In this document: piece by piece, positions 1 through 64,000 of the stretch | Layout: each line of letters starts with the position of its first letter | Numbering within the stretch: the first letter of the stretch is position 1 | The notes under the pieces: generated by a model | What the model saw: only the letters and a program-made list of their open reading frames with translations | What the model was told of the DNA's origin: nothing | The model's database searches: none | Made by a program: the position numbers and the translations under genes | Origin: Variovorax sp. CF079 | Lineage (GTDB): Bacteria; Pseudomonadota; Gammaproteobacteria; Burkholderiales; Burkholderiaceae_C | Assembly: GCF_900101545.1 (NCBI RefSeq) | Contig: NZ_FMZU01000001.1 | Span: 248,001 to 312,000, forward strand | Direction: 5' to 3' | DNA: 64,000 bases

Positions 1-148
1 CCTGCATGCCCTGGGCATGGTGCGCCGCATCGCCGGGAGAACCGCCCCATTGGCGGCCGGCATAGTGGCCCTGTTCGAGGTCGTTTTCGATGACGTGGCG
101 CAGGAAATTGCTCGGTTTGGCGGTATCGTGGTCGGCAGGGGAAGTCAT
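1..148 (-). CDS. glnS: Glutaminyl-tRNA synthetase, N-terminal fragment (runs off the window)
   Basis: The 49 visible codons look like the start of glutaminyl-tRNA synthetase, the cytoplasmic enzyme that charges tRNA-Gln. The reading frame continues beyond base 1. What can be seen is an SNFLRHVIENDLEQG stretch followed by GDAAHHAQG, the lead-in that precedes the catalytic PPEPNG/HIGH segment in beta-proteobacterial GlnRS; the catalytic motifs themselves lie outside the window. The ATG at 146-148 is the workable start, because the ATG eight bases further upstream meets a stop after three codons. The call rests on recognising a short N-terminus from memory, so it is probable rather than certain. 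Confidence 0.75.
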   Translation of the reverse strand, partial: MTSPADHDTAKPSNFLRHVIENDLEQGHYAGRQWGGSPGDAAHHAQGMQ

Positions 149-208
149 CCGTTCATTCTAGGTGGGCCCCTCGCGGCGTTACCTTTTGCAACTTTCTTCA
201 CCCAGCGA

Positions 209-225
209 TGTGAACGGAGTTCACA
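209..225. promoter_or_regulatory. Perfect inverted repeat, candidate operator
   Basis: TGTGAAC and GTTCACA form perfect 7-bp arms separated by GGA. The site lies between the divergent glnS start and the small exported-protein gene that begins at 286. It resembles a CRP-type half-site pair (TGTGA/TCACA), but the spacer is 7 rather than 6 bases, so the binding protein is unknown. Confidence 0.4.
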
Positions 226-285
226 GTTGGCGCGTTCAATACAGGCATGGGCGATTTGCGCCCTCCCAACAAGGAGTCCCACAAA

Positions 286-660
286 ATGAGCCTCACTCGT
301 TCCACTTTCTTCAAATGGGCTGCCGCCGGTGCGGTCGCAGCGGGCGCATTGTTCACGGCGGCCTCGGCCAATGCTCGCGGCGACGTGAGCTGGTCGGTCG
401 GCATCAGCGCACCCGGTGTGGCAGTCGGCGTGGCGGCTCCGCCGGTGTACTACGCGCCGCCGCCGGTCTACTACCGTCCGGCTCCCGTGTACTACGCGCC
501 GCCGCCGCCGGTCTACTACCGTCCGGCCCCCGTGTACTACGGCCCGCCGGCCCCGGTTTACTACCGTCAGCCGTATGGCTACTACCGTCATCACTACTAT
601 CGCGGCCACGGCTACGGCCACGGCCATGGCCATGGCCATGGTCACGGCCACTGGCGCTGA
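286..660 (+). CDS. Small exported Pro/Tyr-rich protein with Gly-His tail, function unknown
   Basis: This 124-residue protein is not recognised by function. Residues 1-28 form a signal peptide (basic start, hydrophobic AAAGAVAAGALF, cleavage plausible after ASA or ANA). The mature part is low complexity: about six copies of a PVYY motif in PPPVYYRPAP-like units, then a YYRHHYY patch, then a C-terminal Gly-His alternation built on a hexanucleotide repeat. The start is set by AAGGAG about ten bases before ATG 286; longer in-frame starts lack such a site. The tail could bind metal ions and the Tyr/Pro units could be structural, but both ideas are inference. It is monocistronic, with a terminator directly downstream. 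Confidence 0.75.
   Translation: MSLTRSTFFKWAAAGAVAAGALFTAASANARGDVSWSVGISAPGVAVGVAAPPVYYAPPPVYYRPAPVYYAPPPPVYYRPAPVYYGPPAPVYYRQPYGYYRHHYYRGHGYGHGHGHGHGHGHWR
604..651 (+). repeat. In-frame hexanucleotide tandem repeat (GGCCAY-like)
   Basis: Eight consecutive hexamers (GGCCAC, GGCTAC, GGCCAC, three GGCCAT, GGTCAC, GGCCAC) encode the alternating Gly-His/Tyr tail of the small exported protein. Because the unit is six bases, copy-number changes would alter tail length without shifting the frame. Confidence 0.85.
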
Positions 661-693
661 GCGCAGACAGATACGATTGCCTGCTGTCACATG

Positions 694-722
694 AAAAAAC
701 CGGCCTCAGGGCCGGTTTTTTC
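694..722. terminator. Bidirectional intrinsic terminator
   Basis: AAAAAACCGGCC and GGCCGGTTTTTT pair perfectly around a short loop. The stem is followed by a T run on the plus strand and, read the other way, by a T run on the minus strand. It sits between the convergent ends of the exported-protein gene (stop 660) and the LytTR regulator gene (stop 738), so it can serve both. Confidence 0.9.
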
Positions 723-737
723 ATGGGTGCCTTCTTT

Positions 738-1571
738 TCACATGGCGCGAAACAGGTGGGCATAGAGGCGGCTGACCGGGATTTTTTCCCGGCGGCCACG
801 CAGGGCCAGATGCAGCTTGCCGGCCTCGTCGCGGTGCACCGATTCGATGGCTTCGCTGCGCACCACCATGGCGCGGTGCACCTGCCAGAAGGCGCCGGCG
901 TCGAGCTGCGGCAGCAACTGCTTGAGCGGCGTGCGGATCAGGTATTCGTGGCTGGCGGTCAGCACGCGCACGTACTTGTCGGCCGCCTCGAAGTACTGCA
1001 CCTCGTCGATCGGGACCATGCGCACCGTGTTCCCGGAGGTGCCAGCCTCGCTGGCGGCGATCAGCTTGAGGGGCATCGCGCCCGCCGGAACCGCGGCCGC
1101 GCCGCCGGCCGTCGCCAGCAGCTTGCGCCATTGCGAGAGGGTGCTGGCCAGCGCGTCGTCGGCCGGTACCGCGGGGGAATTGCGAAGTTCCAGCGCGTCC
1201 TTCAGGCGCGCGACGGTGCGCTGCAGGCGTTCGGTCTGCACCGGCTTCAGCACGTAGTCGATGGCCTGGGCGTCGAAGGCGCGGGCCGCGTACTCGTCGT
1301 AGGCGGTCACGAACACCAGCTGCGGCATCGGTGCCTCGTCGGCGGGCCAGGCATCGGCCAGTTCGGCGGCGGCGGCTAGGCCGTCCTGGCCCGGCATGCG
1401 GATGTCGAAGAACAGCACCTGCGGCAGCAGGCGCAGCGCCTCACGCACCGCGCTCTGGCCGTCGCCCACGGTGGCGAGCACCTGCAGTTCGGGCCAGGCG
1501 GCGGCGAGTTCGGCACGCAGGGCCTGGGCCAGCAGCGGTTCGTCTTCGGCGATGAGGGCGGTGGGTTTCAT
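738..1571 (-). CDS. LytTR-family response regulator
   Basis: This 277-residue transcription factor has an N-terminal receiver domain (about 1-125) with acidic residues E9/D10, the phospho-acceptor Asp56 in FFDIRMP, a switch Thr in FVTAYDEYA and the conserved Lys in DYVLKPV. A C-terminal LytTR DNA-binding domain spans about 170-270 and contains IDEVQYFEAADKYVRV and QVHRAMVV. This is the AlgR/LytR architecture: phosphorylation by a sensor kinase controls binding to direct repeats. The cognate kinase gene lies immediately upstream and overlaps it by four bases (ATGA), so the two are translated together. The regulated genes cannot be named from the sequence. Confidence 0.93.
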   Translation of the reverse strand: MKPTALIAEDEPLLAQALRAELAAAWPELQVLATVGDGQSAVREALRLLPQVLFFDIRMPGQDGLAAAAELADAWPADEAPMPQLVFVTAYDEYAARAFDAQAIDYVLKPVQTERLQRTVARLKDALELRNSPAVPADDALASTLSQWRKLLATAGGAAAVPAGAMPLKLIAASEAGTSGNTVRMVPIDEVQYFEAADKYVRVLTASHEYLIRTPLKQLLPQLDAGAFWQVHRAMVVRSEAIESVHRDEAGKLHLALRGRREKIPVSRLYAHLFRAM

Positions 1572-2632
1572 GCAGGCAAGGGAAGGGTGATGGTGGCGCG
1601 GGTGCCGCCGGCTGGACCCGCGCTCAGGTCCAGCGAGCTTTGCGGGCCGTACACGGTGGCGAGCCGCTCGCGCACCTGCGCGAGGCCGAAGCCGCCATCT
1701 TCGGAGGGCGGCCGGGTGTTGTCGATGCCCACGCCGGTATCACACACGTCGATGAGGAGATTCCGGCCTTCGCGCCGCGCGCCGACCGCGATCTCGCCGC
1801 CTCCCACTTTGGGCTCGAGGCCGTGCCGGATGGCGTTTTCGACCAGCGGCTGCAGCAAGAGCGGCGGCACCGGCACCTCGCGCAGGTCCTCGGGCAGATC
1901 GAGCCTGTAGGCGAGCCGTGCGCCCATGCGCACCGACATCAGTTCGAGGTAGTCGCGCAGGCGCTGGAACTCGGCCGCCAGCGGATGCGCGAGCGCGCGC
2001 GAGCCGCTGAGCGTCACGCGCAGGTAGCTGTTGAGGCTGTCGAGCATGGCCACGGCGCGCGGCGGATCGGTGGCGATCAGCACGCGCAGGTTGGCCAAGG
2101 TGTTGAAGAGCATGTGCGGCTCGAGCTGCGTTTCGATCAGCTTGAGCCGCGCATCGGTGGCGTCGCGTTCGGCGAGGGCGATCTGCCCCTGGAGGTACTT
2201 GGCCTTGCCGCGGCTGTAGTAGTAGTAGCAGATCGCGATGGTCGCGACCAGCGTGATCATCAGCGTCGAGACCAGCCTGTCCGGCGAGAAGGTCCGGAAC
2301 TCCAGCATCGGCTTGCCGGTCCAGGCATCGCCGATCGCGTTGCCGCCCAGAAAGCCGATCACGACGCCCGTGAGGACCAGCAGGATGCCCGGCAGGCCGA
2401 GCGGCCAAGGCTTGTCGCTGCGCCCGGCCAGCAGCAGGCGGCCGATGTCGATCACCAGCCAGCTGATCATCCCGATCGAGAACGAATAGATGAGCTGCGA
2501 CACCCATCCGCCGCGGCCCGAAATGGCCAGCACCACCGCGATGACGCAGGAGAACACCGCGGTGGTTACGCCGTGCCGCAGCAGGTCCTTGAGATTCCCC
2601 GGTGTGAAGCTGCGCGTCAGCGCGTCGATCAC
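1568..2632 (-). CDS. LytS-type membrane sensor histidine kinase
   Basis: This 354-residue inner-membrane kinase has four hydrophobic segments (about 24-40, 46-68, 82-100, 120-138), a short linker, a His_kinase domain with the phospho-acceptor His173 in QLEPHMLFNTLANL, and a C-terminal ATPase domain with NAIRHGLEPK (N box) and GFGLAQVRERL. That is the usual form of LytS/YehU-like kinases that pair with LytTR regulators. It starts with GTG, and its GTGA overlaps the stop of the upstream 2TM gene, while its own stop overlaps the regulator's ATG. No recognisable extracellular ligand domain is present, so the signal is probably sensed in or near the membrane. Confidence 0.92.
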   Translation of the reverse strand: MIDALTRSFTPGNLKDLLRHGVTTAVFSCVIAVVLAISGRGGWVSQLIYSFSIGMISWLVIDIGRLLLAGRSDKPWPLGLPGILLVLTGVVIGFLGGNAIGDAWTGKPMLEFRTFSPDRLVSTLMITLVATIAICYYYYSRGKAKYLQGQIALAERDATDARLKLIETQLEPHMLFNTLANLRVLIATDPPRAVAMLDSLNSYLRVTLSGSRALAHPLAAEFQRLRDYLELMSVRMGARLAYRLDLPEDLREVPVPPLLLQPLVENAIRHGLEPKVGGGEIAVGARREGRNLLIDVCDTGVGIDNTRPPSEDGGFGLAQVRERLATVYGPQSSLDLSAGPAGGTRATITLPLPA

Positions 2633-2919
2633 CGGCGGTCTCCGCCGCGCAGTGCCTTGCGTTCGCGTTCGAGCAAACGGTCGTAGAGATTGCCGCCCGG
2701 GGCGACGAAGAACACCACCGCGCCGTGGATCAGGAGGCCCAGGCCCCAGCCGAGCAGCGGGTACATGGCCCAGTCCTGCCCGCGCGAGGTGGCCAGGAGC
2801 ACGAGGAACAGGTTGACCAGCAGGTAGACGGTGGCATGGATGTACCAGCCCATCTTGGCGCCAGCACGGCGGCGGGCGAGCCGTTCCTGCGGATCATGGT
2901 TGGAGGAGTCGTCGTTCAT
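2629..2919 (-). CDS. 2TM-domain membrane protein upstream of the two-component pair
   Basis: This 96-residue protein has a charged N-terminus (DPQERLARRRAGAKMGWYIH) and two hydrophobic helices (about 27-45 and 52-73), ending in a basic tail. The pattern fits the small 2TM domain often found beside or fused to LytS/LytTR proteins; its biochemical role is unknown. The start at 2919 is chosen because AAAGAGGCGACACC provides a ribosome site and the resulting N-terminus is typical of the family. It is the first gene of a three-gene, translationally coupled unit, which suggests it helps the kinase in the membrane. Confidence 0.8.
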   Translation of the reverse strand: MNDDSSNHDPQERLARRRAGAKMGWYIHATVYLLVNLFLVLLATSRGQDWAMYPLLGWGLGLLIHGAVVFFVAPGGNLYDRLLERERKALRGGDRR

Positions 2920-2959
2920 GGTGTCGCCTCTTTGAAAGACAAGAAGATTCTGGCCGATC

Positions 2960-3493
2960 CTAGGCGCCTGCCGCCGGCAGTTCGGCCTGCGCGCGGTCGT
3001 TGCGAAGCGCCAGGGTCCACATCCGCAGCGCACGGGCTGCGAAGATGCCGCTCCCGCCGCCATAGAGCGCGCTGATGCCGAGCGCGAAAGCCGCCTGCTG
3101 CTTGAGTTCGGGATGCATCGCGAGCAGCACGCCGACCGCGTACTTGGTGAAGAAGATGCCCATCATGAGCGCCAGCGGCACCGCACTGCCGGCGACCTGA
3201 AACCGGCGCGCCGCGGCGTCGTAGCGCGTGCCGGCGGGCAGCGGCCTCTGCAGCACGGTCCAGAGCATCAGCGCCGCCGCCCCGGCCCAGGCCATGAGCG
3301 CCATCGGCGAATCGCCGAAGCCGGAAAGAACGCCGTAGACCGACAAAGCGGTCATGGCGATCGGCATGAGGGCGATGCGGGTCAGGCTCACGCCACCGGC
3401 GAACAATTGCTTGGCGCCGAGCCACACGAGCATGGCGAAAAGCGCGAACACCCAGCGGGGGGTATGGGCCAGGATCTGGGCGAGCATCAGCAT
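2960..3493 (-). CDS. Integral membrane protein of unknown function
   Basis: This 177-residue protein has several predicted membrane helices (WVFALFAMLVWLGAKQL near the start, then about 38-58, 66-84, 109-127 and 143-160). The N-terminus with HTPRWVFALFA resembles small membrane proteins of the DUF6622 type; this is recalled, not searched. GGAG seven bases before ATG 3493 supports the start. It is transcribed away from the mdt efflux operon and ends 41 bases before the 2TM gene begins, so it may lead the same transcript as the LytS/LytTR unit. No catalytic motif is visible. Confidence 0.75.
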   Translation of the reverse strand: MLMLAQILAHTPRWVFALFAMLVWLGAKQLFAGGVSLTRIALMPIAMTALSVYGVLSGFGDSPMALMAWAGAAALMLWTVLQRPLPAGTRYDAAARRFQVAGSAVPLALMMGIFFTKYAVGVLLAMHPELKQQAAFALGISALYGGGSGIFAARALRMWTLALRNDRAQAELPAAGA

Positions 3494-3670
3494 GTCGTTT
3501 CTCCGGGAAGTGGGGTCGGAAGTCGTCGATGGAGCGGACTGTGCCGGCCGGCCGCGGCGCCCGCCACGCCCTTGCGACGAAGCGCATCCGGACGGCGCGA
3601 GTTGCAATCCGTCGTCGCCGGATGCATAGGTCAACGCCGGCTTTACCGCGGCTTTACGGTTCGTAAGGAC

Positions 3671-3693
3671 GGAGCGCTACGATTCGGCGCTCC
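3671..3693. promoter_or_regulatory. Inverted repeat upstream of the mdt efflux operon
   Basis: GGAGCGC and GCGCTCC form perfect 7-bp arms around a 9-base spacer, 38 bases before the mdtA ATG. A second, weaker pair (CTTTAC / GTAAGG) lies at about 3652-3668, and the octamer GGCTTTAC occurs twice just before it. The rest of the interval 3494-3730 shows nothing else obvious and must hold the promoters of two divergent genes. The site could be an operator or a leader hairpin. Confidence 0.4.
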
Positions 3694-3730
3694 ACTCAGG
3701 GCTGCCTCCGTACTGCCCCTTTTTCGTCCG

Positions 3731-5014
3731 ATGTCTTCCCCCACCCCCGAGCCTCCTGACGCCATCCCCGCCGGCCAACCCGTTCGCCGGCCGCCATCGC
3801 GACGCCGGCTCTGGCTGGGCAGCCTGGCCGCACTGGTGCTGGTCCTGGCCCTGGGCGGCGGTGCCTGGTATCTGATCAAGCGCTCGAACGAACCGGCCGC
3901 CGGCCGTGGCGGCTTCGGCGGCGCGAGCTCTACCGTCGGCCACGCGGCTGCGCGCCGGGCCGAACTGCCGGTGACCATCGAGGCGCTGGGCACGGTGACG
4001 CCGCTGGCGACCATCACCCTCAAGCCGCAAGTCGGCGGCGTGCTCACCGAGGTGCTCTACACCGAGGGCCAGACCGTCACCAAGGGCCAGCTGCTGGCGC
4101 GCATCGATCCGCGCCCCTACGAGCAGGCGCTGATGCAGGCCCAGGGCACGCGCGTGCGCGACGAGGCGCAGCTCGAGGCCGCGCGCGTGACGCTGGCGCG
4201 CTACCGCACGCTGCTCACCCAGGATTCGATCGCGCGGCAGGACGTCGACACCCAGGCCGCGCTGGTCAAGCAACTCGAAGGCACCGTGACCACCGACCGC
4301 GCGTCCGAGGCTGCCGCCAGGCTCAACCTCGACTACACGCGCATCACCGCGCCGGTGGCCGGGCGCATCGGCCTGCGCACGGTCGACCTCGGCAACACGG
4401 TCACGGCCAATGCGAGCACCGGCATCGCGGTGATCACGCAGATGAACCCGATCGACGTGCAGTTCGCGGTGCCGCAGGACCGCCTGCCAGACATCCAGGC
4501 CCAGCTCGCCAAGGGTGTGCCGCTCACGGTCAAGGCGCTGGACCGCACGCGCAGCGCGACGCTCGACACCGGCACCTTCTCCACGCTCGACAACGTGGTC
4601 GACACCAGCACCGGCACCGTGAAGGGCAAGGCGCGCTTCGGCAATGCCGCCGTCACGCTGTTCCCGAGCCAGTTCGTCAATATCCAGATGACGCTGCGCA
4701 CCGTGAACGCGATCGTGGTGCCGGTGACGGCGGTGCGCACGGGGCCCAACGGCAACTACGTGTACGTGATCAACGAAGACCGCACGGTTTCGATGCGCGC
4801 CGTCAAGCGCGGCGAGTCCACGGTCGACGTGGTGGCGATCACCGAAGGCCTCGAGGCCGGCGAGAACGTCGTGACCGAAGGTGGCGACCGCATCAAGGAC
4901 GGCGCCCGCGTGCAGCTCCAGGGCGACAAGCCGGTGACCGGCCCGCGCCCCGGCGCTTCCGGCCCTAGAGGCCCGCGCGGCGAAGGCAGGCGCCAGCGGC
5001 CCGCGTCACCCTGA
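3731..5014 (+). CDS. mdtA: RND efflux periplasmic adaptor, MdtA type
   Basis: This 427-residue membrane-fusion protein bridges the inner-membrane RND pump and the outer-membrane channel. A signal-anchor helix lies at about 29-46 (LWLGSLAALVLVLALGGGAWYLI), followed by a biotinyl-lipoyl-like half (VTPLATITLKPQVGGVLTEVLYTEGQTVTKGQLLARIDPRPYE), a helical hairpin, the second lipoyl half (YTRITAPVAGRIG), and the beta-barrel and membrane-proximal domains. The C-terminus is a Pro/Gly/Arg-rich low-complexity tail. ATG 3731 gives the canonical N-terminus. It is followed by two RND pump genes and an outer-membrane factor, the mdtABC arrangement, in which B and C form a mixed trimer. Confidence 0.93.
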   Translation: MSSPTPEPPDAIPAGQPVRRPPSRRRLWLGSLAALVLVLALGGGAWYLIKRSNEPAAGRGGFGGASSTVGHAAARRAELPVTIEALGTVTPLATITLKPQVGGVLTEVLYTEGQTVTKGQLLARIDPRPYEQALMQAQGTRVRDEAQLEAARVTLARYRTLLTQDSIARQDVDTQAALVKQLEGTVTTDRASEAAARLNLDYTRITAPVAGRIGLRTVDLGNTVTANASTGIAVITQMNPIDVQFAVPQDRLPDIQAQLAKGVPLTVKALDRTRSATLDTGTFSTLDNVVDTSTGTVKGKARFGNAAVTLFPSQFVNIQMTLRTVNAIVVPVTAVRTGPNGNYVYVINEDRTVSMRAVKRGESTVDVVAITEGLEAGENVVTEGGDRIKDGARVQLQGDKPVTGPRPGASGPRGPRGEGRRQRPASP

Positions 5015-5028
5015 ACGAGGTGCTCTGA

Positions 5029-8000
5029 ATGAGCCCTTCACGTCCTTTCATCGAGCGGCCGGTGGCGACCGCGCTCCTCATGGTCGCGATCGTGCTCGCG
5101 GGCCTGGTGGGCTTCCGCTTCCTGCCGCTGGCAGCCCTGCCGCAGGTCGACTACCCGACCATCCAGGTGCAGACGCTCTACCCGGGCGCCAGCCCCGAGG
5201 TGATGAGCCGCACCGTCACCGCGCCGCTGGAGCGCCAGTTCGGCCAGATGGCGGGGCTCGATCGCATGAGCTCCACCAGCTCGGCCGGCGTGTCCATCGT
5301 CACGCTGCAGTTCGCGCTCGACCAGACGCTCGACGTCGCCGAGCAGCAGGTGCAGGCCGCCATCAACGCCGGTGGCTCGCTGCTGCCGGCAGATCTGCCG
5401 GCGCCGCCGGTCTACGCCAAGGTCAACCCGGCCGACGCGCCGATCCTCACGCTGGCCGTGAGCTCCGAAACCATGCCGCTGACCGAGGTGCAGAACCTCG
5501 TGAACACGCGGCTGGCGCAGAAGATCAGCCAGGTGAGCGGCGTCGGGCTGGTCTCGCTCTCGGGCGGGCAGCGGCCCGCGGTGCGCATCCAGGCCGACAC
5601 CAATGCGCTGGCCTCGGTCGGCATCGGGCTGGACACGCTGCGCACCGCGATCGCGGCGGCCAATGCCAACAGTGCCAAGGGCAGCTTCGACGGCCCGAAG
5701 CGCGCCTACACCATCAACGCCAACGACCAGCTGGTGGCGGCGGCCGATTACAAGAACCTGATCGTCGCCTGGAAGAACGGCGCGCCGGTGCGCATGAGCG
5801 ACGTCGCGCGCGTGGTCGACGGCGCCGAGAACACGCAGCTCGGCGCGTGGGCCGCGCAGCGCAGCGAGAAAGCGAAGGACGACAACAGCACGGCGGCGCT
5901 GTACCCCGCCATCATCCTCAACGTTCAGCGCCAGCCGGGCGCCAACGTGATCGGCACGGTCGACGCGATCAAGAAGCAGCTGCCCGATCTCGAAGCCTCG
6001 CTGCCCGGTTCGCTCAAGGTCGAGGTGCTGAGCGACCGCACCACCGGCATCCGCGCCTCGGTGCACCACGTGCAGCTCGAGCTGGCGCTGGCGGTGGTGC
6101 TGGTGGTGCTGGTGATTTTCTTCTTCCTGCACAGCCTGCGCGCCACCGTGATCGCAAGCGTCGCGGTGCCGATCTCGCTCATCGGCACGCTGGGGCTCAT
6201 GTACCTGCTGGGCTACAGCCTCAACAACCTGAGCCTGATGGCGCTGACCATCGCGACCGGCTTCGTGGTGGACGACGCGATCGTCATGATCGAGAACATC
6301 GCGCGCTACCTGGAGGAGGGCGATCCGCCCTTCAAGGCTGCGCTCAAGGGTGCGACGCAGATCGGCTTCACCATCATTTCACTGACGGTGTCGCTGGTGG
6401 CGGTGCTGATTCCGCTGCTCTTCATGGGCGACGTGGTGGGCCGGCTGTTCCGCGAGTTCGCGGTCACGCTGGCGATCACCATCCTCATCTCGGCCGTGGT
6501 TTCGCTGACGCTGGTGCCGATGATGTCGGCGCGTTGGCTCAAACCGCAGGCGGAAGAGGGCGGGCGCTTCGGCGCGCGGGTGCAGCAGTTCATCGATCGC
6601 GTGATCGCGCGCTACGACGGCTGGCTGCAATGGGTGCTGCGCCATCAGCCGCTGACGCTGGTGGTGGCGCTGTTCACGCTGGTGCTCACCGTGCTGCTCT
6701 ACATCGCCATTCCCAAGGGCCTGTTCCCGACCCAGGACACGGGGCAGCTGCAGGCGCGCATCGAGGCGGCGCAGGACGTTTCGTTCGTGCGCATGGCCGA
6801 GCTGCAGCAGGCCGCGGCCAACGCGATCCTGGCCGACCCGGAGGTGCGCAGCCTGAGCTCGGTGGTGGGCGTGGACGCGGCCAACAACACGGCGCTCAAC
6901 ACCGGCCGCATGCTGGTGAACCTGCGCGCCGACCGCGGCAACCAGGAAGAGACCATGCAGCGCCTGCGCGAGCGCGTGCGCGCGGTGGCCGGTGTGGCGC
7001 TCTACCTGCAGCCGACGCAGGATCTGACCATCGATGCCGAGACCGGCCCGACCGAGTTCCGCGTCTCGCTCGAAGGCGTGGACACCACGACCGTGAACGA
7101 ATGGGCGAGGAAGCTGGTGGAGCGCCTGCGCACAGTGCCGCAGGTGCGCAACCCGACCACCGATGCGGGCGCGCAGGGGATGGCCGCCTACGTGGACATC
7201 GACCGCAACACAGCTTCGCGGCTGTCGGTCACCGCCAGCTCGGTCGACGATGCGCTCTACAGCGCCTTCGGCCAGCGCATCGTGTCGACCATCTTCACCG
7301 AGACCAACCAGTACCGCGTGATCCTCGAGGCCCAGCGCGAGGCGCTGTCTTCGCCGCAGGGCCTGGGCAACCTGCAATTGCGCACCGGCGCGGGCACGCC
7401 GACGCCGCTGTCCTCGCTGGCGACCGTGCGCGAGCAGCTCGCGCCGCTGCAAGTCACGCGGGTCGCGCAGTACCCGGCCGCGACCGTGGGCTTCGACACC
7501 GCCTCGGGCGTGTCGCTCGGCAAGTCGGTCGCGGCGATCCGCGCCGCGGCCAAGGACATCGCGTTGCCCGCCAGCGTGGGCATGACCTTCCTCGGCGCGG
7601 CAGGGGCCTACGAGAAATCGCTGACCAACCAGCTGTGGCTGATCCTCGCGGCCGTGGTGTGCGTGTACATCGTGCTGGGCGTGCTCTACGAGAGCTACAT
7701 CCATCCGCTGACGATTTTGTCGACGCTGCCTTCTGCCGGTGTCGGGGCGTTGTTGGCGCTGATGGTGACCGGCAACGACCTCGGCGTGATCGGCATCATC
7801 GGGATCATTCTGCTGATCGGCATCGTGAAGAAGAACGCGATCATGATGATCGACTTCGCGATCGATGCGGAGCGCCATCAGGGCAAGTCGCCGCAGGAGG
7901 CGATTCACCAGGCGGCGCTGCTGCGCTTCCGGCCCATTCTGATGACCACGCTGGCGGCCTTGTTTGCCGCCTTGCCCTTGATGTTCGGGTGGGGTGAGGG

Positions 8001-8154
8001 GGCTGAATTGCGGCGTCCTCTGGGTTTGGCGATCTTCGGCGGGCTGGTGGTGAGCCAGGTGTTGACGCTGTTCACGACGCCGGTGATCTATCTTGCCTTT
8101 GATCGGATGGGGCGGAGATTCGGAGGAAAGCGTGAAGCAACGCATTCCGCTTGA
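5029..8154 (+). CDS. mdtB: RND multidrug efflux transporter subunit MdtB
   Basis: This 1041-residue inner-membrane pump subunit has the normal RND length with 12 helices and two large periplasmic loops. Conserved elements include the N-terminal [16 protein letters not shown] helix, the helix-4 [14 protein letters not shown] motif with the paired Asp residues used for proton translocation, and the late helices [14 protein letters not shown] and [17 protein letters not shown]. It begins 14 bases after mdtA. Two consecutive, non-identical RND genes indicate a heteromeric MdtB/MdtC pump that exports amphipathic compounds using the proton gradient. Which substrates it handles here cannot be told from the sequence. 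Confidence 0.94.
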
Positions 8155-8162
8155 GCCCCGTG

Positions 8163-8197
8163 CCCTCACCCCCACCCTCTCCCAGAGGGAGAGGGAG
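8163..8197 (+). repeat. Short palindromic repeat module between mdtB and mdtC, contains the mdtC ribosome site
   Basis: CCCTCTCCC and GGGAGAGGG pair perfectly around AGA at 8175-8195, preceded by CCCTCACCCCCA. The same module, in opposite orientation, forms the outer end of the giant palindrome at 38281, so it is a dispersed repeat. Its last bases, GGGAG (8193-8197), lie six bases before the mdtC ATG and act as the Shine-Dalgarno sequence. Confidence 0.85.
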
Positions 8198-8203
8198 TAA
8201 GGC

Positions 8204-11200
8204 ATGAACCTCTCCAAGCCCTTCGTCGAACGCCCGATCGCCACGGTCTTGCTGACGATCGGCGTCGCCCTGGCCGGCATGGTGGCCTTCTTCGTGCTGC
8301 CGGTCTCGCCGCTGCCCCAGGTCGATTTCCCCACCATCTCGGTCCAAGCCAGCCTCGCCGGTGCCAGCCCGAGCACGATGGCATCGAGCGTTGCCACGCC
8401 GCTGGAGCGCCGGCTGGGCATCATTCCCGGCGTCAATGAACTGACCTCGACCAGCTCCAACGGATCGGCGCGCATCACGCTGCAGTTCGACCTCAAGCGC
8501 AACATCGACAGCGCCGCGCGCGAGGTGCAGGCGGCCATTAACGCGGCGCGCGTCGATCTGCCGGCCACGCTGCGCAGCAACCCGACCTACCGCAAGCGCA
8601 ACCCGACGGCGGCGCCGGTCATGATCCTTGCGCTGACTTCCAAGACGCGCACGCCGGGGCAGATCTACGAGGCGGTGTCGAACATCGTGAGCCAGCGCCT
8701 GTCGCAGGTCGAGGGCGTGGGGGAGGTCGAGATCGGCGGCGGTTCGCTGCCTGCTGTGCGGGTCGAGCTCGAGCCCTTCGCGCTCAACCGCATGGGCATC
8801 AGCACCGAGGACGTGCGTGCCGCGATCCAGGCCAACAACGCGAACCGGCCCAAGGGCGCGATCGAGAGCGGCGACCGCCGGCTGCAGGTCTACACGCCCG
8901 CGGCGGGGCGACGCGCCGACGATTACCGCGACCTGGTGATCGCCTGGCGCAACAACGCCGCGGTGCGCCTGGGCGACGTGGCGCGCGTGATCGACAGCGT
9001 CGAGAACACGCGCACGCTGGGCCTGTTCAACGGTGCACCTGCCGTGGTCGTGCTGCTGACGCAGGAGCCCGGCGCCAACATCATTGAAACCGTGGATGGC
9101 GTGCGCAAGCTGCTGCCCGAACTGCGCACGCAACTGCCGCAGGACATCGACATCCAGGTCGCGTCCGACCGCACCAACTCGATCCGCGCCTCGCTGCGCG
9201 AGATCGAGTTCACGCTGATGGTCTCGATCGTGCTGGTGGTGCTGGTGGTGGGCCTGTTCCTGCGCAAGGCGCGCGCCACCATCATCCCGGCGGTGGCGAC
9301 CGTGGTCTCGCTGCTGGGCACTTTCGGCGTGATGCACCTCTTGGGCTACAGCCTCAACAACCTGAGCCTGATGGCGCTCACGGTGGCCACCGGCTTCGTG
9401 GTGGACGATGCCATCGTGGTGCTGGAGAACACAGCGCGCCACGTCGAGGCCGGCATGAACCGCATGGAGGCGGCGCTGCGCGGGGCGCGCGAAGTCGGCT
9501 TCACGGTGCTGTCGATCAGCCTCTCGCTGGTGGCGGTGTTCATTCCGCTGCTGTTCATGGGCGACCAGGTCGGCCGGCTGTTTCGCGAGTTCGCGGTCAC
9601 GCTGTCGGCGTCGGTACTGATCTCGCTCGTGATCTCGCTGACCACCACGCCGATGATGTGCGCCATGCTGCTGCGCAGCGAGGCGGAAGAGGGGCCGGCC
9701 AAGAAGCCCGGGCGCGTGCGCGCCTGGCTCGGCAGCCGCGCCGAGCGTGCCTGGCAGTGGACCCTGCGCACCTACGCCCACAGCCTGGACTGGGCGCTCG
9801 CGAGCAAAGGCGTCGTGATGGTGGTGCTGCTGGCGGTGATCGCACTCAACGTCTATCTCTTCAACGCCATCCCCAAGGGCTACTTCCCGCAGCAGGACAA
9901 CGGGCAGCTCAACGCGGGCTTGCGGGCCGACCAGAGCATCTCGTCCGCGGCGGTCGCCGACAAGTTGCGCCAGGCCGAGGACATCATCCGCAAGGACCCG
10001 GCGGTCGACACCGTGGTGGGCTTCTCGGGCGGTGGCCGCGCGGGCGGCGGCTTCATGTTCGTAAACCTCAAGCCGGTGTCCGAGCGCACCGAGAAGACGG
10101 CCGCGGTGATCGACCGCCTGCGCCCGCAGCTCAACCAGCTCACCGGCCTGCGCGTGTTCCTGAACCCGGTGCAGGACCTGCGCATGGGCGGGCGCTCCAG
10201 CAACTCGAGCTACCAGTACACGCTCAAGAGCGACAACCTGAACGACCTGCGCGCCTGGTCGACCAAGCTGGCCGAGCGCCTGCGCCAGGAGACCATGCTG
10301 ACCGACATCGACAGCGATGATGCCGACAACGGCGTCGAGACCTACGTCGAGGTCGATCGCGATGCCGCGGCGCGGCTCGGCGTGACCTCGAGCGCGGTCG
10401 ACAGCGCGCTCTACAACGCCTATGGCCAGCGCTCGGTGGCCACCATCTACGACGAGCTCAACCAGTACTCGGTGATCATGGAGTGGGCGCCGCGCTTCCA
10501 GCGCGCGCCGATCGCGCTCAAGGACCTGTACGTGCCTTCGACGCTGAACACCACCACCACAGCGAGCGGCGCGACCAGCACCAGTTCGCTGCAGGCCACC
10601 ACCGACGCGACCACCGGCACATCGACCACCACCTCGGCCAACCCGGCATCGCGGACCTCGTCGGCCGGCCAGCAGATCGCGACCAGCACCACCAATATGG
10701 TTCCGCTCTCGGCCTTCGCCAAGCTCAGCGAGCGGGCGGTGCCGACCTCGATCGACCACCAGGACACCGAGCTCGCGAGCACCGTCTCGTTCAGCCTGGC
10801 CGAAGGCGTGAGCCTGGCGCAGGCCAAGCGCATCGTCGCCCAGGCCGAGGCCGACATCGCGATGCCGGTCAACGTGCGCGGCAGCTTCCAGGGCACGGCG
10901 CTGGCGGCGCAGCAGTCGCAGGCGCAGCAGCTCTTCCTGATCCTCGCGGCGCTGATCGTGATCTACATCGTGCTCGGCGTGCTCTATGAGAGCCTGGTGC
11001 ATCCGGTCACGGTGCTGACCACGCTGCCTTCGGCCGGCGTCGGCGCGGTGCTGGCGCTGCTGCTGTTCCGCATGGAGTTCTCGATCATCGCGCTGATCGG
11101 CATCTTCCTCCTGATCGGCATCGTCAAGAAGAACGCGATCCTGATCATCGACTTCGCGCTCGAGGCCGAGCGCGCGCGCGGCCTGAGCGCGGTCGAGGCG

Positions 11201-11461
11201 GTGCGCGAGGCCTGCCTGTTGCGCTTCCGCCCGATCCTGATGACCACGCTGGCGGCCGCGCTCGGCGCGCTGCCGCTCGCGATCGGCTTCGGCCAGGGCG
11301 CGGAGCTGCGCCAGCCGTTGGGCGTCGCGATCATCGGCGGCCTGATTGCGAGCCAGCTGCTGACGCTTCTGACCACGCCGGTCGTCTACGTGCTGCTCGA
11401 CAAGCTGCGCCGGCGCCCGGCCAACGAAAAATACCTGAGCCGTGCCGCGAGCTCGGCATGA
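8204..11461 (+). CDS. mdtC: RND multidrug efflux transporter subunit MdtC
   Basis: This second RND pump subunit has 1085 residues and the same motifs as its partner: [30 protein letters not shown] in helix 4, GVLYESLVHPVTVLT, and [17 protein letters not shown]. It is 44 residues longer than MdtB because of a Thr/Ser-rich low-complexity insertion at about residues 780-832, in the second periplasmic loop after YDELNQYSVIMEW. The start is set by GGGAG in the upstream repeat. The next gene begins eight bases after its stop. The pump is proton-driven and inner-membrane located; the insertion may be species-specific decoration of the docking or porter region. Confidence 0.94.
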   Translation: MNLSKPFVERPIATVLLTIGVALAGMVAFFVLPVSPLPQVDFPTISVQASLAGASPSTMASSVATPLERRLGIIPGVNELTSTSSNGSARITLQFDLKRNIDSAAREVQAAINAARVDLPATLRSNPTYRKRNPTAAPVMILALTSKTRTPGQIYEAVSNIVSQRLSQVEGVGEVEIGGGSLPAVRVELEPFALNRMGISTEDVRAAIQANNANRPKGAIESGDRRLQVYTPAAGRRADDYRDLVIAWRNNAAVRLGDVARVIDSVENTRTLGLFNGAPAVVVLLTQEPGANIIETVDGVRKLLPELRTQLPQDIDIQVASDRTNSIRASLREIEFTLMVSIVLVVLVVGLFLRKARATIIPAVATVVSLLGTFGVMHLLGYSLNNLSLMALTVATGFVVDDAIVVLENTARHVEAGMNRMEAALRGAREVGFTVLSISLSLVAVFIPLLFMGDQVGRLFREFAVTLSASVLISLVISLTTTPMMCAMLLRSEAEEGPAKKPGRVRAWLGSRAERAWQWTLRTYAHSLDWALASKGVVMVVLLAVIALNVYLFNAIPKGYFPQQDNGQLNAGLRADQSISSAAVADKLRQAEDIIRKDPAVDTVVGFSGGGRAGGGFMFVNLKPVSERTEKTAAVIDRLRPQLNQLTGLRVFLNPVQDLRMGGRSSNSSYQYTLKSDNLNDLRAWSTKLAERLRQETMLTDIDSDDADNGVETYVEVDRDAAARLGVTSSAVDSALYNAYGQRSVATIYDELNQYSVIMEWAPRFQRAPIALKDLYVPSTLNTTTTASGATSTSSLQATTDATTGTSTTTSANPASRTSSAGQQIATSTTNMVPLSAFAKLSERAVPTSIDHQDTELASTVSFSLAEGVSLAQAKRIVAQAEADIAMPVNVRGSFQGTALAAQQSQAQQLFLILAALIVIYIVLGVLYESLVHPVTVLTTLPSAGVGAVLALLLFRMEFSIIALIGIFLLIGIVKKNAILIIDFALEAERARGLSAVEAVREACLLRFRPILMTTLAAALGALPLAIGFGQGAELRQPLGVAIIGGLIASQLLTLLTTPVVYVLLDKLRRRPANEKYLSRAASSA

Positions 11462-11468
11462 AGACCTG

Positions 11469-12899
11469 ATGACGAAGAACAGAAGAACCCATCTGGCCCT
11501 GGCGCTTGCGGCCCTGCTCTCGGGCTGCGCCATCGGCCCCGCCTACGAGCAGCCCTCCACGTCCCAGCCCCCCGCATGGAAGGAGGCGGCCGCCGCCGAA
11601 GGCTGGCTGCCCGCCGCCCCGGCCGACGCGCTGGACCGCGGCGAGTGGTGGAAGCTGTTCGGCGACGCGGGCCTCGACGAGCTCGCGGCGCGCGTGCAGG
11701 TTTCGAACCAGAACATCGCCGCCGCCGTGGCCAACTATGCGCAGGCTCAGGCGCTGGTGCGCGAGCAGCGCGCGGCGCTGTTCCCGACCGTCACCGCGGA
11801 CGGCAGCGCCCGCCGCTCCGGCGCGCGCAACACCTCGCCCACGACCGCGACCAGTGCCTCGCTGCAGGCCGACTGGGCGCCCGACGTCTGGGGCCGGCTG
11901 CGCCAGGCGGTCAGCGGTGCGCAGGCCAGCGCCCAGGCCAGCGAGGCCGACCTGGCCTCGGCACGCCTTTCGGCCGTGGGCGAACTCGCGACCAACTACT
12001 TCGCGCTGCGCGAAGCCGATGCCGAGCTGCAGCTGCTGGCCGTGACGCTCGAAGGCTACGAGCGCAGCCTGGGGATCGCGCGCAACCGCTACAACGCCGG
12101 CATCGCGGCCCAGACCGACGTGCTGCAGGCGCAGACGCTCTACGTCAACACCCAGGCCGAGCGTGTCGCCCTGCAGCGCACCCGCGACACGCTGGAGCAT
12201 GCGATCGCGGTGCTGGTCGGCGCCGCGCCGGCCGAGTTCGTCCTGCGCCCGGCCGACTGGACGCCCGTCGTGCCCGGCATCCCCGCCGGCGTGCCCTCGA
12301 CCCTGCTGCAGCGCCGGCCCGACATCGCCGCGGCCGAACGCGCGGTGGCGGCCGCCAACGCGCAGATCGGCATCGCCCGCTCGGCCTATTTTCCGAGCCT
12401 GACCCTGAACGCCGCGCTCAGCAGCAGCGCGAGCCGGGTCGGCGACCTGTTCAATGCCTCGAACATGCTCTGGTCGCTGGGCCTGTCGGTCGCGCAGACG
12501 GTGTTCGATGCCGGCGCCATCGGCGCACGCGTCGATGCGGCCAAGGCGGCGCGCGAGGCGGCCGTGGCGAGCTACCGCCAGACCGTGCTCACTGCATTCC
12601 AGAACGTCGAAGACCAGCTCACCGCAGGCGCCAGCCTCGCGCAGCAGGAGGGCTTGCGCCGCGAGGCCTCGGCCGCGGCCGACCTCACCGAGCAGCAATT
12701 CCTCAACCGCTACCGACAGGGCCAGGTGAGCTACACCGACGTGGTGACGGCGCAGGTCTCGGCGCTCAACGCGCGGCGCACGTTGCTGCAACTGCAGGTC
12801 AATCGGCAGAGCGCGGCGGTGGCCCTGATCCAGGCGCTGGGCGGGGGATGGCAGGCGGAATGGGCCGATTCGCAGCCTCGGACGCCGGCTGGCGGCTGA
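11469..12899 (+). CDS. Outer-membrane efflux lipoprotein (NodT/OprM family)
   Basis: This 476-residue outer-membrane factor completes the tripartite pump. The N-terminus is a lipoprotein signal with lipobox LLSGC (Cys20), followed by the family hallmark IGPAYEQP. Two OEP repeats follow: the first half contains NQNIAAAVANYAQAQALVREQRAALFP, the second contains RPDIAAAERAVAAANAQIGIARSAYFPSL, which is typical of OprM/NodT proteins. It lies seven bases after mdtC. E. coli mdtABC relies on TolC encoded elsewhere, so the dedicated outer-membrane gene here is the usual beta-proteobacterial arrangement. The start at 11469 gives a clean signal sequence; a longer in-frame start is unlikely because it would overlap mdtC. 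Confidence 0.93.
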   Translation: MTKNRRTHLALALAALLSGCAIGPAYEQPSTSQPPAWKEAAAAEGWLPAAPADALDRGEWWKLFGDAGLDELAARVQVSNQNIAAAVANYAQAQALVREQRAALFPTVTADGSARRSGARNTSPTTATSASLQADWAPDVWGRLRQAVSGAQASAQASEADLASARLSAVGELATNYFALREADAELQLLAVTLEGYERSLGIARNRYNAGIAAQTDVLQAQTLYVNTQAERVALQRTRDTLEHAIAVLVGAAPAEFVLRPADWTPVVPGIPAGVPSTLLQRRPDIAAAERAVAAANAQIGIARSAYFPSLTLNAALSSSASRVGDLFNASNMLWSLGLSVAQTVFDAGAIGARVDAAKAAREAAVASYRQTVLTAFQNVEDQLTAGASLAQQEGLRREASAAADLTEQQFLNRYRQGQVSYTDVVTAQVSALNARRTLLQLQVNRQSAAVALIQALGGGWQAEWADSQPRTPAGG

Positions 12900-12909
12900 G
12901 CTTGCCCGG

Positions 12910-12925
12910 CCCGGCGCGCGCCGGG
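12910..12925. terminator. GC hairpin after the mdt operon, terminator-like without T run
   Basis: CCCGGCGCGCGCCGGG is a perfect 16-base palindrome starting ten bases after the efflux lipoprotein stop. It lacks a T run, so it may be a 3'-end stabilising hairpin or part of a factor-dependent terminator. Confidence 0.4.
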
Positions 12926-12947
12926 AGTCCCCCTCGACGTGGGTAGG

Positions 12948-12988
12948 CCATTGGCTGCAGGGCTATGCCTGCGCCCATGCGCCAATGG
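12948..12988. promoter_or_regulatory. Nested inverted repeat upstream of the unknown 559-residue protein gene
   Basis: Outer arms CCATTGGC (12948-12955) and GCCAATGG (12981-12988) match perfectly, and inside them GCAGG (12957-12961) pairs with CCTGC (12968-12972). The arrangement could be an operator or a leader hairpin for the gene starting at 13120. Nothing else is obvious in the remaining 12989-13105 stretch. Confidence 0.45.
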
Positions 12989-13119
12989 GCCAGCGCGGCG
13001 GCGCGCGGCTACATCCAATGCCTGCAGCGGACCGGCCTTGTGCACGATAGGCGCACCCCAGGAGACTCCCGACACTGCCTCCGAGCATTCGCCGAATGCA
13101 CTACGAGAGGAGTCAGCCC

Positions 13120-14799
13120 ATGCAGTTCGATCTCGAGGGTTCTGAAGGCCTGTTTCCGTTCGCGCCGCCGGATCTGTTCCCCTTTCCGCCGCCGTTTCCG
13201 GAACCGGGGCCCCGTTGGCCGCCCGACCGCTTCTTCCCGCCGCGCGAACTCGAACAGATCCGCTGGCCGATCAAGTACGGCCCGGCGCAGGTCAACATCC
13301 TGGTGGTGATCGACAGCGGCGGCGCATACGACGTTGCGACCGATTTCGGACTTGGCGTCATGCTGCGGGACGCTTTCAATGTCGGCATGCCCGGTGGAAC
13401 GCCGTTGCCGGCCGATCACCCGGCGTACGCGCGCTTCGCCTTCACGCTGGCGCACCGTTCGAACGGCGCGGGCACCACGCCCGGTTTCGATTCCTTCACT
13501 TTCAGCGACGCGAAGCTGGCGCCGTTCCACGAGGTCTGGCTGTTCGGCATCAGCGCCTCCGCGCCGTACCTGCAGGGGGCCGAGCTCGCCGCGCTGACGA
13601 AATTCATGGACAACGGCGGCGGCGTGCTCGCCATGGGTGACCACGAAGACCTGGGCCTCGGGCTATGCGGCAACGTGCCGCGCGTCAAGAGCATGCGCAA
13701 GTGGTGGTTCAACGCGCCGCTGCCGCCGGGCGAACTCAAGGCGCCCGACTCGACCGATCTCACGCGCAACGACACCGTGCAATTGATCGCCGGCATCGAC
13801 CCGGGCTTCGGAGGCCAGAGCGATTCCACGCCGCAGCCGATTTATCCCAGCTACAGGTACGGCCACAACTGGTGGCGTCCCTGGCGGCGCTATCGCTATC
13901 CGCACCCCGTGCTGTGCGGGCCGCGTGGCGCGATCACCGTATTTCCCGATCATCCTCACGAGGGCGATTGCATCGCGCCGGCGGCGCTCGATCCCGCTCA
14001 GTATCCGGGCGGCGTGGCGCCGGAGGTCATCGCTCGCGGTCGCAACGTCGTTGGCAGAACGAAGGGCGGCTACACGATCACCGACCCGCGACAGTTCGGG
14101 CTGCTGGGCGCTTACGACGGCCATCGGCCCGCAGCCGGCGTGGGCCGGGTGCTGGTCGACTCCACCTGGCATCACTGGTTCAACATCAACCTGATCGGCC
14201 TCGACAACGTGCCGCACACCACGGCCTATAAGGACATCCTGGCCTTTTTCCGCAATGTTGCCGTCTGGCTGGCGCCGCGGGAGCGGCAGGAGCGCATGCG
14301 CCTGACTGGCCATGTCATCGGCCTCTTCACGCCGTACATGATCGAGCGGACGCTGACGGTTCGTGACTTGCGGCCGGAGATGTTCTATCCGATCGGCATC
14401 GAGGCCCGCGATGCGCTCGGTCGAATCGCGCCGCAGTGCCAAGTGGACATCTGGCTCTTCGAGTTGCTTGCGCCCCATCTGCCTCTCCTGCGCAGGCGCA
14501 TCGAGCCGCCTGTCCCGGGCGAGCTGCCCGATCCATGGGAGTCCCTGGTGCTGGATCGCGTCGCGATGACGGCCCTGGGCGGCGCGATGGCGTCACTCGC
14601 GCTGGCGGCGCGCGAGAGCGACTACCGCGATGGCGACGCCGTGATCAAGTCGGCGGAAAAAATCATCGACAACGGGCTGCGCGAAGGGTTGGCCTACGCC
14701 GAGAAGGACCTGGCGATGATGGGCAAGAGGCTGGACGCGGCCGTCGGCAGCGCGCTGCTGCCGAAGAAAAAGGTCGACAAGAAGCCGAAGAAGAAATAG
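13120..14799 (+). CDS. Unrecognised 559-residue protein, possible glutamine-amidotransferase-like fold
   Basis: I do not recognise this family. There is no signal peptide. The first 45 residues are rich in Phe and Pro (LFPFAPPDLFPFPPPFPEP). From about residue 55 the sequence looks like an alpha/beta fold: VNILVVIDSGGAYD, then EVWLFGISASAPYLQGAELAALTKFMDNGGGVLAMGDHEDLG, which resembles the ThuA/class I glutamine-amidotransferase-like domains used for non-catalytic binding. Later parts contain VGRVLVDSTWHHWFNINL and a helical C-terminus, ending in a Lys-rich tail (KKKVDKKPKKK). GAGGAG before ATG 13120 fixes the start. It stands alone between the efflux operon and a convergent regulator gene. 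The fold assignment is a weak inference. Confidence 0.7.
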   Translation: MQFDLEGSEGLFPFAPPDLFPFPPPFPEPGPRWPPDRFFPPRELEQIRWPIKYGPAQVNILVVIDSGGAYDVATDFGLGVMLRDAFNVGMPGGTPLPADHPAYARFAFTLAHRSNGAGTTPGFDSFTFSDAKLAPFHEVWLFGISASAPYLQGAELAALTKFMDNGGGVLAMGDHEDLGLGLCGNVPRVKSMRKWWFNAPLPPGELKAPDSTDLTRNDTVQLIAGIDPGFGGQSDSTPQPIYPSYRYGHNWWRPWRRYRYPHPVLCGPRGAITVFPDHPHEGDCIAPAALDPAQYPGGVAPEVIARGRNVVGRTKGGYTITDPRQFGLLGAYDGHRPAAGVGRVLVDSTWHHWFNINLIGLDNVPHTTAYKDILAFFRNVAVWLAPRERQERMRLTGHVIGLFTPYMIERTLTVRDLRPEMFYPIGIEARDALGRIAPQCQVDIWLFELLAPHLPLLRRRIEPPVPGELPDPWESLVLDRVAMTALGGAMASLALAARESDYRDGDAVIKSAEKIIDNGLREGLAYAEKDLAMMGKRLDAAVGSALLPKKKVDKKPKKK

Positions 14800-14823
14800 A
14801 AGGCCGCCGCGAGAGTCGCCAGT

Positions 14824-15693
14824 TCACCCGCCACGCGGCCGCGGCGCCTGCAGGTAGGCACCCGATTCGAAGAGCTGCGACTCGGCCTCGTCGATGCTCC
14901 GGATCACCGGCTTGCCGGCGCGGCTGGCCAGCATCTCCACCAGCGCCTCGGTGACGGCCACGCCCGCCGCGACCGAGGGAAAGAAGGACGGACTGTCGAT
15001 CGCGAACAGCAAAGTCTCGTCCGCCAGCAGCGACAACGGCGAGGCGATGCTGTCCGTGATGGCCACGATGCGGCAGCTCACCGCCTTGGCGGCCTGCGCG
15101 ACCTGCAGCGCTTCGCGCGAGTAGGGCACGAAGCTGGCGACCACCAGCGCGTCGCCCTTGGCGAAGGCGCGCTGCTGCATCTCGAGCGAGCCGCCCTGGC
15201 CGTCGACCAGATGCACGCTCGAACGGAACATCCGGTAGACGTAGACGAAGGAGAAGGCGATCGGAAAGCAGGCGCGAAAGCCCGCCGCGTGCACGGCGTT
15301 GGCCTTCTCCAGCACCGCGCAGGCCTTCTGCAGCGCCGCCTCGCTCTGGCGATGCGTGTTCTCCAGGTTGCGCCGCTGCACCTCGAACATCTCGCCGGCC
15401 AGGCCCTGGTCCTTGGCGCGGCCGATCAGGGTCTTGGCGCGCGCGCCGTAGGCGTCGGACAAGCCCAGGCCCATCTCGGCGGCCACCGCGTCCTTGAACT
15501 GCGGCCAGCCCGCGTAGCCCAGGAGCTGCGCAAAGCGCACCAGCGTGGCCGGCGTGCTGCCGGCGCGCGTGCCGACGCTGCGCATCGAGCTTGTCACCAC
15601 GTCGTTCGGATGGTCGAGCACGTACTTGGCGACCTGCTGCAGGGCAGGGCTCAGGCTCTCGTAGCGCTGGCGGAGATCGTCCTTGACACCCAT
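14824..15693 (-). CDS. RpiR-family transcriptional regulator (HTH + SIS)
   Basis: This 289-residue regulator has an N-terminal RpiR helix-turn-helix (about 1-80; SSMRSVGTRAGSTPATLVRFAQLLGYAGWPQFKDAV) and a C-terminal SIS domain (about 125-260) that usually binds a phosphosugar or similar ligand, here with GDALVVASFVPYSREALQVAQAAK and CRIVAITDS. MGVKDDLRQRYESL is the chosen start; an ATG 54 bases upstream would place the operator-like repeats inside the gene. It is divergent from the aminotransferase operon, and the intergenic region carries GGAAC palindromes, so it probably controls that operon and itself. The ligand may be an amino acid rather than a sugar, judging from the neighbours. Confidence 0.9.
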   Translation of the reverse strand: MGVKDDLRQRYESLSPALQQVAKYVLDHPNDVVTSSMRSVGTRAGSTPATLVRFAQLLGYAGWPQFKDAVAAEMGLGLSDAYGARAKTLIGRAKDQGLAGEMFEVQRRNLENTHRQSEAALQKACAVLEKANAVHAAGFRACFPIAFSFVYVYRMFRSSVHLVDGQGGSLEMQQRAFAKGDALVVASFVPYSREALQVAQAAKAVSCRIVAITDSIASPLSLLADETLLFAIDSPSFFPSVAAGVAVTEALVEMLASRAGKPVIRSIDEAESQLFESGAYLQAPRPRGG

Positions 15694-15711
15694 GGTTTGT
15701 CTTTCGTCGTT

Positions 15712-15725
15712 GGAACGAATGTACC
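15712..15725. promoter_or_regulatory. Imperfect GGAAC...GTACC repeat, candidate second RpiR operator
   Basis: GGAACGAATGTACC differs at two positions from the perfect palindrome 48 bases further right. It lies just upstream of the RpiR start, where it could mediate autorepression. Confidence 0.45.
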
Positions 15726-15759
15726 GGATGGAACAGCGGTGTTTCATGGACTTCTTGAC

Positions 15760-15773
15760 GGAACAAATGTTCC
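15760..15773. promoter_or_regulatory. Perfect palindrome GGAAC-AAAT-GTTCC, candidate RpiR operator
   Basis: GGAACAAATGTTCC has perfect 5-bp arms. It lies between the divergent RpiR gene (start 15693) and the aminotransferase gene (start 15818), with further half-sites (TGGAAC, AGTTCC) nearby. The position fits control of both promoters. Confidence 0.6.
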
Positions 15774-15817
15774 AAACAATAATTCCATCAATACATTAGT
15801 TCCAGACCTCGAACCGC

Positions 15818-17146
15818 ATGACGCACGTCTTCCACCGCCACCTGCGCCACACGCCGCAGCTCGCCGTCGCCGCCCAGGGCATGACGATCCGCGACGCCGA
15901 GGGCCGGGAGTACCTCGATGCCTCGGGCGGCGCGGCGGTCTCCTCGCTGGGCCACGGCCATCCGGACGTGATCGCCGCGATGCATGCGCAGATCGACAAG
16001 CTCGCCTACGCCCACACCAGCTTCTTCACCAGCGAGGTCGCCGAGCAGCTCGCCGACGAGCTGATTCGCACCGCGCCCGAGGGCATGAGCCACGTCTACC
16101 TGGTGAGCGGCGGCTCGGAGGCCGTGGAGTCGGCGCTCAAGATGGCCCGCCAGTACTTCGTCGAGATCGGCCAGCCGCAGCGCACGCATTTCATCGCGCG
16201 CCGCCAGAGCTACCACGGCAATACGCTGGGCGCGCTCGCGGTCGGCGGCAATGCGTGGCGGCGCGCGCCCTTCGCGCCGATCCTGGTGCCGGCCACCCAC
16301 GTTTCGCCCTGCTATCCCTACCGCGAGCAGCGCGCCGACGAAACGCCCGAGCAGTACGGGCAGCGCCTGGCTCATGAACTCGAAGCGGCAATCCTCGGGC
16401 AGGGGCCCGACAGCGTGATCGCCTTCGTCGCCGAAACGGTGGGCGGCGCGACCGCCGGCGTGCTGACGCCGGTGCCCGGCTACTTCAAGGCGGTGCGCGA
16501 GGTCTGCGACCGCTACGGCGTGCTGCTGATCCTCGACGAAGTGATGTGCGGCATGGGCCGCACCGGCACGCTCTACGCGAGCGAGCAGGAGGGCGTGGTG
16601 CCCGACCTCGTGACCATTGCCAAGGGCCTGGGCGGCGGCTACCAGCCGGTCGGCGCGGTGCTGGCGCAGCGGAAGATCGTGGAGGCGATGTCGCAGGGCA
16701 GCGGCTTCTTCCAGCATGGCCACACCTACCTCGGGCATCCGGTGGCCTGCGCCGCGGCGCTGGCGGTGCAGCAGGTGATCCATCGCGACGGGCTTCTCGC
16801 CAAGGTGCGCGCGGACGGCGAGGCCTTCGGCGCCATGCTGCGCGAGACGCTGGGCGCCCATCCGAACGTGGGCGACATCCGCGGCCGCGGCTTCTTCTGG
16901 GGCGTGGAGCTGGTGGCCGAGCGCGCGAGCAAGGCGCCTTTCGCGCCGGCGCTGAACCTGCATGTGCGCATCAAGAAGGAGGCCATGGCGCAGGGCCTCC
17001 TGTGCTATCCCTTCGGCGGCACGGTCGACGGCAAGCTCGGCGACCACGTGCTGCTGGCACCGCCTTTCATCGCGACGCGGCAGGACCTGCGCGAGATCGC
17101 GACGCGGCTCGCGGCGTCCATCGACGCCGTCGTACGCGCCATCTGA
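15818..17146 (+). CDS. Class III PLP-dependent aminotransferase
   Basis: This 442-residue enzyme transfers an amino group using pyridoxal phosphate. It shows the class III signature: SGGSEAVESALKMA (about 97-110) for the cofactor phosphate, the cofactor-binding Asp240 in LLILDEVMCGMGRTG, and the Schiff-base Lys269 in TIAKGLGGGYQPVGAV. Length and motifs match the omega-amino-acid/diaminobutyrate group; the exact substrate cannot be read. It heads a three-gene run with a solute-binding protein (29 bases on) and an Asp/Glu racemase-like protein, divergent from an RpiR regulator. The set suggests uptake and catabolism of an amino acid or an amino-acid-like compound. Confidence 0.92.
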   Translation: MTHVFHRHLRHTPQLAVAAQGMTIRDAEGREYLDASGGAAVSSLGHGHPDVIAAMHAQIDKLAYAHTSFFTSEVAEQLADELIRTAPEGMSHVYLVSGGSEAVESALKMARQYFVEIGQPQRTHFIARRQSYHGNTLGALAVGGNAWRRAPFAPILVPATHVSPCYPYREQRADETPEQYGQRLAHELEAAILGQGPDSVIAFVAETVGGATAGVLTPVPGYFKAVREVCDRYGVLLILDEVMCGMGRTGTLYASEQEGVVPDLVTIAKGLGGGYQPVGAVLAQRKIVEAMSQGSGFFQHGHTYLGHPVACAAALAVQQVIHRDGLLAKVRADGEAFGAMLRETLGAHPNVGDIRGRGFFWGVELVAERASKAPFAPALNLHVRIKKEAMAQGLLCYPFGGTVDGKLGDHVLLAPPFIATRQDLREIATRLAASIDAVVRAI

Positions 17147-17175
17147 TTTCTTCCACCCTTCCGAGGAGCTTTCCC

Positions 17176-18081
17176 ATGACCTTCCCACGCCTGTCGACCC
17201 TGGGCGCCGCGCTCGTGGCCGTCTTCACCCTGATGCCCCTGGCCGCCGTGCATGCGCAGGACGGCGGCACGCTCGCCAAGGTCAAGGCGAGCGGCACCAT
17301 CACCTTCGGCTACCGCGAATCCTCCTTCGGCTTTTCGTACCTCGACGGCAATCTGAAGCCGGTGGGCTACAGCATCGAGATCTGCAACCGCATCGTCGAG
17401 GCGATGAAGGCCGAGCTCAAGATGCCCAGCGTCGAGATCCGCTACCAGGCCGTGACCTCGGCCAACCGCATTCCGCTGGTGGTCAACGGCACGGTCGACA
17501 TCGAGTGCGGCAGCACCACCAACCTGGTCGAGCGCCAGAAGCAGGTGGCTTTTTCGCCCGACATCTTCCGCTACAACGTGCGCATGCTGGTGAAGGCCGA
17601 TTCGGGCATCAAGAGCGTTGCCGACCTGCAGGGCAAGACGGTGGTCACCACCACCGGCACCACCTCCTTCCGCCTGCTGCGCGAAGCCGACAAGGGCAAG
17701 AACCTCGAGGTGACCAACTTGGCCGGCAAGGACCACACCGACTCCTTCCTGCTGGTGGAGAGCGGCCGCGCCCAGGCCTTCGTGCTCGACGACATCCTGC
17801 TCGCCGGCCAGGTCGCGAACGCGCGCAATCCCAAGGACTTCATCATCACCGGCGAGAGTCTGCGCACCGAGAACCAGTCGCTGATGTTTCGCAAGGACGA
17901 CCCGGAATTCAAGGCGCTGGTCGACCGCGTGGTGGGTGGCATGATGAAGTCGGGCGAGATGGAGAAGCTCTACGCCAAGTGGTTCATGTCGCCGATCCCG
18001 CCCAAGAACATCAACATCAACTATCCGATGAATGCCGAGACGAAGGAGGCTTTTGCCAACCCGTCGTCGAAGGGCATCTGA
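17176..18081 (+). CDS. Amino-acid ABC transporter periplasmic binding protein (GltI-like)
   Basis: This 301-residue protein has a Sec signal peptide (LGAALVAVFTLMPLAAVHA, cleavage before QDGG) and a family 3 solute-binding fold: ASGTITFGYRESSFGFSYLDGNLKPVGYSIEICNRIVE, the IECGSTTNLVERQKQVAFS ligand region, and a C-terminal MEKLYAKWF. It resembles the glutamate/aspartate binding protein GltI. GAGGAG nine bases before ATG 17176 supports the start. No permease or ATPase gene is adjacent, so it either shares a transporter encoded elsewhere or acts with a paralogous system. Co-transcription with an aminotransferase suggests the bound ligand is that enzyme's substrate. Confidence 0.92.
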   Translation: MTFPRLSTLGAALVAVFTLMPLAAVHAQDGGTLAKVKASGTITFGYRESSFGFSYLDGNLKPVGYSIEICNRIVEAMKAELKMPSVEIRYQAVTSANRIPLVVNGTVDIECGSTTNLVERQKQVAFSPDIFRYNVRMLVKADSGIKSVADLQGKTVVTTTGTTSFRLLREADKGKNLEVTNLAGKDHTDSFLLVESGRAQAFVLDDILLAGQVANARNPKDFIITGESLRTENQSLMFRKDDPEFKALVDRVVGGMMKSGEMEKLYAKWFMSPIPPKNININYPMNAETKEAFANPSSKGI

Positions 18082-18090
18082 ACCTCGTTC

Positions 18091-18732
18091 ATGACGCGCA
18101 TCGCCCTGATCCATGCATTGAGCCACTCGGTGGCGCCCATCAACGCCGCTTTCGCGCGCGACTGGCCTGAAGCGCAATTGATGAACCTGCTCGATGACAG
18201 CCTCTCGGCCGATCTTGCGCGCGGCGGCCGAGGGCTCGATGAGGCGATGCATGAACGCTTCCAGCTTCTCGCGCAGTACGCGGTCGATACGGGTGCGAAG
18301 GGCATTCTCTTTACCTGCTCGGCCTTCGGCCCGTGCATCGAGGCGGTCGCACGGCGGCAAGCGGGCATGCCGGTGTTGAAGCCGAACGAAGCGATGGTCG
18401 CGGAGGCCGCGGCGGGCACAGGCAAGCTGGGGCTCATCGCGACCTTCCAGCCGACGCTCGACTTCATGCCGCCGGAGTTTCCGGCCGGCGTGGAACTCGA
18501 GCTCGCGCTGGCCGAAGGCGCACTCGATGCGCTGAACGGGGGCGATGCGGCGCGACACGATGCGCTCATCGCGAAGCAGGCCAGCGCGCTGCGCGACAAG
18601 GGCTGCGCGCGCATCGCGCTGGCGCAGTTCAGCATGGCGCGTGCCCGTGTTGCCTGCGAAAGCGCAGCGGGGCTGCCGGTGCTGACCACGGTCGACAGCG
18701 CAGTGCGCGCGCTGCGTGCTCGGCTGAGCTGA
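18091..18732 (+). CDS. Asp/Glu/hydantoin racemase family protein
   Basis: This 213-residue protein resembles the cofactor-independent aspartate/glutamate/hydantoin racemase superfamily. An early Thr/Ser-rich ligand region (IALIHALSHSVAPINAAF) and a first catalytic-Cys-like motif, LFTCSAFGPCIE (about 72-83), are visible. The second catalytic Cys position is less clear: a Cys occurs in KGCARIALAQFS, where family members carry it in a related context. Some relatives are maleate isomerases or decarboxylases rather than racemases. It starts nine bases after the binding-protein stop, so it is in the same operon and likely interconverts the imported amino acid's stereoisomers. The exact activity is inferred. 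Confidence 0.78.
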   Translation: MTRIALIHALSHSVAPINAAFARDWPEAQLMNLLDDSLSADLARGGRGLDEAMHERFQLLAQYAVDTGAKGILFTCSAFGPCIEAVARRQAGMPVLKPNEAMVAEAAAGTGKLGLIATFQPTLDFMPPEFPAGVELELALAEGALDALNGGDAARHDALIAKQASALRDKGCARIALAQFSMARARVACESAAGLPVLTTVDSAVRALRARLS

Positions 18733-18785
18733 ACGCCAACTGACTCCCGGCCTCGCGATAATCGGCGCTCTTACAAGGAGCGCGC

Positions 18786-19610
18786 GTGGATATCGTTTTG
18801 CTGGTCAAGGCCGCGATCATGGGCATCGTCGAGGGCCTGACCGAGTTCCTGCCGATCTCGTCGACCGGCCATCTGATCCTCGCCGGTTCACTGCTGGGAT
18901 TGAACGGTGACAAGTTCAAGGTCTTCGAGATCGCGATCCAGACCGGCGCGATCTTCGCCGTCATCCTGGTCTACTGGCAGAAGATTCATTCGACTGTCGT
19001 CGCGCTGCCGCGCCAGCCGAAAGCGAGGCGCTTCGCACTCAACGTGCTGATCGGCTTCCTGCCCGCCGTGGTGCTGGGGCTCGTGTTCGGCAAGCTGATC
19101 AAGGCGCACCTGTTCACGCCGGTGGTCGTGGCCAGCACCTTCATCATCGGCGGCTTCATCATCCTGTGGGCGGAGAAGCGGCCGCCGGGCTCGGTGCACA
19201 TCGAGAACGTCGACGACATGACGCCGTGGGATGCGCTCAAGGTCGGCCTGGTGCAGTGTTTCGCGATGATCCCCGGCACCAGCCGCAGCGGCGCCACCAT
19301 CATCGGCGGCATGCTCCTGGGCCTGTCGCGCAAGGCGGCGACCGATTTCTCCTTCTTCCTCGCGATTCCGACGCTGATCGGCGCCGGCGCCTACAGCCTC
19401 TACAAGGAACGGGCGCTGATGTCTGCGGTCGACATTCCGCTGTTCGCCGTCGGGCTGGTTTTTTCGTTCGCGAGCGCCTGGCTTTGCGTGCGCTGGCTGC
19501 TGAAGTACATCAGCACGCACGACTTCATTCCCTTTGCGTGGTACCGCATCGCCTTCGGCATCGTGGTGCTGGCGACGGCGTGGAGCGGGGCGGTGGTCTG
19601 GGCTGACTAA
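18786..19610 (+). CDS. uppP: Undecaprenyl-diphosphate phosphatase
   Basis: This 274-residue integral membrane enzyme (UppP/BacA) removes a phosphate from undecaprenyl diphosphate so that the lipid carrier for peptidoglycan and other glycans can be reused. Both family motifs are visible: [15 protein letters not shown] (about 16-30) with the catalytic Glu and Ser residues, and [13 protein letters not shown] (about 164-176) with the catalytic Arg. Around eight helices are predicted. The gene starts with GTG, supported by AAGGAG seven bases upstream; no suitable ATG lies nearby. It has its own short upstream region and is probably expressed alone. Overproduction of this family is known to confer bacitracin resistance. 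Confidence 0.95.
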
Positions 19611-19626
19611 GGCCTGTTAACAGGCC
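19611..19626. terminator. Palindromic hairpin between convergent stop codons
   Basis: GGCCTGTTAACAGGCC is a perfect 16-base palindrome (6-bp stem, TTAA loop). It fills exactly the interval between the uppP stop (19608-19610) and the stop of the convergent gene (19627). There is no T run, so it is a hairpin 3' end rather than a classic intrinsic terminator. Confidence 0.5.
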
Positions 19627-20088
19627 CTAGGCCGGCTTCGCGCCGATCAAGGTCTTCAGTTTCGCCTTGACGCGGGCGCCGACCGGCGTGCGGGTCTGGG
19701 CATGCTCGCGGCGCAGAGGTGCGAGGTTCCGGTTTCTGGGATCGGCCAGCATCACCGCGGCCAGGTAGGCCGACTGCCCGGCGGCCTTGGACAGCTCGCT
19801 CAGTTCGCTCCAGCCTGGTAGATGGCCGCAGGGAGCGGAAGGCTCTTCAAGGCGGACCAGCAGCGAACGCGTCACCTCCAGCAGCGCGCTGGCGGAGTTC
19901 AGGCAGAAATAGACGGCCGATTGCGCGGGCGGACTGCGATGGCTCGGAGCGTCGAAGAACATCGGATCGAACTCGCCGGACGGAAAGGACGGCGCCTGCC
20001 GCGCAGAACCTTCGACCTCGGGCCGCATCTGCTCGATGGCCTGCAGCGTGCGATGCATGAGCTCGTTTTCGATCGGCGTGGGTGCCAT
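19627..20088 (-). CDS. Conserved-looking hypothetical protein, 153 residues
   Basis: The family is not recognised. The protein is soluble, with no signal peptide or membrane helix. The middle contains SAVYFCLNSASALLEVTRSLLVRLEE and a C-terminal basic region (RVKAKLKTLIGAKPA). A predicted helix-rich fold is all that can be said. MAPTPIENEL is the preferred start because the upstream part of the frame is Arg-rich and lacks a ribosome site, but the start is uncertain. It is convergent with uppP and lies about 120 bases downstream of the alpha/beta hydrolase gene on the same strand, so it could be in one transcript with Anbu and the hydrolase. Confidence 0.55.
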   Translation of the reverse strand: MAPTPIENELMHRTLQAIEQMRPEVEGSARQAPSFPSGEFDPMFFDAPSHRSPPAQSAVYFCLNSASALLEVTRSLLVRLEEPSAPCGHLPGWSELSELSKAAGQSAYLAAVMLADPRNRNLAPLRREHAQTRTPVGARVKAKLKTLIGAKPA

Positions 20089-20209
20089 GGCGAACCTGCT
20101 GAACCCTTGTGAACCTCGTGGAATCCGCTTGCAGTGTTGCTCTTTCTCGGGGCGGCGGGCCTGAAGAGCCAACCGGAGGGCCAAGGGCGCGGGCGTCTCG
20201 AATGGCCGT

Positions 20210-21013
20210 TCAGGCCATCAGGTTGCGCAGCGATGCTTCCGTTGCCGCGGCGGTAGCGATCGGCTTTTCCATCGGAAAAAGATGCGTGCCGTCGAGCATC
20301 ATGATCCGCCCCTTGGTGACCTGCTGCGTCATCGTCATGCCCACGCGCCGCATCTCGACCGATTGACGCCCGCCGATGAAGGCCGCGTTGCACTTGAGCG
20401 GATGGGCGCGCAGCAGCGCGCCGAGGTTGTGGGGCACGGTGTCGTAGATCGCGGTCTCGATGTCGCGGTCGAAGCTCAAGGTGCGGGCGTCCTCCATGTC
20501 GAAGGTGCCGTGCTCGATGTAGTCGCGCAGCACGCGTTCGTCCCACTTCGCAAAAGCCTTCTTGCTGCGGAAGTGTTCGAATACCGCCTCGCGGTGCTCC
20601 CAGCTGTTGCGGCGCTTGCGGCTCACCATGCCGGGCGAGACGCTCTTCATCCACGGCGTGCGCTTCATGAGGCTCAAGGTGTTGGCCCGCCAGCCGCCGA
20701 TGAGCGGCGAGTCGAGCAGCACCACGCCGCGCGCGAGCGCGGGATGCAGCGCTGCGCACATCAGGCTCAGAAAGCCACCCAGCGAATGGCCGACCAGGAA
20801 CACCGGGCCGCCGGCCGCGTCGGCCCGCGTGCGCGCGAAGTCGGCCAGCTGCTGCACCAGGTGCGGCCAGTTGTCGGTGACGGGGTACTTCGGGTCGTGG
20901 CCGAATTTCTCGATCGCGTCGATCTCGAAGCCGCGGTTGCGCAGGCTGTCGAGCATCACGCGGTAAGTGCTCGCCGGGAAGCTGTTCCCGTGCGAGAAGA
21001 CGATCGAAGGCAT
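20210..21013 (-). CDS. Alpha/beta-fold hydrolase
   Basis: This 267-residue cytoplasmic serine hydrolase has the oxyanion motif SHGNSFPASTYR near the start, the nucleophile elbow GHSLGG (Ser at about 97) and the catalytic His in DGTHLFPMEKP near residue 245. The acid is likely in an Asp before IGGRQSVE, but this is not certain. It may be an esterase or thioesterase; the substrate is unknown. It starts five bases after the stop of the Anbu gene, so the two are co-transcribed and may be functionally linked. Confidence 0.88.
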   Translation of the reverse strand: MPSIVFSHGNSFPASTYRVMLDSLRNRGFEIDAIEKFGHDPKYPVTDNWPHLVQQLADFARTRADAAGGPVFLVGHSLGGFLSLMCAALHPALARGVVLLDSPLIGGWRANTLSLMKRTPWMKSVSPGMVSRKRRNSWEHREAVFEHFRSKKAFAKWDERVLRDYIEHGTFDMEDARTLSFDRDIETAIYDTVPHNLGALLRAHPLKCNAAFIGGRQSVEMRRVGMTMTQQVTKGRIMMLDGTHLFPMEKPIATAAATEASLRNLMA

Positions 21014-21018
21014 GCCCT

Positions 21019-21846
21019 TCAGATCAGCTTTTCTTCAGGTGTCGAGATCTTGCGCAGCGGGCTGTGGCGGGTCGCCGGCATCTTGAGCGGATGCTCGGTG
21101 TAAGCGTCGTCCCAGACCGGGTCCTCGATGCTGTCGAAGACTTCGCGCAGCTTCTGGCCCCAGCTGTTGTGCATCATCCGGTAGTAGGGGTTGTCGGCGT
21201 CGATGCAGACCACCTTGTCGGTTTCGAGCCGGTTGGCTTCATAGACCACGAGGTCGAGCGGCAGGCCGACGGAGAGGTTCGACTTCATCGTCGAATCCAT
21301 CGAGACCAGCGCGCACTTGGCGGCCTCGTCCAGCGGGGTGTCGGGCGTCAGCACGCGGTCGAGCACCGGCTTGCCGTACTTGGATTCACCAACCTGGAAG
21401 TAGGGCGTCTCGTTGGTCGCTTCGATGAAGTTGCCGGCCGCGTAGACCAGGAACAGGCGCATGCCTTCGCCCTTGACCTGACCACCGAAGATGAAGGAGA
21501 CGTTGAAGTCGAGCCCGGCGTGCTTGAGCGCCTCGGCGTCGCGGTCGTACACGTGGCGCACCGCCGAGCCGAGCACGCGCACGGCATCGAACATGCTCTT
21601 GGCATTCCAGATCGTGATCGGCGGGCTGTCTTCGGTCTCGCGCAGCTCCTCGATCTGCAGGATCTCGCGCACCGACTGCGAGATGCTCAGGTTGCCGGCC
21701 GACAGCAGCACCATGACGCGATCGCCCGGCTGCTCGTAGACGATCATCTTGCGGAAGGTGCTGATGTGGTCGACGCCCGCATTGGTGCGGGAGTCGGAGA
21801 GGAACACCAGTCCGGCGTTGAGTTTGATGCCGACGCAGTAGGTCAT
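21019..21846 (-). CDS. Anbu (ancestral beta subunit) proteasome-type Ntn peptidase
   Basis: This 275-residue Ntn-hydrolase resembles the Anbu branch of proteasome/HslV proteins. After removal of Met the chain begins with Thr1 (TYCVGIKL), the expected nucleophile, with Asp17 in FLSDSRTNAG at the conserved position and Lys32 in STFRKMIV close to the Lys33 of HslV. SMDSTMKSNLSVGLPLDLVVYE is the typical late segment. It lacks an ATPase partner. Anbu genes are usually found with circularly permuted ATP-grasp, alpha-E and transglutaminase genes; none of these is beside it here, and the only companion is an alpha/beta hydrolase. The first Met is chosen so that Thr follows it. Confidence 0.88.
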   Translation of the reverse strand: MTYCVGIKLNAGLVFLSDSRTNAGVDHISTFRKMIVYEQPGDRVMVLLSAGNLSISQSVREILQIEELRETEDSPPITIWNAKSMFDAVRVLGSAVRHVYDRDAEALKHAGLDFNVSFIFGGQVKGEGMRLFLVYAAGNFIEATNETPYFQVGESKYGKPVLDRVLTPDTPLDEAAKCALVSMDSTMKSNLSVGLPLDLVVYEANRLETDKVVCIDADNPYYRMMHNSWGQKLREVFDSIEDPVWDDAYTEHPLKMPATRHSPLRKISTPEEKLI

Positions 21847-21870
21847 GAGGTCTTCCCGCACGAATCGGGC

Positions 21871-24504
21871 CTAGCCCTGTTCGCGCGCGTGGAGTGTCTT
21901 GAGTGCGTAGAGCGCTTCGAGCGCTTCGCGCGGGCTCATCGTGTCGGGGTCGAGCACAGTCAGCGCGGATTCTACGGCGCTCACAGGCGGTGCTTCCACC
22001 GCCGGCGGTGGCGCGAACAGGTCGACCTGGGCGCGCGTCTGGGTCTGCTGGGCCTCCAGCGCTTCGAGGGCCTGGCGCGCATGATTGACCACGGCAGCCG
22101 GCATGCCGGCGAGCCGCGCGACCTGGATGCCGTAGCTCTTGCTGGCCGGGCCCGGCTGCATCTCGTGCAGGAACACGATGTCGCGGCCGGCCTCGGTGGC
22201 GCTCACGTGCATGTTGACGGCGCCGTGGTGCGTGGCCGGGAACTCGGTGAGCTCGAAGTAGTGGGTGGCGAAGAGCGTGAAGGCGCGCGTGCGGTCGTGC
22301 AGCTGCGCGGCGATGCCGGCGGCGAGCGCGAGGCCATCGAAAGTACTCGTTCCGCGGCCGATCTCGTCCATCAGCACCAGCGAATGGGCGGTGGCGCCGT
22401 GCAGGATCTGCGCCGCCTCGGTCATCTCGAGCATGAAGGTCGACTGCGCATTGGCGAGATCGTCGGCCGCGCCAATGCGCGTGTGGATGGCATCGATGGG
22501 CCCGAGCCGGCAGGCCTCGGCCGGCACGTGCGAGCCGATCGAAGCCAGTAGCACGATGATCGCGACCTGCCGCATGTAAGTCGATTTGCCGCCCATGTTG
22601 GGGCCGGTGATCACCTGCATGCGTTGTTGAGGACCCATGCGGGTGTCGTTTGCAATGAATGCGCCCGATGATTTTTCTGCGAGGCGGGCCTCCACCACCG
22701 GATGGCGGCCCTTTGCGATTTCGATGCAGGGGTGGGCGACAAAGCTCGGTGCGCGCCAGTGCAGCGTGTGCGAGCGCTCGGCCAGCGCGCAGAGCGCGTC
22801 GAGCGTGGCCAGTGCGTTGGCGAGCCGGCCGAGCGCCGCGACCGAGGGCTGCAGCGCATCGAGCAGCTGCTCGTAGAGCCACTTCTCGCGCGCCAGGGCA
22901 CGGTCCTGCGCCGACAGCGCCTTGTCCTCGAAGGCCTTGAGCTCGGGCGTGATGAAGCGTTCGGCGTTCTTCAGCGTCTGGCGGCGGCGGTAGTTGTCCG
23001 GCACCTTGGTGAGCGCGCTCTGCGTGACTTCGATGTAGAAGCCGTGCACGCGGTTGAACTGCACGCGCAGGTTCGAGATGCCGGTGCGCTCGCGTTCGCT
23101 CGCTTCGAGCTGCAGCAGGTAGGCGTCGCTGTTCTCGCTGATGGCGCGCAGCTCGTCGAGCTCGGCGTCGTGGCCGTCGGCGATCACGCCGCCGTCGCGC
23201 ACCAGCGCGGAAGGCTCGGGGCCGATGGCGGCCACCAGCAGTTCGACGCAACCGGACGGCGGCGCCAACTGCTCGGCGATGCGCGCGAGCAGCGCGGCCG
23301 AGCCGGGCAGGGCGGGCGCCAGCTCTTCGGCCTTGGCGAGTGCCATGCGCAGCGCGACCAGCTCGCGCGGACGCACCTGCCGAAGCGCAATGCGCGCGGC
23401 GATGCGTTCCACGTCGCTGGTGTTCTTGAGCCGATCGCGCAGCGTGCGCCACGGCGCCGCGGTGGCGCCGGGCGCTGTGGACTGCAGCGCGTCGATGGCT
23501 TCGAGCCGCGCCTCTGCATCGCCGCGCTCGCGCCGCGGCGCCAGCAGCCAGCGCTTGAGCAGGCGGCTGCCCATGCCCGTCATGCAGGTGTCGAGCAGCG
23601 AGAACAGCGTGGGCGAGTCTTCGCCGCGCAGCGTCTGCACCAGTTCGAGATTGCGCCGCGTGGTCGGCGGCAGCTCGATCAGCTCACCGTCGCGTTCGAC
23701 CGAAAGCCGTTGCACATGCGAAAGCGTTCTGCCCTGCGTGTGCTCCGCATAGCCCAGCAGCGCCGCGGCGGCCGCATGCGCGCTGGCCAGCGATTCGGCG
23801 CTCCAGGCGGCCAGGCTGTTGCTTCCCATCTGCTCGCACAGCTTGCGCTCGCCGAGGCCGCCGTCGAACTGCCAGGCGGGCCGCACCGAGAGCGTGAAGG
23901 GCGCGCCGTTGCGCGCGGCCTTCAGGCGCTGCTCGAAGCCGGGCGTCACCTCGGCGCTGTAGAGCAGCTCGCTCGGCGCGATGCGCGCGATCCAGGCTTC
24001 CAGCGCATCGGCGGGGCATTCGGCCAGCCGCAGCTCGGCGCCGGTGACGCTCAGCCAGGCCAGGCCGCAGAAGTTGCGCGTGCCGGCGTGCACCGCGAGC
24101 AGCAGCGAATCGCTCTTGTCGTTGAGGAGTTCGGTGTCGGTCAGCGTGCCCGGCGTGACCACGCGCACCACCTTGCGTTCCACCGGGCCCTTGGCCGCGC
24201 CGACCTCGCCCACCTGTTCGCAGATGGCCACCGATTCGCCGAGCTTGATGAGCCGCGCGAGGTAGGTATCGACCGAGTGGAAGGGCACGCCGCACATCAC
24301 CACCGGCTGGCCGGCCGACTGCCCGCGCTGCGTGAGCGTGATGTCGAGCAGGCGCGCGGCCTTCTCGGCATCGGCGTAGAACAGTTCGTAGAAATCGCCC
24401 ATCCGGTAGAACAGCAGCGTGTCGGGATGGTCCGCCTTGAGCCCGAGGTACTGGGTCATCATCGGGGTGTGCGAGGCGAGTTCGGGTGTGTCGCCTCGGC
24501 TCAT
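21871..24504 (-). CDS. mutS: DNA mismatch repair protein MutS
   Basis: This 877-residue protein recognises mismatches and small loops and uses ATP to signal to MutL. The mismatch-contacting Phe and Glu are in the GDFYELF motif (F38, E40). The clamp/lever region follows, and the C-terminal ATPase carries Walker [10 protein letters not shown] near residue 635, the STFMLEMTE segment and Walker [17 protein letters not shown]. The C-terminal end includes a helix-turn-helix and dimer tail. Length is normal for the family. Its ATG overlaps the stop of the upstream vapC toxin gene (ATGA), so translation is probably coupled to a toxin-antitoxin operon. Confidence 0.97.
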
Positions 24505-24896
24505 GAGCGCTCCGTTTTCTGAAAGTACATCGTGTTGCGCAAGCCTTCGAAATGGGCATCGCAGGTCAGCAGATCAGCGCCCTGGTGTCGCGCCGTTGCG
24601 TAGACGATGGCATCCGCCGTCGCCAGCTTGTGCTCGCGGTGCAATTCGGCCGCGAGCAGTGCGATGGAGGTGTCCAGCGGCACGACCACGCATTTTTGCG
24701 TATAGGCGATAACCTGGTCCGCTTGTTCTTCGCCGACCTCGCGCATCAGCCATTTCGACAGTTCGAGCTGGACGATGGTTGGAACGATGCAGCGCGCTTT
24801 GTCGGGGAATTCCTTGCCGAGTTTCTTGCCGAGCGCGCTGCCGGTGAGCCACTCGATCCAGGCCGAGGTATCGACCACGCGCGTTGACGCGGCCAT
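24501..24896 (-). CDS. vapC: VapC-family PIN-domain toxin (ribonuclease)
   Basis: This 131-residue PIN-domain protein is a probable metal-dependent RNase of the VapC toxin class. The acidic residues expected for the active site are visible: Asp9 in [10 protein letters not shown], Glu in VQLELSKWL, Asp in [10 protein letters not shown] and Asp in [11 protein letters not shown]. It begins one base inside the stop of the antitoxin gene (TGATG) and ends by overlapping the mutS start. The start is ATG 24896 rather than the TTG just before it, because that placement gives the antitoxin/toxin overlap. Toxic activity is inferred from family and context. Confidence 0.9.
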
Positions 24897-25108
24897 CAAT
24901 AGCGGTCCTTGCGGTCGCGGTAGCCGTCTTTTCTTGCGCCCTTGGCGATGCCGGACAACTGGTCCAGTTCCGGCACCGGCATGACCAGCACACCTTTGCC
25001 CTTGGGAACGAAAACGAACTCCTGGCCTGCCTCCCAGTGCTGTTCTTCACGAACAGCCTTGGGAATGGAGATCTGGAACTTGCTGGACAGCGTCGCGGTG
25101 GCGGTCAT
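24896..25108 (-). CDS. vapB: AbrB/SpoVT-type antitoxin of the VapB class
   Basis: This 70-residue protein has a swapped-hairpin AbrB domain (TLSSKFQISIPKAVREEQHWEAGQEFVFVPKGKGVLVMPV), followed by a short acidic/basic C-terminal tail that would wrap the toxin. Such antitoxins neutralise VapC and repress their own promoter. MTATATL is the preferred start, which is the usual N-terminus of this fold; longer in-frame starts lie in a low-quality Arg-rich stretch. The upstream region has a GGTA/TACC inverted repeat that may be the operator. Confidence 0.88.
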   Translation of the reverse strand: MTATATLSSKFQISIPKAVREEQHWEAGQEFVFVPKGKGVLVMPVPELDQLSGIAKGARKDGYRDRKDRY

Positions 25109-25138
25109 TTCGTACCTCGAATTGATCGATGGGGATTC

Positions 25139-25152
25139 GGTAAGAATATACC
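25139..25152. promoter_or_regulatory. GGTA-AGAATA-TACC repeat upstream of vapBC, possible operator
   Basis: GGTAAGAATATACC has 4-bp matching arms within an AT-rich island that stands out in this GC-rich sequence, 31 bases before the vapB start. The location fits autoregulation by the VapB-VapC complex, but the arms are short. Confidence 0.35.
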
Positions 25153-25226
25153 CGCTTCCCGAGGCACGCCGACGAACGGGCGCCCGCTCGCGGCGGGCGC
25201 CCGTCACAAGGAGAACGAGGAGATGG

Positions 25227-25742
25227 CTACAGCTGCCCGCGGCGCCGGCGCGCGACGCGCACGGCGTCGACCCAGGTGTCGATGTTGAAGCGCTGGCCCG
25301 ACTCCGCGATCCGCGCGCCGGTGATCTGGTGCAGCGGAATGCGGCGCAGGTCGCCCGGCAGTTCGCCGTGGCCGTGGAGGATCCTCTTCTGCACGTCGAG
25401 GTGATCGACCTGCATCGTGCACTCCGCCTTCTGGCCGCGGGGGTCTAAATAGCGCACGTGGATGCGCGGCAGTTCGTCGACGATGGCATGTTCGCCCTTG
25501 CCCTGGATGAACCACTCGGGCAGGGTGTCGGGCGGCGAATCGCCGCTCACGCTCAGGCCGCCGCGCACGGTCGGGATCTCGAGCGGTATGTGACCCGATC
25601 GCACCCTGGCCGCCGCGATGCGGCGTTCGGTTTCGCGCCGCTCGGCGACGCGGTGCCACGCGATCCACATGATGACGAACAGGAGCAGCGCTCCCGTCAA
25701 CAGCGCCACCAGGAACTGCCATTGCGCAAGTCCGATGTCCAT
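25227..25742 (-). CDS. Membrane-anchored protein of unknown function
   Basis: This 171-residue protein has one N-terminal helix (about 9-30, FLVALLTGALLLFVIMWIAW), followed by a basic linker and a cytoplasmic part of about 130 residues. The second half (IHVRYLDPRGQKAECTMQVDHLDVQKRILHGHGELPGDLRRIPLHQITGARI) has the strand pattern and the final R-x-I-x-L-x-x-I segment seen in WYL-type and related small-ligand domains; this resemblance is weak. It begins with ATG 25742 and has a plausible promoter upstream. Its neighbours (vapB and the ferric reductase gene) do not suggest a role. Confidence 0.7.
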   Translation of the reverse strand: MDIGLAQWQFLVALLTGALLLFVIMWIAWHRVAERRETERRIAAARVRSGHIPLEIPTVRGGLSVSGDSPPDTLPEWFIQGKGEHAIVDELPRIHVRYLDPRGQKAECTMQVDHLDVQKRILHGHGELPGDLRRIPLHQITGARIAESGQRFNIDTWVDAVRVARRRRGQL

Positions 25743-25786
25743 CTGTCGGCTCCCAGGGATATAGTCATTAAGTATTCAGCATGGAA

Positions 25787-25815
25787 ATTCTGGACGCGCG
25801 GGCATGGGGTGTCAA
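25787..25815 (-). promoter_or_regulatory. Candidate sigma-70 promoter
   Basis: On the minus strand TTGACA (25815-25810) is followed, after 17 bases, by CAGAAT (25792-25787). The start site would lie about 40 bases before the gene beginning at 25742. The -35 box is perfect, the -10 box is weak. Confidence 0.35.
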
Positions 25816-25855
25816 ACGCCTTCAAGGCATAGGGCGTTCGGCCGGCCGCGCGGGC

Positions 25856-26695
25856 TCAGTCCTCGTGGGTGTCGTGGGTGGCCACGGCGCCGCGGCGCCA
25901 GTAACCCGAGGCCCGCATCCACTTGGGATGGGCGCCGCGTTCACCGACCAGATGGGTGCGCAGCGCCTTGGCGGCGGACGATTCGCAGGCCACCCAGGCA
26001 TGGAAGTCGCCGGCCGGCAACGTGAGCTTGCGCAGCGCATCGAGCAGGCCGCTGCCAGTGCCCGGTTCGGCGCCGCGGCGGTGCACCCATTGCAAGTCCA
26101 GGCTGGCCCGGGTCTCGAAGGAGATTTCGTCGGCCTCGCTGTCGACCTCTGCCAGCACCACCGCGTGCGCGCCGGCCGGCAGCTCGGCCAGCCGGCGCCA
26201 GATGGCGGGCAGGGCGGTGTCGTCGCCGATCAGAAGGTGCCAGTCGAAGTCGGTCGGAACGATGAAGGAGCCGCGCGGCCCGCCCACGCCCAGCAGGTCG
26301 CCGACCTTGGCCTGTTCGGCCCACTGCGTGGCCGGACCGGCCTCGTGCAGCGCGAAGTCGACTTCGAGGGTGCCGGCCGCGGCATCGTGGCGGCGCGGCG
26401 TGTAGTCGCGCATGGTCGGCTTCGGGCCCTCGGGCCAGACCGGTCCGTCGGGGCCGACGGTCGGCACGGTGAGCGCGCCGGTCCCGGCATCGGGGAAAAA
26501 GATCTTGGCGTGATCGTCGAAGCCGAGGCTGGTGAAGCCGGCCAGGTCCTCACCGCCGAGCGTGATGCGGATCAAGTGCGGCGCCACGCGCTGCACCGCG
26601 CGCACCTCGAGCTTGCGAAAGCGAAGTTCATGGCGCACGCGGCGCGGCAGGCGGTCGGGGCCAGGAGAAGAAGGGGGAGAGGAAAGATAAGTCAT
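25856..26695 (-). CDS. Siderophore-interacting / ferric-chelate reductase (YqjH/ViuB family)
   Basis: This 279-residue flavoprotein likely reduces ferric iron in siderophore complexes using NAD(P)H, releasing iron in the cytoplasm. The FAD-binding barrel contains RLTPR-like chemistry as [10 protein letters not shown], and the nucleotide-binding half contains [30 protein letters not shown] and a C-terminal [14 protein letters not shown], which closely matches the SIP family ending. MTYLSS is the chosen start. A PadR regulator resembling E. coli YqjI is encoded upstream on the same strand, with an intergenic repeat in between. The pairing implies metal-responsive control, as for YqjH/YqjI. Confidence 0.92.
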
Positions 26696-26740
26696 GTCGT
26701 CGATTTCAGTTGTTGGCCGGTGAAGCCAGGCCCGTTCGGG

Positions 26741-26830
26741 GAACACCGCGGAACCGGCTTCGCCGGGCCGCTGGTGTTGCCCCCGGCGAGGGGGTTGGCG
26801 TAGCGACACGAAGTGCGCCAAGCCTGGGGG
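26741..26830. repeat. Multi-hairpin intergenic repeat between the PadR and ferric reductase genes
   Basis: Three structures follow each other. The first is a long hairpin at 26742-26778 (AACACC, GCGG, CCGGC pairing with GCCGG, CCGC, GGTGTT). The second is CCCCC-GGCGA-GGGGG at 26780-26794. The third is a GGCG/CGCC pair with GACACGAAGTG between. The sequence style (GGTTGGCGTAGCGACACGAAG, CCAAGCCTGGGGGTGA) is familiar to me as a multicopy intergenic repeat of Comamonadaceae, from memory. It may act as an attenuator or an mRNA stabiliser between the two genes. Confidence 0.6.
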
Positions 26831-26835
26831 TGAAC

Positions 26836-27390
26836 TCAAATCCTTTCAAGTTGTTGAGCGGCGCTGTCGAGCACCGCGGCGAATTCGTGGGCTTGTTGTT
26901 CGGTGAGGGGTTCGCGCGCGAGGCGCATGCGCATCGCGAGCTTGAGGTTCTCGATGGCGCGCACCACCTGCGGCGGCCGGCCGTGGCGCGGGCCTGCGCC
27001 GTCGACGCCGCCTTTCATGCGCGCCATCATCTCGTCGGTGATCTCGCGGTTGGCGGCAAGGAATTCGCGGCCGGCCTCGGTGATGCTGTAGCGCTTGCGG
27101 CCGCCGGCGTCGGCGAGGTCGACGCTCACGCAGCCCGTTTCCTCGAGGAGGGTGAGCGTGGGGTAGACGATGCCGGGGCTGGGGCTGTAACGGCCGCCCA
27201 GGCGGTCCTCGATGGACTTGATCAACTCGTAGCCGTGGCTGGGCTTGTCGGCGATGAGCTGCAGCAGAACGAAACGCAGGCCGCCGTGGCCGAAGATGCG
27301 GCCACTGCCACCGCCGCCACGCCCGCCGGCCAAGCCGTCGCCATGGTCGCCGCGGGGATGGCCGTGCAGAAAGTGCTTGAAAGATCGCAT
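26836..27390 (-). CDS. PadR-family regulator resembling the nickel-responsive YqjI
   Basis: This 184-residue regulator has a PadR winged helix (LRFVLLQLIADKPSHGYELIKSIEDRLGGRYSPSPGIVYPTLTLLEE) and a C-terminal dimerisation helix. Its N-terminus is Gly/His-rich (HFLHGHPRGDHGDG, then a run of Gly) and leads into RIFGHGGLRF, the same layout as E. coli YqjI, which uses such a region to bind nickel and represses the ferric reductase gene yqjH. The first-start ATG at 27388-27390 keeps the His region. A YqjH-like reductase follows on the same strand, and a perfect AT-rich palindrome sits upstream. Metal specificity is inferred. Confidence 0.88.
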   Translation of the reverse strand: MRSFKHFLHGHPRGDHGDGLAGGRGGGGSGRIFGHGGLRFVLLQLIADKPSHGYELIKSIEDRLGGRYSPSPGIVYPTLTLLEETGCVSVDLADAGGRKRYSITEAGREFLAANREITDEMMARMKGGVDGAGPRHGRPPQVVRAIENLKLAMRMRLAREPLTEQQAHEFAAVLDSAAQQLERI

Positions 27391-27424
27391 TGGAATGGGC
27401 TCGATGTCGTTATCTGATTCAATA

Positions 27425-27449
27425 AAGATATATCTAAATATTATCTTAG
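27425..27449. promoter_or_regulatory. AT-rich palindrome, candidate PadR operator
   Basis: AGATATATCT (27426-27435) is a perfect 10-base palindrome. AGATA at its left end also pairs with a second TATCT at 27442-27446, giving an overlapping longer inverted repeat. The cluster lies between the divergent PadR (start 27390) and AraC/GyrI (start 27466) genes and overlaps the region where their promoters must be. It is strikingly AT-rich for this genome. Confidence 0.6.
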
Positions 27450-27465
27450 TCAAGGCTTGGGACCG

Positions 27466-28425
27466 ATGACCAGCCCGCGCCACACCTATGTCGCACGCAT
27501 CAACCGCGTGATCGACCACATCGACGCGCACCTGGCCGACACGCTCGATCTCGCGACGCTGGCTGGCGTCGCGCACTTTTCTTCCTGGCATTTCCATCGC
27601 GTATTCCAGGCCATGGCCGGCGAGACGCTGGCCGATTGCGTGCGGCGGCGCCGGCTGGAGGTGGCGGCGGCCCGGCTGCTGGGCCTGCCGCCCGAGCCGG
27701 TGCTGGCGATTGCGCTCGACGTCGGCTTCGGCTCGGCGGCGGTGTTCACGCGGGCCTTCAATGCTCACTTCGGCGTCACCCCCACGGACTGGCGGCGCGG
27801 CGCCTACCGTTCGTGGGCCGAACGCCACCGCATCGAACTCGGCAAGATTCATCAAGCCGACCGCAAGGCGCATCAAGCCGTGGCCGAGGCTTTCCGACAC
27901 GATGAACGTTCCTGGCCCAAGGGGCCTGTTTCTCGTTCAGGAGACAGCGAAATGAAGATCGAACTCAAGACCCTGCCGGAGGTCCGCGTGGCCTACATGC
28001 GGCACGTCGGCCCGTATGGCGACTCGGGGATCACGCGCACCTGGCAGCGCTTCGCTGCCTGGTGCGGCGAGCACGGCCTGATGGAACCGCGGCGCACGAT
28101 GTACGGCGTCAGCCACGACAACCCCGATGTCACGCCGCCGGCGAAATGCCGCTACGACGCCTGCGTCGAGGTCGGCGAGGGCTTTCGGCCCGAGGGCGAG
28201 ATCGGCGTGCAGACGGTTGGTGGCGGGCGCTATGCCTGCACCGAATTCACCGGTCCGTCGACCGAGATCCATACGGCCTGGATGAATCTGTGCGACTGGC
28301 TGCCGGACAGCGGTTACCAGCCCGCCGACGGCGCGCCGATCGAAATCTACGGCCGCGACTTCGAGATGGACGAGAAGACGGGGGCGTTCAACTGCACGCT
28401 GTGCATGCCGGTGCGGCCGCTCTGA
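27466..28425 (+). CDS. AraC-family regulator with C-terminal GyrI-like effector domain
   Basis: This 319-residue protein has two AraC helix-turn-helices at the N-terminus (about 5-105; LDLATLAGVAHFSSWHFHRVFQAMAGETL and IALDVGFGSAAVFTRAFNAHFGVTPTDWR), and a GyrI/Rob-like small-molecule-binding domain from about residue 163 (MKIELKTLPEVRVAYMRHVGPYGDSG to the end). Proteins of this build (Rob/SoxS-like with GyrI domain) often sense toxic aromatic or cationic compounds. ATG 27466 is preferred to a TTG nine bases upstream. It is divergent from the PadR gene and shares the AT-rich operator region. Its stop abuts the convergent sulfatase stop with no bases between. Confidence 0.92.
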   Translation: MTSPRHTYVARINRVIDHIDAHLADTLDLATLAGVAHFSSWHFHRVFQAMAGETLADCVRRRRLEVAAARLLGLPPEPVLAIALDVGFGSAAVFTRAFNAHFGVTPTDWRRGAYRSWAERHRIELGKIHQADRKAHQAVAEAFRHDERSWPKGPVSRSGDSEMKIELKTLPEVRVAYMRHVGPYGDSGITRTWQRFAAWCGEHGLMEPRRTMYGVSHDNPDVTPPAKCRYDACVEVGEGFRPEGEIGVQTVGGGRYACTEFTGPSTEIHTAWMNLCDWLPDSGYQPADGAPIEIYGRDFEMDEKTGAFNCTLCMPVRPL

Positions 28426-29742
28426 CTAGCGCTGCGGCATGTCCTTGACCGAGTAGCCGAGGCTCACGGTCGCGTCATGAGGGATGGGGGGCATGCCGGC
28501 GTTCCAGGCCTGCCAGGCTTCGCGCATCGCGGCCAGCCGTTCGGGCTCGCGCGGCGCCTGGTTGGCGCGTTCGCGTTCGTCGGCCGGGATGTTGAACAGG
28601 TACTCGTTGCCGTCGACCTGCAGGTACTTCCAGTCGCCGTCGCGCAGGGCGCGCTGATTGCGGTGGTTCATGCGCCAGTGCAGCGGGCGGCGGAAGCTCG
28701 TCGTCGCGTCGCGCAGCACGGGCAGGAGCGACACGCCGTCGAGCGGGTAGCTCGGGTCGGCCTTGGCGCCTGCCGCGTCGAGCATCGTGGCGGACCAGTC
28801 CATCGTCATGCAATGCTGGGCGCTCTCGGCGCCGGCGCGGATGAGCGCCGGCCAATGCGCGATCCACGGCACCCGGATGCCGCCTTCGGTCAGGTCCATC
28901 TTGCCGCCGACCAGCGGCCAGTTGTCGGAGAAGCGTTCGCCCCCGTTGTCGCTGGTGAACACGACCAGCGTGTCGCTGGCGATGCCGTGTTTCTCGAGCG
29001 CCGCCAAGATCCAGCCGATGCCTTCGTCCATGTGGTGGATCATGCGGCGGTAGGTGTGGATGTTGCCGCCGGCCAGGTCGAACAGGTTGTTCTTCACTGT
29101 GGGCGCCTTGGCCGCGTCCTCGCGCGTTTCCCAAGGCCAGTGCGGCGCGGTGTAATGCAGGCTCAGGAAGAAGGGTGCATCCTTGTTCGCCATGCGCGCA
29201 ACGTAGTCGACCGCGCGCCGCGAGAGCAGGTCGGTGAGGTAGCCCTCTTCCTTTTGATCTTCCTCGCCCGACCAGAGGTCGTGCCGGCCGCTCGAATCGC
29301 AATGCGTGAAGTAGTCGACGCCGCCCGACATCGGGCCGAAGAATTCTTCATAACCCGAACGCAGCGGACCGAAGGCCGGCGCAAAGCCCAGGTGCCATTT
29401 GCCGATGAGGGCCGTGCGGTAGCCCGCTTCGCGCAGCAGCGAGGGCAGGGTGGGATGCTCCGGCGGCAGGCCCAGCGTGGCGCTGCCGCGGCTCTTGCTG
29501 TTGATCGGCTCCTCGGCCGCGCCGCGAAGGCGGTACTGGTAGCGCGCCGTCATCAGCGCGAAGCGCGTGGGCGAGCACACCGGCGAGTTCGCGTAGCCCT
29601 GCGTGAAGCGGATGCCGTTCGCGGCCAGCCGGTCGAGCACCGGCGACACGGGCCCGAAGTCGGCATCGCGGCCGCCGTAGCAGCCGAGGTCGGCAAAACC
29701 GAGGTCGTCGGCGACGATGAAGATGATGTTGGGACGTTGCAT
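28426..29742 (-). CDS. Sulfatase (arylsulfatase family)
   Basis: This 438-residue sulfatase has no clear signal peptide. The N-terminal metal site NIIFIVADDLGFADLGCYGG is followed by the formylglycine motif CSPTR in NSPVCSPTRFALMTARYQY, in which Cys would be converted to formylglycine by a maturation enzyme encoded elsewhere. Later metal/substrate residues are visible in GKWHLG, HYTAPHWPW and FTSDNGGERFSDNWPLVGGK. It would cleave sulfate esters, substrate unknown. It is the last gene of an operon with two Bug-type binding proteins (8-base gap), controlled from a MarR-type site. This suggests uptake and desulfation of a sulfated organic compound. MQRPN is the chosen start because it gives the usual strand. 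Confidence 0.93.
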   Translation of the reverse strand: MQRPNIIFIVADDLGFADLGCYGGRDADFGPVSPVLDRLAANGIRFTQGYANSPVCSPTRFALMTARYQYRLRGAAEEPINSKSRGSATLGLPPEHPTLPSLLREAGYRTALIGKWHLGFAPAFGPLRSGYEEFFGPMSGGVDYFTHCDSSGRHDLWSGEEDQKEEGYLTDLLSRRAVDYVARMANKDAPFFLSLHYTAPHWPWETREDAAKAPTVKNNLFDLAGGNIHTYRRMIHHMDEGIGWILAALEKHGIASDTLVVFTSDNGGERFSDNWPLVGGKMDLTEGGIRVPWIAHWPALIRAGAESAQHCMTMDWSATMLDAAGAKADPSYPLDGVSLLPVLRDATTSFRRPLHWRMNHRNQRALRDGDWKYLQVDGNEYLFNIPADERERANQAPREPERLAAMREAWQAWNAGMPPIPHDATVSLGYSVKDMPQR

Positions 29743-29750
29743 GAAAAAGT

Positions 29751-30716
29751 TCAGGGTTGGTAGCCGGACTTCTGGACCACGGGCGCCCACTGGGCGCGGT
29801 AGGCCTTGAGCATGGCCGCCGTCTGCTCCTGCGTGCTGGCCACCGGCGTCATCAGCGAATCCTTGAAGCGGCGCACGGTGTCCGGGTCCTGCATGACCTC
29901 GCGGATGGCCTGCGACAGGCGTGCGACCTTCTCGCGCGGCATGGTCGCGGGCGCGAAGAAGGTGTTCCAGCCGGTGGCGACCAGGTCGAGCCCGGCCTCC
30001 TTGAAGGTGGGCACCTCGGGCGCGAAGGGCGAGCGCTTCGCGCCCGACATCGCGAGGATGCGGATCTTGCCGGCCTGGTGCTGCGGGATGACCACGTCCA
30101 GCGTGTCGACGGCGATCGGCACCTGCCCGCCGATCAGGTCGGTCAAGAGCGGGCTGGAGCCGCGGTAGCCGATCACTTGCGTCGGCACCTTGGCCTTCTC
30201 GCCCACCATGAGCCCGAAGAAGTGCGGCAGGCTGCCGGTGGCGGGCACACCGACGTTGGCCTTCTCGGGATTGGCCCGCATCCAGGCCAGCAGGTGCGGC
30301 AACTCGCGCACCGGCACGGCAGTCGCCACCGACAGCGCGAATTCGTAGTCGTTGACGTGCGAGACCGGCACGAAGTCGCGTTCGGCGTCATAGCCGTTGT
30401 CCTTGAAGACCAGCGGCGCCACGACCATCACGGCCGGGTTGGCCAGCATCAGCACGTTCTGCGCGGCGGGCGTGGCCTTGACTTGCTGGGCCGCGAGGCG
30501 GCCGCCCGCGCCGGGCTTGTTGTCGACCACGACCGGCACGCCGAGCTTGGCCTGCAGCTTGTCACCGACGATGCGCGCCACGCGGTCGGTCGCGCCGCCG
30601 GGCGCGTAGCCCACCACGATGCGCAGCGGGCTGTCCAGCGGCTGGGCCGCGGCGGCGCAGGCGATGGCGGCCAGAGCGAGGGTGCCGGTGAGCCGGCGAA
30701 GAATGTGTTTCAGCAT
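29751..30716 (-). CDS. Bug-family (TctC) periplasmic solute-binding protein
   Basis: This 321-residue binding protein has a signal peptide (LTGTLALAAIACAAAAQ) and the Bug fold: LRIVVGYAPGGATDRVARIV, VVDNKPGAGGRLAAQQV, and GYRGSSPLLTDLIGGQVPIAVDTL. Such proteins are usually the binding part of tripartite tricarboxylate transporters, but in Burkholderiales most are orphans, as here, with no TctA/TctB beside it. The ligand is probably an organic acid. It lies between another Bug gene (15 bases upstream) and the sulfatase. Confidence 0.92.
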   Translation of the reverse strand: MLKHILRRLTGTLALAAIACAAAAQPLDSPLRIVVGYAPGGATDRVARIVGDKLQAKLGVPVVVDNKPGAGGRLAAQQVKATPAAQNVLMLANPAVMVVAPLVFKDNGYDAERDFVPVSHVNDYEFALSVATAVPVRELPHLLAWMRANPEKANVGVPATGSLPHFFGLMVGEKAKVPTQVIGYRGSSPLLTDLIGGQVPIAVDTLDVVIPQHQAGKIRILAMSGAKRSPFAPEVPTFKEAGLDLVATGWNTFFAPATMPREKVARLSQAIREVMQDPDTVRRFKDSLMTPVASTQEQTAAMLKAYRAQWAPVVQKSGYQP

Positions 30717-30731
30717 GGAGAGGGTTCCCGT

Positions 30732-31718
30732 TCAGTCGTTGGCTTGGAAGTTCACGGCTCGCATGATGCCGCCCCAGCGCGCCGTGTCCTCGCGCATGGT
30801 CTTCAGCAAGGCCACGGCATCGTCGCCCACGGGGTACATGCCGTTCTGCAGCAGCTGCTGGCGCACTTCGCGCGCATTGACGGCGCGGGTGAATTCGGCC
30901 CGCAGCTTGTCGACGATGGGCTGCGGCGTGTTGCGCGGCGCGTAGTAGGCGAACCAGGCAGCTGCGACCACGTCCTTGTAGCCGGCCTCGGCGAAGGTCG
31001 GCAGGCTGGGCATCAGCGGCGAGCGCTTGTCGCCGCTGGTGGCCAGCACCTTCACGCGGCCGGTGGTCTGCAGCTGGAGCGCGCCGCCCACGGTGTCGAA
31101 GTAAACCGGCACGGTGCCGCCCATCACGTCCTGACGCGCCGGCGTCGAGCCGCGGTAGGCGACGTGGACCATCTTCAGGCCGGCCGCGCGGTTGAGCATC
31201 TCGCCGAGAAAGTGCGAGGGTGTGCCGGCGCCGTAGGAGGCGAAGCTCAGCTTGTCGCCCTGGCTCTTGGCCCAGGCGATGAACTCCGGCAGCGTGTTGG
31301 CGGGCACCTCCTTGTGGACCACCAGCGCCAACTCGAAGCGCGCTGCATTGATGATCGGCACGAACTCCTTGATCGGGTCGTAGGAGAGATTGCGGTAGGC
31401 GCTCGGGAACATGGTCATCATGCTGGCGGTGCCGAGCAGCAGGGTGCGGCCGTCGGGTGGCGCGGTCTTCACGGCCTCGACCGCGATGCGGCCGGCCGCG
31501 CCGGAGCGGTTGTCGACCACCAGCGGCCCGAGCGAGTCGCGCACCTCGTGCGCGATCGCCCGCGTCAGCACGTCCTGCGTGCCGCCGGCGGGCACGCCGA
31601 TCAGCACCTTGATCGGCTGGCCGGGGCTGAAGGCAGCTTGGGCGCCGGCCAGTGGCGCGAGCGCGAGGCCGCCGAGCGCGGCAAGGGCCTGGCGGCGGTC
31701 GATCGAAGCAAAGGGCAT
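30732..31718 (-). CDS. Bug-family (TctC) periplasmic solute-binding protein
   Basis: This 328-residue Bug protein begins with a Tat-like N-terminus (SIDRRQALAALGGLALAPLAGAQA), followed by IKVLIGVPAGGTQDVLTRAIAHEV, LVVDNRSGAAGRIAVEAVK and VAYRGSTPARQDVMGGTVPVYFDTV. It is a paralogue of, and not identical to, the downstream Bug protein, so the operon may import two related ligands. It is first in the operon, divergent from the MarR regulator gene, with the operator-like repeats in between. Confidence 0.92.
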   Translation of the reverse strand: MPFASIDRRQALAALGGLALAPLAGAQAAFSPGQPIKVLIGVPAGGTQDVLTRAIAHEVRDSLGPLVVDNRSGAAGRIAVEAVKTAPPDGRTLLLGTASMMTMFPSAYRNLSYDPIKEFVPIINAARFELALVVHKEVPANTLPEFIAWAKSQGDKLSFASYGAGTPSHFLGEMLNRAAGLKMVHVAYRGSTPARQDVMGGTVPVYFDTVGGALQLQTTGRVKVLATSGDKRSPLMPSLPTFAEAGYKDVVAAAWFAYYAPRNTPQPIVDKLRAEFTRAVNAREVRQQLLQNGMYPVGDDAVALLKTMREDTARWGGIMRAVNFQAND

Positions 31719-31769
31719 GGTTGTCGTCTCCTGGGTGTGCCGTGGCGCCGCACGACTCTAGAGGCTCGA

Positions 31770-31789
31770 CAATCGATTGATCAAATCAA
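31770..31789. promoter_or_regulatory. Overlapping palindromes, candidate MarR operator
   Basis: CAATCGATTG (31770-31779) is a perfect palindrome and overlaps a second inverted repeat, TTGAT-CAA-ATCAA (31777-31789). Both lie between the divergent Bug/sulfatase operon (start 31718) and the marR-like gene (start 31810). MarR proteins commonly bind such TTGAT/ATCAA-type repeats. Confidence 0.6.
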
Positions 31790-31809
31790 CTGTTCTGCGG
31801 AAAAACCCG

Positions 31810-32301
31810 ATGGCCGAAGCGCTCAGACCGCTGGACGACCTGCTGCTGTACCGGCTCAGCCGCCTGCTGTCGGTGGCCGGCGGCATGGTCATCCGCCTGT
31901 GCGAAGGCCGCTTCGGCATCACGCGGCGCGAGTGGCGCCTGATCGCGACGCTGGCCAGCCGCGGCGCGCTGGGCTCCTCGCAGCTCGCAGAGCATGCGCA
32001 GCTGGACCGTGCGCGCACCTCGAAGGCAGTGGGCTCGCTGGTGGCGAAGGGGCTGGTCTTGCGCACCCAGCCGGGCGGCGACAGGCGTCATGTGCTGCTG
32101 CGCCTCACGGACAAGGGCAGCGTGCTCTATGCCGAACTCTTTCCGCTCGTGTCGGCGATCAATGCGCAGCTCATGTCGGTGCTCGACGAGCGCGCCGCCG
32201 CGCAGCTCGACGCGTCGCTGTCGCGTCTGCAGGCGCAGGCCGAAGCGATGGCCGCCGACGCGGTGCTGCCCAAGGCCGACCGCGGGCGGCGCGGTCCCTA
32301 G
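31810..32301 (+). CDS. MarR-family transcriptional regulator
   Basis: This 163-residue winged-helix regulator carries the MarR signature GITRREWRLIATLASRGALGSSQLAEHAQLDRARTSKAVGSLVAKGLVLRTQPGGDRRHVLLRLTDKG. The wing Asp-Arg-Arg is intact. ATG 31810 is favoured over an upstream TTG that lies inside the operator-like repeats. It is divergent from the Bug/Bug/sulfatase operon and most likely represses it, with relief by a small organic acid or sulfated ligand. Confidence 0.92.
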   Translation: MAEALRPLDDLLLYRLSRLLSVAGGMVIRLCEGRFGITRREWRLIATLASRGALGSSQLAEHAQLDRARTSKAVGSLVAKGLVLRTQPGGDRRHVLLRLTDKGSVLYAELFPLVSAINAQLMSVLDERAAAQLDASLSRLQAQAEAMAADAVLPKADRGRRGP

Positions 32302-33362
32302 GCGGGCGCGGCTTGCGGCGGGGCCGTGTCCTCGATACGCAGCCTGGGCAGGAACTGCGGGTACTCGCGCTGCATGAAGTCGATAAGCCCTTCGCGCACC
32401 GTGCAGCGCAAGTCGAAGGCCAGCGACGAAGACGCCGCGGTGCAGAGCACGCGGATCTGCATGCTGCGCTCGGTGGCATCGGTCACGCGCAGGTTGAAGA
32501 AGCGGCCGTCCCATTCGGGCGCTGCCTTCACGATGCGCTCCGCCTCCTCGCGCAGCGGCGCGAGCGGCATGCCGTAATCGGCATGGATGAAGACCGAGCC
32601 GAGCAGCTGCGCGTCGTGGCGGGTCCAGTTCTGGAACGGCTTCTCGATGAAGTAGCTGAGCGGCAGGATCATGCGCCGGTCGTCCCAGATCCTGAGCACG
32701 ACGAAGGTGCCGGTGATCTCCTCGACGCGGCCCCATTCGCCTTCGACCACCAGCACGTCGTCCATGCGGATCGGCTGCGCCAGCGCGATCTGCAGGCCCG
32801 CGATGAGGTTGCTGAACACGGGCTTGGCGGCCAGGCCCGCCACGATGCCGATCACGCCCGCCGAGGCCAGCAGGCTGGCGCCGACCTGGCGTGCGCCCGG
32901 AATGGTCATCAGCATCATCGCGCCGCCGGCCACCAGCAGCACCGAATTGGCGGTGCGCGCGAGCACGCGTGTCTGCGTGAGCACGCGGCGCGCCTGCAGG
33001 TTGTCGGTCACGTCATGGGGATGCTGGGCCAGCACGCCCTCGGCGAAGCTGTTGACGGCCCTGACGGTGAGCCAGGTGACCGCGGCAATCAGCAGCAGCC
33101 CGTTCAGGTGCCGGACGCTTCCGATGAAGCGCAGGTCGTCGGGCGCAGCCTGCCACACCATCTGGAGCGCCGCCAGCGGCAGCACGACGCGCGCGGCATT
33201 CTCGATGCCGATCAGCATCGCGAACAGCGCGGGCGTGGAACGGGTCACGCGCTTGAGCACGATGCCGCCGAGGCGGTGGACCAGCAGCGCGAGCGGCACG
33301 ACGATCAGGGCGGCCAGGCAGGGGCCGAACCACGCATGGGCGAGCAGCATTTCCTTGTTCAT
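32298..33362 (-). CDS. MscS-family mechanosensitive channel
   Basis: This 354-residue inner-membrane channel has four to five hydrophobic helices in the first 200 residues, then the MscS beta domain motif: the pore helix GVIGIVAGLAAKPVFSNLIAGLQIALAQPIRMDDVLVVEGEWGRVEEIT, with the FVVLRIWDDRRMILPLSYF ending. It would open under membrane tension to release solutes during osmotic downshock. Its ATG overlaps the stop of the upstream FUSC gene by one base (TGATG), so translation is coupled to that transporter. Confidence 0.93.
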   Translation of the reverse strand: MNKEMLLAHAWFGPCLAALIVVPLALLVHRLGGIVLKRVTRSTPALFAMLIGIENAARVVLPLAALQMVWQAAPDDLRFIGSVRHLNGLLLIAAVTWLTVRAVNSFAEGVLAQHPHDVTDNLQARRVLTQTRVLARTANSVLLVAGGAMMLMTIPGARQVGASLLASAGVIGIVAGLAAKPVFSNLIAGLQIALAQPIRMDDVLVVEGEWGRVEEITGTFVVLRIWDDRRMILPLSYFIEKPFQNWTRHDAQLLGSVFIHADYGMPLAPLREEAERIVKAAPEWDGRFFNLRVTDATERSMQIRVLCTAASSSLAFDLRCTVREGLIDFMQREYPQFLPRLRIEDTAPPQAAPA

Positions 33363-35596
33363 CAGGCAGCCTTGGGGAGGTTCTCGTCCAGGGGTTGCAG
33401 GATGCGTGCCGCATCGTCGCGCAACTGCGCGGCGATGCCAGTCGCCAGGTCGAGCCGGCGCAGCAGCCAGGGGCTGACGTCGTTGTCGAAGGGATCGGGC
33501 AGCGGGATCGGCCCGGCCAGCGTGGTGGCGGAGGCGCTCTCCGGCATCACCGGTCCGGTCGTGGGCGCGCTGCCGATGGCGGCCTCGATGCGCTCGGCGG
33601 TGCGCGCGAGCGGCCCTTCGATCTCGGCTGGCGTGAGCCGGTCGCGCCTGAGCACCAGCATCGACTTGACCGCACTCAGCTGCGCCAGCAACTGGTAGCT
33701 GTGCGCCTGCAGGTGCTCGAGCGGCTCGAGCGGCGGCTGCACTGCGCGCGGTTCCGACAGCGAGCGCTGCGTGGCTTGCACCAGCGCCGAGAGGCTGTCG
33801 TAGGCCTCGCGGCGCGCGAGCCGCCATTCGAGTTCGGGGCTGGTGACCACCGAGCGCAGCTGGCCGAGGCCCAGCGCCAGCCGGGCATGGCGCGCCTGCG
33901 CCGTGAGCGTTCGCGCCACCAGCGCCGGAATCTGGCTGCGCTCCCACGAGGGCAGCACGTAGCAGAAGGCCCAGGCCAGCGCGGCGCCGATCAGCGTGTC
34001 GGCCACGCGCTCGAAGAGCGCGAAGGTCGGGCTCATGCCGACGTTCAGCATGTGGGCCTGGAGCAGGCCGAGCACGGTGGCGGCCACGGAGGTGACCAGG
34101 TAGCGCCGCACCGCGAAGCCGTGCGCAATCGCCTGCGCCACCGTCACCGCGGCCAGCATGCCCAGCGGCGAGGGATGCGCGGACAGCAAGGCCACCGCGA
34201 GCACGCAGCCCAGCAACGTGCCGGCCACGCGGCTGTTGCGCCGCTCCAGCGTTTGCGACAGGCTGCCGCGCAGCACCACCACGATGGTCAAGAGGATCCA
34301 GTAGTCGTGTGAACCCCAGGGCAGCATCACCGCGATCGCGTAGCCGGTGGCAATGGCGAGCGCGGCGCGGATCGCATGGCGCAGCGGCGGCGCATCCCAG
34401 CGCCACAGCGTGAGAAAGGGGCGCAGCGACCACTCGGTGGGACTCACGAACATCTGCCAGTTGGCCCGCACCACCGTGAGGTCGGGCTCGACATCGCCGC
34501 GCGCCATGGCCACCAGGCGCAGCACTTCGTCGTTGATGTGGCCGATGCGGCTGGCCAGGCCGCGCGCAAGCATCGCGGGCGTCGGCCCGATCTGGCCGGC
34601 GGGCGGCGGCGCGTCTTCGTCGTCGAGGTGGATGGCCGCCAGCTCGGGACGGCGATCGGGCACCGCGGCAGGCTCGCGGCCCAGCAGCAGCGTATCGGCC
34701 AGCGCTTCAGTCTCGTCGGCCAGCTCGTCGAGCACGCGCTGCATCTCGCAGAGCGCCGCGGCATGGCCGGGATGCGCCTTGAGCGCGTCGAGGTCGAGTT
34801 CGCTGGCCAGCAGCAGGTCGCGCAGCTCGAGCACCAGCACCAGCATGCCGGCCAGCCGCTGCCGGCGCGGCGTGCGCGGCGATTCGAGCACGATGTCGCG
34901 CGTCGCCTGCAGTTGGTCGGCCAGCGCGGCCTGCTCGCGCAGCAGCTGGCCGAGCAGCGAGGCCGGCACTTCGCGCACGTCGCCGGAATCGTCCCTGGGC
35001 GTGAACTGCCGGGCCTCGGTGCGCATCAGCGCGGCCAGCGAAAGCAGCACGTCGGCCATCGCCTGCACGCGGTAGCGGCCGTTGAGCGCATGGTTGGAGA
35101 GCACCGCGTAGATCACGTAGAGGCCGGCCCCGATGCCGAAGTGCAGCGTGCGTTCGAGCGCTTCGGTCATGCCCGTGGGCGCGGGCGTGGCCATCGAGAA
35201 GATCATCGAGAACATGACCGCAATCGCGATCGGAATGCCGCGCTTGCCCCAGGCCATGGCGACGAAGGCCAGGAAGGTCGCCGGCACCAGCAGCAGGCCG
35301 AGGCGCAGCGGCGCCGAGTGCAGCAGCTGCACGAAAAAGAACAGCGGCAGCCCGATCAGCGGCGACGGCAGCATCTGCCAGAACTTGCCGCGGCGCGGGC
35401 CGGGCAGGTCGGGCGGGGCGGTGACGATCACGCCGACGGCAGCCGCCGAGGCGGCCAGGGTGCCCAGCACCAGATGCACGCCGCCGGAGATCAGCAGCAG
35501 CCCGAAGGCGACCGACAGGCCGTTCGCGACGTAATGCGAGAGCGCCACGCGCAGCGCGGCGCGGCCCCGGTCCGCGGTGGCGCGTTGCGCCCGCAT
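33362..35596 (-). CDS. FUSC-family (YccS/AaeB-like) inner-membrane transporter
   Basis: This 744-residue protein has two hydrophobic blocks of helices (about 20-165 and 400-525), each followed by a long cytoplasmic helical region, the usual layout of aromatic-acid exporters and YccS-like FUSC proteins. Recognisable segments are VALSHYVANGLSVAFGLLLISGG near the start and HDYWILLTIVVVLRGSLSQTLERRNSRVAGTLLGC in the second block. ATG 35596 overlaps the suhB stop (TGATG). It probably exports hydroxylated aromatic acids or related metabolites; the substrate is inferred from the family. Confidence 0.85.
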   Translation of the reverse strand: MRAQRATADRGRAALRVALSHYVANGLSVAFGLLLISGGVHLVLGTLAASAAAVGVIVTAPPDLPGPRRGKFWQMLPSPLIGLPLFFFVQLLHSAPLRLGLLLVPATFLAFVAMAWGKRGIPIAIAVMFSMIFSMATPAPTGMTEALERTLHFGIGAGLYVIYAVLSNHALNGRYRVQAMADVLLSLAALMRTEARQFTPRDDSGDVREVPASLLGQLLREQAALADQLQATRDIVLESPRTPRRQRLAGMLVLVLELRDLLLASELDLDALKAHPGHAAALCEMQRVLDELADETEALADTLLLGREPAAVPDRRPELAAIHLDDEDAPPPAGQIGPTPAMLARGLASRIGHINDEVLRLVAMARGDVEPDLTVVRANWQMFVSPTEWSLRPFLTLWRWDAPPLRHAIRAALAIATGYAIAVMLPWGSHDYWILLTIVVVLRGSLSQTLERRNSRVAGTLLGCVLAVALLSAHPSPLGMLAAVTVAQAIAHGFAVRRYLVTSVAATVLGLLQAHMLNVGMSPTFALFERVADTLIGAALAWAFCYVLPSWERSQIPALVARTLTAQARHARLALGLGQLRSVVTSPELEWRLARREAYDSLSALVQATQRSLSEPRAVQPPLEPLEHLQAHSYQLLAQLSAVKSMLVLRRDRLTPAEIEGPLARTAERIEAAIGSAPTTGPVMPESASATTLAGPIPLPDPFDNDVSPWLLRRLDLATGIAAQLRDDAARILQPLDENLPKAA

Positions 35597-36621
35597 CACT
35601 TGGCGTCGTCGTCGTCCAGGGCGGGCCCGACAGGCGACTCGCGGCGCAGGCGCGTGAGCTTGCGCGGCGCCGGCGCGGCTGCCGTGTCGGCCGGTGCCTC
35701 GGCATCGGTCTGCGCACCGACGACGGTGCTGCGCGCGTAGACGTCGCCCGGGTGGGCCGAGGGATCGACGGCGCGCACGCGGTCGCTGGCGCGCAGCTTG
35801 TCGTCGACGCTGGCGAACTTCGAGTACTTGCCCAGGATCGGCACCAGCTGGCCATAGATCCGCGGGGCGCCGGCAAGGCACTCGCGCTGCTCGAGGAAGT
35901 CGGGCTCGCCGGTGAAATTGCCGATCAGGCCGCCCGCTTCGGTGACGATCAGCGAGCCGGCCGCCACGTCCCAGATGTTGAGGCCGGTTTCGAAGAAGGC
36001 ATCGGTGAAGCCGGCCGCCACGTAGGCCAGGTCGAGCGCGGCCGCGCCGGGGCGGCGCAGGCCGGCGGCGCGCGGCATCAGGTCGGCCATGATGGCCAGG
36101 TACTGCTTGAAGTTGTCGCCGGTGCGGAAGGGGAAGCCGGTCGAGATCAGGCACTCGTTGAGCCGCGTGCGCTTGCTCACGCGCAGGCGGCGGTCGTTCA
36201 TGAAGGCGCCGCGGCCCCTGGTGGCCGTGAAGAGGTCGTTGCGGCTGGGGTCGTAGATGACGGCCTGCTCGACCTTGCCCTTGATCGCGAGCGCGATCGA
36301 GACGCAGTAGACCGGGAAGCCGTGGATGAAGTTCGTGGTGCCGTCCAGCGGATCGATGATCCAGACGTAGTCGGAATCCTTGGCGCCGTGCTCGGTGCCC
36401 GATTCCTCGGCCAGGATGCCGTGCCCCGGGTAGGCGCCGAGCAGCGTCTCGATGATCGCTCGCTCGCTCGCGTGGTCGACTTCGGTGACGAAGTCGTTGA
36501 CCTGCTTCTGCGAAATGCGCACCGCTTCGACATCGAGCGCGGCGCGGTTGATGATGGCGCCGGCGGCGCGGGCGGCCTTGACGGCCACGTTGAGCATGGG
36601 GTGCAGGTTGGGGGACGACAT
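35596..36621 (-). CDS. suhB: Inositol-1-monophosphatase family protein SuhB
   Basis: This 341-residue enzyme hydrolyses inositol-1-phosphate; in E. coli SuhB also joins rRNA antitermination complexes. Metal ligands are visible: ILAEESG, the [22 protein letters not shown] motif, and [17 protein letters not shown]. The family length is about 265 residues, so the last 75 residues are an Ala/Pro/Asp-rich extension of unknown role. It is the first gene of the suhB-FUSC-MscS run, divergent from trmJ. The suhB/trmJ neighbourhood is common in beta- and gamma-proteobacteria. Confidence 0.94.
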
Positions 36622-36709
36622 TGGATTGTGGGAAGAACGGCGGGCGGCGCCGGAACGCGCCCTGGAATGCGGCCCGGCGATGCGGGCGGCGAGAATCGGG
36701 GGATTTTAC

Positions 36710-37462
36710 ATGCGCACCCGATTCATCCTGATCCAGACCAGCCACGCCGGCAACGTCGGTGCTGCCGCGCGCGCCATGAAGACCATGGGCTTCGGCGATC
36801 TCGTGCTGGTCGCGCCGCGCTGGGCCAATGTGTTGCGGCGCGAGGAGACCATCCAGCGCGCGAGCGGGGCGCTGGACGTGCTGGCCAATGCGCGCATCGT
36901 CGAGACGCTGGACGAGGCGCTCGACGGTGTCACCCACCTGTGCGCGACCGCGATGGTGCCGCGCGACTTCGGCCCGCCCACGCGCACGCCGCGCGAGCAC
37001 CTGGAGCCGCTCGCCAAGGATGAGGGGCAGCACGTGGCCTTCCTGTTCGGCTCGGAGCGTTTCGGCATGCGCAACGAGGATGTCTACCGCTGCCATGTCG
37101 CGCTCAGCATTCCGACCGATCCGAGCTTCGGCTCGCTGAACCTCGGCGCGGCGATCCAGGTGATTGCCTACGAATGGCGGCTCGCGCTGGGCGGCTACGC
37201 GGTGCGGGATGCCACCGCACCGGTCCAGGCGGCCGATGCGCAGGCCGTGGCCGGCATGCTCGAACACTGGGAGCGCTCGCTGGTGCAGATCGGCTTTCTG
37301 GACCCCGAGGCGCCCAAGAAGCTGATGCCGCGGCTGCAGCAGCTCTTCAACCGCGCGCAGCCGACGCCGGAGGAGATTCACATCCTGCGCGGCATCGCCA
37401 AGGCGATGGCGGATGCGTCACAGAAAACCCCATCGCGCGTGCGCGATGACCCGAGCCCTTAG
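36710..37462 (+). CDS. trmJ: tRNA (cytidine/uridine-2'-O-)-methyltransferase TrmJ
   Basis: This 250-residue SPOUT methyltransferase uses S-adenosylmethionine to methylate the ribose of position 32 in several tRNAs. The family start TRFILIQTSHAGNVGAAARAMKTMGF, the HLCATAMVPRDF segment and the knotted C-terminal LFGSERFGMRNEDVYRCHVALSIPTDPSFGSLNLGAAIQVIAYE are all present. ATG 36710 is used because upstream in-frame codons lie antisense to suhB. It is divergent from suhB and followed 35 bases later by cysE. Confidence 0.95.
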   Translation: MRTRFILIQTSHAGNVGAAARAMKTMGFGDLVLVAPRWANVLRREETIQRASGALDVLANARIVETLDEALDGVTHLCATAMVPRDFGPPTRTPREHLEPLAKDEGQHVAFLFGSERFGMRNEDVYRCHVALSIPTDPSFGSLNLGAAIQVIAYEWRLALGGYAVRDATAPVQAADAQAVAGMLEHWERSLVQIGFLDPEAPKKLMPRLQQLFNRAQPTPEEIHILRGIAKAMADASQKTPSRVRDDPSP

Positions 37463-37497
37463 ACTGCGCGGCCCATATAGCCATAACAAGAACATCC

Positions 37498-38271
37498 ATG
37501 TTCTCGCGCCTGCGCTCCGACATCCAGTGCATCCTCGACCGCGATCCGGCCGCCCGGACGCGCTGGGAAGTGTTGACCCTCTATCCGGGCCTGCATGCCG
37601 TGGTGCTGCACCGCCTTGCGCACTGGTGCTGGGGCCATGGCCTGAAGTGGATCGGGCGCTTCATCTCGCAATGCTCGCGATGGTTCACCGGCATCGAGAT
37701 CCATCCGGGCGCGATCGTCGGCGACCGCGTGTTCTTCGATCATGCGATGGGCGTGGTGGTCGGTGAGACCGCCGAGATCGGCGACGGCTGCACGATCTAC
37801 CAGGGCGTGACGCTCGGCGGCACCTCGCTCTACAAGGGCGCCAAGCGGCATCCGACGCTGGGCAAGGACGTGGTGGTCAGTGCCGGGGCCAAGGTGCTCG
37901 GCGGCTTCGTGGTCGGCGACGGCGCCAAGATCGGAAGCAACGCCGTCGTGATCAAGCCGGTGCCCGCGGGCGCCACGGCAGTGGGCATTCCGGCGCGCAT
38001 CATTCCGTCGAAGGCGGGCACCAGTGCCGACGTCACGACCGCCGACAGGAAGTTCACGGCCTACGGGATCACGATGGAAGACGACCCGTTGTCGCAGGCC
38101 ATGAAGGGGCTGATCGACAACGCGTCGGGCCAGGATCACCAGATCGCGCTGCTGTGGCAGGCGATCGAGGCCTTGTCCGCGCAGCCCGGAAAGAAGGATT
38201 GCGTGCCGGGCGATGCGGCGCGGGAAGAGTGCTTCGAGGCGGAGCGCCTGACGCAGCTGGTGGGGAAGTGA
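37498..38271 (+). CDS. cysE: Serine O-acetyltransferase CysE
   Basis: This 257-residue enzyme makes O-acetylserine from serine and acetyl-CoA, the first step of cysteine synthesis. A left-handed beta-helix built of hexapeptide repeats is clear (IEIHPGAIVGDRVFFDHAMGVVVGETAEIGDGCTIYQGVTLGGTS), with the conserved FFDHAMGVVVGETA catalytic region and the VGIPARI loop near the C-terminus. Its short type, with an N-terminal part of about 60 residues, matches the cyanobacterial/Bacillus-like EpsC form rather than the longer E. coli enzyme. It ends just before the giant palindromic element. Confidence 0.95.
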   Translation: MFSRLRSDIQCILDRDPAARTRWEVLTLYPGLHAVVLHRLAHWCWGHGLKWIGRFISQCSRWFTGIEIHPGAIVGDRVFFDHAMGVVVGETAEIGDGCTIYQGVTLGGTSLYKGAKRHPTLGKDVVVSAGAKVLGGFVVGDGAKIGSNAVVIKPVPAGATAVGIPARIIPSKAGTSADVTTADRKFTAYGITMEDDPLSQAMKGLIDNASGQDHQIALLWQAIEALSAQPGKKDCVPGDAAREECFEAERLTQLVGK

Positions 38272-38280
38272 ACTTGCTCA

Positions 38281-38853
38281 CTCTCCCTCTGGGAGAGGGT
38301 TGGGGTGAGGGTGGGGCGTTGGGCCTTTGATTCGGTTGCATGGGAGCCGGGAGTTCGCCCCGGCGGGCGAGTCACTTTCTTTGTCTCGCCAAAGAAAGTA
38401 AGCAAAGAAAAGGCGACCCCACTGTGCGTGTCCCTCCACCTCGTTCCGGGCAACCTGCGGTGCTCGCTTCAGGCGGGGTCCGCGCAAACTCGCTTCGCTC
38501 AAACACGCGCGGCCCTTCTTCCGCCTGAAGCTGCGCTCCTCGGCACGCCCAGAGCCCGAGCTACTCCCCTCTGGCTGCGCCGAGGAGCGCAGCTTTTCGC
38601 GGATCAGGGCTCGCGATGGTCTGAGCGAAGCGAGTTCGAGCGCGACCCCGCGAAAAGCGAGCACCGCAGGTTGCCCCGCAGCTTCGCTGCGGGGTCGCAG
38701 ACAGTGGGGTCGCCTTTCCTTGGTTACTTTCTTTGGCAAGACAAAGAAAGTGACTCGCCCGCCGGGGCGAGACCCGGCTCCGGCGCCCAACAAAGCATGC
38801 AACCGAATCAAAGGCCCAACGCCCCACCCCAACCCTCCCCCAGGGGGAGGGAG
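38281..38853. repeat. Giant non-coding palindrome (573 bp) with cloverleaf folding potential
   Basis: The whole interval is an imperfect inverted repeat. The outer stem pairs 38281-38467 with 38657-38853 and includes the shared ACTTTCTTTG/CAAAGAAAGT hairpins. At its inner end are perfect 17-base arms at 38451-38467 and 38657-38673. Inside are three hairpins: 38468-38529 (TTCAGGCGG/CCGCCTGAA ends), 38528-38595 (perfect 17-base arms, apex near 38561) and 38594-38656 (TTTTCGCGG/CCGCGAAAA ends). No gene is credible inside: open frames on both strands mirror each other because of the palindrome. It separates the convergent cysE and mog genes. The remaining bases before mog (38854-38866) hold nothing notable. 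Confidence 0.9.
38374..38399. repeat. ACTTTCTTTG hairpin in the left arm of the palindrome
   Basis: ACTTTCTTTG (38374-38383) and CAAAGAAAGT (38390-38399) pair perfectly around a 6-base loop. The right arm has the equivalent at 38727-38752. This sub-motif is familiar from intergenic repeats of Comamonadaceae and Xanthomonadaceae, by recollection. Confidence 0.8.
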
Positions 38854-38866
38854 CAAAGAAGGTGAT

Positions 38867-39463
38867 TCAACGCGACCGGATCGCCGACTTCGGCCGGAAC
38901 GCCTTGCACACCGATTCGTCGGTTTCCAGATAAGGCCCGCCGATCAGGTCGATGCAATAGGGCACCGCGGCAAAGATTCCCGGCACCACCTGCGCGCCCT
39001 GGGCGTCCTTCAATCCTTCGAGCGTCTCCGCGATCGCCTTCGGCTGCCCCGGCAGATTGATGATCAGGCTGCGATCGCGGACGACCGCCACCTGGCGGGA
39101 AAGAATCGCCGTTGGCACGAAGCGCAGGCTGATCTGCCGCATCTGCTCGCCGAAGCCGGGCATTTCCCTGTGCGCCACGGCGAGCGTCGCTTCCGGCGTC
39201 ACGTCGCGCAGGGCCGGCCCGGTGCCGCCGGTCGTCAGCACCAGCGAACAGCCGGCGTCCACCAGCTCGATCAGCGCCGCGCTGATGCCCGCCTGCTCGT
39301 CGGGAATCAGTCGCGGCTCGAAGCGGATCGGGTTGCGCAGCGCGCGCTGCAGCCATTCCTGCAGCGCGGGCAGGCCCTTGTCCTCGTAGACGCCGCTGGA
39401 GGCGCGGTCGCTGATCGAGACGATGCCGATGCGCACCGGGTCGAATGTGCCGACTTCGCTCAT
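38867..39463 (-). CDS. mog: Molybdopterin adenylyltransferase Mog
   Basis: This 198-residue enzyme adenylylates molybdopterin before molybdenum insertion. The MoCF_biosynth fold is clear: IGIVSISDRASSGVYEDKGLPAL, then the SLVLTTGGTGPALRDVTPEAT motif and a late LIINLPGQPKAI. Its product would be needed by the molybdenum-containing nitrate reductase encoded further along the window. It overlaps the darP stop by four bases (ATGA), so both are co-translated. Confidence 0.94.
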   Translation of the reverse strand: MSEVGTFDPVRIGIVSISDRASSGVYEDKGLPALQEWLQRALRNPIRFEPRLIPDEQAGISAALIELVDAGCSLVLTTGGTGPALRDVTPEATLAVAHREMPGFGEQMRQISLRFVPTAILSRQVAVVRDRSLIINLPGQPKAIAETLEGLKDAQGAQVVPGIFAAVPYCIDLIGGPYLETDESVCKAFRPKSAIRSR

Positions 39464-40116
39464 GCGTCCTCCTCGCGCGACTGTTCCGAGGCCTCGGCCG
39501 CATGGTCGTCGGTGCCATGCACGCCCAGCTGCACGCGCACGATCTGGAACACCTCGCGGTAGGCCTTGCCCTGGCGCGGCGCCTCGCCGGGCGGTCCGGC
39601 CTTGATGTCCTTGCGCGCCTGGCGCACCAGCGCACGCAGCTGCTGGGCGTCGGTGCCGGGATGGGTTTCGATCCAGCCGCCGAGCGCGTCGTCGTCGGCA
39701 ATCAGGCGGTCGCGCCAGCGTTCGGCGTCGTGCAGGATCGCGGTCTCCTGGGCCGGGCCGCGGTTCTGCTCGTCGAGTGCGCTGCGCACGGCGTCGAGTG
39801 TCGCCGCATCGAGGCCGCGCATCAGCTTGCCGATGAACTGCATCTGGCGCCGCTTGCCTTCGAAATTGGTGATGCGCTTGGCTTCTTCGATCGCGTCCTT
39901 CAGCTTCTCGCCGAGATCGAGTTTGTCGAGCAGGCCGGCGCGCAACGTGAGCAGGGCTTCGCCCAGCGCCTGCAGTTCGGTGCTTTCGCGCTTGAGATCG
40001 GTTCTGCTTGCTGCGTCGGTGCCCTTGAGCTCGCGCTTGAGCTCCAGATCGAGTTCGCTGCCTTCGGCCACGAACTGGCCGCGGACGAAGTAGCCTTTTT
40101 TGGGTTTGCGGGACAT
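39460..40116 (-). CDS. darP: Ribosome-associated protein DarP (YjgA, DUF615)
   Basis: This 218-residue protein belongs to the family that helps assemble the large ribosomal subunit. The N-terminal MSRKPKKGYFVRGQFVAEGSELDLELKREL, the central KLKDAIEEAKRITNFEGKRRQMQFIGKLMR and a helical C-terminus are typical. ATG 40116 is used rather than two upstream Mets. It is divergent from pmbA, the conserved yjgA/pmbA pair of proteobacteria. The E. coli gene symbol is used on the strength of the central motif. Confidence 0.92.
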   Translation of the reverse strand: MSRKPKKGYFVRGQFVAEGSELDLELKRELKGTDAASRTDLKRESTELQALGEALLTLRAGLLDKLDLGEKLKDAIEEAKRITNFEGKRRQMQFIGKLMRGLDAATLDAVRSALDEQNRGPAQETAILHDAERWRDRLIADDDALGGWIETHPGTDAQQLRALVRQARKDIKAGPPGEAPRQGKAYREVFQIVRVQLGVHGTDDHAAEASEQSREEDA

Positions 40117-40174
40117 AGAGGCAATCGTTGGCCGCACCATCGGGAACAGGGGGCGCAAGTATCATAGCCAACAC

Positions 40175-41545
40175 ATGAGCACATCTTCATCGCGCGCCGA
40201 TTCCGGCTTCGCCTACACCCGCCCCTTTTTCGAAAACCTGGTCGATTCGGCCCTGGCGCATGCCAAGAAGCTCGGCGCCACCGACGCCGGCGCGGAGGCG
40301 TCCGAGGGCTGTGGCCTCAGCGTCTCGGTGCGCAAGGGCGAACTCGAGAACGTCGAGCGCAACCGCGACAAGTCGCTCGGCGTCACGGTCTATGTGGGCC
40401 ATCGGCGCGGCAATGCCAGCACTTCCGACTTCTCCGAGGCCGCCGTCGCGCAGACGGTGCAGGCGGCCTACGACATCGCGCGCTTCACGGCCGAGGATCC
40501 GGTCAGCGGCCTGCCCGACGAAGCGGACATCGTCACCGACCAGCCCGATCTCGACCTGTTCCATCCCTGGAACATCAGCAGCGAGCAGGCCGCTGCGCTG
40601 GCGCTCGAATGCGAGGCCGCAGCACTGTCGACGGACAAGCGCATCACCAACAGCGAAGGCGCAGGCGTCTCGGCGCAGCAAAGCCATTTCTTCAGCGCCC
40701 ATACGCGCGGCTTTCGCGGCGGCTATGCGAGCTCGCGGCACTCGATCTCGGTAGCGCCGATCGCCGGCAAAGGCGACGATATGCAGCGCGACGCCTGGTA
40801 CAGCTCGATGCGCTCGGCCGAGGAGCTCGCGAGCCCGGCGGCCGTCGGGCGCTATGCGGCTGAACGCGCGCTGAGCCGCCTCAAGTCGCGCAAGATCAAG
40901 ACCACTGAATGCCCGGTGCTTTTCGAGTCGCCGATGGCGGCCGGGTTGCTGGGCGGCCTGGTGCAGGCCACCAGCGGCGGTGCGCTCTACCGCAAGAGCA
41001 GCTTCCTGCTCGACTCGCTCGGCAAGCAGGTGCTGGCCAAGCACATCGACGTGCTCGAAGATCCGCACATCCTGCGCGGCAAGGGCAGCTCGCCCTTCGA
41101 CGACGAGGGCGTGACCACGCGCAAGCGCAAGGTGGTCGACGGCGGCCGGCTCGAGGGCTATTTCCTGAGCACCTACTCGGCGCGCAAGCTGGGCATGAAG
41201 ACCACCGGCAATGCCGGTGGTTCGCACAACCTCACTCTGAGCTCGCGGCTGACGAAGAAGGGCGACGATCTCGATGCCATGCTCGCCAAGCTCGGCACCG
41301 GTCTGTTCGTGATCGAGCTCATGGGGCAGGGCGTCAACTACGTGACGGGCGACTACTCGCGCGGCGCCAGCGGCTTCTGGGTCGAGAAGGGCAAGATCAC
41401 CTTTCCGGTGCAGGAGATCACGATTGCCGGCAACTTGAAGAGCATGCTGCTCGGCATCGAGGCGATCGGTGCCGATGCCTACAACTACGGTGCGAAGACC
41501 ACCGGTTCGATCCTGGTGAACCGGATGAAGGTCGCCGGAAGCTAA
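40175..41545 (+). CDS. pmbA: Metalloprotease PmbA/TldE
   Basis: This 456-residue cytoplasmic protein is one half of the TldD/TldE protease, which matures modified peptides such as microcin B17 and degrades unfolded peptides. The conserved HTRGFRGGYASSRHSISVAP region, the PVLFESPMAAGLLGGLVQATSGGALYRKSSFL motif and the C-terminal AGNLKSMLLGIEAIG segment are present. The metal-binding HExxxH motif belongs to the TldD partner, so its absence here is expected. tldD is not in this window. It is divergent from darP, with 58 bases between. Confidence 0.94.
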   Translation: MSTSSSRADSGFAYTRPFFENLVDSALAHAKKLGATDAGAEASEGCGLSVSVRKGELENVERNRDKSLGVTVYVGHRRGNASTSDFSEAAVAQTVQAAYDIARFTAEDPVSGLPDEADIVTDQPDLDLFHPWNISSEQAAALALECEAAALSTDKRITNSEGAGVSAQQSHFFSAHTRGFRGGYASSRHSISVAPIAGKGDDMQRDAWYSSMRSAEELASPAAVGRYAAERALSRLKSRKIKTTECPVLFESPMAAGLLGGLVQATSGGALYRKSSFLLDSLGKQVLAKHIDVLEDPHILRGKGSSPFDDEGVTTRKRKVVDGGRLEGYFLSTYSARKLGMKTTGNAGGSHNLTLSSRLTKKGDDLDAMLAKLGTGLFVIELMGQGVNYVTGDYSRGASGFWVEKGKITFPVQEITIAGNLKSMLLGIEAIGADAYNYGAKTTGSILVNRMKVAGS

Positions 41546-42006
41546 GCCGCGTCTGCGAGCAGCGCCTCGCGCACCCTGGCGATGGCGTTGAGGTAGGGCG
41601 TGGTGAAGCCGTCCAGAGGCGCATCGGGCGCCAACCAGTTGAAGCTGAAAACGAGCCCGTCTTCTTCCGGACTGCCCATGGCCACGTGGTCGAAGGTCTC
41701 GGGCAGCGGCGATGGTGCGCGCATCAGGAACAGGTGCCAGAGCTGGGCATGCCGGTGCACGTTGCCTTCGATGCCGGCCTCGCATTCGCGGTCCAGCGTG
41801 CCCAGCGGCTGCAGTTCGCCGCGGTAGTCGATGCCCGACTCTTCCAGCAGCTCTCGCCGCACGGCGTCTTCAGGCGCTTCTCCGGGCTCCACCGTGCCCT
41901 TGGGCAACTGCATGCTCTTGTCGCCAGGATGGTGGAAGACCAGCAGGCGGCCGCGGTCGTCCACCACGCAGGCGCAGGCCTTGTGGATCGCGGTGCGTGC
42001 CGTCAT
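41542..42006 (-). CDS. Nudix hydrolase
   Basis: This 154-residue protein has a complete Nudix box, G-x5-E-x7-REL-x-EE-x-G-x, in GTVEPGEAPEDAVRRELLEESGI, which coordinates the metal for pyrophosphate cleavage. The surrounding fold is a normal beta-grasp with VVDDRGRLLVFHHPGDKSMQLPKG. The substrate (a nucleoside diphosphate derivative or capped RNA) is not predictable. Its C-terminal codons overlap the convergent pmbA stop by four bases. It follows yqeY two bases on and is likely in the rpsU-yqeY transcript. Confidence 0.92.
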   Translation of the reverse strand: MTARTAIHKACACVVDDRGRLLVFHHPGDKSMQLPKGTVEPGEAPEDAVRRELLEESGIDYRGELQPLGTLDRECEAGIEGNVHRHAQLWHLFLMRAPSPLPETFDHVAMGSPEEDGLVFSFNWLAPDAPLDGFTTPYLNAIARVREALLADAA

Positions 42007-42008
42007 CC

Positions 42009-42473
42009 TCAGCCGCCCGAGAGCGCGGCCTTCACGGCAGCACTGACCTGGCCCATGTCGGCTTTGCCGGCCAGGCGGGTCTTGACCGCGCCCATCACCT
42101 TGCCCATGTCGCCGGGGCCCGCTTTGCGACCAAGTTCTTCGCCGAGTTCGGCCACGATGGCCCGGACCTCGGCCGCGATCTCGTCCGCGCCCATGCGTTG
42201 GGGCAGGTACACCTCCAGCACCTTGATCTCGGCGGCTTCCTTGTCGGCCAGGTCGGTGCGGCCGCCCTGGGTGAAGGCGGCGACCGAGTCCTTGCGCTGC
42301 TTGACCAGCTTGTCGACGATGGCCACGACCATCGCATCGTCGAGCTCGATGCGCTCGTCGACTTCCTTCTGCTTGAGGGCGGCGAGCAGCAGGCGGATGG
42401 TGCCCAGGCGCTCCGAGTCCTTGGCGCGCATCGCGGTCTTCATGTCTTCGGTGATCTGGTCCTTGAGACTCAT
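42009..42473 (-). CDS. yqeY: GatB/YqeY domain-containing protein
   Basis: This 154-residue helical protein corresponds to the C-terminal tRNA-interacting domain of the GatB amidotransferase subunit. The typical MSLKDQITEDMKTAMRAKDSERLGTIRLLLAALKQKEVDER start and VLEVYLPQRMGADEI are visible. Its function as a stand-alone protein is unknown, but it is nearly always next to rpsU, as here. A terminator lies between rpsU and this gene, so it may be expressed partly by readthrough. Confidence 0.93.
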   Translation of the reverse strand: MSLKDQITEDMKTAMRAKDSERLGTIRLLLAALKQKEVDERIELDDAMVVAIVDKLVKQRKDSVAAFTQGGRTDLADKEAAEIKVLEVYLPQRMGADEIAAEVRAIVAELGEELGRKAGPGDMGKVMGAVKTRLAGKADMGQVSAAVKAALSGG

Positions 42474-42494
42474 GGCAGGCTTTCTTGACAGGCT

Positions 42495-42531
42495 AAAAAC
42501 AAAAGCCGCGGCAGGTATCCCTGGCGCGGCT
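42495..42531 (-). terminator. Intrinsic terminator after rpsU
   Basis: On the minus strand AGCCGCG and CGCGGCT pair around a 14-base loop, followed directly by TTTTGTTTTT. It sits 40 bases after the rpsU stop and before yqeY, so it can reduce downstream transcription relative to rpsU. Confidence 0.85.
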
Positions 42532-42571
42532 CTGAACCGGACGCTGGCTTCGGCGCCAGCGCGGCGGATGC

Positions 42572-42784
42572 TCAGTACAGCTTCTTGGGAAGCTGCATGC
42601 TGCGCACGCGCTTGTAGTGGCGCTTGACCGCTGCGGCCTTCTTGCGCTTGCGCTCGGCGGTCGGCTTCTCGTAGAACTCGCGGGCGCGCAGGTCGGTCAG
42701 CAAGCCGAGCTTTTCGATGGTGCGCTTGAAGCGGCGCAGCGCGACGTCGAAGGGCTCGTTTTCTTTAACGCGGATGGTGGTCAT
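42572..42784 (-). CDS. rpsU: 30S ribosomal protein S21
   Basis: This 70-residue ribosomal protein binds near the 3' end of 16S rRNA and helps mRNA binding. Sequence is nearly canonical: [53 protein letters not shown], ending in LPKKLY. It is highly basic. A terminator follows the gene. Upstream, a TATAAT box (42896-42901) may belong to its promoter. Confidence 0.97.
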
Positions 42785-42842
42785 TTAAAAATCGGTCTTT
42801 GTTGAATTTGGCCTGGGGAAGATCGGGCCCCGGGCCGGGGTT

Positions 42843-42874
42843 CCTCAACTGAAAAATGGGGTAGGCCGTTGAGG
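42843..42874. repeat. Inverted repeat between the flavoprotein and rpsU genes
   Basis: CCTCAAC (42843-42849) and GTTGAGG (42868-42874) match perfectly around 18 bases. It lies after the YhiN-like gene stop and upstream of rpsU, where it could end the first transcript or shape the rpsU leader. There is no T run. Confidence 0.45.
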
Positions 42875-42895
42875 GGAGGCCAAAGTTAGCCCGAC

Positions 42896-42901
42896 ATTAT
42901 A
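42896..42901 (-). promoter_or_regulatory. Perfect TATAAT, candidate rpsU -10 box
   Basis: On the minus strand TATAAT is formed partly by the TAA stop codon of the YhiN-like gene. It is the only consensus -10 in the neighbourhood and would give an rpsU leader of about 105 bases. No good -35 is present at 17 bases (CGCCCA), so the call is tentative. Confidence 0.35.
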
Positions 42902-44099
42902 GCGCGTGAGCGCAGGCATGGGCGCTGGCCCAGGCCCACTGGAAGTTGTAACCGCCGAGCCAGCCGGTCACGTCGACCACTTCGCCGATGAAATACAGGC
43001 CGCGCTGCTTGGATTCCATGGTTTGCGAAGACAGCTCGCGGGTGTCGACGCCGCCGGCCGTGACCTCGGCCTTCTTGTAGCCCTCGGTGCCGCTGGGGGT
43101 GATCTGCCAGCGTGCGATGCGCTCGGCCAGCGCGGCGAGCGCCCGGTCGGCCGCTTCGTTGATCGGACGCTGCAGCGCTGCGTCCTGCCCGACCCAGGCG
43201 TCCGCCAGCCGCGCGGGCACCAAGCCGGCCAGTTCGTTGCCGATGCGCTTGCGCGAGCGTTGCTTGGCCTCGCCGAGCGAGGCGCGCACGTCCACCCCCG
43301 GCGCGAAATCGATGGTGAGCGGGGCGCCCGGTTGCCAGTAGCTCGAAATCTGCAGCACCGCCGGGCCCGAGAGGCCGCGATGGGTGAAGAGCAGGTCTTC
43401 GAGGAAAACTGTGCGATCTTTCTTGGCGCCGGTTTCGATCTGCACCGGCAGCGCCAAGCCGGCCAGCTCGGCGTAGGGCGACCAGGCCTCGCCGCCGAAG
43501 GTCAGGGGCACCAGAGCGGGACGCGGCGCGACCACGCGCAGACCGAACTGCGCGGCGAGCCGGTAGCCGAAATCGCTGGCGCCGATCTGGGGAATGGAAA
43601 GGCCGCCCGTCGCAATCACCAGCTTGGACGTCTGGACGCTGCCTCGGCTGGTCTCGATCCGATAGCCCCCTCCATCCGAGAACGCGATCTCGCCGACACT
43701 GCAGGGCTGCCAATGCGCGACGCCGCCGGCCGCGCACTCGGCCAGCAGCATGTCGATGATCTGTTGCGAGCTGCCGTCGCAGAAGAGCTGGCCCTTGTGT
43801 TTTTCGTGGAAAGCGATGCCGTGGCGCTGCACCAGTTCGATGAACTGCTGCGGCGTGTAGCGCGACAGCGCCGAGCGGCAGAAATGCGGGTTGTCGCCGA
43901 TGAAATGGCGCTGCGGCGCGCGCACGTCCAAGTCGCGGTTGGTGAAGTTGGCGCGTCCGCCGCCCGAGATGCGGATCTTTTCGGCGATGCGCTCGCCGTG
44001 GTCGATGAGCAGCACCTTCAGGCCGCGCTGGCCCGCCAGTCCGGCGCAGAAGAGACCGGCGGCACCCGCGCCGACGACCACCGCGTCGAACGCGGGCAT
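42897..44099 (-). CDS. HI0933/YhiN-family flavoprotein
   Basis: This 400-residue protein binds FAD with an N-terminal Rossmann motif (AVVVGAGAAGLFCAGLAGQRGLKVLLIDHG) and the family's EKIRISGGGRANFTNRD segment, plus the second nucleotide site KLVIATGGLSIPQIGASDFGYRLA and the C-terminal GLYFIGEVVDVTGWLGGYNFQWAWASAHACAHAL. The family is a predicted oxidoreductase/dehydrogenase of unknown substrate. Start ATG 44099 gives the expected N-terminus. It is 59 bases downstream of the fatty-acid hydroxylase gene on the same strand. Confidence 0.92.
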   Translation of the reverse strand: MPAFDAVVVGAGAAGLFCAGLAGQRGLKVLLIDHGERIAEKIRISGGGRANFTNRDLDVRAPQRHFIGDNPHFCRSALSRYTPQQFIELVQRHGIAFHEKHKGQLFCDGSSQQIIDMLLAECAAGGVAHWQPCSVGEIAFSDGGGYRIETSRGSVQTSKLVIATGGLSIPQIGASDFGYRLAAQFGLRVVAPRPALVPLTFGGEAWSPYAELAGLALPVQIETGAKKDRTVFLEDLLFTHRGLSGPAVLQISSYWQPGAPLTIDFAPGVDVRASLGEAKQRSRKRIGNELAGLVPARLADAWVGQDAALQRPINEAADRALAALAERIARWQITPSGTEGYKKAEVTAGGVDTRELSSQTMESKQRGLYFIGEVVDVTGWLGGYNFQWAWASAHACAHAL

Positions 44100-44131
44100 T
44101 CAGCAAACCTCCGCGCTGCGCGCTGCGGTGC

Positions 44132-44160
44132 GAGCCCCTTCGGGCGGCCGGGCGGGGCTC
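44132..44160. terminator. GC-rich hairpin after the fatty-acid hydroxylase gene, terminator-like without T run
   Basis: GAGCCCC (44132-44138) and GGGGCTC (44154-44160) pair perfectly and overlap the stop codon of the hydroxylase gene. The short gap to the YhiN-like gene (44100-44158) otherwise holds only GC-rich sequence with CGCGCTGCGCGC-type repeats. Confidence 0.4.
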
Positions 44161-45289
44161 ATCCTTTCCACACGAACGGGAACTTCAACTGCTTGAAGAA
44201 GCCGTTGGGCACGTAGTCGCCGACCACGCCGTAGCGCTCTGGCCAGAGCCTGGTGCTCTTGACGGCCGTGCCGAAGAGATAGTCGAGAAAGGCGTAGTGC
44301 GCGGCGTAGTTCTTGTCGATCGCCTCGTCGTCCTGGCTGTGGTGCCAGTGATGGAAGTTGGGCGTGACGATGAGGTAGCGCAGCGGCCCGAGGCGCACGC
44401 TCACGTTGCAGTGGTTGAAGACCGCCTGGAAGCCGACCACCACGATGTAGGCGTCGATCACTTCCTTGCTGAAGCCCAGCACGTAGATCGGCGCCAGCAC
44501 CAGCGTGCGCGTGATCAGCAACTCGAGGATGTGCTGGCGCGAGCCGGCCATCCAGTCCATGCTCTTGACGCTGTGGTGCACCGCATGCAGGCGCCACAGG
44601 AGCGGCACCTCGTGGTAGGCGCGGTGCGTCCAGTACTGCACCAGGTCGGCCACCAGGATGATCAGCAGCACGCCGGCCCAGAAGGGCAGCCCCGCGATCC
44701 AGCCGCGCACGCCGTCGTTGGCGGCCCAGCCGAAGAGCTTGTGCACCAGCAGGTTGGTCGCCAGCAGCACGAAGCCCACGATCATGTGGTTGACGACGAA
44801 GTGGTGAAAGTCCGTCTGCCACTCGGCGCGGAACACCGGCTGGTCCTTGCGGTGCGCGAACAGTTTCTCGATGAAGATGAAGATCAGCGAAGAGCCCAGC
44901 AGGTCGAGGATGAACCAGTCGAGCCCGATGTAGGGCGTGTTGTCGGCGAAGTCGTTGACCGGCACCTTGTGGCCGCCGAGCAGCGCCGCCGCGGCCACCA
45001 GCAGGAAGGCGAAGGAGGAGAGCCAGCGCGAGCGGTTGAAGATGATGTTCACCAGCGAGAGGCCGCCGGAAATCACCATCGCAACGAGCAGCACGATGCG
45101 CATCACGTCGACGTTGTAGCTGCGGCGCAGCTCGGGCGTGCTGAGGTACTGCGGGAAGTGGAAGACGAGCACGCCCAGGAAGCACAGGATGCCTAGCGAG
45201 AGCGCGATGGTGCCGGTGACCAGGCCCTTGCCGCGTTGCAGCTCGCCATGGCTTTCGGTGAATTCATTGAGTTTTTCGAGCTCCAGCAT
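44159..45289 (-). CDS. Sterol desaturase / fatty-acid hydroxylase superfamily membrane protein
   Basis: This 376-residue integral membrane di-iron enzyme has several helices and the three histidine clusters of the family: TQYWTHRAYHE-like as QYWTHRAYHEV, LHAVHHS, and FHHWHHS near residue 316. These residues bind two irons that activate oxygen for hydroxylation or desaturation. The substrate (fatty acid, hopanoid or carotenoid) is not predictable. It has no obvious operon partner upstream; a 79-base gap separates it from the cobA operon end. The start at 45289 is the first Met of a clean N-terminus. Confidence 0.9.
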   Translation of the reverse strand: MLELEKLNEFTESHGELQRGKGLVTGTIALSLGILCFLGVLVFHFPQYLSTPELRRSYNVDVMRIVLLVAMVISGGLSLVNIIFNRSRWLSSFAFLLVAAAALLGGHKVPVNDFADNTPYIGLDWFILDLLGSSLIFIFIEKLFAHRKDQPVFRAEWQTDFHHFVVNHMIVGFVLLATNLLVHKLFGWAANDGVRGWIAGLPFWAGVLLIILVADLVQYWTHRAYHEVPLLWRLHAVHHSVKSMDWMAGSRQHILELLITRTLVLAPIYVLGFSKEVIDAYIVVVGFQAVFNHCNVSVRLGPLRYLIVTPNFHHWHHSQDDEAIDKNYAAHYAFLDYLFGTAVKSTRLWPERYGVVGDYVPNGFFKQLKFPFVWKG

Positions 45290-45368
45290 CCTGATCTCCC
45301 GCCCGTGTTCGAGGGCTGGAGGATTCTAGGGGTGGCGCCGGAACGTGCCGACAGGCCGAACGGCCGAT

Positions 45369-46157
45369 TCAGGTGCCGAAGCGCGTCGCCGGCAGGCCCG
45401 CCGCGGCCAGGCCGCGCAGCACGTCGCCGACCACGATCACGGATGGGCTGCCGAGCCCGGCTGCCGCCAGGTCGAAAGGCAGGCGCGCGAGCGTGGTCGC
45501 GATGTGGCGCTGCTGCGGCAGGCTCGCATGCTGGATCACGGCCACCGGCGTGTCGCCCGCCAGGCCGTGCAGCAGCTCGTTCTGGATATGGGCCACGCCC
45601 GTGACGCCCATGTAGATCACCAGCGTGAGCCGCGCGTCGCGCGCAGTGGCGGCCAACTGCCGCCAGTCGGTCGGATGCTGGTCGGCCGCATGACCCGTCT
45701 TGGCGTGGCCGGTGACGAACACCACGCCCTGCGCGTGGTCGCGGTGCGTGAGCGGCACGCCCAGCGCGGTGACGGCGGCGAGGCCAGCCGTGATGCCGTT
45801 GATCACCCGCACCTCGATGCCTTCTTCGCGCAGGTGCTCCACCTCCTCGCCGCCGCGGCCGAAGATGAAGGGGTCGCCGCCCTTGAGGCGCACCACGGTC
45901 TCGCCCTCGCGCACCGCGGTGATCATGAGCCGCTCGATGAAGGCCTGCGGCGTGCTCCTGCAGCCGCCGCGCTTGCCGACATGGACGATGCGTGCGCCGG
46001 GCCGCGCGTAGGCCAGGATCTCCTCGCTGACCAGGTCGTCGACCAGGAGCACGGTGGCCGCCTGGATCGCCTTGACGGCCTTGATCGTGAGCAGTTCGGG
46101 ATCGCCGGGGCCGGCGCCGACCAGGGTGCAGCTGCCGTGATGGGAAAGGGTGCTCAT
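45369..46157 (-). CDS. cobA: Uroporphyrinogen-III C-methyltransferase CobA
   Basis: This 262-residue enzyme methylates uroporphyrinogen III at C2 and C7 with two S-adenosylmethionine molecules to form precorrin-2, the first branch step to siroheme. Family motifs are clear: LVGAGPGDPELLTIKAVKAIQAATVLLVDDLV, VVRLKGGDPFIFGRGGEEVE and VINGITAGLAAVTALGVPLTHR. Siroheme is the prosthetic group of the nitrite reductase NirB encoded upstream, which explains its place at the end of the nitrate operon. Its ATG overlaps the ybiB stop (ATGA). Confidence 0.96.
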   Translation of the reverse strand: MSTLSHHGSCTLVGAGPGDPELLTIKAVKAIQAATVLLVDDLVSEEILAYARPGARIVHVGKRGGCRSTPQAFIERLMITAVREGETVVRLKGGDPFIFGRGGEEVEHLREEGIEVRVINGITAGLAAVTALGVPLTHRDHAQGVVFVTGHAKTGHAADQHPTDWRQLAATARDARLTLVIYMGVTGVAHIQNELLHGLAGDTPVAVIQHASLPQQRHIATTLARLPFDLAAAGLGSPSVIVVGDVLRGLAAAGLPATRFGT

Positions 46158-47068
46158 GGGTGCTCCACCTGTTGGGCCAACTGCAGGACATGCTCGACCT
46201 GCTGCGCGATCGCGTCCGGCACCGGCGCCTGGCCGGCCAGCACGCGCCGCGTGTAGTCGGCCGTGGTCTCGATGTCGATTTCTTTGGGCAGCCCGGGCAC
46301 CTCGGCTTGCGTGCCGGGCTCCTGGGTCTGCAGTGCGACGCGCCGGCCGCGCACGAAGCCGTCGACCTGCGCGGTGCGGCGCGGGTCGGCCACGCTCTCG
46401 CCCTCGAGTCCGCGCGAGAGCAGGGCGGTCATGCCCAGCAGCTCGAAGGTCGCTGCCATGGACTCGGCGTAGGCGGGATGCGTGTAGCTGCCGACCACCA
46501 CGCAGGCGCCTTGCGTCGGTTGCATCAGCTTGACCACGCTGTGGCCGGGGTTGCGCAGGCCGACCACGCGGCGCACGTCGAGCAGGCGCTTGAGGCCGGG
46601 GCTGAGCAGCTCGGTCGGTGCGAAGACCGCCTCTCCGTTCGCGATGGGCCGGATGGACGCGAGCGGCTGCACGTCGAGGGCCGCGAGCACGTTGGAGGCC
46701 AGCACCCGGGTCGATTCGGTGGCCGCGCCATGCACCAGCACCGGCAGGCCTTCGCGGGCCAGCAGCAGCGCGAGCAAGGGCGTGAGCACCGGCAGCCGGC
46801 GCGCGCCGTTGTAGCTGGGCAGCACCACCAGCGGCCGGCCGGTGGCGGGAAAGCGCGCCAGGCGCGCATGGGTGGCATCGAGAAAGCCGGCCATCTCATC
46901 CGGCGTCTCGCCCTTGATGCGCATGGCCAGGCAGAAGGCGCCGGTTTCCAGGTCGGTCACGGTGCCGTCGAGCACCTGGCCGAAGAGGTCCGCGGCCTGC
47001 TCGCGGTTGAGCGGCCGCGCGCCGCGCGCGCCGCGGCCGATTTCCTTGATGTAGTGGCTGATTCCCAT
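46154..47068 (-). CDS. ybiB: YbiB-type protein of the anthranilate phosphoribosyltransferase fold
   Basis: This 304-residue protein has the TrpD fold (GYARPLNREQAADLFGQVLDGTVTDLETGAFCLAMRIKGETPDEMAGFLDATHARL, then LPSYNGARRLPVLTPLLALLLAREGLPVLVHGAATESTR) but belongs to the YbiB/TrpD2 branch, whose E. coli member binds nucleic acids and is LexA-controlled. Catalytic Trp-pathway activity is not expected. MGISHYIKEIGRG is the preferred start; an alternative Met four codons earlier is possible. It sits between nasA and cobA with an ATGA overlap to cobA, so it is part of the nitrate assimilation operon. Its role there is unexplained. Confidence 0.88.
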   Translation of the reverse strand: MGISHYIKEIGRGARGARPLNREQAADLFGQVLDGTVTDLETGAFCLAMRIKGETPDEMAGFLDATHARLARFPATGRPLVVLPSYNGARRLPVLTPLLALLLAREGLPVLVHGAATESTRVLASNVLAALDVQPLASIRPIANGEAVFAPTELLSPGLKRLLDVRRVVGLRNPGHSVVKLMQPTQGACVVVGSYTHPAYAESMAATFELLGMTALLSRGLEGESVADPRRTAQVDGFVRGRRVALQTQEPGTQAEVPGLPKEIDIETTADYTRRVLAGQAPVPDAIAQQVEHVLQLAQQVEHP

Positions 47069-47154
47069 GGGTAGGCCCATTGTCCCGCAAGGCTTATGCC
47101 GCAATACGGCTGCGCTTATGCCCTGGAAGGCAGGAAGGGAAGCCGTCCATGCGC

Positions 47155-49956
47155 TCATGATTGCTCGGCCAGGGCCGGTGCCGCGCTCGCGCGCACCATG
47201 CGCTTGAGCTCGGGCAGGCAGGAGCCGCAATTGGTGCCGCATTTCAGCGCGCCCTGCAATGTGGCTAGGCGATCGCCTTCGGAACCCGAAGCGGCCGCCA
47301 GGTGCTCGCCGATGGCGGTCTGCGTCACGCCGAAGCAGCTGCAGATGACCTTGCCGCGCGCCGCCACGCCGGCCGGGGCGGCGGCGCCGGGCTTGAGCAG
47401 CTGGCGGCCATAGGCCTGTGCGGGCAACTGGTCCTGCAGCAAGGTCTTGATCCAGGCCTCCGCACGCGTGTCGCCGGCCAGCAGGAAGCCTTCGAGGTGT
47501 GCGTCCTGGCCGTCGCGCACCAGCCGCGCAGCGCGCCGCTGCCCGTGCTTGGCATCGGCATAGCGCAAGGTGTCGGCGCCGCCGAGCCCCAGCAGTCCCT
47601 CGATGCGGGCGAGCACATCGTTGGAGGGCGCGTCGTAGGCGGCAGCGCGAAAGAGGATGCCGGTGCGCTCCGGCCCGCTGCCCTCCAGGGCGCCGCCGGT
47701 GCCGAACGGTACGCAGCTGGCAAAGGGGAAGGACGGCATCAGTGCGCGCAGAGCCTCGCGGATGTCCAGGGACGCGTCCCGCGGCAGCCAGGCCACCGCC
47801 AGCAAGGACCAGGGCAGTTCGGCCTTGAGGATCTTGACGGCCGCGTGCTTGAGTTCGGGCTGCTTCGAATCGGGGCAGAAGGCCGGCGTCGTGAGCGCAT
47901 TGACGCCGGCCAATGGCTCGCCGGTGCTGGAGCGGCCGCTGAGATATTCGCCGCCCCAGTGCATGGCGATGAACGCCTGGCTCATCCCCACCTCGGCGCT
48001 GGCCGCGACGGGCAGCACGATCGAGCCGCGCCGCGAGGTGACGTGCACCAGGTCGCCCTCCTTCAACTGGCGGCGCGCCATGTCCTGCGCATGCATCTGC
48101 ACCGTCGGCTCCGCTGCGTGGCCGAACAGGCGGCCCAGCGTGCCGGTGCGGCTCATGCCGTGCCACTGGTCGCGCAGGCGGCCGGTGTTGAGCGAGAACG
48201 GAAAGCGCGCCTCGCGGGCTTCGGCCACCGGCTTGTAGGCGACGTCGGCAAAGCGCGCGCGGCCGTCGGGCGTGGCGAACACGCCGTCTTCGTAGAGGCG
48301 CGCACGGCCGGTGGTCTCGCCTTCGCGCAGCGGCCACTGCTGCGGCGCGGCCTCGAGCATCGCGTAGCTCATGCCGGTGATGTCGAGATCGCGGCCGCGC
48401 GTGGATTCGCGGTGCTCGTTCCACACGGCTTCCGCACTCGCATAGGGGAACAGCGTGTTCGCACGCGCCAGCCGTGTTTCGAGCCGGCGCGCGAAATCCA
48501 TCGCGATGGCCCAGTCGTCGCGCGTCTCGCCCGGTGCCGCGACGGCCGGCCGCACCCGCGAGACGCAGCGCTCGCTGTTGGTGACGGTGCCGTTCTTCTC
48601 GCCCCAGGTGGTGGCCGGCAGCAGCAGGTCGGCGAAGTCGCAGGTGGCGGTGGTCGAGAAGGCTTCCTGCACGACCACGAATTCGCAGCGTTCGAGCGCG
48701 CGGCGCACGGTGGCCTGGTCGGGCATTGACTGCGCGGGGTTGGTGCAGGCGATCCAGAGCGCGCGGATCTCGCCGTCGGCGGCGGCCTGGAACATCTCGA
48801 CTGCGGTCTTGCCGGGCTTCTCCGGCACCGAAGGCACGCCCCAGAGAGCGGCGACCTCGGCACGATGCTGCGGGTTGGCGAGGTCGCGGTGCGCCGACAG
48901 CAGGTTGGCCAGGCCGCCCACCTCGCGGCCGCCCATCGCGTTGGGCTGCCCGGTCAGCGAGAAGGGGCCGGCGCCGGGCCTGCCGATCTGCGCGGTCGCG
49001 AGGTGCAGATTGATCAGTGCCGCATTCTTGGCGGTGCCCGACGACGATTGGTTGAGGCCCTGGCAGTAGAGGCTCAGCGTCGCGGCCGAGGTGGCGAACA
49101 GGCGCGCGGCCTGCAGCAGGTCGTCCTTGGAGATGCCGCAGACCTGCGCCACGCGATCGGGCGTGCAGTCGCGCACGGTGGCCTTGAGCGCCTCGAAGCC
49201 GCTGGTGTGGGCGGCGATGTAGCGCGCATCGGTCCAGCCTTCCCACAGTATCAGGTGCAGCATGCCGTTGAAGAGCATCACGTCGGTGCCCGGCTGGATG
49301 GCCAGGTGCAGGTCGGCGATCTCGCAGGTGTCGGTGCGGCGCGGATCGGCCACGACGATCTTCATCGCCGGGTTGGCCGCCTTCGCATCCTCGATGCGGC
49401 GGAACAGGATCGGATGGGCCCAGGCGGTGTTGCTGCCGGCGATGAACAGGCACTCGGCGTGCTTCAGGTCGTCGTAGCAGGCCGGCGGCGCGTCGGCGCC
49501 CAGCGTTTTCTTGTAGCCGGCCACCGCGCTGCTCATGCACAGGCGCGAATTGGTGTCGATGTTGTTGGTGCCGATCAGGCCCTTGGCCAGCTTGTTGAAG
49601 ACGTAGTAGTCCTCGGTGAGCAACTGGCCCGAGACGTAGAAACCGACGGCGTTCGGGCCGTGCTCGCGCACGACCTGGGCGAACTTGTCGGCGGCCGTGT
49701 CGAGCGCAGTGTCCCAGCCGACGGCCTCGGGCGCCACACCGCGCTCGGCACGCCGCATCGGCTGCAACAGCCGCGTCTGCCGCGTGACCGCCGCGCTGGC
49801 GGTCAGGTGCAGCGTCGAGCCCTTGGTGCACAGGCGGCCGAAGTTGGCCGGGTGCTCCGGGTCGCCGCGCACGCCGGTGATCTGCGCGCCATCGGATTCG
49901 ATGATCACGCCGCAGCCGACACCGCAGTACGGGCAGGTGGAGCGTGTTTCGTTCAT
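47155..49956 (-). CDS. nasA: Assimilatory nitrate reductase catalytic subunit NasA
   Basis: This 933-residue cytoplasmic molybdoenzyme reduces nitrate to nitrite. An N-terminal [4Fe-4S] site (CPYCGVGCGV and GRLCTKG), the bis-MGD binding region (SRLCMSSAVAGYKKTLGADAPPACYDD, in which the Cys before MSSA is the likely Mo ligand), and the C-terminal MGD-binding domain are present. A BFD-like [2Fe-2S] module ends the protein (VICSCFGVTQTAIGEHL and CGTNCGSCLPELKRMV), as in Klebsiella NasA. There is no separate NasB subunit. It follows nirD by nine bases. The molybdenum cofactor enzyme Mog is encoded elsewhere in the window. Confidence 0.96.
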   Translation of the reverse strand: MNETRSTCPYCGVGCGVIIESDGAQITGVRGDPEHPANFGRLCTKGSTLHLTASAAVTRQTRLLQPMRRAERGVAPEAVGWDTALDTAADKFAQVVREHGPNAVGFYVSGQLLTEDYYVFNKLAKGLIGTNNIDTNSRLCMSSAVAGYKKTLGADAPPACYDDLKHAECLFIAGSNTAWAHPILFRRIEDAKAANPAMKIVVADPRRTDTCEIADLHLAIQPGTDVMLFNGMLHLILWEGWTDARYIAAHTSGFEALKATVRDCTPDRVAQVCGISKDDLLQAARLFATSAATLSLYCQGLNQSSSGTAKNAALINLHLATAQIGRPGAGPFSLTGQPNAMGGREVGGLANLLSAHRDLANPQHRAEVAALWGVPSVPEKPGKTAVEMFQAAADGEIRALWIACTNPAQSMPDQATVRRALERCEFVVVQEAFSTTATCDFADLLLPATTWGEKNGTVTNSERCVSRVRPAVAAPGETRDDWAIAMDFARRLETRLARANTLFPYASAEAVWNEHRESTRGRDLDITGMSYAMLEAAPQQWPLREGETTGRARLYEDGVFATPDGRARFADVAYKPVAEAREARFPFSLNTGRLRDQWHGMSRTGTLGRLFGHAAEPTVQMHAQDMARRQLKEGDLVHVTSRRGSIVLPVAASAEVGMSQAFIAMHWGGEYLSGRSSTGEPLAGVNALTTPAFCPDSKQPELKHAAVKILKAELPWSLLAVAWLPRDASLDIREALRALMPSFPFASCVPFGTGGALEGSGPERTGILFRAAAYDAPSNDVLARIEGLLGLGGADTLRYADAKHGQRRAARLVRDGQDAHLEGFLLAGDTRAEAWIKTLLQDQLPAQAYGRQLLKPGAAAPAGVAARGKVICSCFGVTQTAIGEHLAAASGSEGDRLATLQGALKCGTNCGSCLPELKRMVRASAAPALAEQS

Positions 49957-49965
49957 GGCATGCCT

Positions 49966-50346
49966 TCAGGCTGCGACGGAGCGCTTCGGTCCCGCGACGG
50001 GGCGCTCGAGATCGGTGGCATGCGTCGCGAGTTCGCCTGCATCCAGATGGACCACACCGTCCGCGACCTTCACCGCGAAGCGCGGCGTGCATCCTTCATC
50101 CGGCGATTTCGCGCAGCCGTCGTCGAGCCCGATCGCCCAGTTGTGCAGCGGGCAGGCCACGCTGGTGCCGAACACGATGCCCTGGCTCAGCGGGCCGCCC
50201 TTGTGCGGGCAGCGGTCGAGCAAGGCGAAGACCTGGTTCTCGGCATTGCGGAATACCGCCACGTCCACGCCCGCAGGTCGTGCAACGCGTCGCGCGCCGA
50301 GCACGGGGATGTCGTCGATGCGGCAGATGACTTTCCATTCACTCAT
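49966..50346 (-). CDS. nirD: Nitrite reductase small subunit NirD
   Basis: This 126-residue Rieske-type protein is the small subunit of NADH-dependent assimilatory nitrite reductase. It shows the C-x-H...C-x2-H Rieske spacing in LLDRCPHKGGPLSQGIVFGTSVACPLHNWAIGLDDG. It starts with ATG 50346, ten bases after the P-box protein stop. Normally NirB and NirD are adjacent; here a P-box protein gene is placed between them. Confidence 0.95.
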   Translation of the reverse strand: MSEWKVICRIDDIPVLGARRVARPAGVDVAVFRNAENQVFALLDRCPHKGGPLSQGIVFGTSVACPLHNWAIGLDDGCAKSPDEGCTPRFAVKVADGVVHLDAGELATHATDLERPVAGPKRSVAA

Positions 50347-50356
50347 GGGGGTCTCT

Positions 50357-51163
50357 CTAGGTTTTGAGGTTGGAATACAGGCCGGTGATGCGATCCATGA
50401 TCGCCAGCAGGTTCTCGCTGGTGACGAACACGTCGGACATGAGCTTGGGCGACGCACTCGCGCCTTCCAGACGCTGAAGGCCGTGGTTGAAGAACACCCA
50501 CTGCGCGTCGGCCAGCACCAGCTCCTCCTTGATCTGCGTCGTGACCTCGGGCGCACTGCGCAGGGTTTCGAGTGCTGCAACGAACTCCGAGCGCGCCTTG
50601 GCGATCTCGGCCGCGCTGCCCGTCGGGTCGATCTGCAGGGCACTGGCCAGGTAGAACTTGGCCATGCGTTGCGACAGCATGCGCTGGCGGCCCGCGATGT
50701 TGACCAGCTTGCCCACCGACTTGCCCGAGGCCGCTTCGTACTGCACCGTGCCCTGGTGCGCCAGGGCGAGCACGGCGGCATCCAGCTTGACGACCTTTGC
50801 CGCTTCGTTCTTGCCGGGTGCGGGGCCCGTCAGTTCTCTCTTGAAATCGTTCCAGGCACCGTCGAGCGTGTCGTAGGTGCCGCGGATGGTGGGGGTAGGC
50901 GCGAAGGTCTTGAGCTCCACCAGTTGGCGGTCGAACAGGGCGATGGACCGGTCCAGCACCTGCTGGGCGTTGCGCGTCTCCACTTTTTGCACCAGCGCCA
51001 GGTAGGCCTTGCTCGCACGCTGCGAGAGCATGCGCTGGCGCCCCGCCTTGTTGATGGCGTCGTTGAGGTCGGCCACCTGGGCGCGTGCGCCCAGGCCGAT
51101 CAGGGCGGTCGAGGCGATGAAGAGCCGTCTTTTCAAACCACTTCTCCGGCTTGCGGTTTTCAT
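50357..51163 (-). CDS. Exported protein with two NarX-like P-box (PilJ-type) domains, between nirB and nirD
   Basis: This 268-residue protein has a Sec signal peptide (SRRSGLKRRLFIASTALIGLGARA, cleavage after ARA-Q) and is otherwise all helical and soluble, so it should be periplasmic. It contains two copies of the motif (A)INKAGRQRMLSQR (about 37-49, Arg44) and LVNIAGRQRMLSQRM (about 153-167, Arg161). This corresponds to the P-box of NarX/NarQ nitrate sensors, where the aligned Arg binds nitrate, and to Pfam's PilJ-type N-terminal domain. It lacks kinase, HAMP or methylation regions. ATG 51163 overlaps the nirB stop (ATGA), so it is co-translated with nitrite reductase. A role in nitrate/nitrite binding is inferred. 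Confidence 0.88.
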   Translation of the reverse strand: MKTASRRSGLKRRLFIASTALIGLGARAQVADLNDAINKAGRQRMLSQRASKAYLALVQKVETRNAQQVLDRSIALFDRQLVELKTFAPTPTIRGTYDTLDGAWNDFKRELTGPAPGKNEAAKVVKLDAAVLALAHQGTVQYEAASGKSVGKLVNIAGRQRMLSQRMAKFYLASALQIDPTGSAAEIAKARSEFVAALETLRSAPEVTTQIKEELVLADAQWVFFNHGLQRLEGASASPKLMSDVFVTSENLLAIMDRITGLYSNLKT

Positions 51164-53592
51164 GCCGTCAGCGGCGTGAACTGCCGCACGTCGACCGAGG
51201 CCTGGCTCGACTCGAACCACGGATCGGGTTCGCCGTCGAGTGCGAACTGCAGTCGCTCCCACAGCGCCTTGCGGCCTTCGGCGTCCTCGAGAATCTTCTT
51301 CTTCACATAGTCCAGGCCCACACGGCCGATGTAGTGCACCGTGCGCTCGAGGTACCAGCCCTCTTCGCGGTAGAGCTGCAGGAACGCGCCCGCGTACTCC
51401 ATCACTTCCTCGGAGGTCTTGACCTTCACGAGGAACTGCGCCACCTCGGTCTTGATGCCGCCATTGCCGCCCACGTAGAGTTCCCAGCCCGAGTCGACGC
51501 CGATCACGCCCACGTCCTTGATGCCGGCCTCCGCGCAGTTGCGCGGGCAGCCCGAGACCGCGAGCTTGACCTTGTGCGGCGAGTACATGGCCCACAGCGC
51601 GCGCTCGAGGTCCTTGCCCATCTGCGTCGAGTCCTGCGTGCCGAAGCGGCACCACTCGCTGCCGACGCAGGTCTTCACCGTGCGCAGCGACTTTGCGTAG
51701 GCAAAGCCCGAGGGCATGCCGATGTCCTTCCAGACGTTCTCCAGGTCTTCCTTCTTCACCCCGAGGAGGTCGATGCGCTGTCCGCCGGTGACCTTGACGG
51801 TCGGGATCTTGTACTTGTCGGCCGCGTCCGCAATGCGGCGCAGTTCGTCGGGCGTGGTGTGGCCGCCCCACATGCGCGGGATCACCGAATAGGTGCCGTC
51901 CTTCTGGATGTTGGCGTGGCTGCGCTCGTTGATGAAGCGGCTCTGCGGGTCGTCCTTGGCCTCCTTGGGCCAGGTCGAGATCAGGTAGTAGTTGACGGCC
52001 GGGCGGCAGGTCGCGCAGCCGTTGGGCGTGCGCCAGCCGAGGCCGCGATAGACCTCATCGTGCGTGAGCCAGTGTTCCTTGCGGATCGCGTCGCGCACGT
52101 CCTGGTGGCTGGCGTCGGTGCAGCCGCAGACCGCCTTCTTCTTCGGCGTGGCCGAGTAGTCGCCGCCGGCGGTGAACATCAGGATCTGTTCCACCAGCCC
52201 GGTGCACGAGCCGCAGCTGGCGCTGGCCTTGGTGTGCTTCTTGACCTCTTCGAGCGTGAACAGGCCCTTGTCCTTGATGGCCTTGCAGATGGTGCCCTTG
52301 CTGACGCCGTTGCAGCCGCAGACCTCGGCGTCGTCGGGCATGCTGGCGGCCTTGCTGTGGCCTTCGTGGCCGGTGTCGCCGATGTTCGATTCGCCGAACA
52401 TCAGCTTGTCGCGGATGTCGCTCACGCTGCGGCCGTCGCGCAGCAGCTTGAAGTACCAGCTGCCGTCGACCGTGTCGCCGTAGAGGCAGGCGCCGACCAG
52501 CTTGTCGTCCTTGATCACCAGCTTCTTGTAGACGCCGCCGAAGGGGTCGCTCATCACGATCTCCTCGGTGCCTTCGCCGCCCATGAATTCGCCGGCGCTG
52601 AAGAGGTCGATGCCCGTCACCTTGAGCTTGGTCGAGGTCAGAGATCCGAGGTAGCGGCCGATGCCGAACTGCGCGAGATGGTTGGCCGCCACCTTGGCCT
52701 GCTCGAACAAGGGTGCGACCAGCCCGTAGGCGATGCCGCGGTGGGCCGCGCATTCGCCCACCGAGTAGATGCGCGCGTCGGTCACGGTCTGCATGGTGTC
52801 GGTGACCACGATGCCGCGGTTGCAATGCAGGCGCATCTTCTCGGCCAGCTCGACGTTGGGCCGGATGCCCACGGCCATCACGACCAGGTCGGCCGCGACC
52901 TCGGTGCCGTCCTTGAAGTGGATGGCCGCAACGCGTCCTTCATCGTTGCCGACCAGCTCCTGCGTCTGCGCGCCGATCAGGAACTTGAGCCCGCGGTCTT
53001 CCAGCGACTTCTGCAGCAGCTTGCCCGCCACGTCGTCGAGCTGGCGCTCCATGAGCCAGGGCATGACATGCACTACGGTCACGTTCATGCCGCGCAGCAT
53101 CAGGCCGTTGGCCGCTTCCAGGCCCAGCAGGCCGCCGCCGATGACCACCGCGTTCTTGTGCGTCTTCGCGGTCTCGATCATGTAGTCGGTGTCGGCGATG
53201 TCGCGGTAGGCGATCACGCCCTTCAGGTCCTTGCCCGGGACGGGCAGCATGAAGGGGTTGGAGCCGGTGCACATCAGCAGGCGGTCGTAGGCGGCCTCGG
53301 TGCCGTCCTCGGCCCGCACGATGCGCTTGACGCGATCGACCTCGACCACCTTCTTGCCGGCGTGCAGCGTGATGTTGTTCTCGGCGTACCACTCCCAGCT
53401 GTTGAGCACGATCTCGTCGACCGTCTGCTCGCCGGCGAGCACCGGCGACAGCAGGATGCGGTTGTAGTTGGGATGCGGCTCGGCGCCGAAGACGGTGATG
53501 TCGTAGAGATCGGGCTCGATCTTCAGCAGCTCTTCGAGCGTGCGCACGCCGGCCATGCCGTTGCCGACCATCACGAGTTTCATCTTCTTCAT
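51160..53592 (-). CDS. nirB: NADH-dependent assimilatory nitrite reductase large subunit NirB
   Basis: This 810-residue siroheme flavoprotein reduces nitrite to ammonium with NADH. An N-terminal NAD(P)/FAD domain (KLVMVGNGMAGVRTLEELL and NAVVIGGGLLGLEAANGLMLRGMNVTVVHV) is followed by two BFD-type [2Fe-2S] modules (CGCNGVSKG...CGSCTGLV and CGCTDAS...GCATCRPAV) and the nitrite/sulfite half-domains with the siroheme-[4Fe-4S] ligands in TCVGSEWCRFG and GCPRNCAEAG. ATG 53592 is used, with GAAAGG upstream. It is divergent from the PP2C-kinase gene with only 58 bases between, and heads the nirB operon. Confidence 0.96.
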   Translation of the reverse strand: MKKMKLVMVGNGMAGVRTLEELLKIEPDLYDITVFGAEPHPNYNRILLSPVLAGEQTVDEIVLNSWEWYAENNITLHAGKKVVEVDRVKRIVRAEDGTEAAYDRLLMCTGSNPFMLPVPGKDLKGVIAYRDIADTDYMIETAKTHKNAVVIGGGLLGLEAANGLMLRGMNVTVVHVMPWLMERQLDDVAGKLLQKSLEDRGLKFLIGAQTQELVGNDEGRVAAIHFKDGTEVAADLVVMAVGIRPNVELAEKMRLHCNRGIVVTDTMQTVTDARIYSVGECAAHRGIAYGLVAPLFEQAKVAANHLAQFGIGRYLGSLTSTKLKVTGIDLFSAGEFMGGEGTEEIVMSDPFGGVYKKLVIKDDKLVGACLYGDTVDGSWYFKLLRDGRSVSDIRDKLMFGESNIGDTGHEGHSKAASMPDDAEVCGCNGVSKGTICKAIKDKGLFTLEEVKKHTKASASCGSCTGLVEQILMFTAGGDYSATPKKKAVCGCTDASHQDVRDAIRKEHWLTHDEVYRGLGWRTPNGCATCRPAVNYYLISTWPKEAKDDPQSRFINERSHANIQKDGTYSVIPRMWGGHTTPDELRRIADAADKYKIPTVKVTGGQRIDLLGVKKEDLENVWKDIGMPSGFAYAKSLRTVKTCVGSEWCRFGTQDSTQMGKDLERALWAMYSPHKVKLAVSGCPRNCAEAGIKDVGVIGVDSGWELYVGGNGGIKTEVAQFLVKVKTSEEVMEYAGAFLQLYREEGWYLERTVHYIGRVGLDYVKKKILEDAEGRKALWERLQFALDGEPDPWFESSQASVDVRQFTPLTA

Positions 53593-53650
53593 GGGGTGGG
53601 ACCTTTCAAGCAAAGAGGGGGCTCGCGGCTTGCGCGGACAATCGCGCGCC

Positions 53651-55357
53651 ATGAGCTTCGAAGTAGAGATCGGCTACAGCAGCCACCGCGGGCCGCGCCC
53701 GCAGAACGAGGACTTCGCCGGCGCGGTGCATGCGCCGCGCGGCGAGGAGTCGCGCGGGCTGATCGCGGCGATCGCCGACGGCGTTTCTTCGGGCGGCCAC
53801 GGGCTGGAGGCGGCGCAGACCACCGTCATCGGCCTCCTGGGCGACTACTTCGCCACGCCCGACACCTGGGAGCCGACGGTCGCGATGGACCGACTGATCG
53901 CCGCCCAGAACGCCTGGCTGGCCGATCACAACCGGCGCCGCCGCCAGGACAGCGCCATGACCACGCTGACCGCCCTGGCCCTGCACGGGCAGAGCTACAC
54001 GCTGGCCCATGTGGGCGACACGCGCGCCTGGCGCGTGCGCAAGGGCGAGGGCGCGGCCATGCAGTTGAGCGTCGACCATGCGCTGGACCATCCCGACCTG
54101 CGCAGCCGCCTGACGCGCGCGGTGGGCCTCGACGACCACGTGCGCGTCGACTACATGCAAGGCGAGCTGCGCATCGGCGACTGCTTCGTGCTCAGCACCG
54201 ACGGCGTGCACGGCGTGCTGAAGCCTGCGCGCGTGGCCGAGCTCGCGCTGGCCACCAATGCGCAGCAGGCCAGCGACGCGCTGGTCGACGCGGCGATCGC
54301 CGCCGGCACCCGCGACAATGCCACCGCGCTGGTCATCCGCGTGCTCGGGCTGGATGCGCGCCAGCTGCACGACGAGCTGGGCGATGCGCGCCGCCTGGAT
54401 CCGCCCGCGGCGCTGAAGGTGGGCGAGGTGCTGGACGGCTACGCGATCACCGCGCTGGTCGCCGACACCGGCGTGCACCGGCTCTACCAGGCGCGCCATG
54501 TGCCCACCCGCGCGCTGGTCGCGCTCAAGACCCTGCACCCTTCGCGCGCCAGCGACCCCGAGGAGCGCGCCATGCTGGCGCACGAGGCCTGGCTGGGCCT
54601 GCGCGTGGGCGGGCGCGGCGAGCCCGGCTTCGTGCGCGTGCACGAACGCGCCGACGACGCCAGCGCGCTCTACACCGTGTTCGACTGGCATGGCGGCCGC
54701 ACCGTCGAACAGATGTTGCGCTCGGGCATGCGCCCGGCCGTGGCGGAGGTGGTGGCCGCCGCGGTCCAGATCTGCAAGAGCCTGGGCCGGCTGCACCGCC
54801 ACGGCGTGGTGCATCGGGACATCAAGCCCGGCAATCTGCACCTGGGCGACGACGGCTGCTGGCGCATCCTCGACCTGGGCGTGGCGCTCTCGGGCCGCGA
54901 GGGCGCGGCGCAGCGCGAGCTGCATGCCGGCACGCCCAGCTTCATGAACCCCGAGCAATGGGAGGGCGTCGCGCCCGATGCCGGCAGCGACCTGTTCGCC
55001 CTCGGCGTGGTGCTGTACCAATGGCTGGGCGGGCGCCTGCCTTACGGCGAGATCGAGCCCTACCAGATCGCCCGCTACCGGCGCGATCCCGTGGCGCTCT
55101 CGCGCATCCGGCCGGACGTGCCGATCTGGCTCGACCATCTGGTGCGCAAGGCGGTGGCGCGCGATCCGCGGCAGCGTTTCGAGACCGCCGAGGAGATGCT
55201 GCTGGCGCTCGAACGCGGCGCGGCCCGCCCGGTCGGCGCGCCGGCCGCCACGCCGCTGGTGCGGCGCGATCCCGCCCTGCTGTGGAAGATCGCGCTGGCC
55301 GCGTCGCTGCTCTTCAACGCGCTGCTCGTCTACTGGCTGCTGTTCCTGCCGCGCTGA
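53651..55357 (+). CDS. Fused PP2C phosphatase / serine-threonine protein kinase with C-terminal membrane anchor
   Basis: This 568-residue protein joins two opposing activities. Residues about 1-235 form a PP2C phosphatase (GPRPQNEDFAG, AIADGVSSGGHG, AHVGDTRAW, STDGVHGV, TRDNATALVIRV). Residues about 260-530 form a kinase with VALKTL (ATP Lys), HRDIKPGNL catalytic loop, ILDLGVAL in place of the DFG motif and GTPSFMNPEQWEG in the activation segment. No clear Gly-rich loop is visible. The last helix (KIALAASLLFNALLVYWLLFL) anchors it in the membrane. It is divergent from nirB and convergent with narK. In Burkholderiales such fused proteins recur beside nitrate assimilation genes, to my recollection. 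Confidence 0.9.
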   Translation: MSFEVEIGYSSHRGPRPQNEDFAGAVHAPRGEESRGLIAAIADGVSSGGHGLEAAQTTVIGLLGDYFATPDTWEPTVAMDRLIAAQNAWLADHNRRRRQDSAMTTLTALALHGQSYTLAHVGDTRAWRVRKGEGAAMQLSVDHALDHPDLRSRLTRAVGLDDHVRVDYMQGELRIGDCFVLSTDGVHGVLKPARVAELALATNAQQASDALVDAAIAAGTRDNATALVIRVLGLDARQLHDELGDARRLDPPAALKVGEVLDGYAITALVADTGVHRLYQARHVPTRALVALKTLHPSRASDPEERAMLAHEAWLGLRVGGRGEPGFVRVHERADDASALYTVFDWHGGRTVEQMLRSGMRPAVAEVVAAAVQICKSLGRLHRHGVVHRDIKPGNLHLGDDGCWRILDLGVALSGREGAAQRELHAGTPSFMNPEQWEGVAPDAGSDLFALGVVLYQWLGGRLPYGEIEPYQIARYRRDPVALSRIRPDVPIWLDHLVRKAVARDPRQRFETAEEMLLALERGAARPVGAPAATPLVRRDPALLWKIALAASLLFNALLVYWLLFLPR

Positions 55358-55389
55358 GCGCAGGAGGGAGGAGGGGTGGCGCATGGGCA

Positions 55390-56667
55390 TCACCGTCCGG
55401 CGCTGCGGCGCAGCGGCCGGACCGGCCGGTCGCCCTCGCCGGCTGGATCGACCGGCGTGCTGCGTGCGCGGCCGCCCTTCTCGGCCCAGGTCCGCGTCCA
55501 GCGGATCTGCATGACCCGCATGACGCCCAGCATCACCAGGGCCAGCACTGCGAACAGCATGAAGCCCCACATGTAGGTGCCCAGGTACTGCTTCGACAGG
55601 CCCATCGCATTGGGCACCAGGCCGCCGCCCAGGGCGCCGATCTCGCCGATCATCGAGCCGGCCACGGCCGTGGTCGTCGGCCAGCGCAGCGGCACCAGCT
55701 GGAACAGCGCGCCGTTGCCCGCGCCCAGGGCGGCAAAGCACACCATCAGCAGCAGCGTGGTGATCGCGAGCGAGCCGGAGGAGAGCCCGATCAGCGCCAG
55801 CGAGACCGCCGACACCACCAGCACCAGCGTCAGCGTGTTGACGCCGCCCCAGCGGTCGGAGATCCAGCCGCCCATCACGCGCACCGCCGCGCCCATGAAC
55901 GCGGCCAGCATCGTCAGCTGGCCCGCCTGCACCTTGCTCACGCCGAACTGGTCGTAGTAGTAGGAGGGCAGGAAGGTGGTGAGGCCGATGAAGCCGCCGA
56001 AGGTGACGCCGTAGATCAGGCTGAAGGCCCAGCCGTCCTTCTCGAACAGGCAGGCCACGTGCTCGCGCAGGCCGGCGTGGCTGTCGACGTCGGGCGGCTC
56101 CTGCGCGAACAGCACCATCACCGCCATCGGCAGCAGGATGGCCACCGCCGCGACGCCGTAGACGGCCTGCCAGCCGAGCCATTGCGCCAGCGGCGGCGCG
56201 ACCAGCACCGACAGCGCCGTGCCCACGTTGCCGGCGCCCACCAGCCCCATCGCCAGGCCCTTGTTCTGCGGCGGGAAGGAGCCCGAGCCCAGCGACAGGG
56301 CCACGCCGAAGCTGGCGCCCGCGATGCCCAGCAGCACGCCCATGGCCAGCAGGTCGTTGAAGCTGTGCACCATGAAGAAGCCGAACAGCATCGCCACCGC
56401 GATCAGCCCCATCTCCACCAGCGTGGCGTTCTTGCGCCCGATGTACTGCGACAGGATGCCGAGCGGAAAGCGCATCAGCGCGCCGGCGATGATCGGGATC
56501 GACAGCATCAGCCCCATCTGCGCGGGATTCAACTGGAAGGCCTCGCCGATGAAGGGCGCCATAGCGCCGTTCAGCACCCAGATGCAACACGAGAACATGA
56601 AGTAGAAGAAGGCCGCGAAGAGGGTGGGGGCGTGCCCGGAGCGCAGGAATGACTTGAAGCTGGACAT
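55390..56667 (-). CDS. Nitrate/nitrite transporter of the NarK (MFS) family
   Basis: This 425-residue protein has 12 membrane helices of the major facilitator superfamily. The NarK/NrtP-type nitrate signature is visible in GVALSLGSGSFPPQNKGLAMGLVGAGNVGTALSV and, in the second half, FGGFIGLTTFLPSYYYDQFGVSKVQAGQLTMLAAFMGAAVRVMGGWISDRWGG. Conserved Arg residues of both halves are present. ATG 56667 gives the usual N-terminus. Its leader carries a sigma-54 promoter and an ANTAR-type hexaloop hairpin, so it is probably induced by nitrogen limitation and nitrate. It is convergent with the PP2C-kinase gene. Confidence 0.94.
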   Translation of the reverse strand: MSSFKSFLRSGHAPTLFAAFFYFMFSCCIWVLNGAMAPFIGEAFQLNPAQMGLMLSIPIIAGALMRFPLGILSQYIGRKNATLVEMGLIAVAMLFGFFMVHSFNDLLAMGVLLGIAGASFGVALSLGSGSFPPQNKGLAMGLVGAGNVGTALSVLVAPPLAQWLGWQAVYGVAAVAILLPMAVMVLFAQEPPDVDSHAGLREHVACLFEKDGWAFSLIYGVTFGGFIGLTTFLPSYYYDQFGVSKVQAGQLTMLAAFMGAAVRVMGGWISDRWGGVNTLTLVLVVSAVSLALIGLSSGSLAITTLLLMVCFAALGAGNGALFQLVPLRWPTTTAVAGSMIGEIGALGGGLVPNAMGLSKQYLGTYMWGFMLFAVLALVMLGVMRVMQIRWTRTWAEKGGRARSTPVDPAGEGDRPVRPLRRSAGR

Positions 56668-56825
56668 GGCGGTGGCAATGCGTAAAGCATCCGCACAGCC
56701 GTGGCGCGGCTGCGTGGATGGGCGATGAATAGGAGTTTCCCGCCGGGAGCCGGCGGAATGGATGGGCGGTGAGCGAGTCCCTGCCGGGACCCGGGTCGGC
56801 GCGCAGGCCGAGGACTTCACCAAAG

Positions 56826-56843
56826 CGGTGCTTCGTTACACCG
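56826..56843 (-). promoter_or_regulatory. ANTAR-type hexaloop hairpin in the narK leader
   Basis: On the minus strand CGGTGT and GCACCG pair (six pairs, the loop-closing one a U-G wobble) around the hexaloop AACGAA, which has A at position 1 and G at position 4, the pattern required by ANTAR proteins. It begins two bases after the predicted sigma-54 start site. A second hexaloop and a U-run terminator were not found in the rest of the leader. Confidence 0.5.
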
Positions 56844-56855
56844 TGCCTTCTCTTA

Positions 56856-56870
56856 TGCAAGACGCGTGCC
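56856..56870 (-). promoter_or_regulatory. Sigma-54 promoter of narK
   Basis: On the minus strand GGCACGCGTCTTGCA matches the sigma-54 consensus (GG and GC separated by ten bases, with CACG and TTGCA in place). The predicted start is near 56845, giving a leader of about 178 bases to the narK ATG at 56667. It lies inside the shared region upstream of the divergent ANTAR gene. Confidence 0.75.
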
Positions 56871-56932
56871 TGCCGCAAGAGGCTCGCTTCGCCTATGCTG
56901 CGCTCGCCCCCCTCGTTCGCGACCCAACTTCC

Positions 56933-58198
56933 ATGATTCGACTCTTGCTCGTCTTGCCTGACTCCGATGCCGAGGTGCTGAGCCAAGTGCTGGCGGGCGC
57001 GGATGCCGCCGCCATCGGCTTCAGCACCTGCGACACGATGGTGCAGGAGGCCGCCATGCTCGCACCGCAACAGGTGCTGATCCACAGGCCCGCATCGATC
57101 CCTGACCTGCAGGCCGCCCTGCATACCTGGGCTGGCGCTCCGCCGCATCCGGTCGTGGTGATCAGCGAGCCGCTGTCGCCAGAAGTGCATGAGGCGCTCG
57201 TCGAGCTGGGCGTGCACGCCTGGTCGTGCGCCGAAACCCTGGATGCACAGAGCCTGCGCGCCGTGCTGGCGCGCGCGCAGGTGCGCTGGCAGCGCGAGGC
57301 TGCGCTGCGCGACACGCTGGCGCGCTCGCTCGCCCATCTCGACGAGCGCAAGTGGGTGGACCGCGCCAAGGGGCTCCTGATGTCGGCGCGCGGCATCGGC
57401 GAGGACGCCGCGTTCGGCATGCTGCGCGGTGCAGCGATGCACGCCAACCTGCGGGTCGGTGAACTCTCGCGTTCGGTGGTCGAGGCGGCCCAGTGGGCCG
57501 AGGCGATCAACCGTGCCGGGCAGTTGCGCATGCTCTCGCAGCGGCTGGTGCGCCTGGCGGCGCAGGCGCTCGCGGATGTGGATGCGCGGCGCAGCCGCAG
57601 CCTGCGCGCGCAGTCGGTCGAGCGGGTCAAGGACAACCTCGATCACCTGGCTTCCCTCCCGCTGGATCCGACCTCGATGCAGGCGCTGGCGGCCGTGCGC
57701 TCGGCATGGGATGCCATGGATGCGGCGCTGTCCTTGCGGCTGTCCGCGGCCTCGCTGACCGCCATCGACGCCAGCGGCGAAGACCTGCTGGTCGCGGCCG
57801 AGGCGCTCACCGACGTGCTCGAATCCTCCGCGGGCCGCAGGGCCTTGCGCATCGTCAATCTCTGCGGGCGGCAGCGCATGCGCGCCCATCGCCTGGCCAA
57901 GGACGCGCTGCTCGCCGCGATGCTGCCCGAGGGCGCGTGGAGCGCGCGCCTCGCGCCCACCATGGACACTTTCGAGGCCTCGCTGCTGGAGCTGGAGCGC
58001 GCGCCGCTGAGCTCGCCCGAGATCCGCGACGCGCTCCATGGCGCCCGCGACGAATGGCTGCGGCTGGTGCGCGGCGTGCGCCATGCCGACCGGGCCGAGG
58101 GGCGCGCCGATCTGGTGCGCGCCAGCGAGGTGCTGGCCGATACCTTCGACCGGCTCACCGCCTCGTACGAACACAGCCTGCAGGTCATCATGTCCTGA
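56933..58198 (+). CDS. ANTAR antitermination regulator with two NarX-like P-box domains
   Basis: This 421-residue cytoplasmic protein has a receiver-like N-terminus (about 1-110) in which the expected phospho-Asp position is occupied by His51 (VLIHRP), so phosphorylation is unlikely, as in NasT. An ANTAR RNA-binding domain follows at about 127-187 (ERKWVDRAKGLLMSARGIGEDAAFGMLRGAAMHANLRVGELS). Residues 190-204 (EAINRAGQLRMLSQR, Arg199) and 307-320 (IVNLCGRQRMRAHR, Arg315) are P-box motifs of the NarX/PilJ type. Nothing suggests membrane insertion. The combination of ANTAR with P-boxes is unusual and suggests direct nitrate or nitrite control of antitermination. It is divergent from narK. Confidence 0.88.
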   Translation: MIRLLLVLPDSDAEVLSQVLAGADAAAIGFSTCDTMVQEAAMLAPQQVLIHRPASIPDLQAALHTWAGAPPHPVVVISEPLSPEVHEALVELGVHAWSCAETLDAQSLRAVLARAQVRWQREAALRDTLARSLAHLDERKWVDRAKGLLMSARGIGEDAAFGMLRGAAMHANLRVGELSRSVVEAAQWAEAINRAGQLRMLSQRLVRLAAQALADVDARRSRSLRAQSVERVKDNLDHLASLPLDPTSMQALAAVRSAWDAMDAALSLRLSAASLTAIDASGEDLLVAAEALTDVLESSAGRRALRIVNLCGRQRMRAHRLAKDALLAAMLPEGAWSARLAPTMDTFEASLLELERAPLSSPEIRDALHGARDEWLRLVRGVRHADRAEGRADLVRASEVLADTFDRLTASYEHSLQVIMS

Positions 58199-58219
58199 GC
58201 CTGTGTTCGGCCTGCTCGC

Positions 58220-59017
58220 TCAGGCCGCGACCTTCTCCACGTGCGCCTGGCGCGTGTAGAGAAAGTCGATTACGGCCTTGCGGGCGTGCACGTAGACGGG
58301 GTCTTCCGCGAGCTCGACGCGGTTGCGCGGGCGCGGGATGTCGACTGCCAGCACCTCGCCGATGGTGGCGGCCGGGCCGTTGGTGAGCATGACGATGCGG
58401 TCCGACAGGAGCACCGCCTCGTCGACGTCGTGCGTGACCATCACCACCGTGCTGTGCGTCTTCTGCACGATGGCCAGCAACTCGTCCTGCAACTTGGCGC
58501 GCGTCAGCGCGTCGAGGGCGCCGAAGGGCTCGTCCATCAGCAGCACCTTGGGTTCCATCGAGAGGGCGCGTGCAATGCCCACGCGCTGTTTCATGCCGCC
58601 GGAGATTTCGCCGGGGCGCTTCTGCGCGGCCGGCGTGAGGCCGACCAGCGCGAGCGCCGCTTCGGTGCGCGCCCTGAGCTGCGCCTTGTTCTCGGTCGAA
58701 GCGAACACGCGCTCGACGGCGAGGTAGACGTTCTCGTAGCAGGTGAGCCAGGGCAGCAGCGAATGGTTCTGGAACACCACCGCGCGCTCGGGCCCCGGGC
58801 CCTTGATCTCGCGGTTGGCGCACAGCAGCACGCCCTGCGTGGGCGTGGTGAGGCCGGCGATCAGGTTCAGCAACGTGGACTTGCCGCAGCCCGAATGCCC
58901 GATCAGCGTGATGAACTCGCCCTTGGCCACCTGCAGGTTGATGTCGCGCAACGCGAGGAAGCTGCCCTTGGGCGTCTTGAAGCGCTGTTCGACGTCGTGG
59001 ATTTCGATGTACTTCAT
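58220..59017 (-). CDS. nrtC: Nitrate ABC transporter ATP-binding protein
   Basis: This 265-residue ATPase powers nitrate uptake. Walker A is in GHSGCGKST, the Q-loop in VVFQNHSLLPW, the signature in ISGGMKQRVGIARAL and Walker B in VLLMDEPFGALD. It corresponds to the NrtD/NasD-type single-domain protein rather than the fused NrtC of cyanobacteria, so the symbol follows common annotation of the three-gene operon. ATG 59017 gives the canonical MKYIEIHDVEQRF start. A dispersed repeat lies between it and nrtB. It is convergent with the ANTAR/P-box gene. Confidence 0.94.
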   Translation of the reverse strand: MKYIEIHDVEQRFKTPKGSFLALRDINLQVAKGEFITLIGHSGCGKSTLLNLIAGLTTPTQGVLLCANREIKGPGPERAVVFQNHSLLPWLTCYENVYLAVERVFASTENKAQLRARTEAALALVGLTPAAQKRPGEISGGMKQRVGIARALSMEPKVLLMDEPFGALDALTRAKLQDELLAIVQKTHSTVVMVTHDVDEAVLLSDRIVMLTNGPAATIGEVLAVDIPRPRNRVELAEDPVYVHARKAVIDFLYTRQAHVEKVAA

Positions 59018-59030
59018 GATGGACCGATCG

Positions 59031-59049
59031 TCCTGAGCTTGTCGAAGGG
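59031..59049. repeat. Dispersed repeat CTTCGACAAGCTCAGGAC between nrtB and nrtC
   Basis: The minus strand reads CCCTTCGACAAGCTCAGGA, followed by CGATCGG. This word is a very common short interspersed repeat in many proteobacterial and actinobacterial genomes, from memory. Here it occupies the gap between two transporter genes, touching the nrtB stop. Confidence 0.75.
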
Positions 59050-59973
59050 TCATGCCTTCACCTCTTCGAACGTGAATGCGGTGGCGATCCGGATCAGCGC
59101 GAACTCGAGCACGAGCCCGACCACGCCGATGACGAAGATCGCGATGATGATGTTGGCGACGTTGAGGTTGTTCCACTCGTCCCAGACCCAGAAGCCGATG
59201 CCAACGCCGCCGGTCAGCATCTCGGCCGCCACGATCACCAGCCAGGCGGTGCCGACCGCGAGGCGCACGCCGGTCAGCATGTAGGGCAGCACGGCGGGGA
59301 ACAGGATCTTGGTGAGGATCTTCCACTCGGAAAGATTGAGCACGCGCGCCACATTCATGTAGTCGCTGGGCACGCGCTGCACGCCCACCGCGGTGTTGAT
59401 GATCATGGGCCAGATCGAGCAGATGAAGATGGTCCAGATCGCGGCCGGGTTGGCGCCCTTGAAGACCAGGAGGCCGATCGGCAGCCAGGCCAGCGGCGAC
59501 ACCGGTCGCAGCAGGCTGATCAGCGGATTGAACATGCGCGAGAGGAACTCGAAGCGACCGATCGCGAAGCCGGCCGGGATGCCGACCGCGGCGGCCAGCC
59601 CGAAGCCGAGCGCCACGCGCTGGAGCGACGAGAGCACGTTCCAGCCCACGCCCTGGTCGTTGGGGCCCTTGCTGTAGAAGGGATCGCTGAACACGGTCAG
59701 CGCCTGTTGCCAGACGGCGGCCGGCGACGGGAAGCCGGTGGTGCTTTTCAGCGCCACGAGTTCCCAGATCAGGACCAGCAACGCAAAGCCAAGGATCGGC
59801 GGCAGCACGCGCAGCCAGATCCAGCTGAAGTCGCGCGGGGCGCGGGGCGTGGTCTCTTCCTGCGCGGGCTCTGCAGGCGGGACGGAGGCGGCCGCGGACT
59901 TCCTGGCGGCTGCCGGTGTGGCGAGCTGCCCCTGGGCAGCCTCGAGCGGGGAGTGAAAGACGGCACTGACCAT
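59050..59973 (-). CDS. nrtB: Nitrate ABC transporter permease NrtB
   Basis: This 307-residue inner-membrane protein has six helices and the EAA-type permease loop (SDYMNVARVLNLSEWKILTKILFPAVLPYML), typical of NrtB/SsuC transporters. An Ala/Pro-rich cytoplasmic segment precedes the first helix. Start ATG 59973 is chosen over one six codons earlier because GAGGAG lies seven bases before it; the earlier Met would overlap nrtA and have no such site. It forms a dimer with itself and works with NrtA and the ATPase. Confidence 0.94.
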   Translation of the reverse strand: MVSAVFHSPLEAAQGQLATPAAARKSAAASVPPAEPAQEETTPRAPRDFSWIWLRVLPPILGFALLVLIWELVALKSTTGFPSPAAVWQQALTVFSDPFYSKGPNDQGVGWNVLSSLQRVALGFGLAAAVGIPAGFAIGRFEFLSRMFNPLISLLRPVSPLAWLPIGLLVFKGANPAAIWTIFICSIWPMIINTAVGVQRVPSDYMNVARVLNLSEWKILTKILFPAVLPYMLTGVRLAVGTAWLVIVAAEMLTGGVGIGFWVWDEWNNLNVANIIIAIFVIGVVGLVLEFALIRIATAFTFEEVKA

Positions 59974-59983
59974 GGCGGGCTCC

Positions 59984-61228
59984 TCAGGCATTGACCTTGA
60001 ACGACTCGGCGTACTTCTTCGGATCCTTGCCGTCCCACACCACGCCGTCGATCAGCTTGCTGCTGCGCATCGTGTCCTTGGGAACGGAGGTCTTGGTCGC
60101 GGCTGCAGCCTGCTTGTAGATGTCGATGCGGTTGATCTCCGTGGCCACCTTGAGGTAGTCCGGATGCTCCTTCAGCAGGCCCCAGCGCTTGTGCTGCGTG
60201 AGGAACCACATGCCGTCGGACAGGTAGGGGAAGGTCGCCGCGCCGTCGTTGTAGAACTTCATGTGGTTCGGGTCGTCCCAGTTCTTGCCCAGGCCGTTGG
60301 TGTAGCGGCCCAGGATGCGCTGGTTGATGGCGTCCACGCTGGTGTTGACGTAGCTCTTGTCGGCGATGGTTTCGGCCATCTTGTTCTTGTTCTGCAGGCC
60401 GGCGTCGATCCACTTCCCGGCTTCGAGAATCGCGGCCGTCACGGCGCGCGCCGTGTTGGGGTATTTCTTGACGAAGTCGCCGGTGGTGCCGAGCACCTTC
60501 TCGGGATGGTCCTTCCAGATGTCCTGCGTCGTGACGGCCGTGATGCCGATGCCGTCCATGATCGCGCGCTGGCCCCAGGGCTCGCCGACGCAGTAGCCGT
60601 CCATGTTGCCCACGCGCATGTTGGCGACCATCTGCGGCGGCGGCACGGTGATGACCTTGGCATCCTTCAACGGGTTGACGCCGTTGGCGGCCAGCCAGTA
60701 GTAGAGCCACATCGCGTGGGTGCCGGTCGGGAAGGTGTGGGCGAAGGTGTATTCGCCTTTCTCCTTCGCCATCACCTTGGCCAGCGAGGCGCCGTCGACC
60801 GCGCCCTTGTCGGCCAGTTTCTTCGACAGCGTGATCGCCTGGCCGTTGTTGTTGAGGGTCATCAGGATGGCCATGTCCTTCTTCGGCCCGGCGGTGCCGA
60901 GGTGCACGCCGTAGATCAGGCCGTAGAGCACGTGGGCGAAGTCGAGCTCGCCATTGACCAGCTTGTCGCGCACGCCGGCCCAGCTGGCTTCCTTGCTCGG
61001 CACGATCTTCACGCCGTACTTCTTGTCGATGCCGAGCACCGAGGCCATGACGACGCTGGCGCAGTCGGTCAGCGGGATGAAGCCGATCTTGACTTCCTCC
61101 TTTTCTGGCTTGTCCGAGCCTTGGGCCCAGACGGCTGCGCGCAGGGCGGGGTCGAGCCCGACCGCGCCGATGGCGGCGGCTTGCAGCACGCGGCGGCGAT
61201 TCAACTTCGGTTTCAGCAAATCGGTCAT
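59984..61228 (-). CDS. nrtA: Nitrate ABC transporter substrate-binding protein NrtA
   Basis: This 414-residue nitrate-binding protein has a Tat-type signal (LNRRRVLQAAAIGAVGLDPALRAAVWA) and the CmpA/NrtA fold: VKIGFIPLTDCASVVMASVLGIDKKYGV, ANMRVGNMDGYCVGEPWGQRAI, and NPNHMKFYNDGAATFPYLSDGMWF-like as DPNHMKFYNDGAATFPYLSDG. It delivers periplasmic nitrate to NrtB. ATG 61228 follows a 173-base leader that contains the antitermination structures, so the operon is probably induced only when nitrate is present and ammonium is scarce. Confidence 0.95.
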   Translation of the reverse strand: MTDLLKPKLNRRRVLQAAAIGAVGLDPALRAAVWAQGSDKPEKEEVKIGFIPLTDCASVVMASVLGIDKKYGVKIVPSKEASWAGVRDKLVNGELDFAHVLYGLIYGVHLGTAGPKKDMAILMTLNNNGQAITLSKKLADKGAVDGASLAKVMAKEKGEYTFAHTFPTGTHAMWLYYWLAANGVNPLKDAKVITVPPPQMVANMRVGNMDGYCVGEPWGQRAIMDGIGITAVTTQDIWKDHPEKVLGTTGDFVKKYPNTARAVTAAILEAGKWIDAGLQNKNKMAETIADKSYVNTSVDAINQRILGRYTNGLGKNWDDPNHMKFYNDGAATFPYLSDGMWFLTQHKRWGLLKEHPDYLKVATEINRIDIYKQAAAATKTSVPKDTMRSSKLIDGVVWDGKDPKKYAESFKVNA

Positions 61229-61265
61229 GGGGCGAGCTCCGGAATGAAGAAAAGACAAAAAGCAC

Positions 61266-61336
61266 AAAACAAAAAAGGCGTCCCGACCACGCACGGGCCG
61301 CTCGATAACGAGCCCTTGCGGGATGGGGACGCCTTT
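61266..61336 (-). terminator. Leader terminator (attenuator) of the nrtABC operon
   Basis: On the minus strand AAAGGCGTCCC (61336-61326) pairs perfectly with GGGACGCCTTT (61284-61274), 11 base pairs, followed by TTTGTTTTG and a further T-rich stretch. The 41-base loop contains a smaller GCTCG-TTAT-CGAGC hairpin. It lies between the sigma-54 promoter and nrtA, so transcription should stop here unless antitermination occurs. Confidence 0.9.
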
Positions 61337-61340
61337 GTCC
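61327..61340 (-). promoter_or_regulatory. ANTAR hexaloop hairpin P2, overlaps the terminator arm
   Basis: On the minus strand GGAC and GTCC pair around the hexaloop AAAGGC (A at position 1, G at position 4). Its bases include the whole 5' arm of the terminator, so this hairpin and the terminator exclude each other. That is the arrangement of ANTAR antiterminators. Confidence 0.78.
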
Positions 61341-61349
61341 GGTTCGGTG

Positions 61350-61375
61350 GGTCGCACCCGCCGTTGGATGCCACC
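61350..61375 (-). promoter_or_regulatory. ANTAR hexaloop hairpin P1
   Basis: On the minus strand GGTGGCATCC and GGGTGCGACC form a 10-position stem (one U-G, one mismatch) around the hexaloop AACGGC, again with A at position 1 and G at position 4. It is separated from P2 by nine bases, a spacing typical of the two-hairpin ANTAR motif. Confidence 0.78.
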
Positions 61376-61412
61376 TGCCTGAAGACCCTTGCAGGTCTAT
61401 GCAGGTTTGTTA

Positions 61413-61428
61413 AGCAAACTGCGTGCCA
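61413..61428 (-). promoter_or_regulatory. Sigma-54 promoter of nrtABC
   Basis: On the minus strand TGGCACGCAGTTTGCT matches the sigma-54 consensus TGGCACG-N4-TTGCW at every conserved position, with GG and GC ten bases apart. The start would be near 61402. Together with the NtrC-like boxes about 100 bases upstream it implies control by the nitrogen regulator NtrC. Confidence 0.88.
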
Positions 61429-61520
61429 GCAGTTCAGAGGGGTGGTTTGCTATCAAATCGATAGCCTCCGAAGTCCGCGTCGTGAGGCAAGAGGCGCCGA
61501 ATCCCTTGAACTGCGATCGA

Positions 61521-61537
61521 AGCACAGTTGTTGTGCA
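61521..61537. promoter_or_regulatory. NtrC-like enhancer box 1
   Basis: AGCACAGTTGTTGTGCA has GCAC/GTGC arms in the 17-base frame of the NtrC site (TGCACC-N5-GGTGCA), with mismatches only next to the spacer and at one outer end. It is about 120-135 bases upstream of the predicted nrtA start site, the usual enhancer distance. Confidence 0.6.
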
Positions 61538-61539
61538 GC

Positions 61540-61555
61540 GCACCAATTCAGGTGC
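61540..61555. promoter_or_regulatory. NtrC-like enhancer box 2
   Basis: GCACC-AATTCA-GGTGC has perfect 5-base arms but a 6-base spacer rather than 5. It overlaps the nasR stop codon and lies directly beside box 1, as paired NtrC sites often do. Confidence 0.5.
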
Positions 61556-62849
61556 GAGGCGCCCGGGACGCCGGCTCGCCGGGCAGGTATTCGGCCATCG
61601 AGAGCACCGATTCGGCGACGTCGACCAGCCTGCGGTTCTGGCTCATGGCTGTCTGGCGCAGCATCTTGTGCGCCTCCTCCTCGCTGAGGCGGCGGTGTGC
61701 CATCAGCAGGCCCTTGGCGCGTTCGACCAGCTTGCGCTCGTTCAGGGCCGCGCGCACGGTGTCGAGTTCGTCGCTCATCGCCTGCAGCCGGTGCGACTGC
61801 TCCTGCACCATCTCCAGAATCGATCGCTCGAGCTGCCGGCCGTAGGGCGTGGCTGAACCCATGGTTTGCGGGTGGCCCGGCGCGTCTGCAGCGGGCTGCT
61901 CGTCGAAGAAGACTGCCGCCGGTGTACCCGCCTCGCGCGCCAGCTTGGCCAGCAGCGCGTCATGGGCCTGCAGCTCGGCCCGGGCCTGGCTCGTTTTCTG
62001 CTCGCAGATCCGGCGCAGGTCGGCGGCCAGGCGCTCTTCGATCGATTGCATGGCGTCGATGCGCCGGCTGCAGCAGTCGAACCAGGTCTGGCTCAGTTCG
62101 GTATCGAGTGCCACGCCGGCGGGTGCCGCGCAGGCGATGCGGCGCAGCCGTTCCTGCTCCGCCAATTGGGCGGGGGATTGACTGCTGCGCCAGAGCTCGG
62201 CGATGCGCGCGCCCGAGAACTCGGCGAAGACCTGGAAGCAGCGCTCCTGCGATTCGATCAGATGCAGCCATTGCTGCTGGCGCGCGCTGTCGTTGAGGCC
62301 CGAGGCGAAGGCCGCGGCGCCGCAGGCGCGCTCCTGGCCGGCGAACTCCTTGCCCTGCATGAAATTGAACATGGCCACCAGCTGGCGAGAGATTTCCGGG
62401 TCGGTGGCGCCGTCCGCGGCCTCGAACACGACTGCGAGCAGCCCTGCGATCAGCTTGACGAAGGCGGCCGTCGCCTCAGCCGGGCTGAGCTCCAAGGCGC
62501 CGACGCGACGGCGCAGCTCGGGCAGGCCCTCGAGGCCCGGCAGCACCCAGGCGATGCGGCTGAACAGGCGCGCACCGTTGCCGATGCGGCCCGCGTCGGC
62601 CTCGAGCTGATCGAACGAAGCGCGCACCGCCTCTTCCACGCGCAGGCATTCGGCGATCTGCTCGCTGCGCTGCGAGACGAAACGGTGGCCACGCGACGCC
62701 AGCAGCACGTTCGAGATGCCGCGTTCGCGCTGCAGCGCATGGACCAGGCGGCCGATCGTGCCGACCAGCGCGCTGGTGCGGGCGAGCTGCTCCAGCGCGT
62801 CGATTTCGCAACGCAGGGCGGCCATCAGAAAGCTCAGTCCGGATTTCAT
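61548..62849 (-). CDS. nasR: NasR-type nitrate-responsive antiterminator (NIT + ANTAR domains)
   Basis: This 433-residue cytoplasmic protein has an N-terminal NIT domain (RLVHALQRERGISNVLLASRGHRF at about 34-57, and MFNFMQGKEFAGQERACGAAAF further on) that binds nitrate or nitrite in Klebsiella NasR. It ends with a C-terminal ANTAR domain (ERKLVERAKGLLMAHRRLSEEEAHKMLRQTAMSQNRRLVDVAESVL). With nitrate bound, NasR binds two hexaloop hairpins in leader RNA and prevents termination. Here it lies directly upstream of the nrtABC leader that shows those features. ATG 62849 is preferred; two in-frame Mets up to 62897 are also possible and no start has a strong ribosome site. Confidence 0.9.
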   Translation of the reverse strand: MKSGLSFLMAALRCEIDALEQLARTSALVGTIGRLVHALQRERGISNVLLASRGHRFVSQRSEQIAECLRVEEAVRASFDQLEADAGRIGNGARLFSRIAWVLPGLEGLPELRRRVGALELSPAEATAAFVKLIAGLLAVVFEAADGATDPEISRQLVAMFNFMQGKEFAGQERACGAAAFASGLNDSARQQQWLHLIESQERCFQVFAEFSGARIAELWRSSQSPAQLAEQERLRRIACAAPAGVALDTELSQTWFDCCSRRIDAMQSIEERLAADLRRICEQKTSQARAELQAHDALLAKLAREAGTPAAVFFDEQPAADAPGHPQTMGSATPYGRQLERSILEMVQEQSHRLQAMSDELDTVRAALNERKLVERAKGLLMAHRRLSEEEAHKMLRQTAMSQNRRLVDVAESVLSMAEYLPGEPASRAPRT

Positions 62850-62934
62850 CGTGGGGCGGCATGGCTGAAGAGCCATCCTAAGGACATGCAGCAACATCCG
62901 TGCCCCGACATCGTGCGCACCCTACACTCGTCGC

Positions 62935-63987
62935 ATGTTTGTATTGGGAATCGAATCGTCCTGCGACGAGACCGGCGTGGCCCTGGTCGAATCCGGCGCG
63001 AGCGGCTTGCCGCGCCTGGCCGCGCACGCGCTCCACAGCCAGATCGCGATGCACCAGGCCTATGGCGGCGTGGTGCCCGAGCTGGCCAGCCGCGACCACA
63101 TCCGGCGCGTGCTGCCCCTGGCGCAGACGGTGTTGTGCGAGGCCGCCCGCTCCCTGGCCGAGATCGACGTCGTCGCCTACACGCGCGGGCCGGGGCTGGC
63201 CGGCGCGCTGCTGGTGGGCGCCGGCGTGGCCTGTGCACTGGGCGCGGCGCTCGGCAAGCCGGTGCTGGGCGTGCATCACCTGGAAGGCCACCTGCTGTCG
63301 CCCTTTCTCAGTGCCGATCCGCCCGAGTTCCCCTTCGTCGCGCTGCTGGTCTCGGGCGGTCACACGCAACTGATGCGGGTCGACGGCGTGGGGCGCTACG
63401 AGCTGCTCGGCGAGACCATCGACGACGCAGCAGGCGAAGCCTTCGACAAGAGCGCCAAGCTGATGGGCCTGCCCTATCCCGGCGGCCCCTGGCTCGCCAA
63501 GCTGGCGGAGGAGGGCGACGCCGCGGCCTTCAAGCTGCCGCGGCCCCTGCTGCACAGCGGCGACCTCGACTTCTCCTTTGCCGGCTTGAAGACGGCGGTG
63601 CTGACGCAGGCCAGGAAACTCGGCGGCGAGCTCGAAGCGCGCAAGGCCGATCTGGCCGCCTCGACCCAGGCCGCGATCGTCGACGTGCTGCTGAGGAAAT
63701 CACTGGCCGCCATCGAACAGACCGGGCTGGACCGGCTGGTGGTGGCCGGGGGCGTGGGTGCCAACCGGGCTTTGCGCGAACAGCTCAATGCGGCATGCGC
63801 GAAGCGCGGCGTGCGCGTGCACTACCCCGAGCTGCACCTGTGCACCGACAACGGCGCCATGATCGCGATGGCCGCCGCGATGCGCCTGCAGGCCGGCCTG
63901 GGGCAGGCGAGCGAGCGCTATGCCTTCGACGTCAAGCCGCGATGGCCACTGGCTTCGCTCTGCGCGCCGGAGCCGGAGTTCGGGTAG
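62935..63987 (+). CDS. tsaD: tRNA N6-threonylcarbamoyladenosine transferase TsaD
   Basis: This 350-residue protein transfers threonylcarbamoyl to A37 of tRNAs that read ANN codons, working with TsaB and TsaE. The N-terminal [18 protein letters not shown] and the iron-binding [10 protein letters not shown] motif are canonical, as are [15 protein letters not shown], the GLPYPGGPW segment and the C-terminal [13 protein letters not shown]. It is divergent from nasR with an 85-base gap, in which no strong promoter was recognised. The last 13 bases of the window contain no further feature. Confidence 0.97.
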
Positions 63988-64000
63988 TCGCGCCTTTCTT

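Follow-up and report, generated by a model that had tools for sequence, protein, structure and literature searches.

A leader behind a sigma-54 consensus promoter upstream of nrtABC in Variovorax sp. CF079, very probably a NasR-type antitermination switch

The nasR-nrtABC locus

The window analyzed here, a 64-kb stretch of DNA (64,000 nucleotides in full), carries on its minus strand a regulator gene, nasR (61548 to 62897), followed by the genes of a nitrate ABC transporter. Based on the similarity of NasR to the proteins of named relatives (96% identity to NasR of V. paradoxus ISL-79), the genome was placed in Variovorax. The exported substrate-binding protein (59984 to 61228) was matched by Pfam NMT1_2 (3.5e-101), shows a Tat-like signal by eye and is assigned as NrtA from its context. 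The permease gene nrtB (59050 to 59991) and the ATPase gene nrtC (58220 to 59017) were identified by NCBIfam models TIGR01183 and TIGR01184, respectively, both above cut-off.

NasR joins an N-terminal NIT domain (Pfam, 1.4e-50) and a C-terminal ANTAR domain (3.3e-20) in one protein, and it matches Klebsiella NasR (4AKK) over both domains (E 1.3e-49). The assignment of a NasR-type gene directly upstream of the leader, made in an earlier note from the letters of the sequence, is thereby borne out, and NasR is a candidate for reading the leader. The arginines of ERG and LRR, which we take to be the nitrate ligands (with the register uncertain by one), are kept in the 4AKK alignment and in all 29 genus rows; across the 32 family rows, which include two genus members, they show little or no variation. 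Using the residue numbers of PMC7496416, the equivalents of R340, K341 and K347 were found in all 29 genus rows and in 31 to 32 of the 32 family rows, and the Variovorax NasR should therefore bind RNA. Other positions vary. Where Klebsiella has W362, all 29 genus rows have H and the family rows either H or Y. R366 and N373 are needed for RNA binding in Klebsiella, but L replaces the R366 equivalent in five of the 29 genus rows and N stands at the N373 position in only 8; the window protein has both R and N. The autoinhibitory pairs given for Klebsiella NasR in PMC7496416 are E191-R340, R193-E359, Q194-W362, D201-R366 and Q204-N373; at these positions the window protein has R, E, H, R and N on the ANTAR side and A, Q, Q, E and E on the NIT side. 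Because the E191 equivalent is A, as it is in 23 of the 29 genus rows, the coupling to nitrate may differ in detail from that in Klebsiella.

Between nasR and nrtA, the minus strand shows a sigma-54 promoter (TGGCACGCAGTTTGCT, TGGCACG-CAGT-TTGCT; 61428 to 61413) that fits the -24/-12 consensus GG-N10-GC. Downstream of it lie a hairpin seen in the minimum-energy folds, P0 (AGACCT-GCAA-GGGTCT, 61398 to 61383), and two hexaloop hairpins, P1 (GCATCC-AACGGC-GGGTGC, 61371 to 61354, extendable to 61375/61350) and P2 (GGAC-AAAGGC-GTCC, 61340 to 61327). Both hexaloop hairpins are backed by sequence, a pattern scan, folding and covariation, the last in 28 aligned leaders for P1 and at loop position 3 for P2. 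An intrinsic terminator follows (61336 to 61271), with an 11-bp stem formed by the arms AAAGGCGTCCC (61336 to 61326) and GGGACGCCTTT (61284 to 61274), a structured 41-nt insert and a T tract after the second arm; the evidence for it comes from sequence, folds and double-sided changes. Its 5' arm is made of the P2 loop and the P2 3' strand, so that P2 and the terminator have bases 61336 to 61327 in common. The consensus promoter, the A1/G4 loops AACGGC and AAAGGC and the 11-bp terminator with its T tract had all been named in the earlier note, and each could be read directly.

Both loops are closed by CG pairs, a feature preferred in NasR SELEX according to PMC7496416. The spacing of nine bases claimed earlier for the two hairpins holds when P1 is lengthened beyond a G.G mismatch (GGU/ACC); many of the 28 aligned relatives form all or part of this longer stem. 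With the 6-bp P1 the linker is 13 nt. For comparison, eut leaders are described in PMC3369931 as working with linkers of 5 to 12 nt and as impaired with 3 and 14 nt. A scan of the 64-kb window for A1/G4 hexaloop hairpin pairs (stems of at least 4 bp, linker 3 to 25) recovered this pair among three, and only the pair between nasR and nrtA has a terminator behind it. Further upstream are a putative NtrC-like enhancer site, GCAC-N7-GTGC (61536 to 61522), whose pattern we assume to be that of NtrC sites, and, between it and the promoter, an inverted repeat, GCTAT-N7-ATAGC (61465 to 61449).

Folding calculations agree with two alternative states. The leader RNA (61412 to 61229) has a folding energy 3.75 sd below that of its own shuffles. 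From the predicted +1 to the end of P2, the minimum-energy fold is P0-P1-P2 (-30.2 kcal/mol), and in the longer RNA from the same start P2 is swapped for the terminator (P0-P1-terminator, -69.1 kcal/mol). When the RNA was begun 10 nt further upstream, P1 was replaced by another hairpin in the minimum-energy structure, and the formation of P1 in the window sequence alone thus depends on the 5' end. By eye, the competing hairpin is not kept in the relatives compared, and it was set aside.

The systematic match score missing from the earlier note did not come from Rfam 15, which gave no match above the gathering thresholds anywhere in the window; a model built here (R1, see below) finds the element in independent genomes. 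We do not take the Rfam result as evidence against the leader.

Conservation and covariation of the leader

A search of 61 genomes gave a NasR match in 36, all of them members of the window's genus; the DNA of 30 of these loci was examined first and that of the other six afterwards. A leader lies behind nasR in 35 of the 36, and in the 36th the contig ends 243 nt past nasR. The order nasR, sigma-54 promoter, hairpins, nrtA was read in 28 loci. In seven further genomes the leader behind nasR was found by covariance model; six of them are those examined afterwards, and in the seventh no nrtA appeared within 1.5 kb. Two genomes have an additional NasR copy, which gave a weak match (18 bits) in one and none in the other.

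P1 with its loop, P2 and the terminator are kept across the 28 aligned leaders. The cells of P1 and P2 are 94.4% paired, and these two hairpins show 13 double-sided changes where shuffles average 4.3, and 0 of 500 shuffles reached that count. The four pairs of P2 never vary in the genus and are thus uninformative on covariation. The terminator helices have 6 double-sided changes (0.6 in shuffles). Controls in which the helices were slid scored lower for cells paired, pairs with double-sided changes and covariation, the exception being one terminator slide that equalled the double-sided cell count (6).

These alignments bear on another explanation, that the hairpins are the terminator of nasR together with chance structure and that nrtABC starts downstream. 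A terminator right behind nasR would be normal, but in every one of the 28 loci read a sigma-54 promoter separates nasR from the terminator, the distance from terminator to nrtA start leaves only 36 to 78 nt, and P1, although no part of the terminator, covaries and has a conserved loop. We regard this explanation as very improbable. A protein-free riboswitch or translational attenuator with coincidental hexaloops would account for the strong structure of the leader and for the 41-nt terminator insert, which is unusually conserved. Against it, Rfam gave no match, and the adjacent ANTAR gene and the A1/G4 loops are traits of ANTAR leaders, which makes such an element hardly credible here. The comparison instead supports the antitermination reading of the earlier note through conservation behind nasR, covariation of P1 and the P2 loop changes described below.

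The 28 genus leaders served to build the covariance model R1 and so match it by construction, which is not the case for most of the other matches. In the window's own genome R1 finds only the window leader (118 bits, with an antisense shadow at 37.6), and the next scores in that genome were 16.3 and 15.8 bits (E >7). Among 80 named NasR loci (Variovorax, Xenophilus, Polaromonas, Pseudacidovorax and others) it finds the leader in 78, and the other two end within about 250 nt of nasR. For the 61 best of these 80 loci (the Variovorax group), a sigma-54 site was present in 60, a stem at the P0 position in 56 (against 12% of shuffles, with many stem sequences and a variable loop), the NtrC-like pattern GCAC-N7-GTGC upstream of the leader in 46 and a repeat like GCTAT/ATAGC in 45.

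Beyond the genus, R1 matches 102 of 299 family genomes (57 of 141 genera) and, in a sample of 300 genomes of the order, 42 (28 of 135 genera, with own and family members counted). An ANTAR match is present in 100 of the 102 leader-bearing family genomes and in 240 of the 299 overall, as compared by eye; the two leader-bearing genomes with no ANTAR match are drafts. The surroundings of the family leaders were combined with 15 NasR loci chosen among those with no genome-scale R1 match; 14 of these have a weak R1 match (24 to 42 bits) between nasR and nrtA, and the fifteenth has one elsewhere. The set holds 139 sense leaders, for which an upstream regulator was counted if it lay within 700 nt. 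They stand between a NasT-type gene and nrtA (66), between a NasR-type gene and nrtA (31), before nrtA with no such regulator (14), and, with any regulator, before nirB (17) or narK (6), with other arrangements in 5; 97 of the 139 thus lie between a NasT- or NasR-type gene and nrtA. Since leaders also precede nirB or narK, some genomes have two or three per nitrate regulon. 'NasT-type' here means an ANTAR protein with no NIT or PilJ match; six such proteins were checked, and all six had the ANTAR domain; a receiver domain was matched in four, twice above the Pfam cut-off. For 65 of 69 loci the 2.5 kb upstream of the NasT-type gene showed no NasS-like gene; the remaining four are truncated by an end. 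In the window itself, the 330 nt upstream of nirB gave neither a sigma-54 pattern nor a visible leader.

Of the 139 family leaders, 118 have a match to a strict sigma-54 pattern in the 120 nt before them. Two CG-closed A1/G4 hexaloops were found in 72 of the 139, against 1 of 13,900 shuffles; the remaining 67 miss this strict pattern through longer linkers, shorter stems or a G1. The P2 block could be read in 132. All six P2 loop bases lie opposite the terminator 3' arm in the terminator fold, and loop positions 4 to 6 pair with that arm in 132 of 132. At loop position 3 the partners are A-U in 94 leaders, C-G in 23 and U-G in one, with 14 mismatches. The P2 loop thus changes together with the terminator 3' arm, and this compensation between loop and stem is what mutual exclusion predicts and speaks directly for bases common to both folds. 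Taken with the shared positions and the folds in the window, it upholds the earlier claim that P2 and the terminator exclude each other. Loop position 1 is A in 115 leaders and G in 17; of the G1 loops, nine are before nirB or narK (L098, L102, L138 and L141 are nirB examples) and eight before nrtA. They are possibly a relaxed variant of the A1 rule.

A second ANTAR protein and the narK region

Three ANTAR matches were obtained in the window's genome: NasR, an ANTAR-PilJ protein encoded on the plus strand at 56933 to 58198 (Pfam PilJ 4.9e-18, ANTAR 5.1e-15) and a third on another contig. The third (C50:17144-17293, L003) lies, by eye, behind a gene for a substrate-binding protein and is possibly AmiR-like. 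In the ANTAR-PilJ protein the ANTAR domain comes first, and its RNA-contact residues are kept by eye in the 4AKK alignment. The nitrate N-box, a motif taken from PMC6381276, occurs in its PilJ domain with one mismatch in the window and exactly in 4 of 7 ANTAR-PilJ ORFs from relatives. In relatives as in the window, the gene for this protein and narK are transcribed divergently.

An alternative or additional reader of the leader could be sought in this protein: ANTAR-PilJ would read the RNA in Variovorax alone or with NasR, giving two nitrate inputs to one RNA. Its place in the same cluster, its RNA-contact residues and its N-box would suit this, as would one genome, G346, in which leader and nrtA are present and ANTAR-PilJ alone gives an ANTAR match. 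However, 97 of the leaders sit beside a NasR- or NasT-type gene, many leader genomes have no strong ANTAR-PilJ match, and P2 has only a five-base loop in G346 (L167) and a G1 in G071, which has ANTAR-PilJ and one weak ANTAR match. The G346 leader has possibly decayed after loss of NasT or NasR, and the G1 of G071 would fit such decay. In a further genome, G240, no ANTAR match other than ANTAR-PilJ was obtained; its gene lies beside narK, in a nas cluster where R1 finds no leader. We consider reading of the leader by ANTAR-PilJ unlikely, and NasR stays the preferred reader.

Upstream of narK (minus strand, ATG at 56667) is an element (56871 to 56825) with a sigma-54 promoter and then a potential hexaloop hairpin, CGGTGT-AACGAA-GCACCG, which would have A1 and G4 in its loop and a U-G closing pair. 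After the promoter, a stretch of about 26 bases, GGTGTAACGAAGCACCGC(T/A)TTGGTGA, is identical in all 18 narK regions of the genus that were read (15 that held narK among 20 examined, two from loci and the window); four loci of other genera have similar hairpins with different stems. The second half of the stretch also resembles an NtrC site, and the whole may be either a single-hairpin RNA target of an ANTAR protein or a DNA site for NtrC.

Between nirB and nirD, a PilJ-only and probably exported protein is encoded in the nitrite/nitrate reductase cluster (50357 to 51154, minus strand); two exact N-boxes are seen in it by eye, and an exact N-box occurs in 11 of 11 such ORFs of relatives. Between narK and nirB, on the opposite strand (53540 to 55357, plus), lies a gene for a fused PP2C phosphatase and protein kinase, which is also found in the G240 cluster.

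Likely exchange of the regulator and proposed mode of control

Our analyses indicate that in this family the leader is not tied to NasR-type regulators; this and the second ANTAR protein in the cluster go beyond the first reading of the sequence. The two settings differ in the P2 loop and in spacing. Outside the window's group, most NasR-type loci carry the P2 loop AACGGC (26 of all 32 NasR-type/nrtA loci), with 32 to 38 nt between the loops and, by eye, often a small extra linker hairpin. The loop is AAAGGC in 57 of 69 NasT-type loci, mostly with 20 to 31 nt between the loops and in a minority with 45 to 59. Three relatives of a neighbouring genus and, besides the window, two genus members combine NasR with AAAGGC and 23 to 25 nt. 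A leader form otherwise seen beside NasT is in this way paired with NasR in the window's genus and its closest neighbours. The P2 of one locus (L131) was read differently by the two patterns used.

The history of this pairing was examined on nrtA trees. Early trees (110 and 106 rows) had long branches, and in two further loci nrtA was too short. For a more careful tree of 90 rows, 10 loci with no adjacent regulator and 10 long-branch or divergent NrtA rows (7 of the 10 NasR-type) were removed. On it the regulator label requires six changes, four of them forced by well-supported branches. A single origin of NasR-type loci was found in 0 of 200 bootstrap trees, and an AU test against a single NasR-type clade gave a borderline rejection (p 0.046). 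On these grounds it is likely that the regulator was exchanged repeatedly relative to nrtA. When regulator type and P2 loop base 3 were compared in independent pairs, four pairs on starred branches gave a median p of 0.25, and the loop association is thus not shown to be independent of descent.

These observations would fit a wider scheme, which we offer tentatively as possible rather than probable. The leader may be a regulator-neutral nitrate cassette that sits before nrtA and was copied to nirB and narK, NasT and NasR having been exchanged in front of it; the Variovorax NasR would have taken over a leader of the NasT form, and ANTAR-PilJ would have a single-hairpin narK target of its own. 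In the account of PMC5424462, nasR is placed mainly in the gamma-proteobacteria.

For the window, we consider it highly likely that the element is a two-hairpin ANTAR antitermination leader for nrtABC with NasR as its putative reader; a NasR-type leader under sigma-54 is very probable and the part of NtrC probable, as in Klebsiella nasF. We infer the following course of control. Under nitrogen limitation the sigma-54 promoter would be switched on, with NtrC probably bound about 125 bp upstream of the start, and transcription would begin near 61402. By default P0 and P1 would fold, the terminator would overtake P2 and RNA polymerase would halt near 61271, at the T tract. With nitrate (or nitrite) bound to its NIT domain, a NasR dimer would hold the A1/G4 loops of P1 and P2, the terminator could not close and nrtABC would be transcribed. 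The outcome would be an AND gate for nitrogen need and the presence of nitrate.

The antitermination mechanism itself has been demonstrated for Klebsiella NasR and E. faecalis EutV (PMC7496416, PMC3369931), and the Variovorax nrtABC leader is very probably a further case. The Klebsiella oxytoca nasF leader and NasR were studied by Lin and Stewart and by Chai and Stewart, as cited in PMC7496416, PMC3369931 and PMC5424462. As far as these papers describe it, that system shares with ours a NIT-ANTAR protein, two A1/G4 hexaloop hairpins with the second overlapping the terminator, nitrate assimilation targets and the combination of Ntr-dependent transcription with nitrate antitermination, the latter inferred here. 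It differs in that the Variovorax regulator gene is directly upstream, the target is nrtABC and the leader has an additional 5' hairpin (P0), a 41-nt conserved terminator insert and a second ANTAR protein nearby. Leaders of the NasS-NasT systems of Paracoccus, Azotobacter and Bradyrhizobium, as described in PMC5424462 (see also PMC3795266 and PMC6759348), likewise lie between an ANTAR gene and nitrate assimilation genes. The window leader closely resembles the leaders beside NasT-type genes in its own family, whereas its regulator is NIT-ANTAR and not receiver-ANTAR. The EutV leaders of Enterococcus faecalis, in the description of PMC3369931, share the dual hexaloop antiterminator that overlaps a terminator and, with some members of this family, several targets per genome, but differ in two-component activation and in the genes controlled. 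That paper also reports ANTAR leaders predicted for Burkholderia and upstream of nitrate transporters. In literature searches on nitrate antitermination or assimilation in Variovorax, and on NasR, NasT or ANTAR proteins in Burkholderia or Comamonadaceae, we found no paper on this leader.

With this leader, a plant-associated and easily grown genus would gain a complete AND gate for nitrate and nitrogen, in which a known promoter type is combined with a known RNA switch. The compensation between P2 loop and terminator provides natural evidence for the accepted model of mutually exclusive folds. The family also poses a testable question, namely whether NIT-ANTAR, receiver-ANTAR and ANTAR-PilJ proteins read one two-hairpin RNA interchangeably. 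If they do, sensing would be rewired while the target RNA is left untouched.
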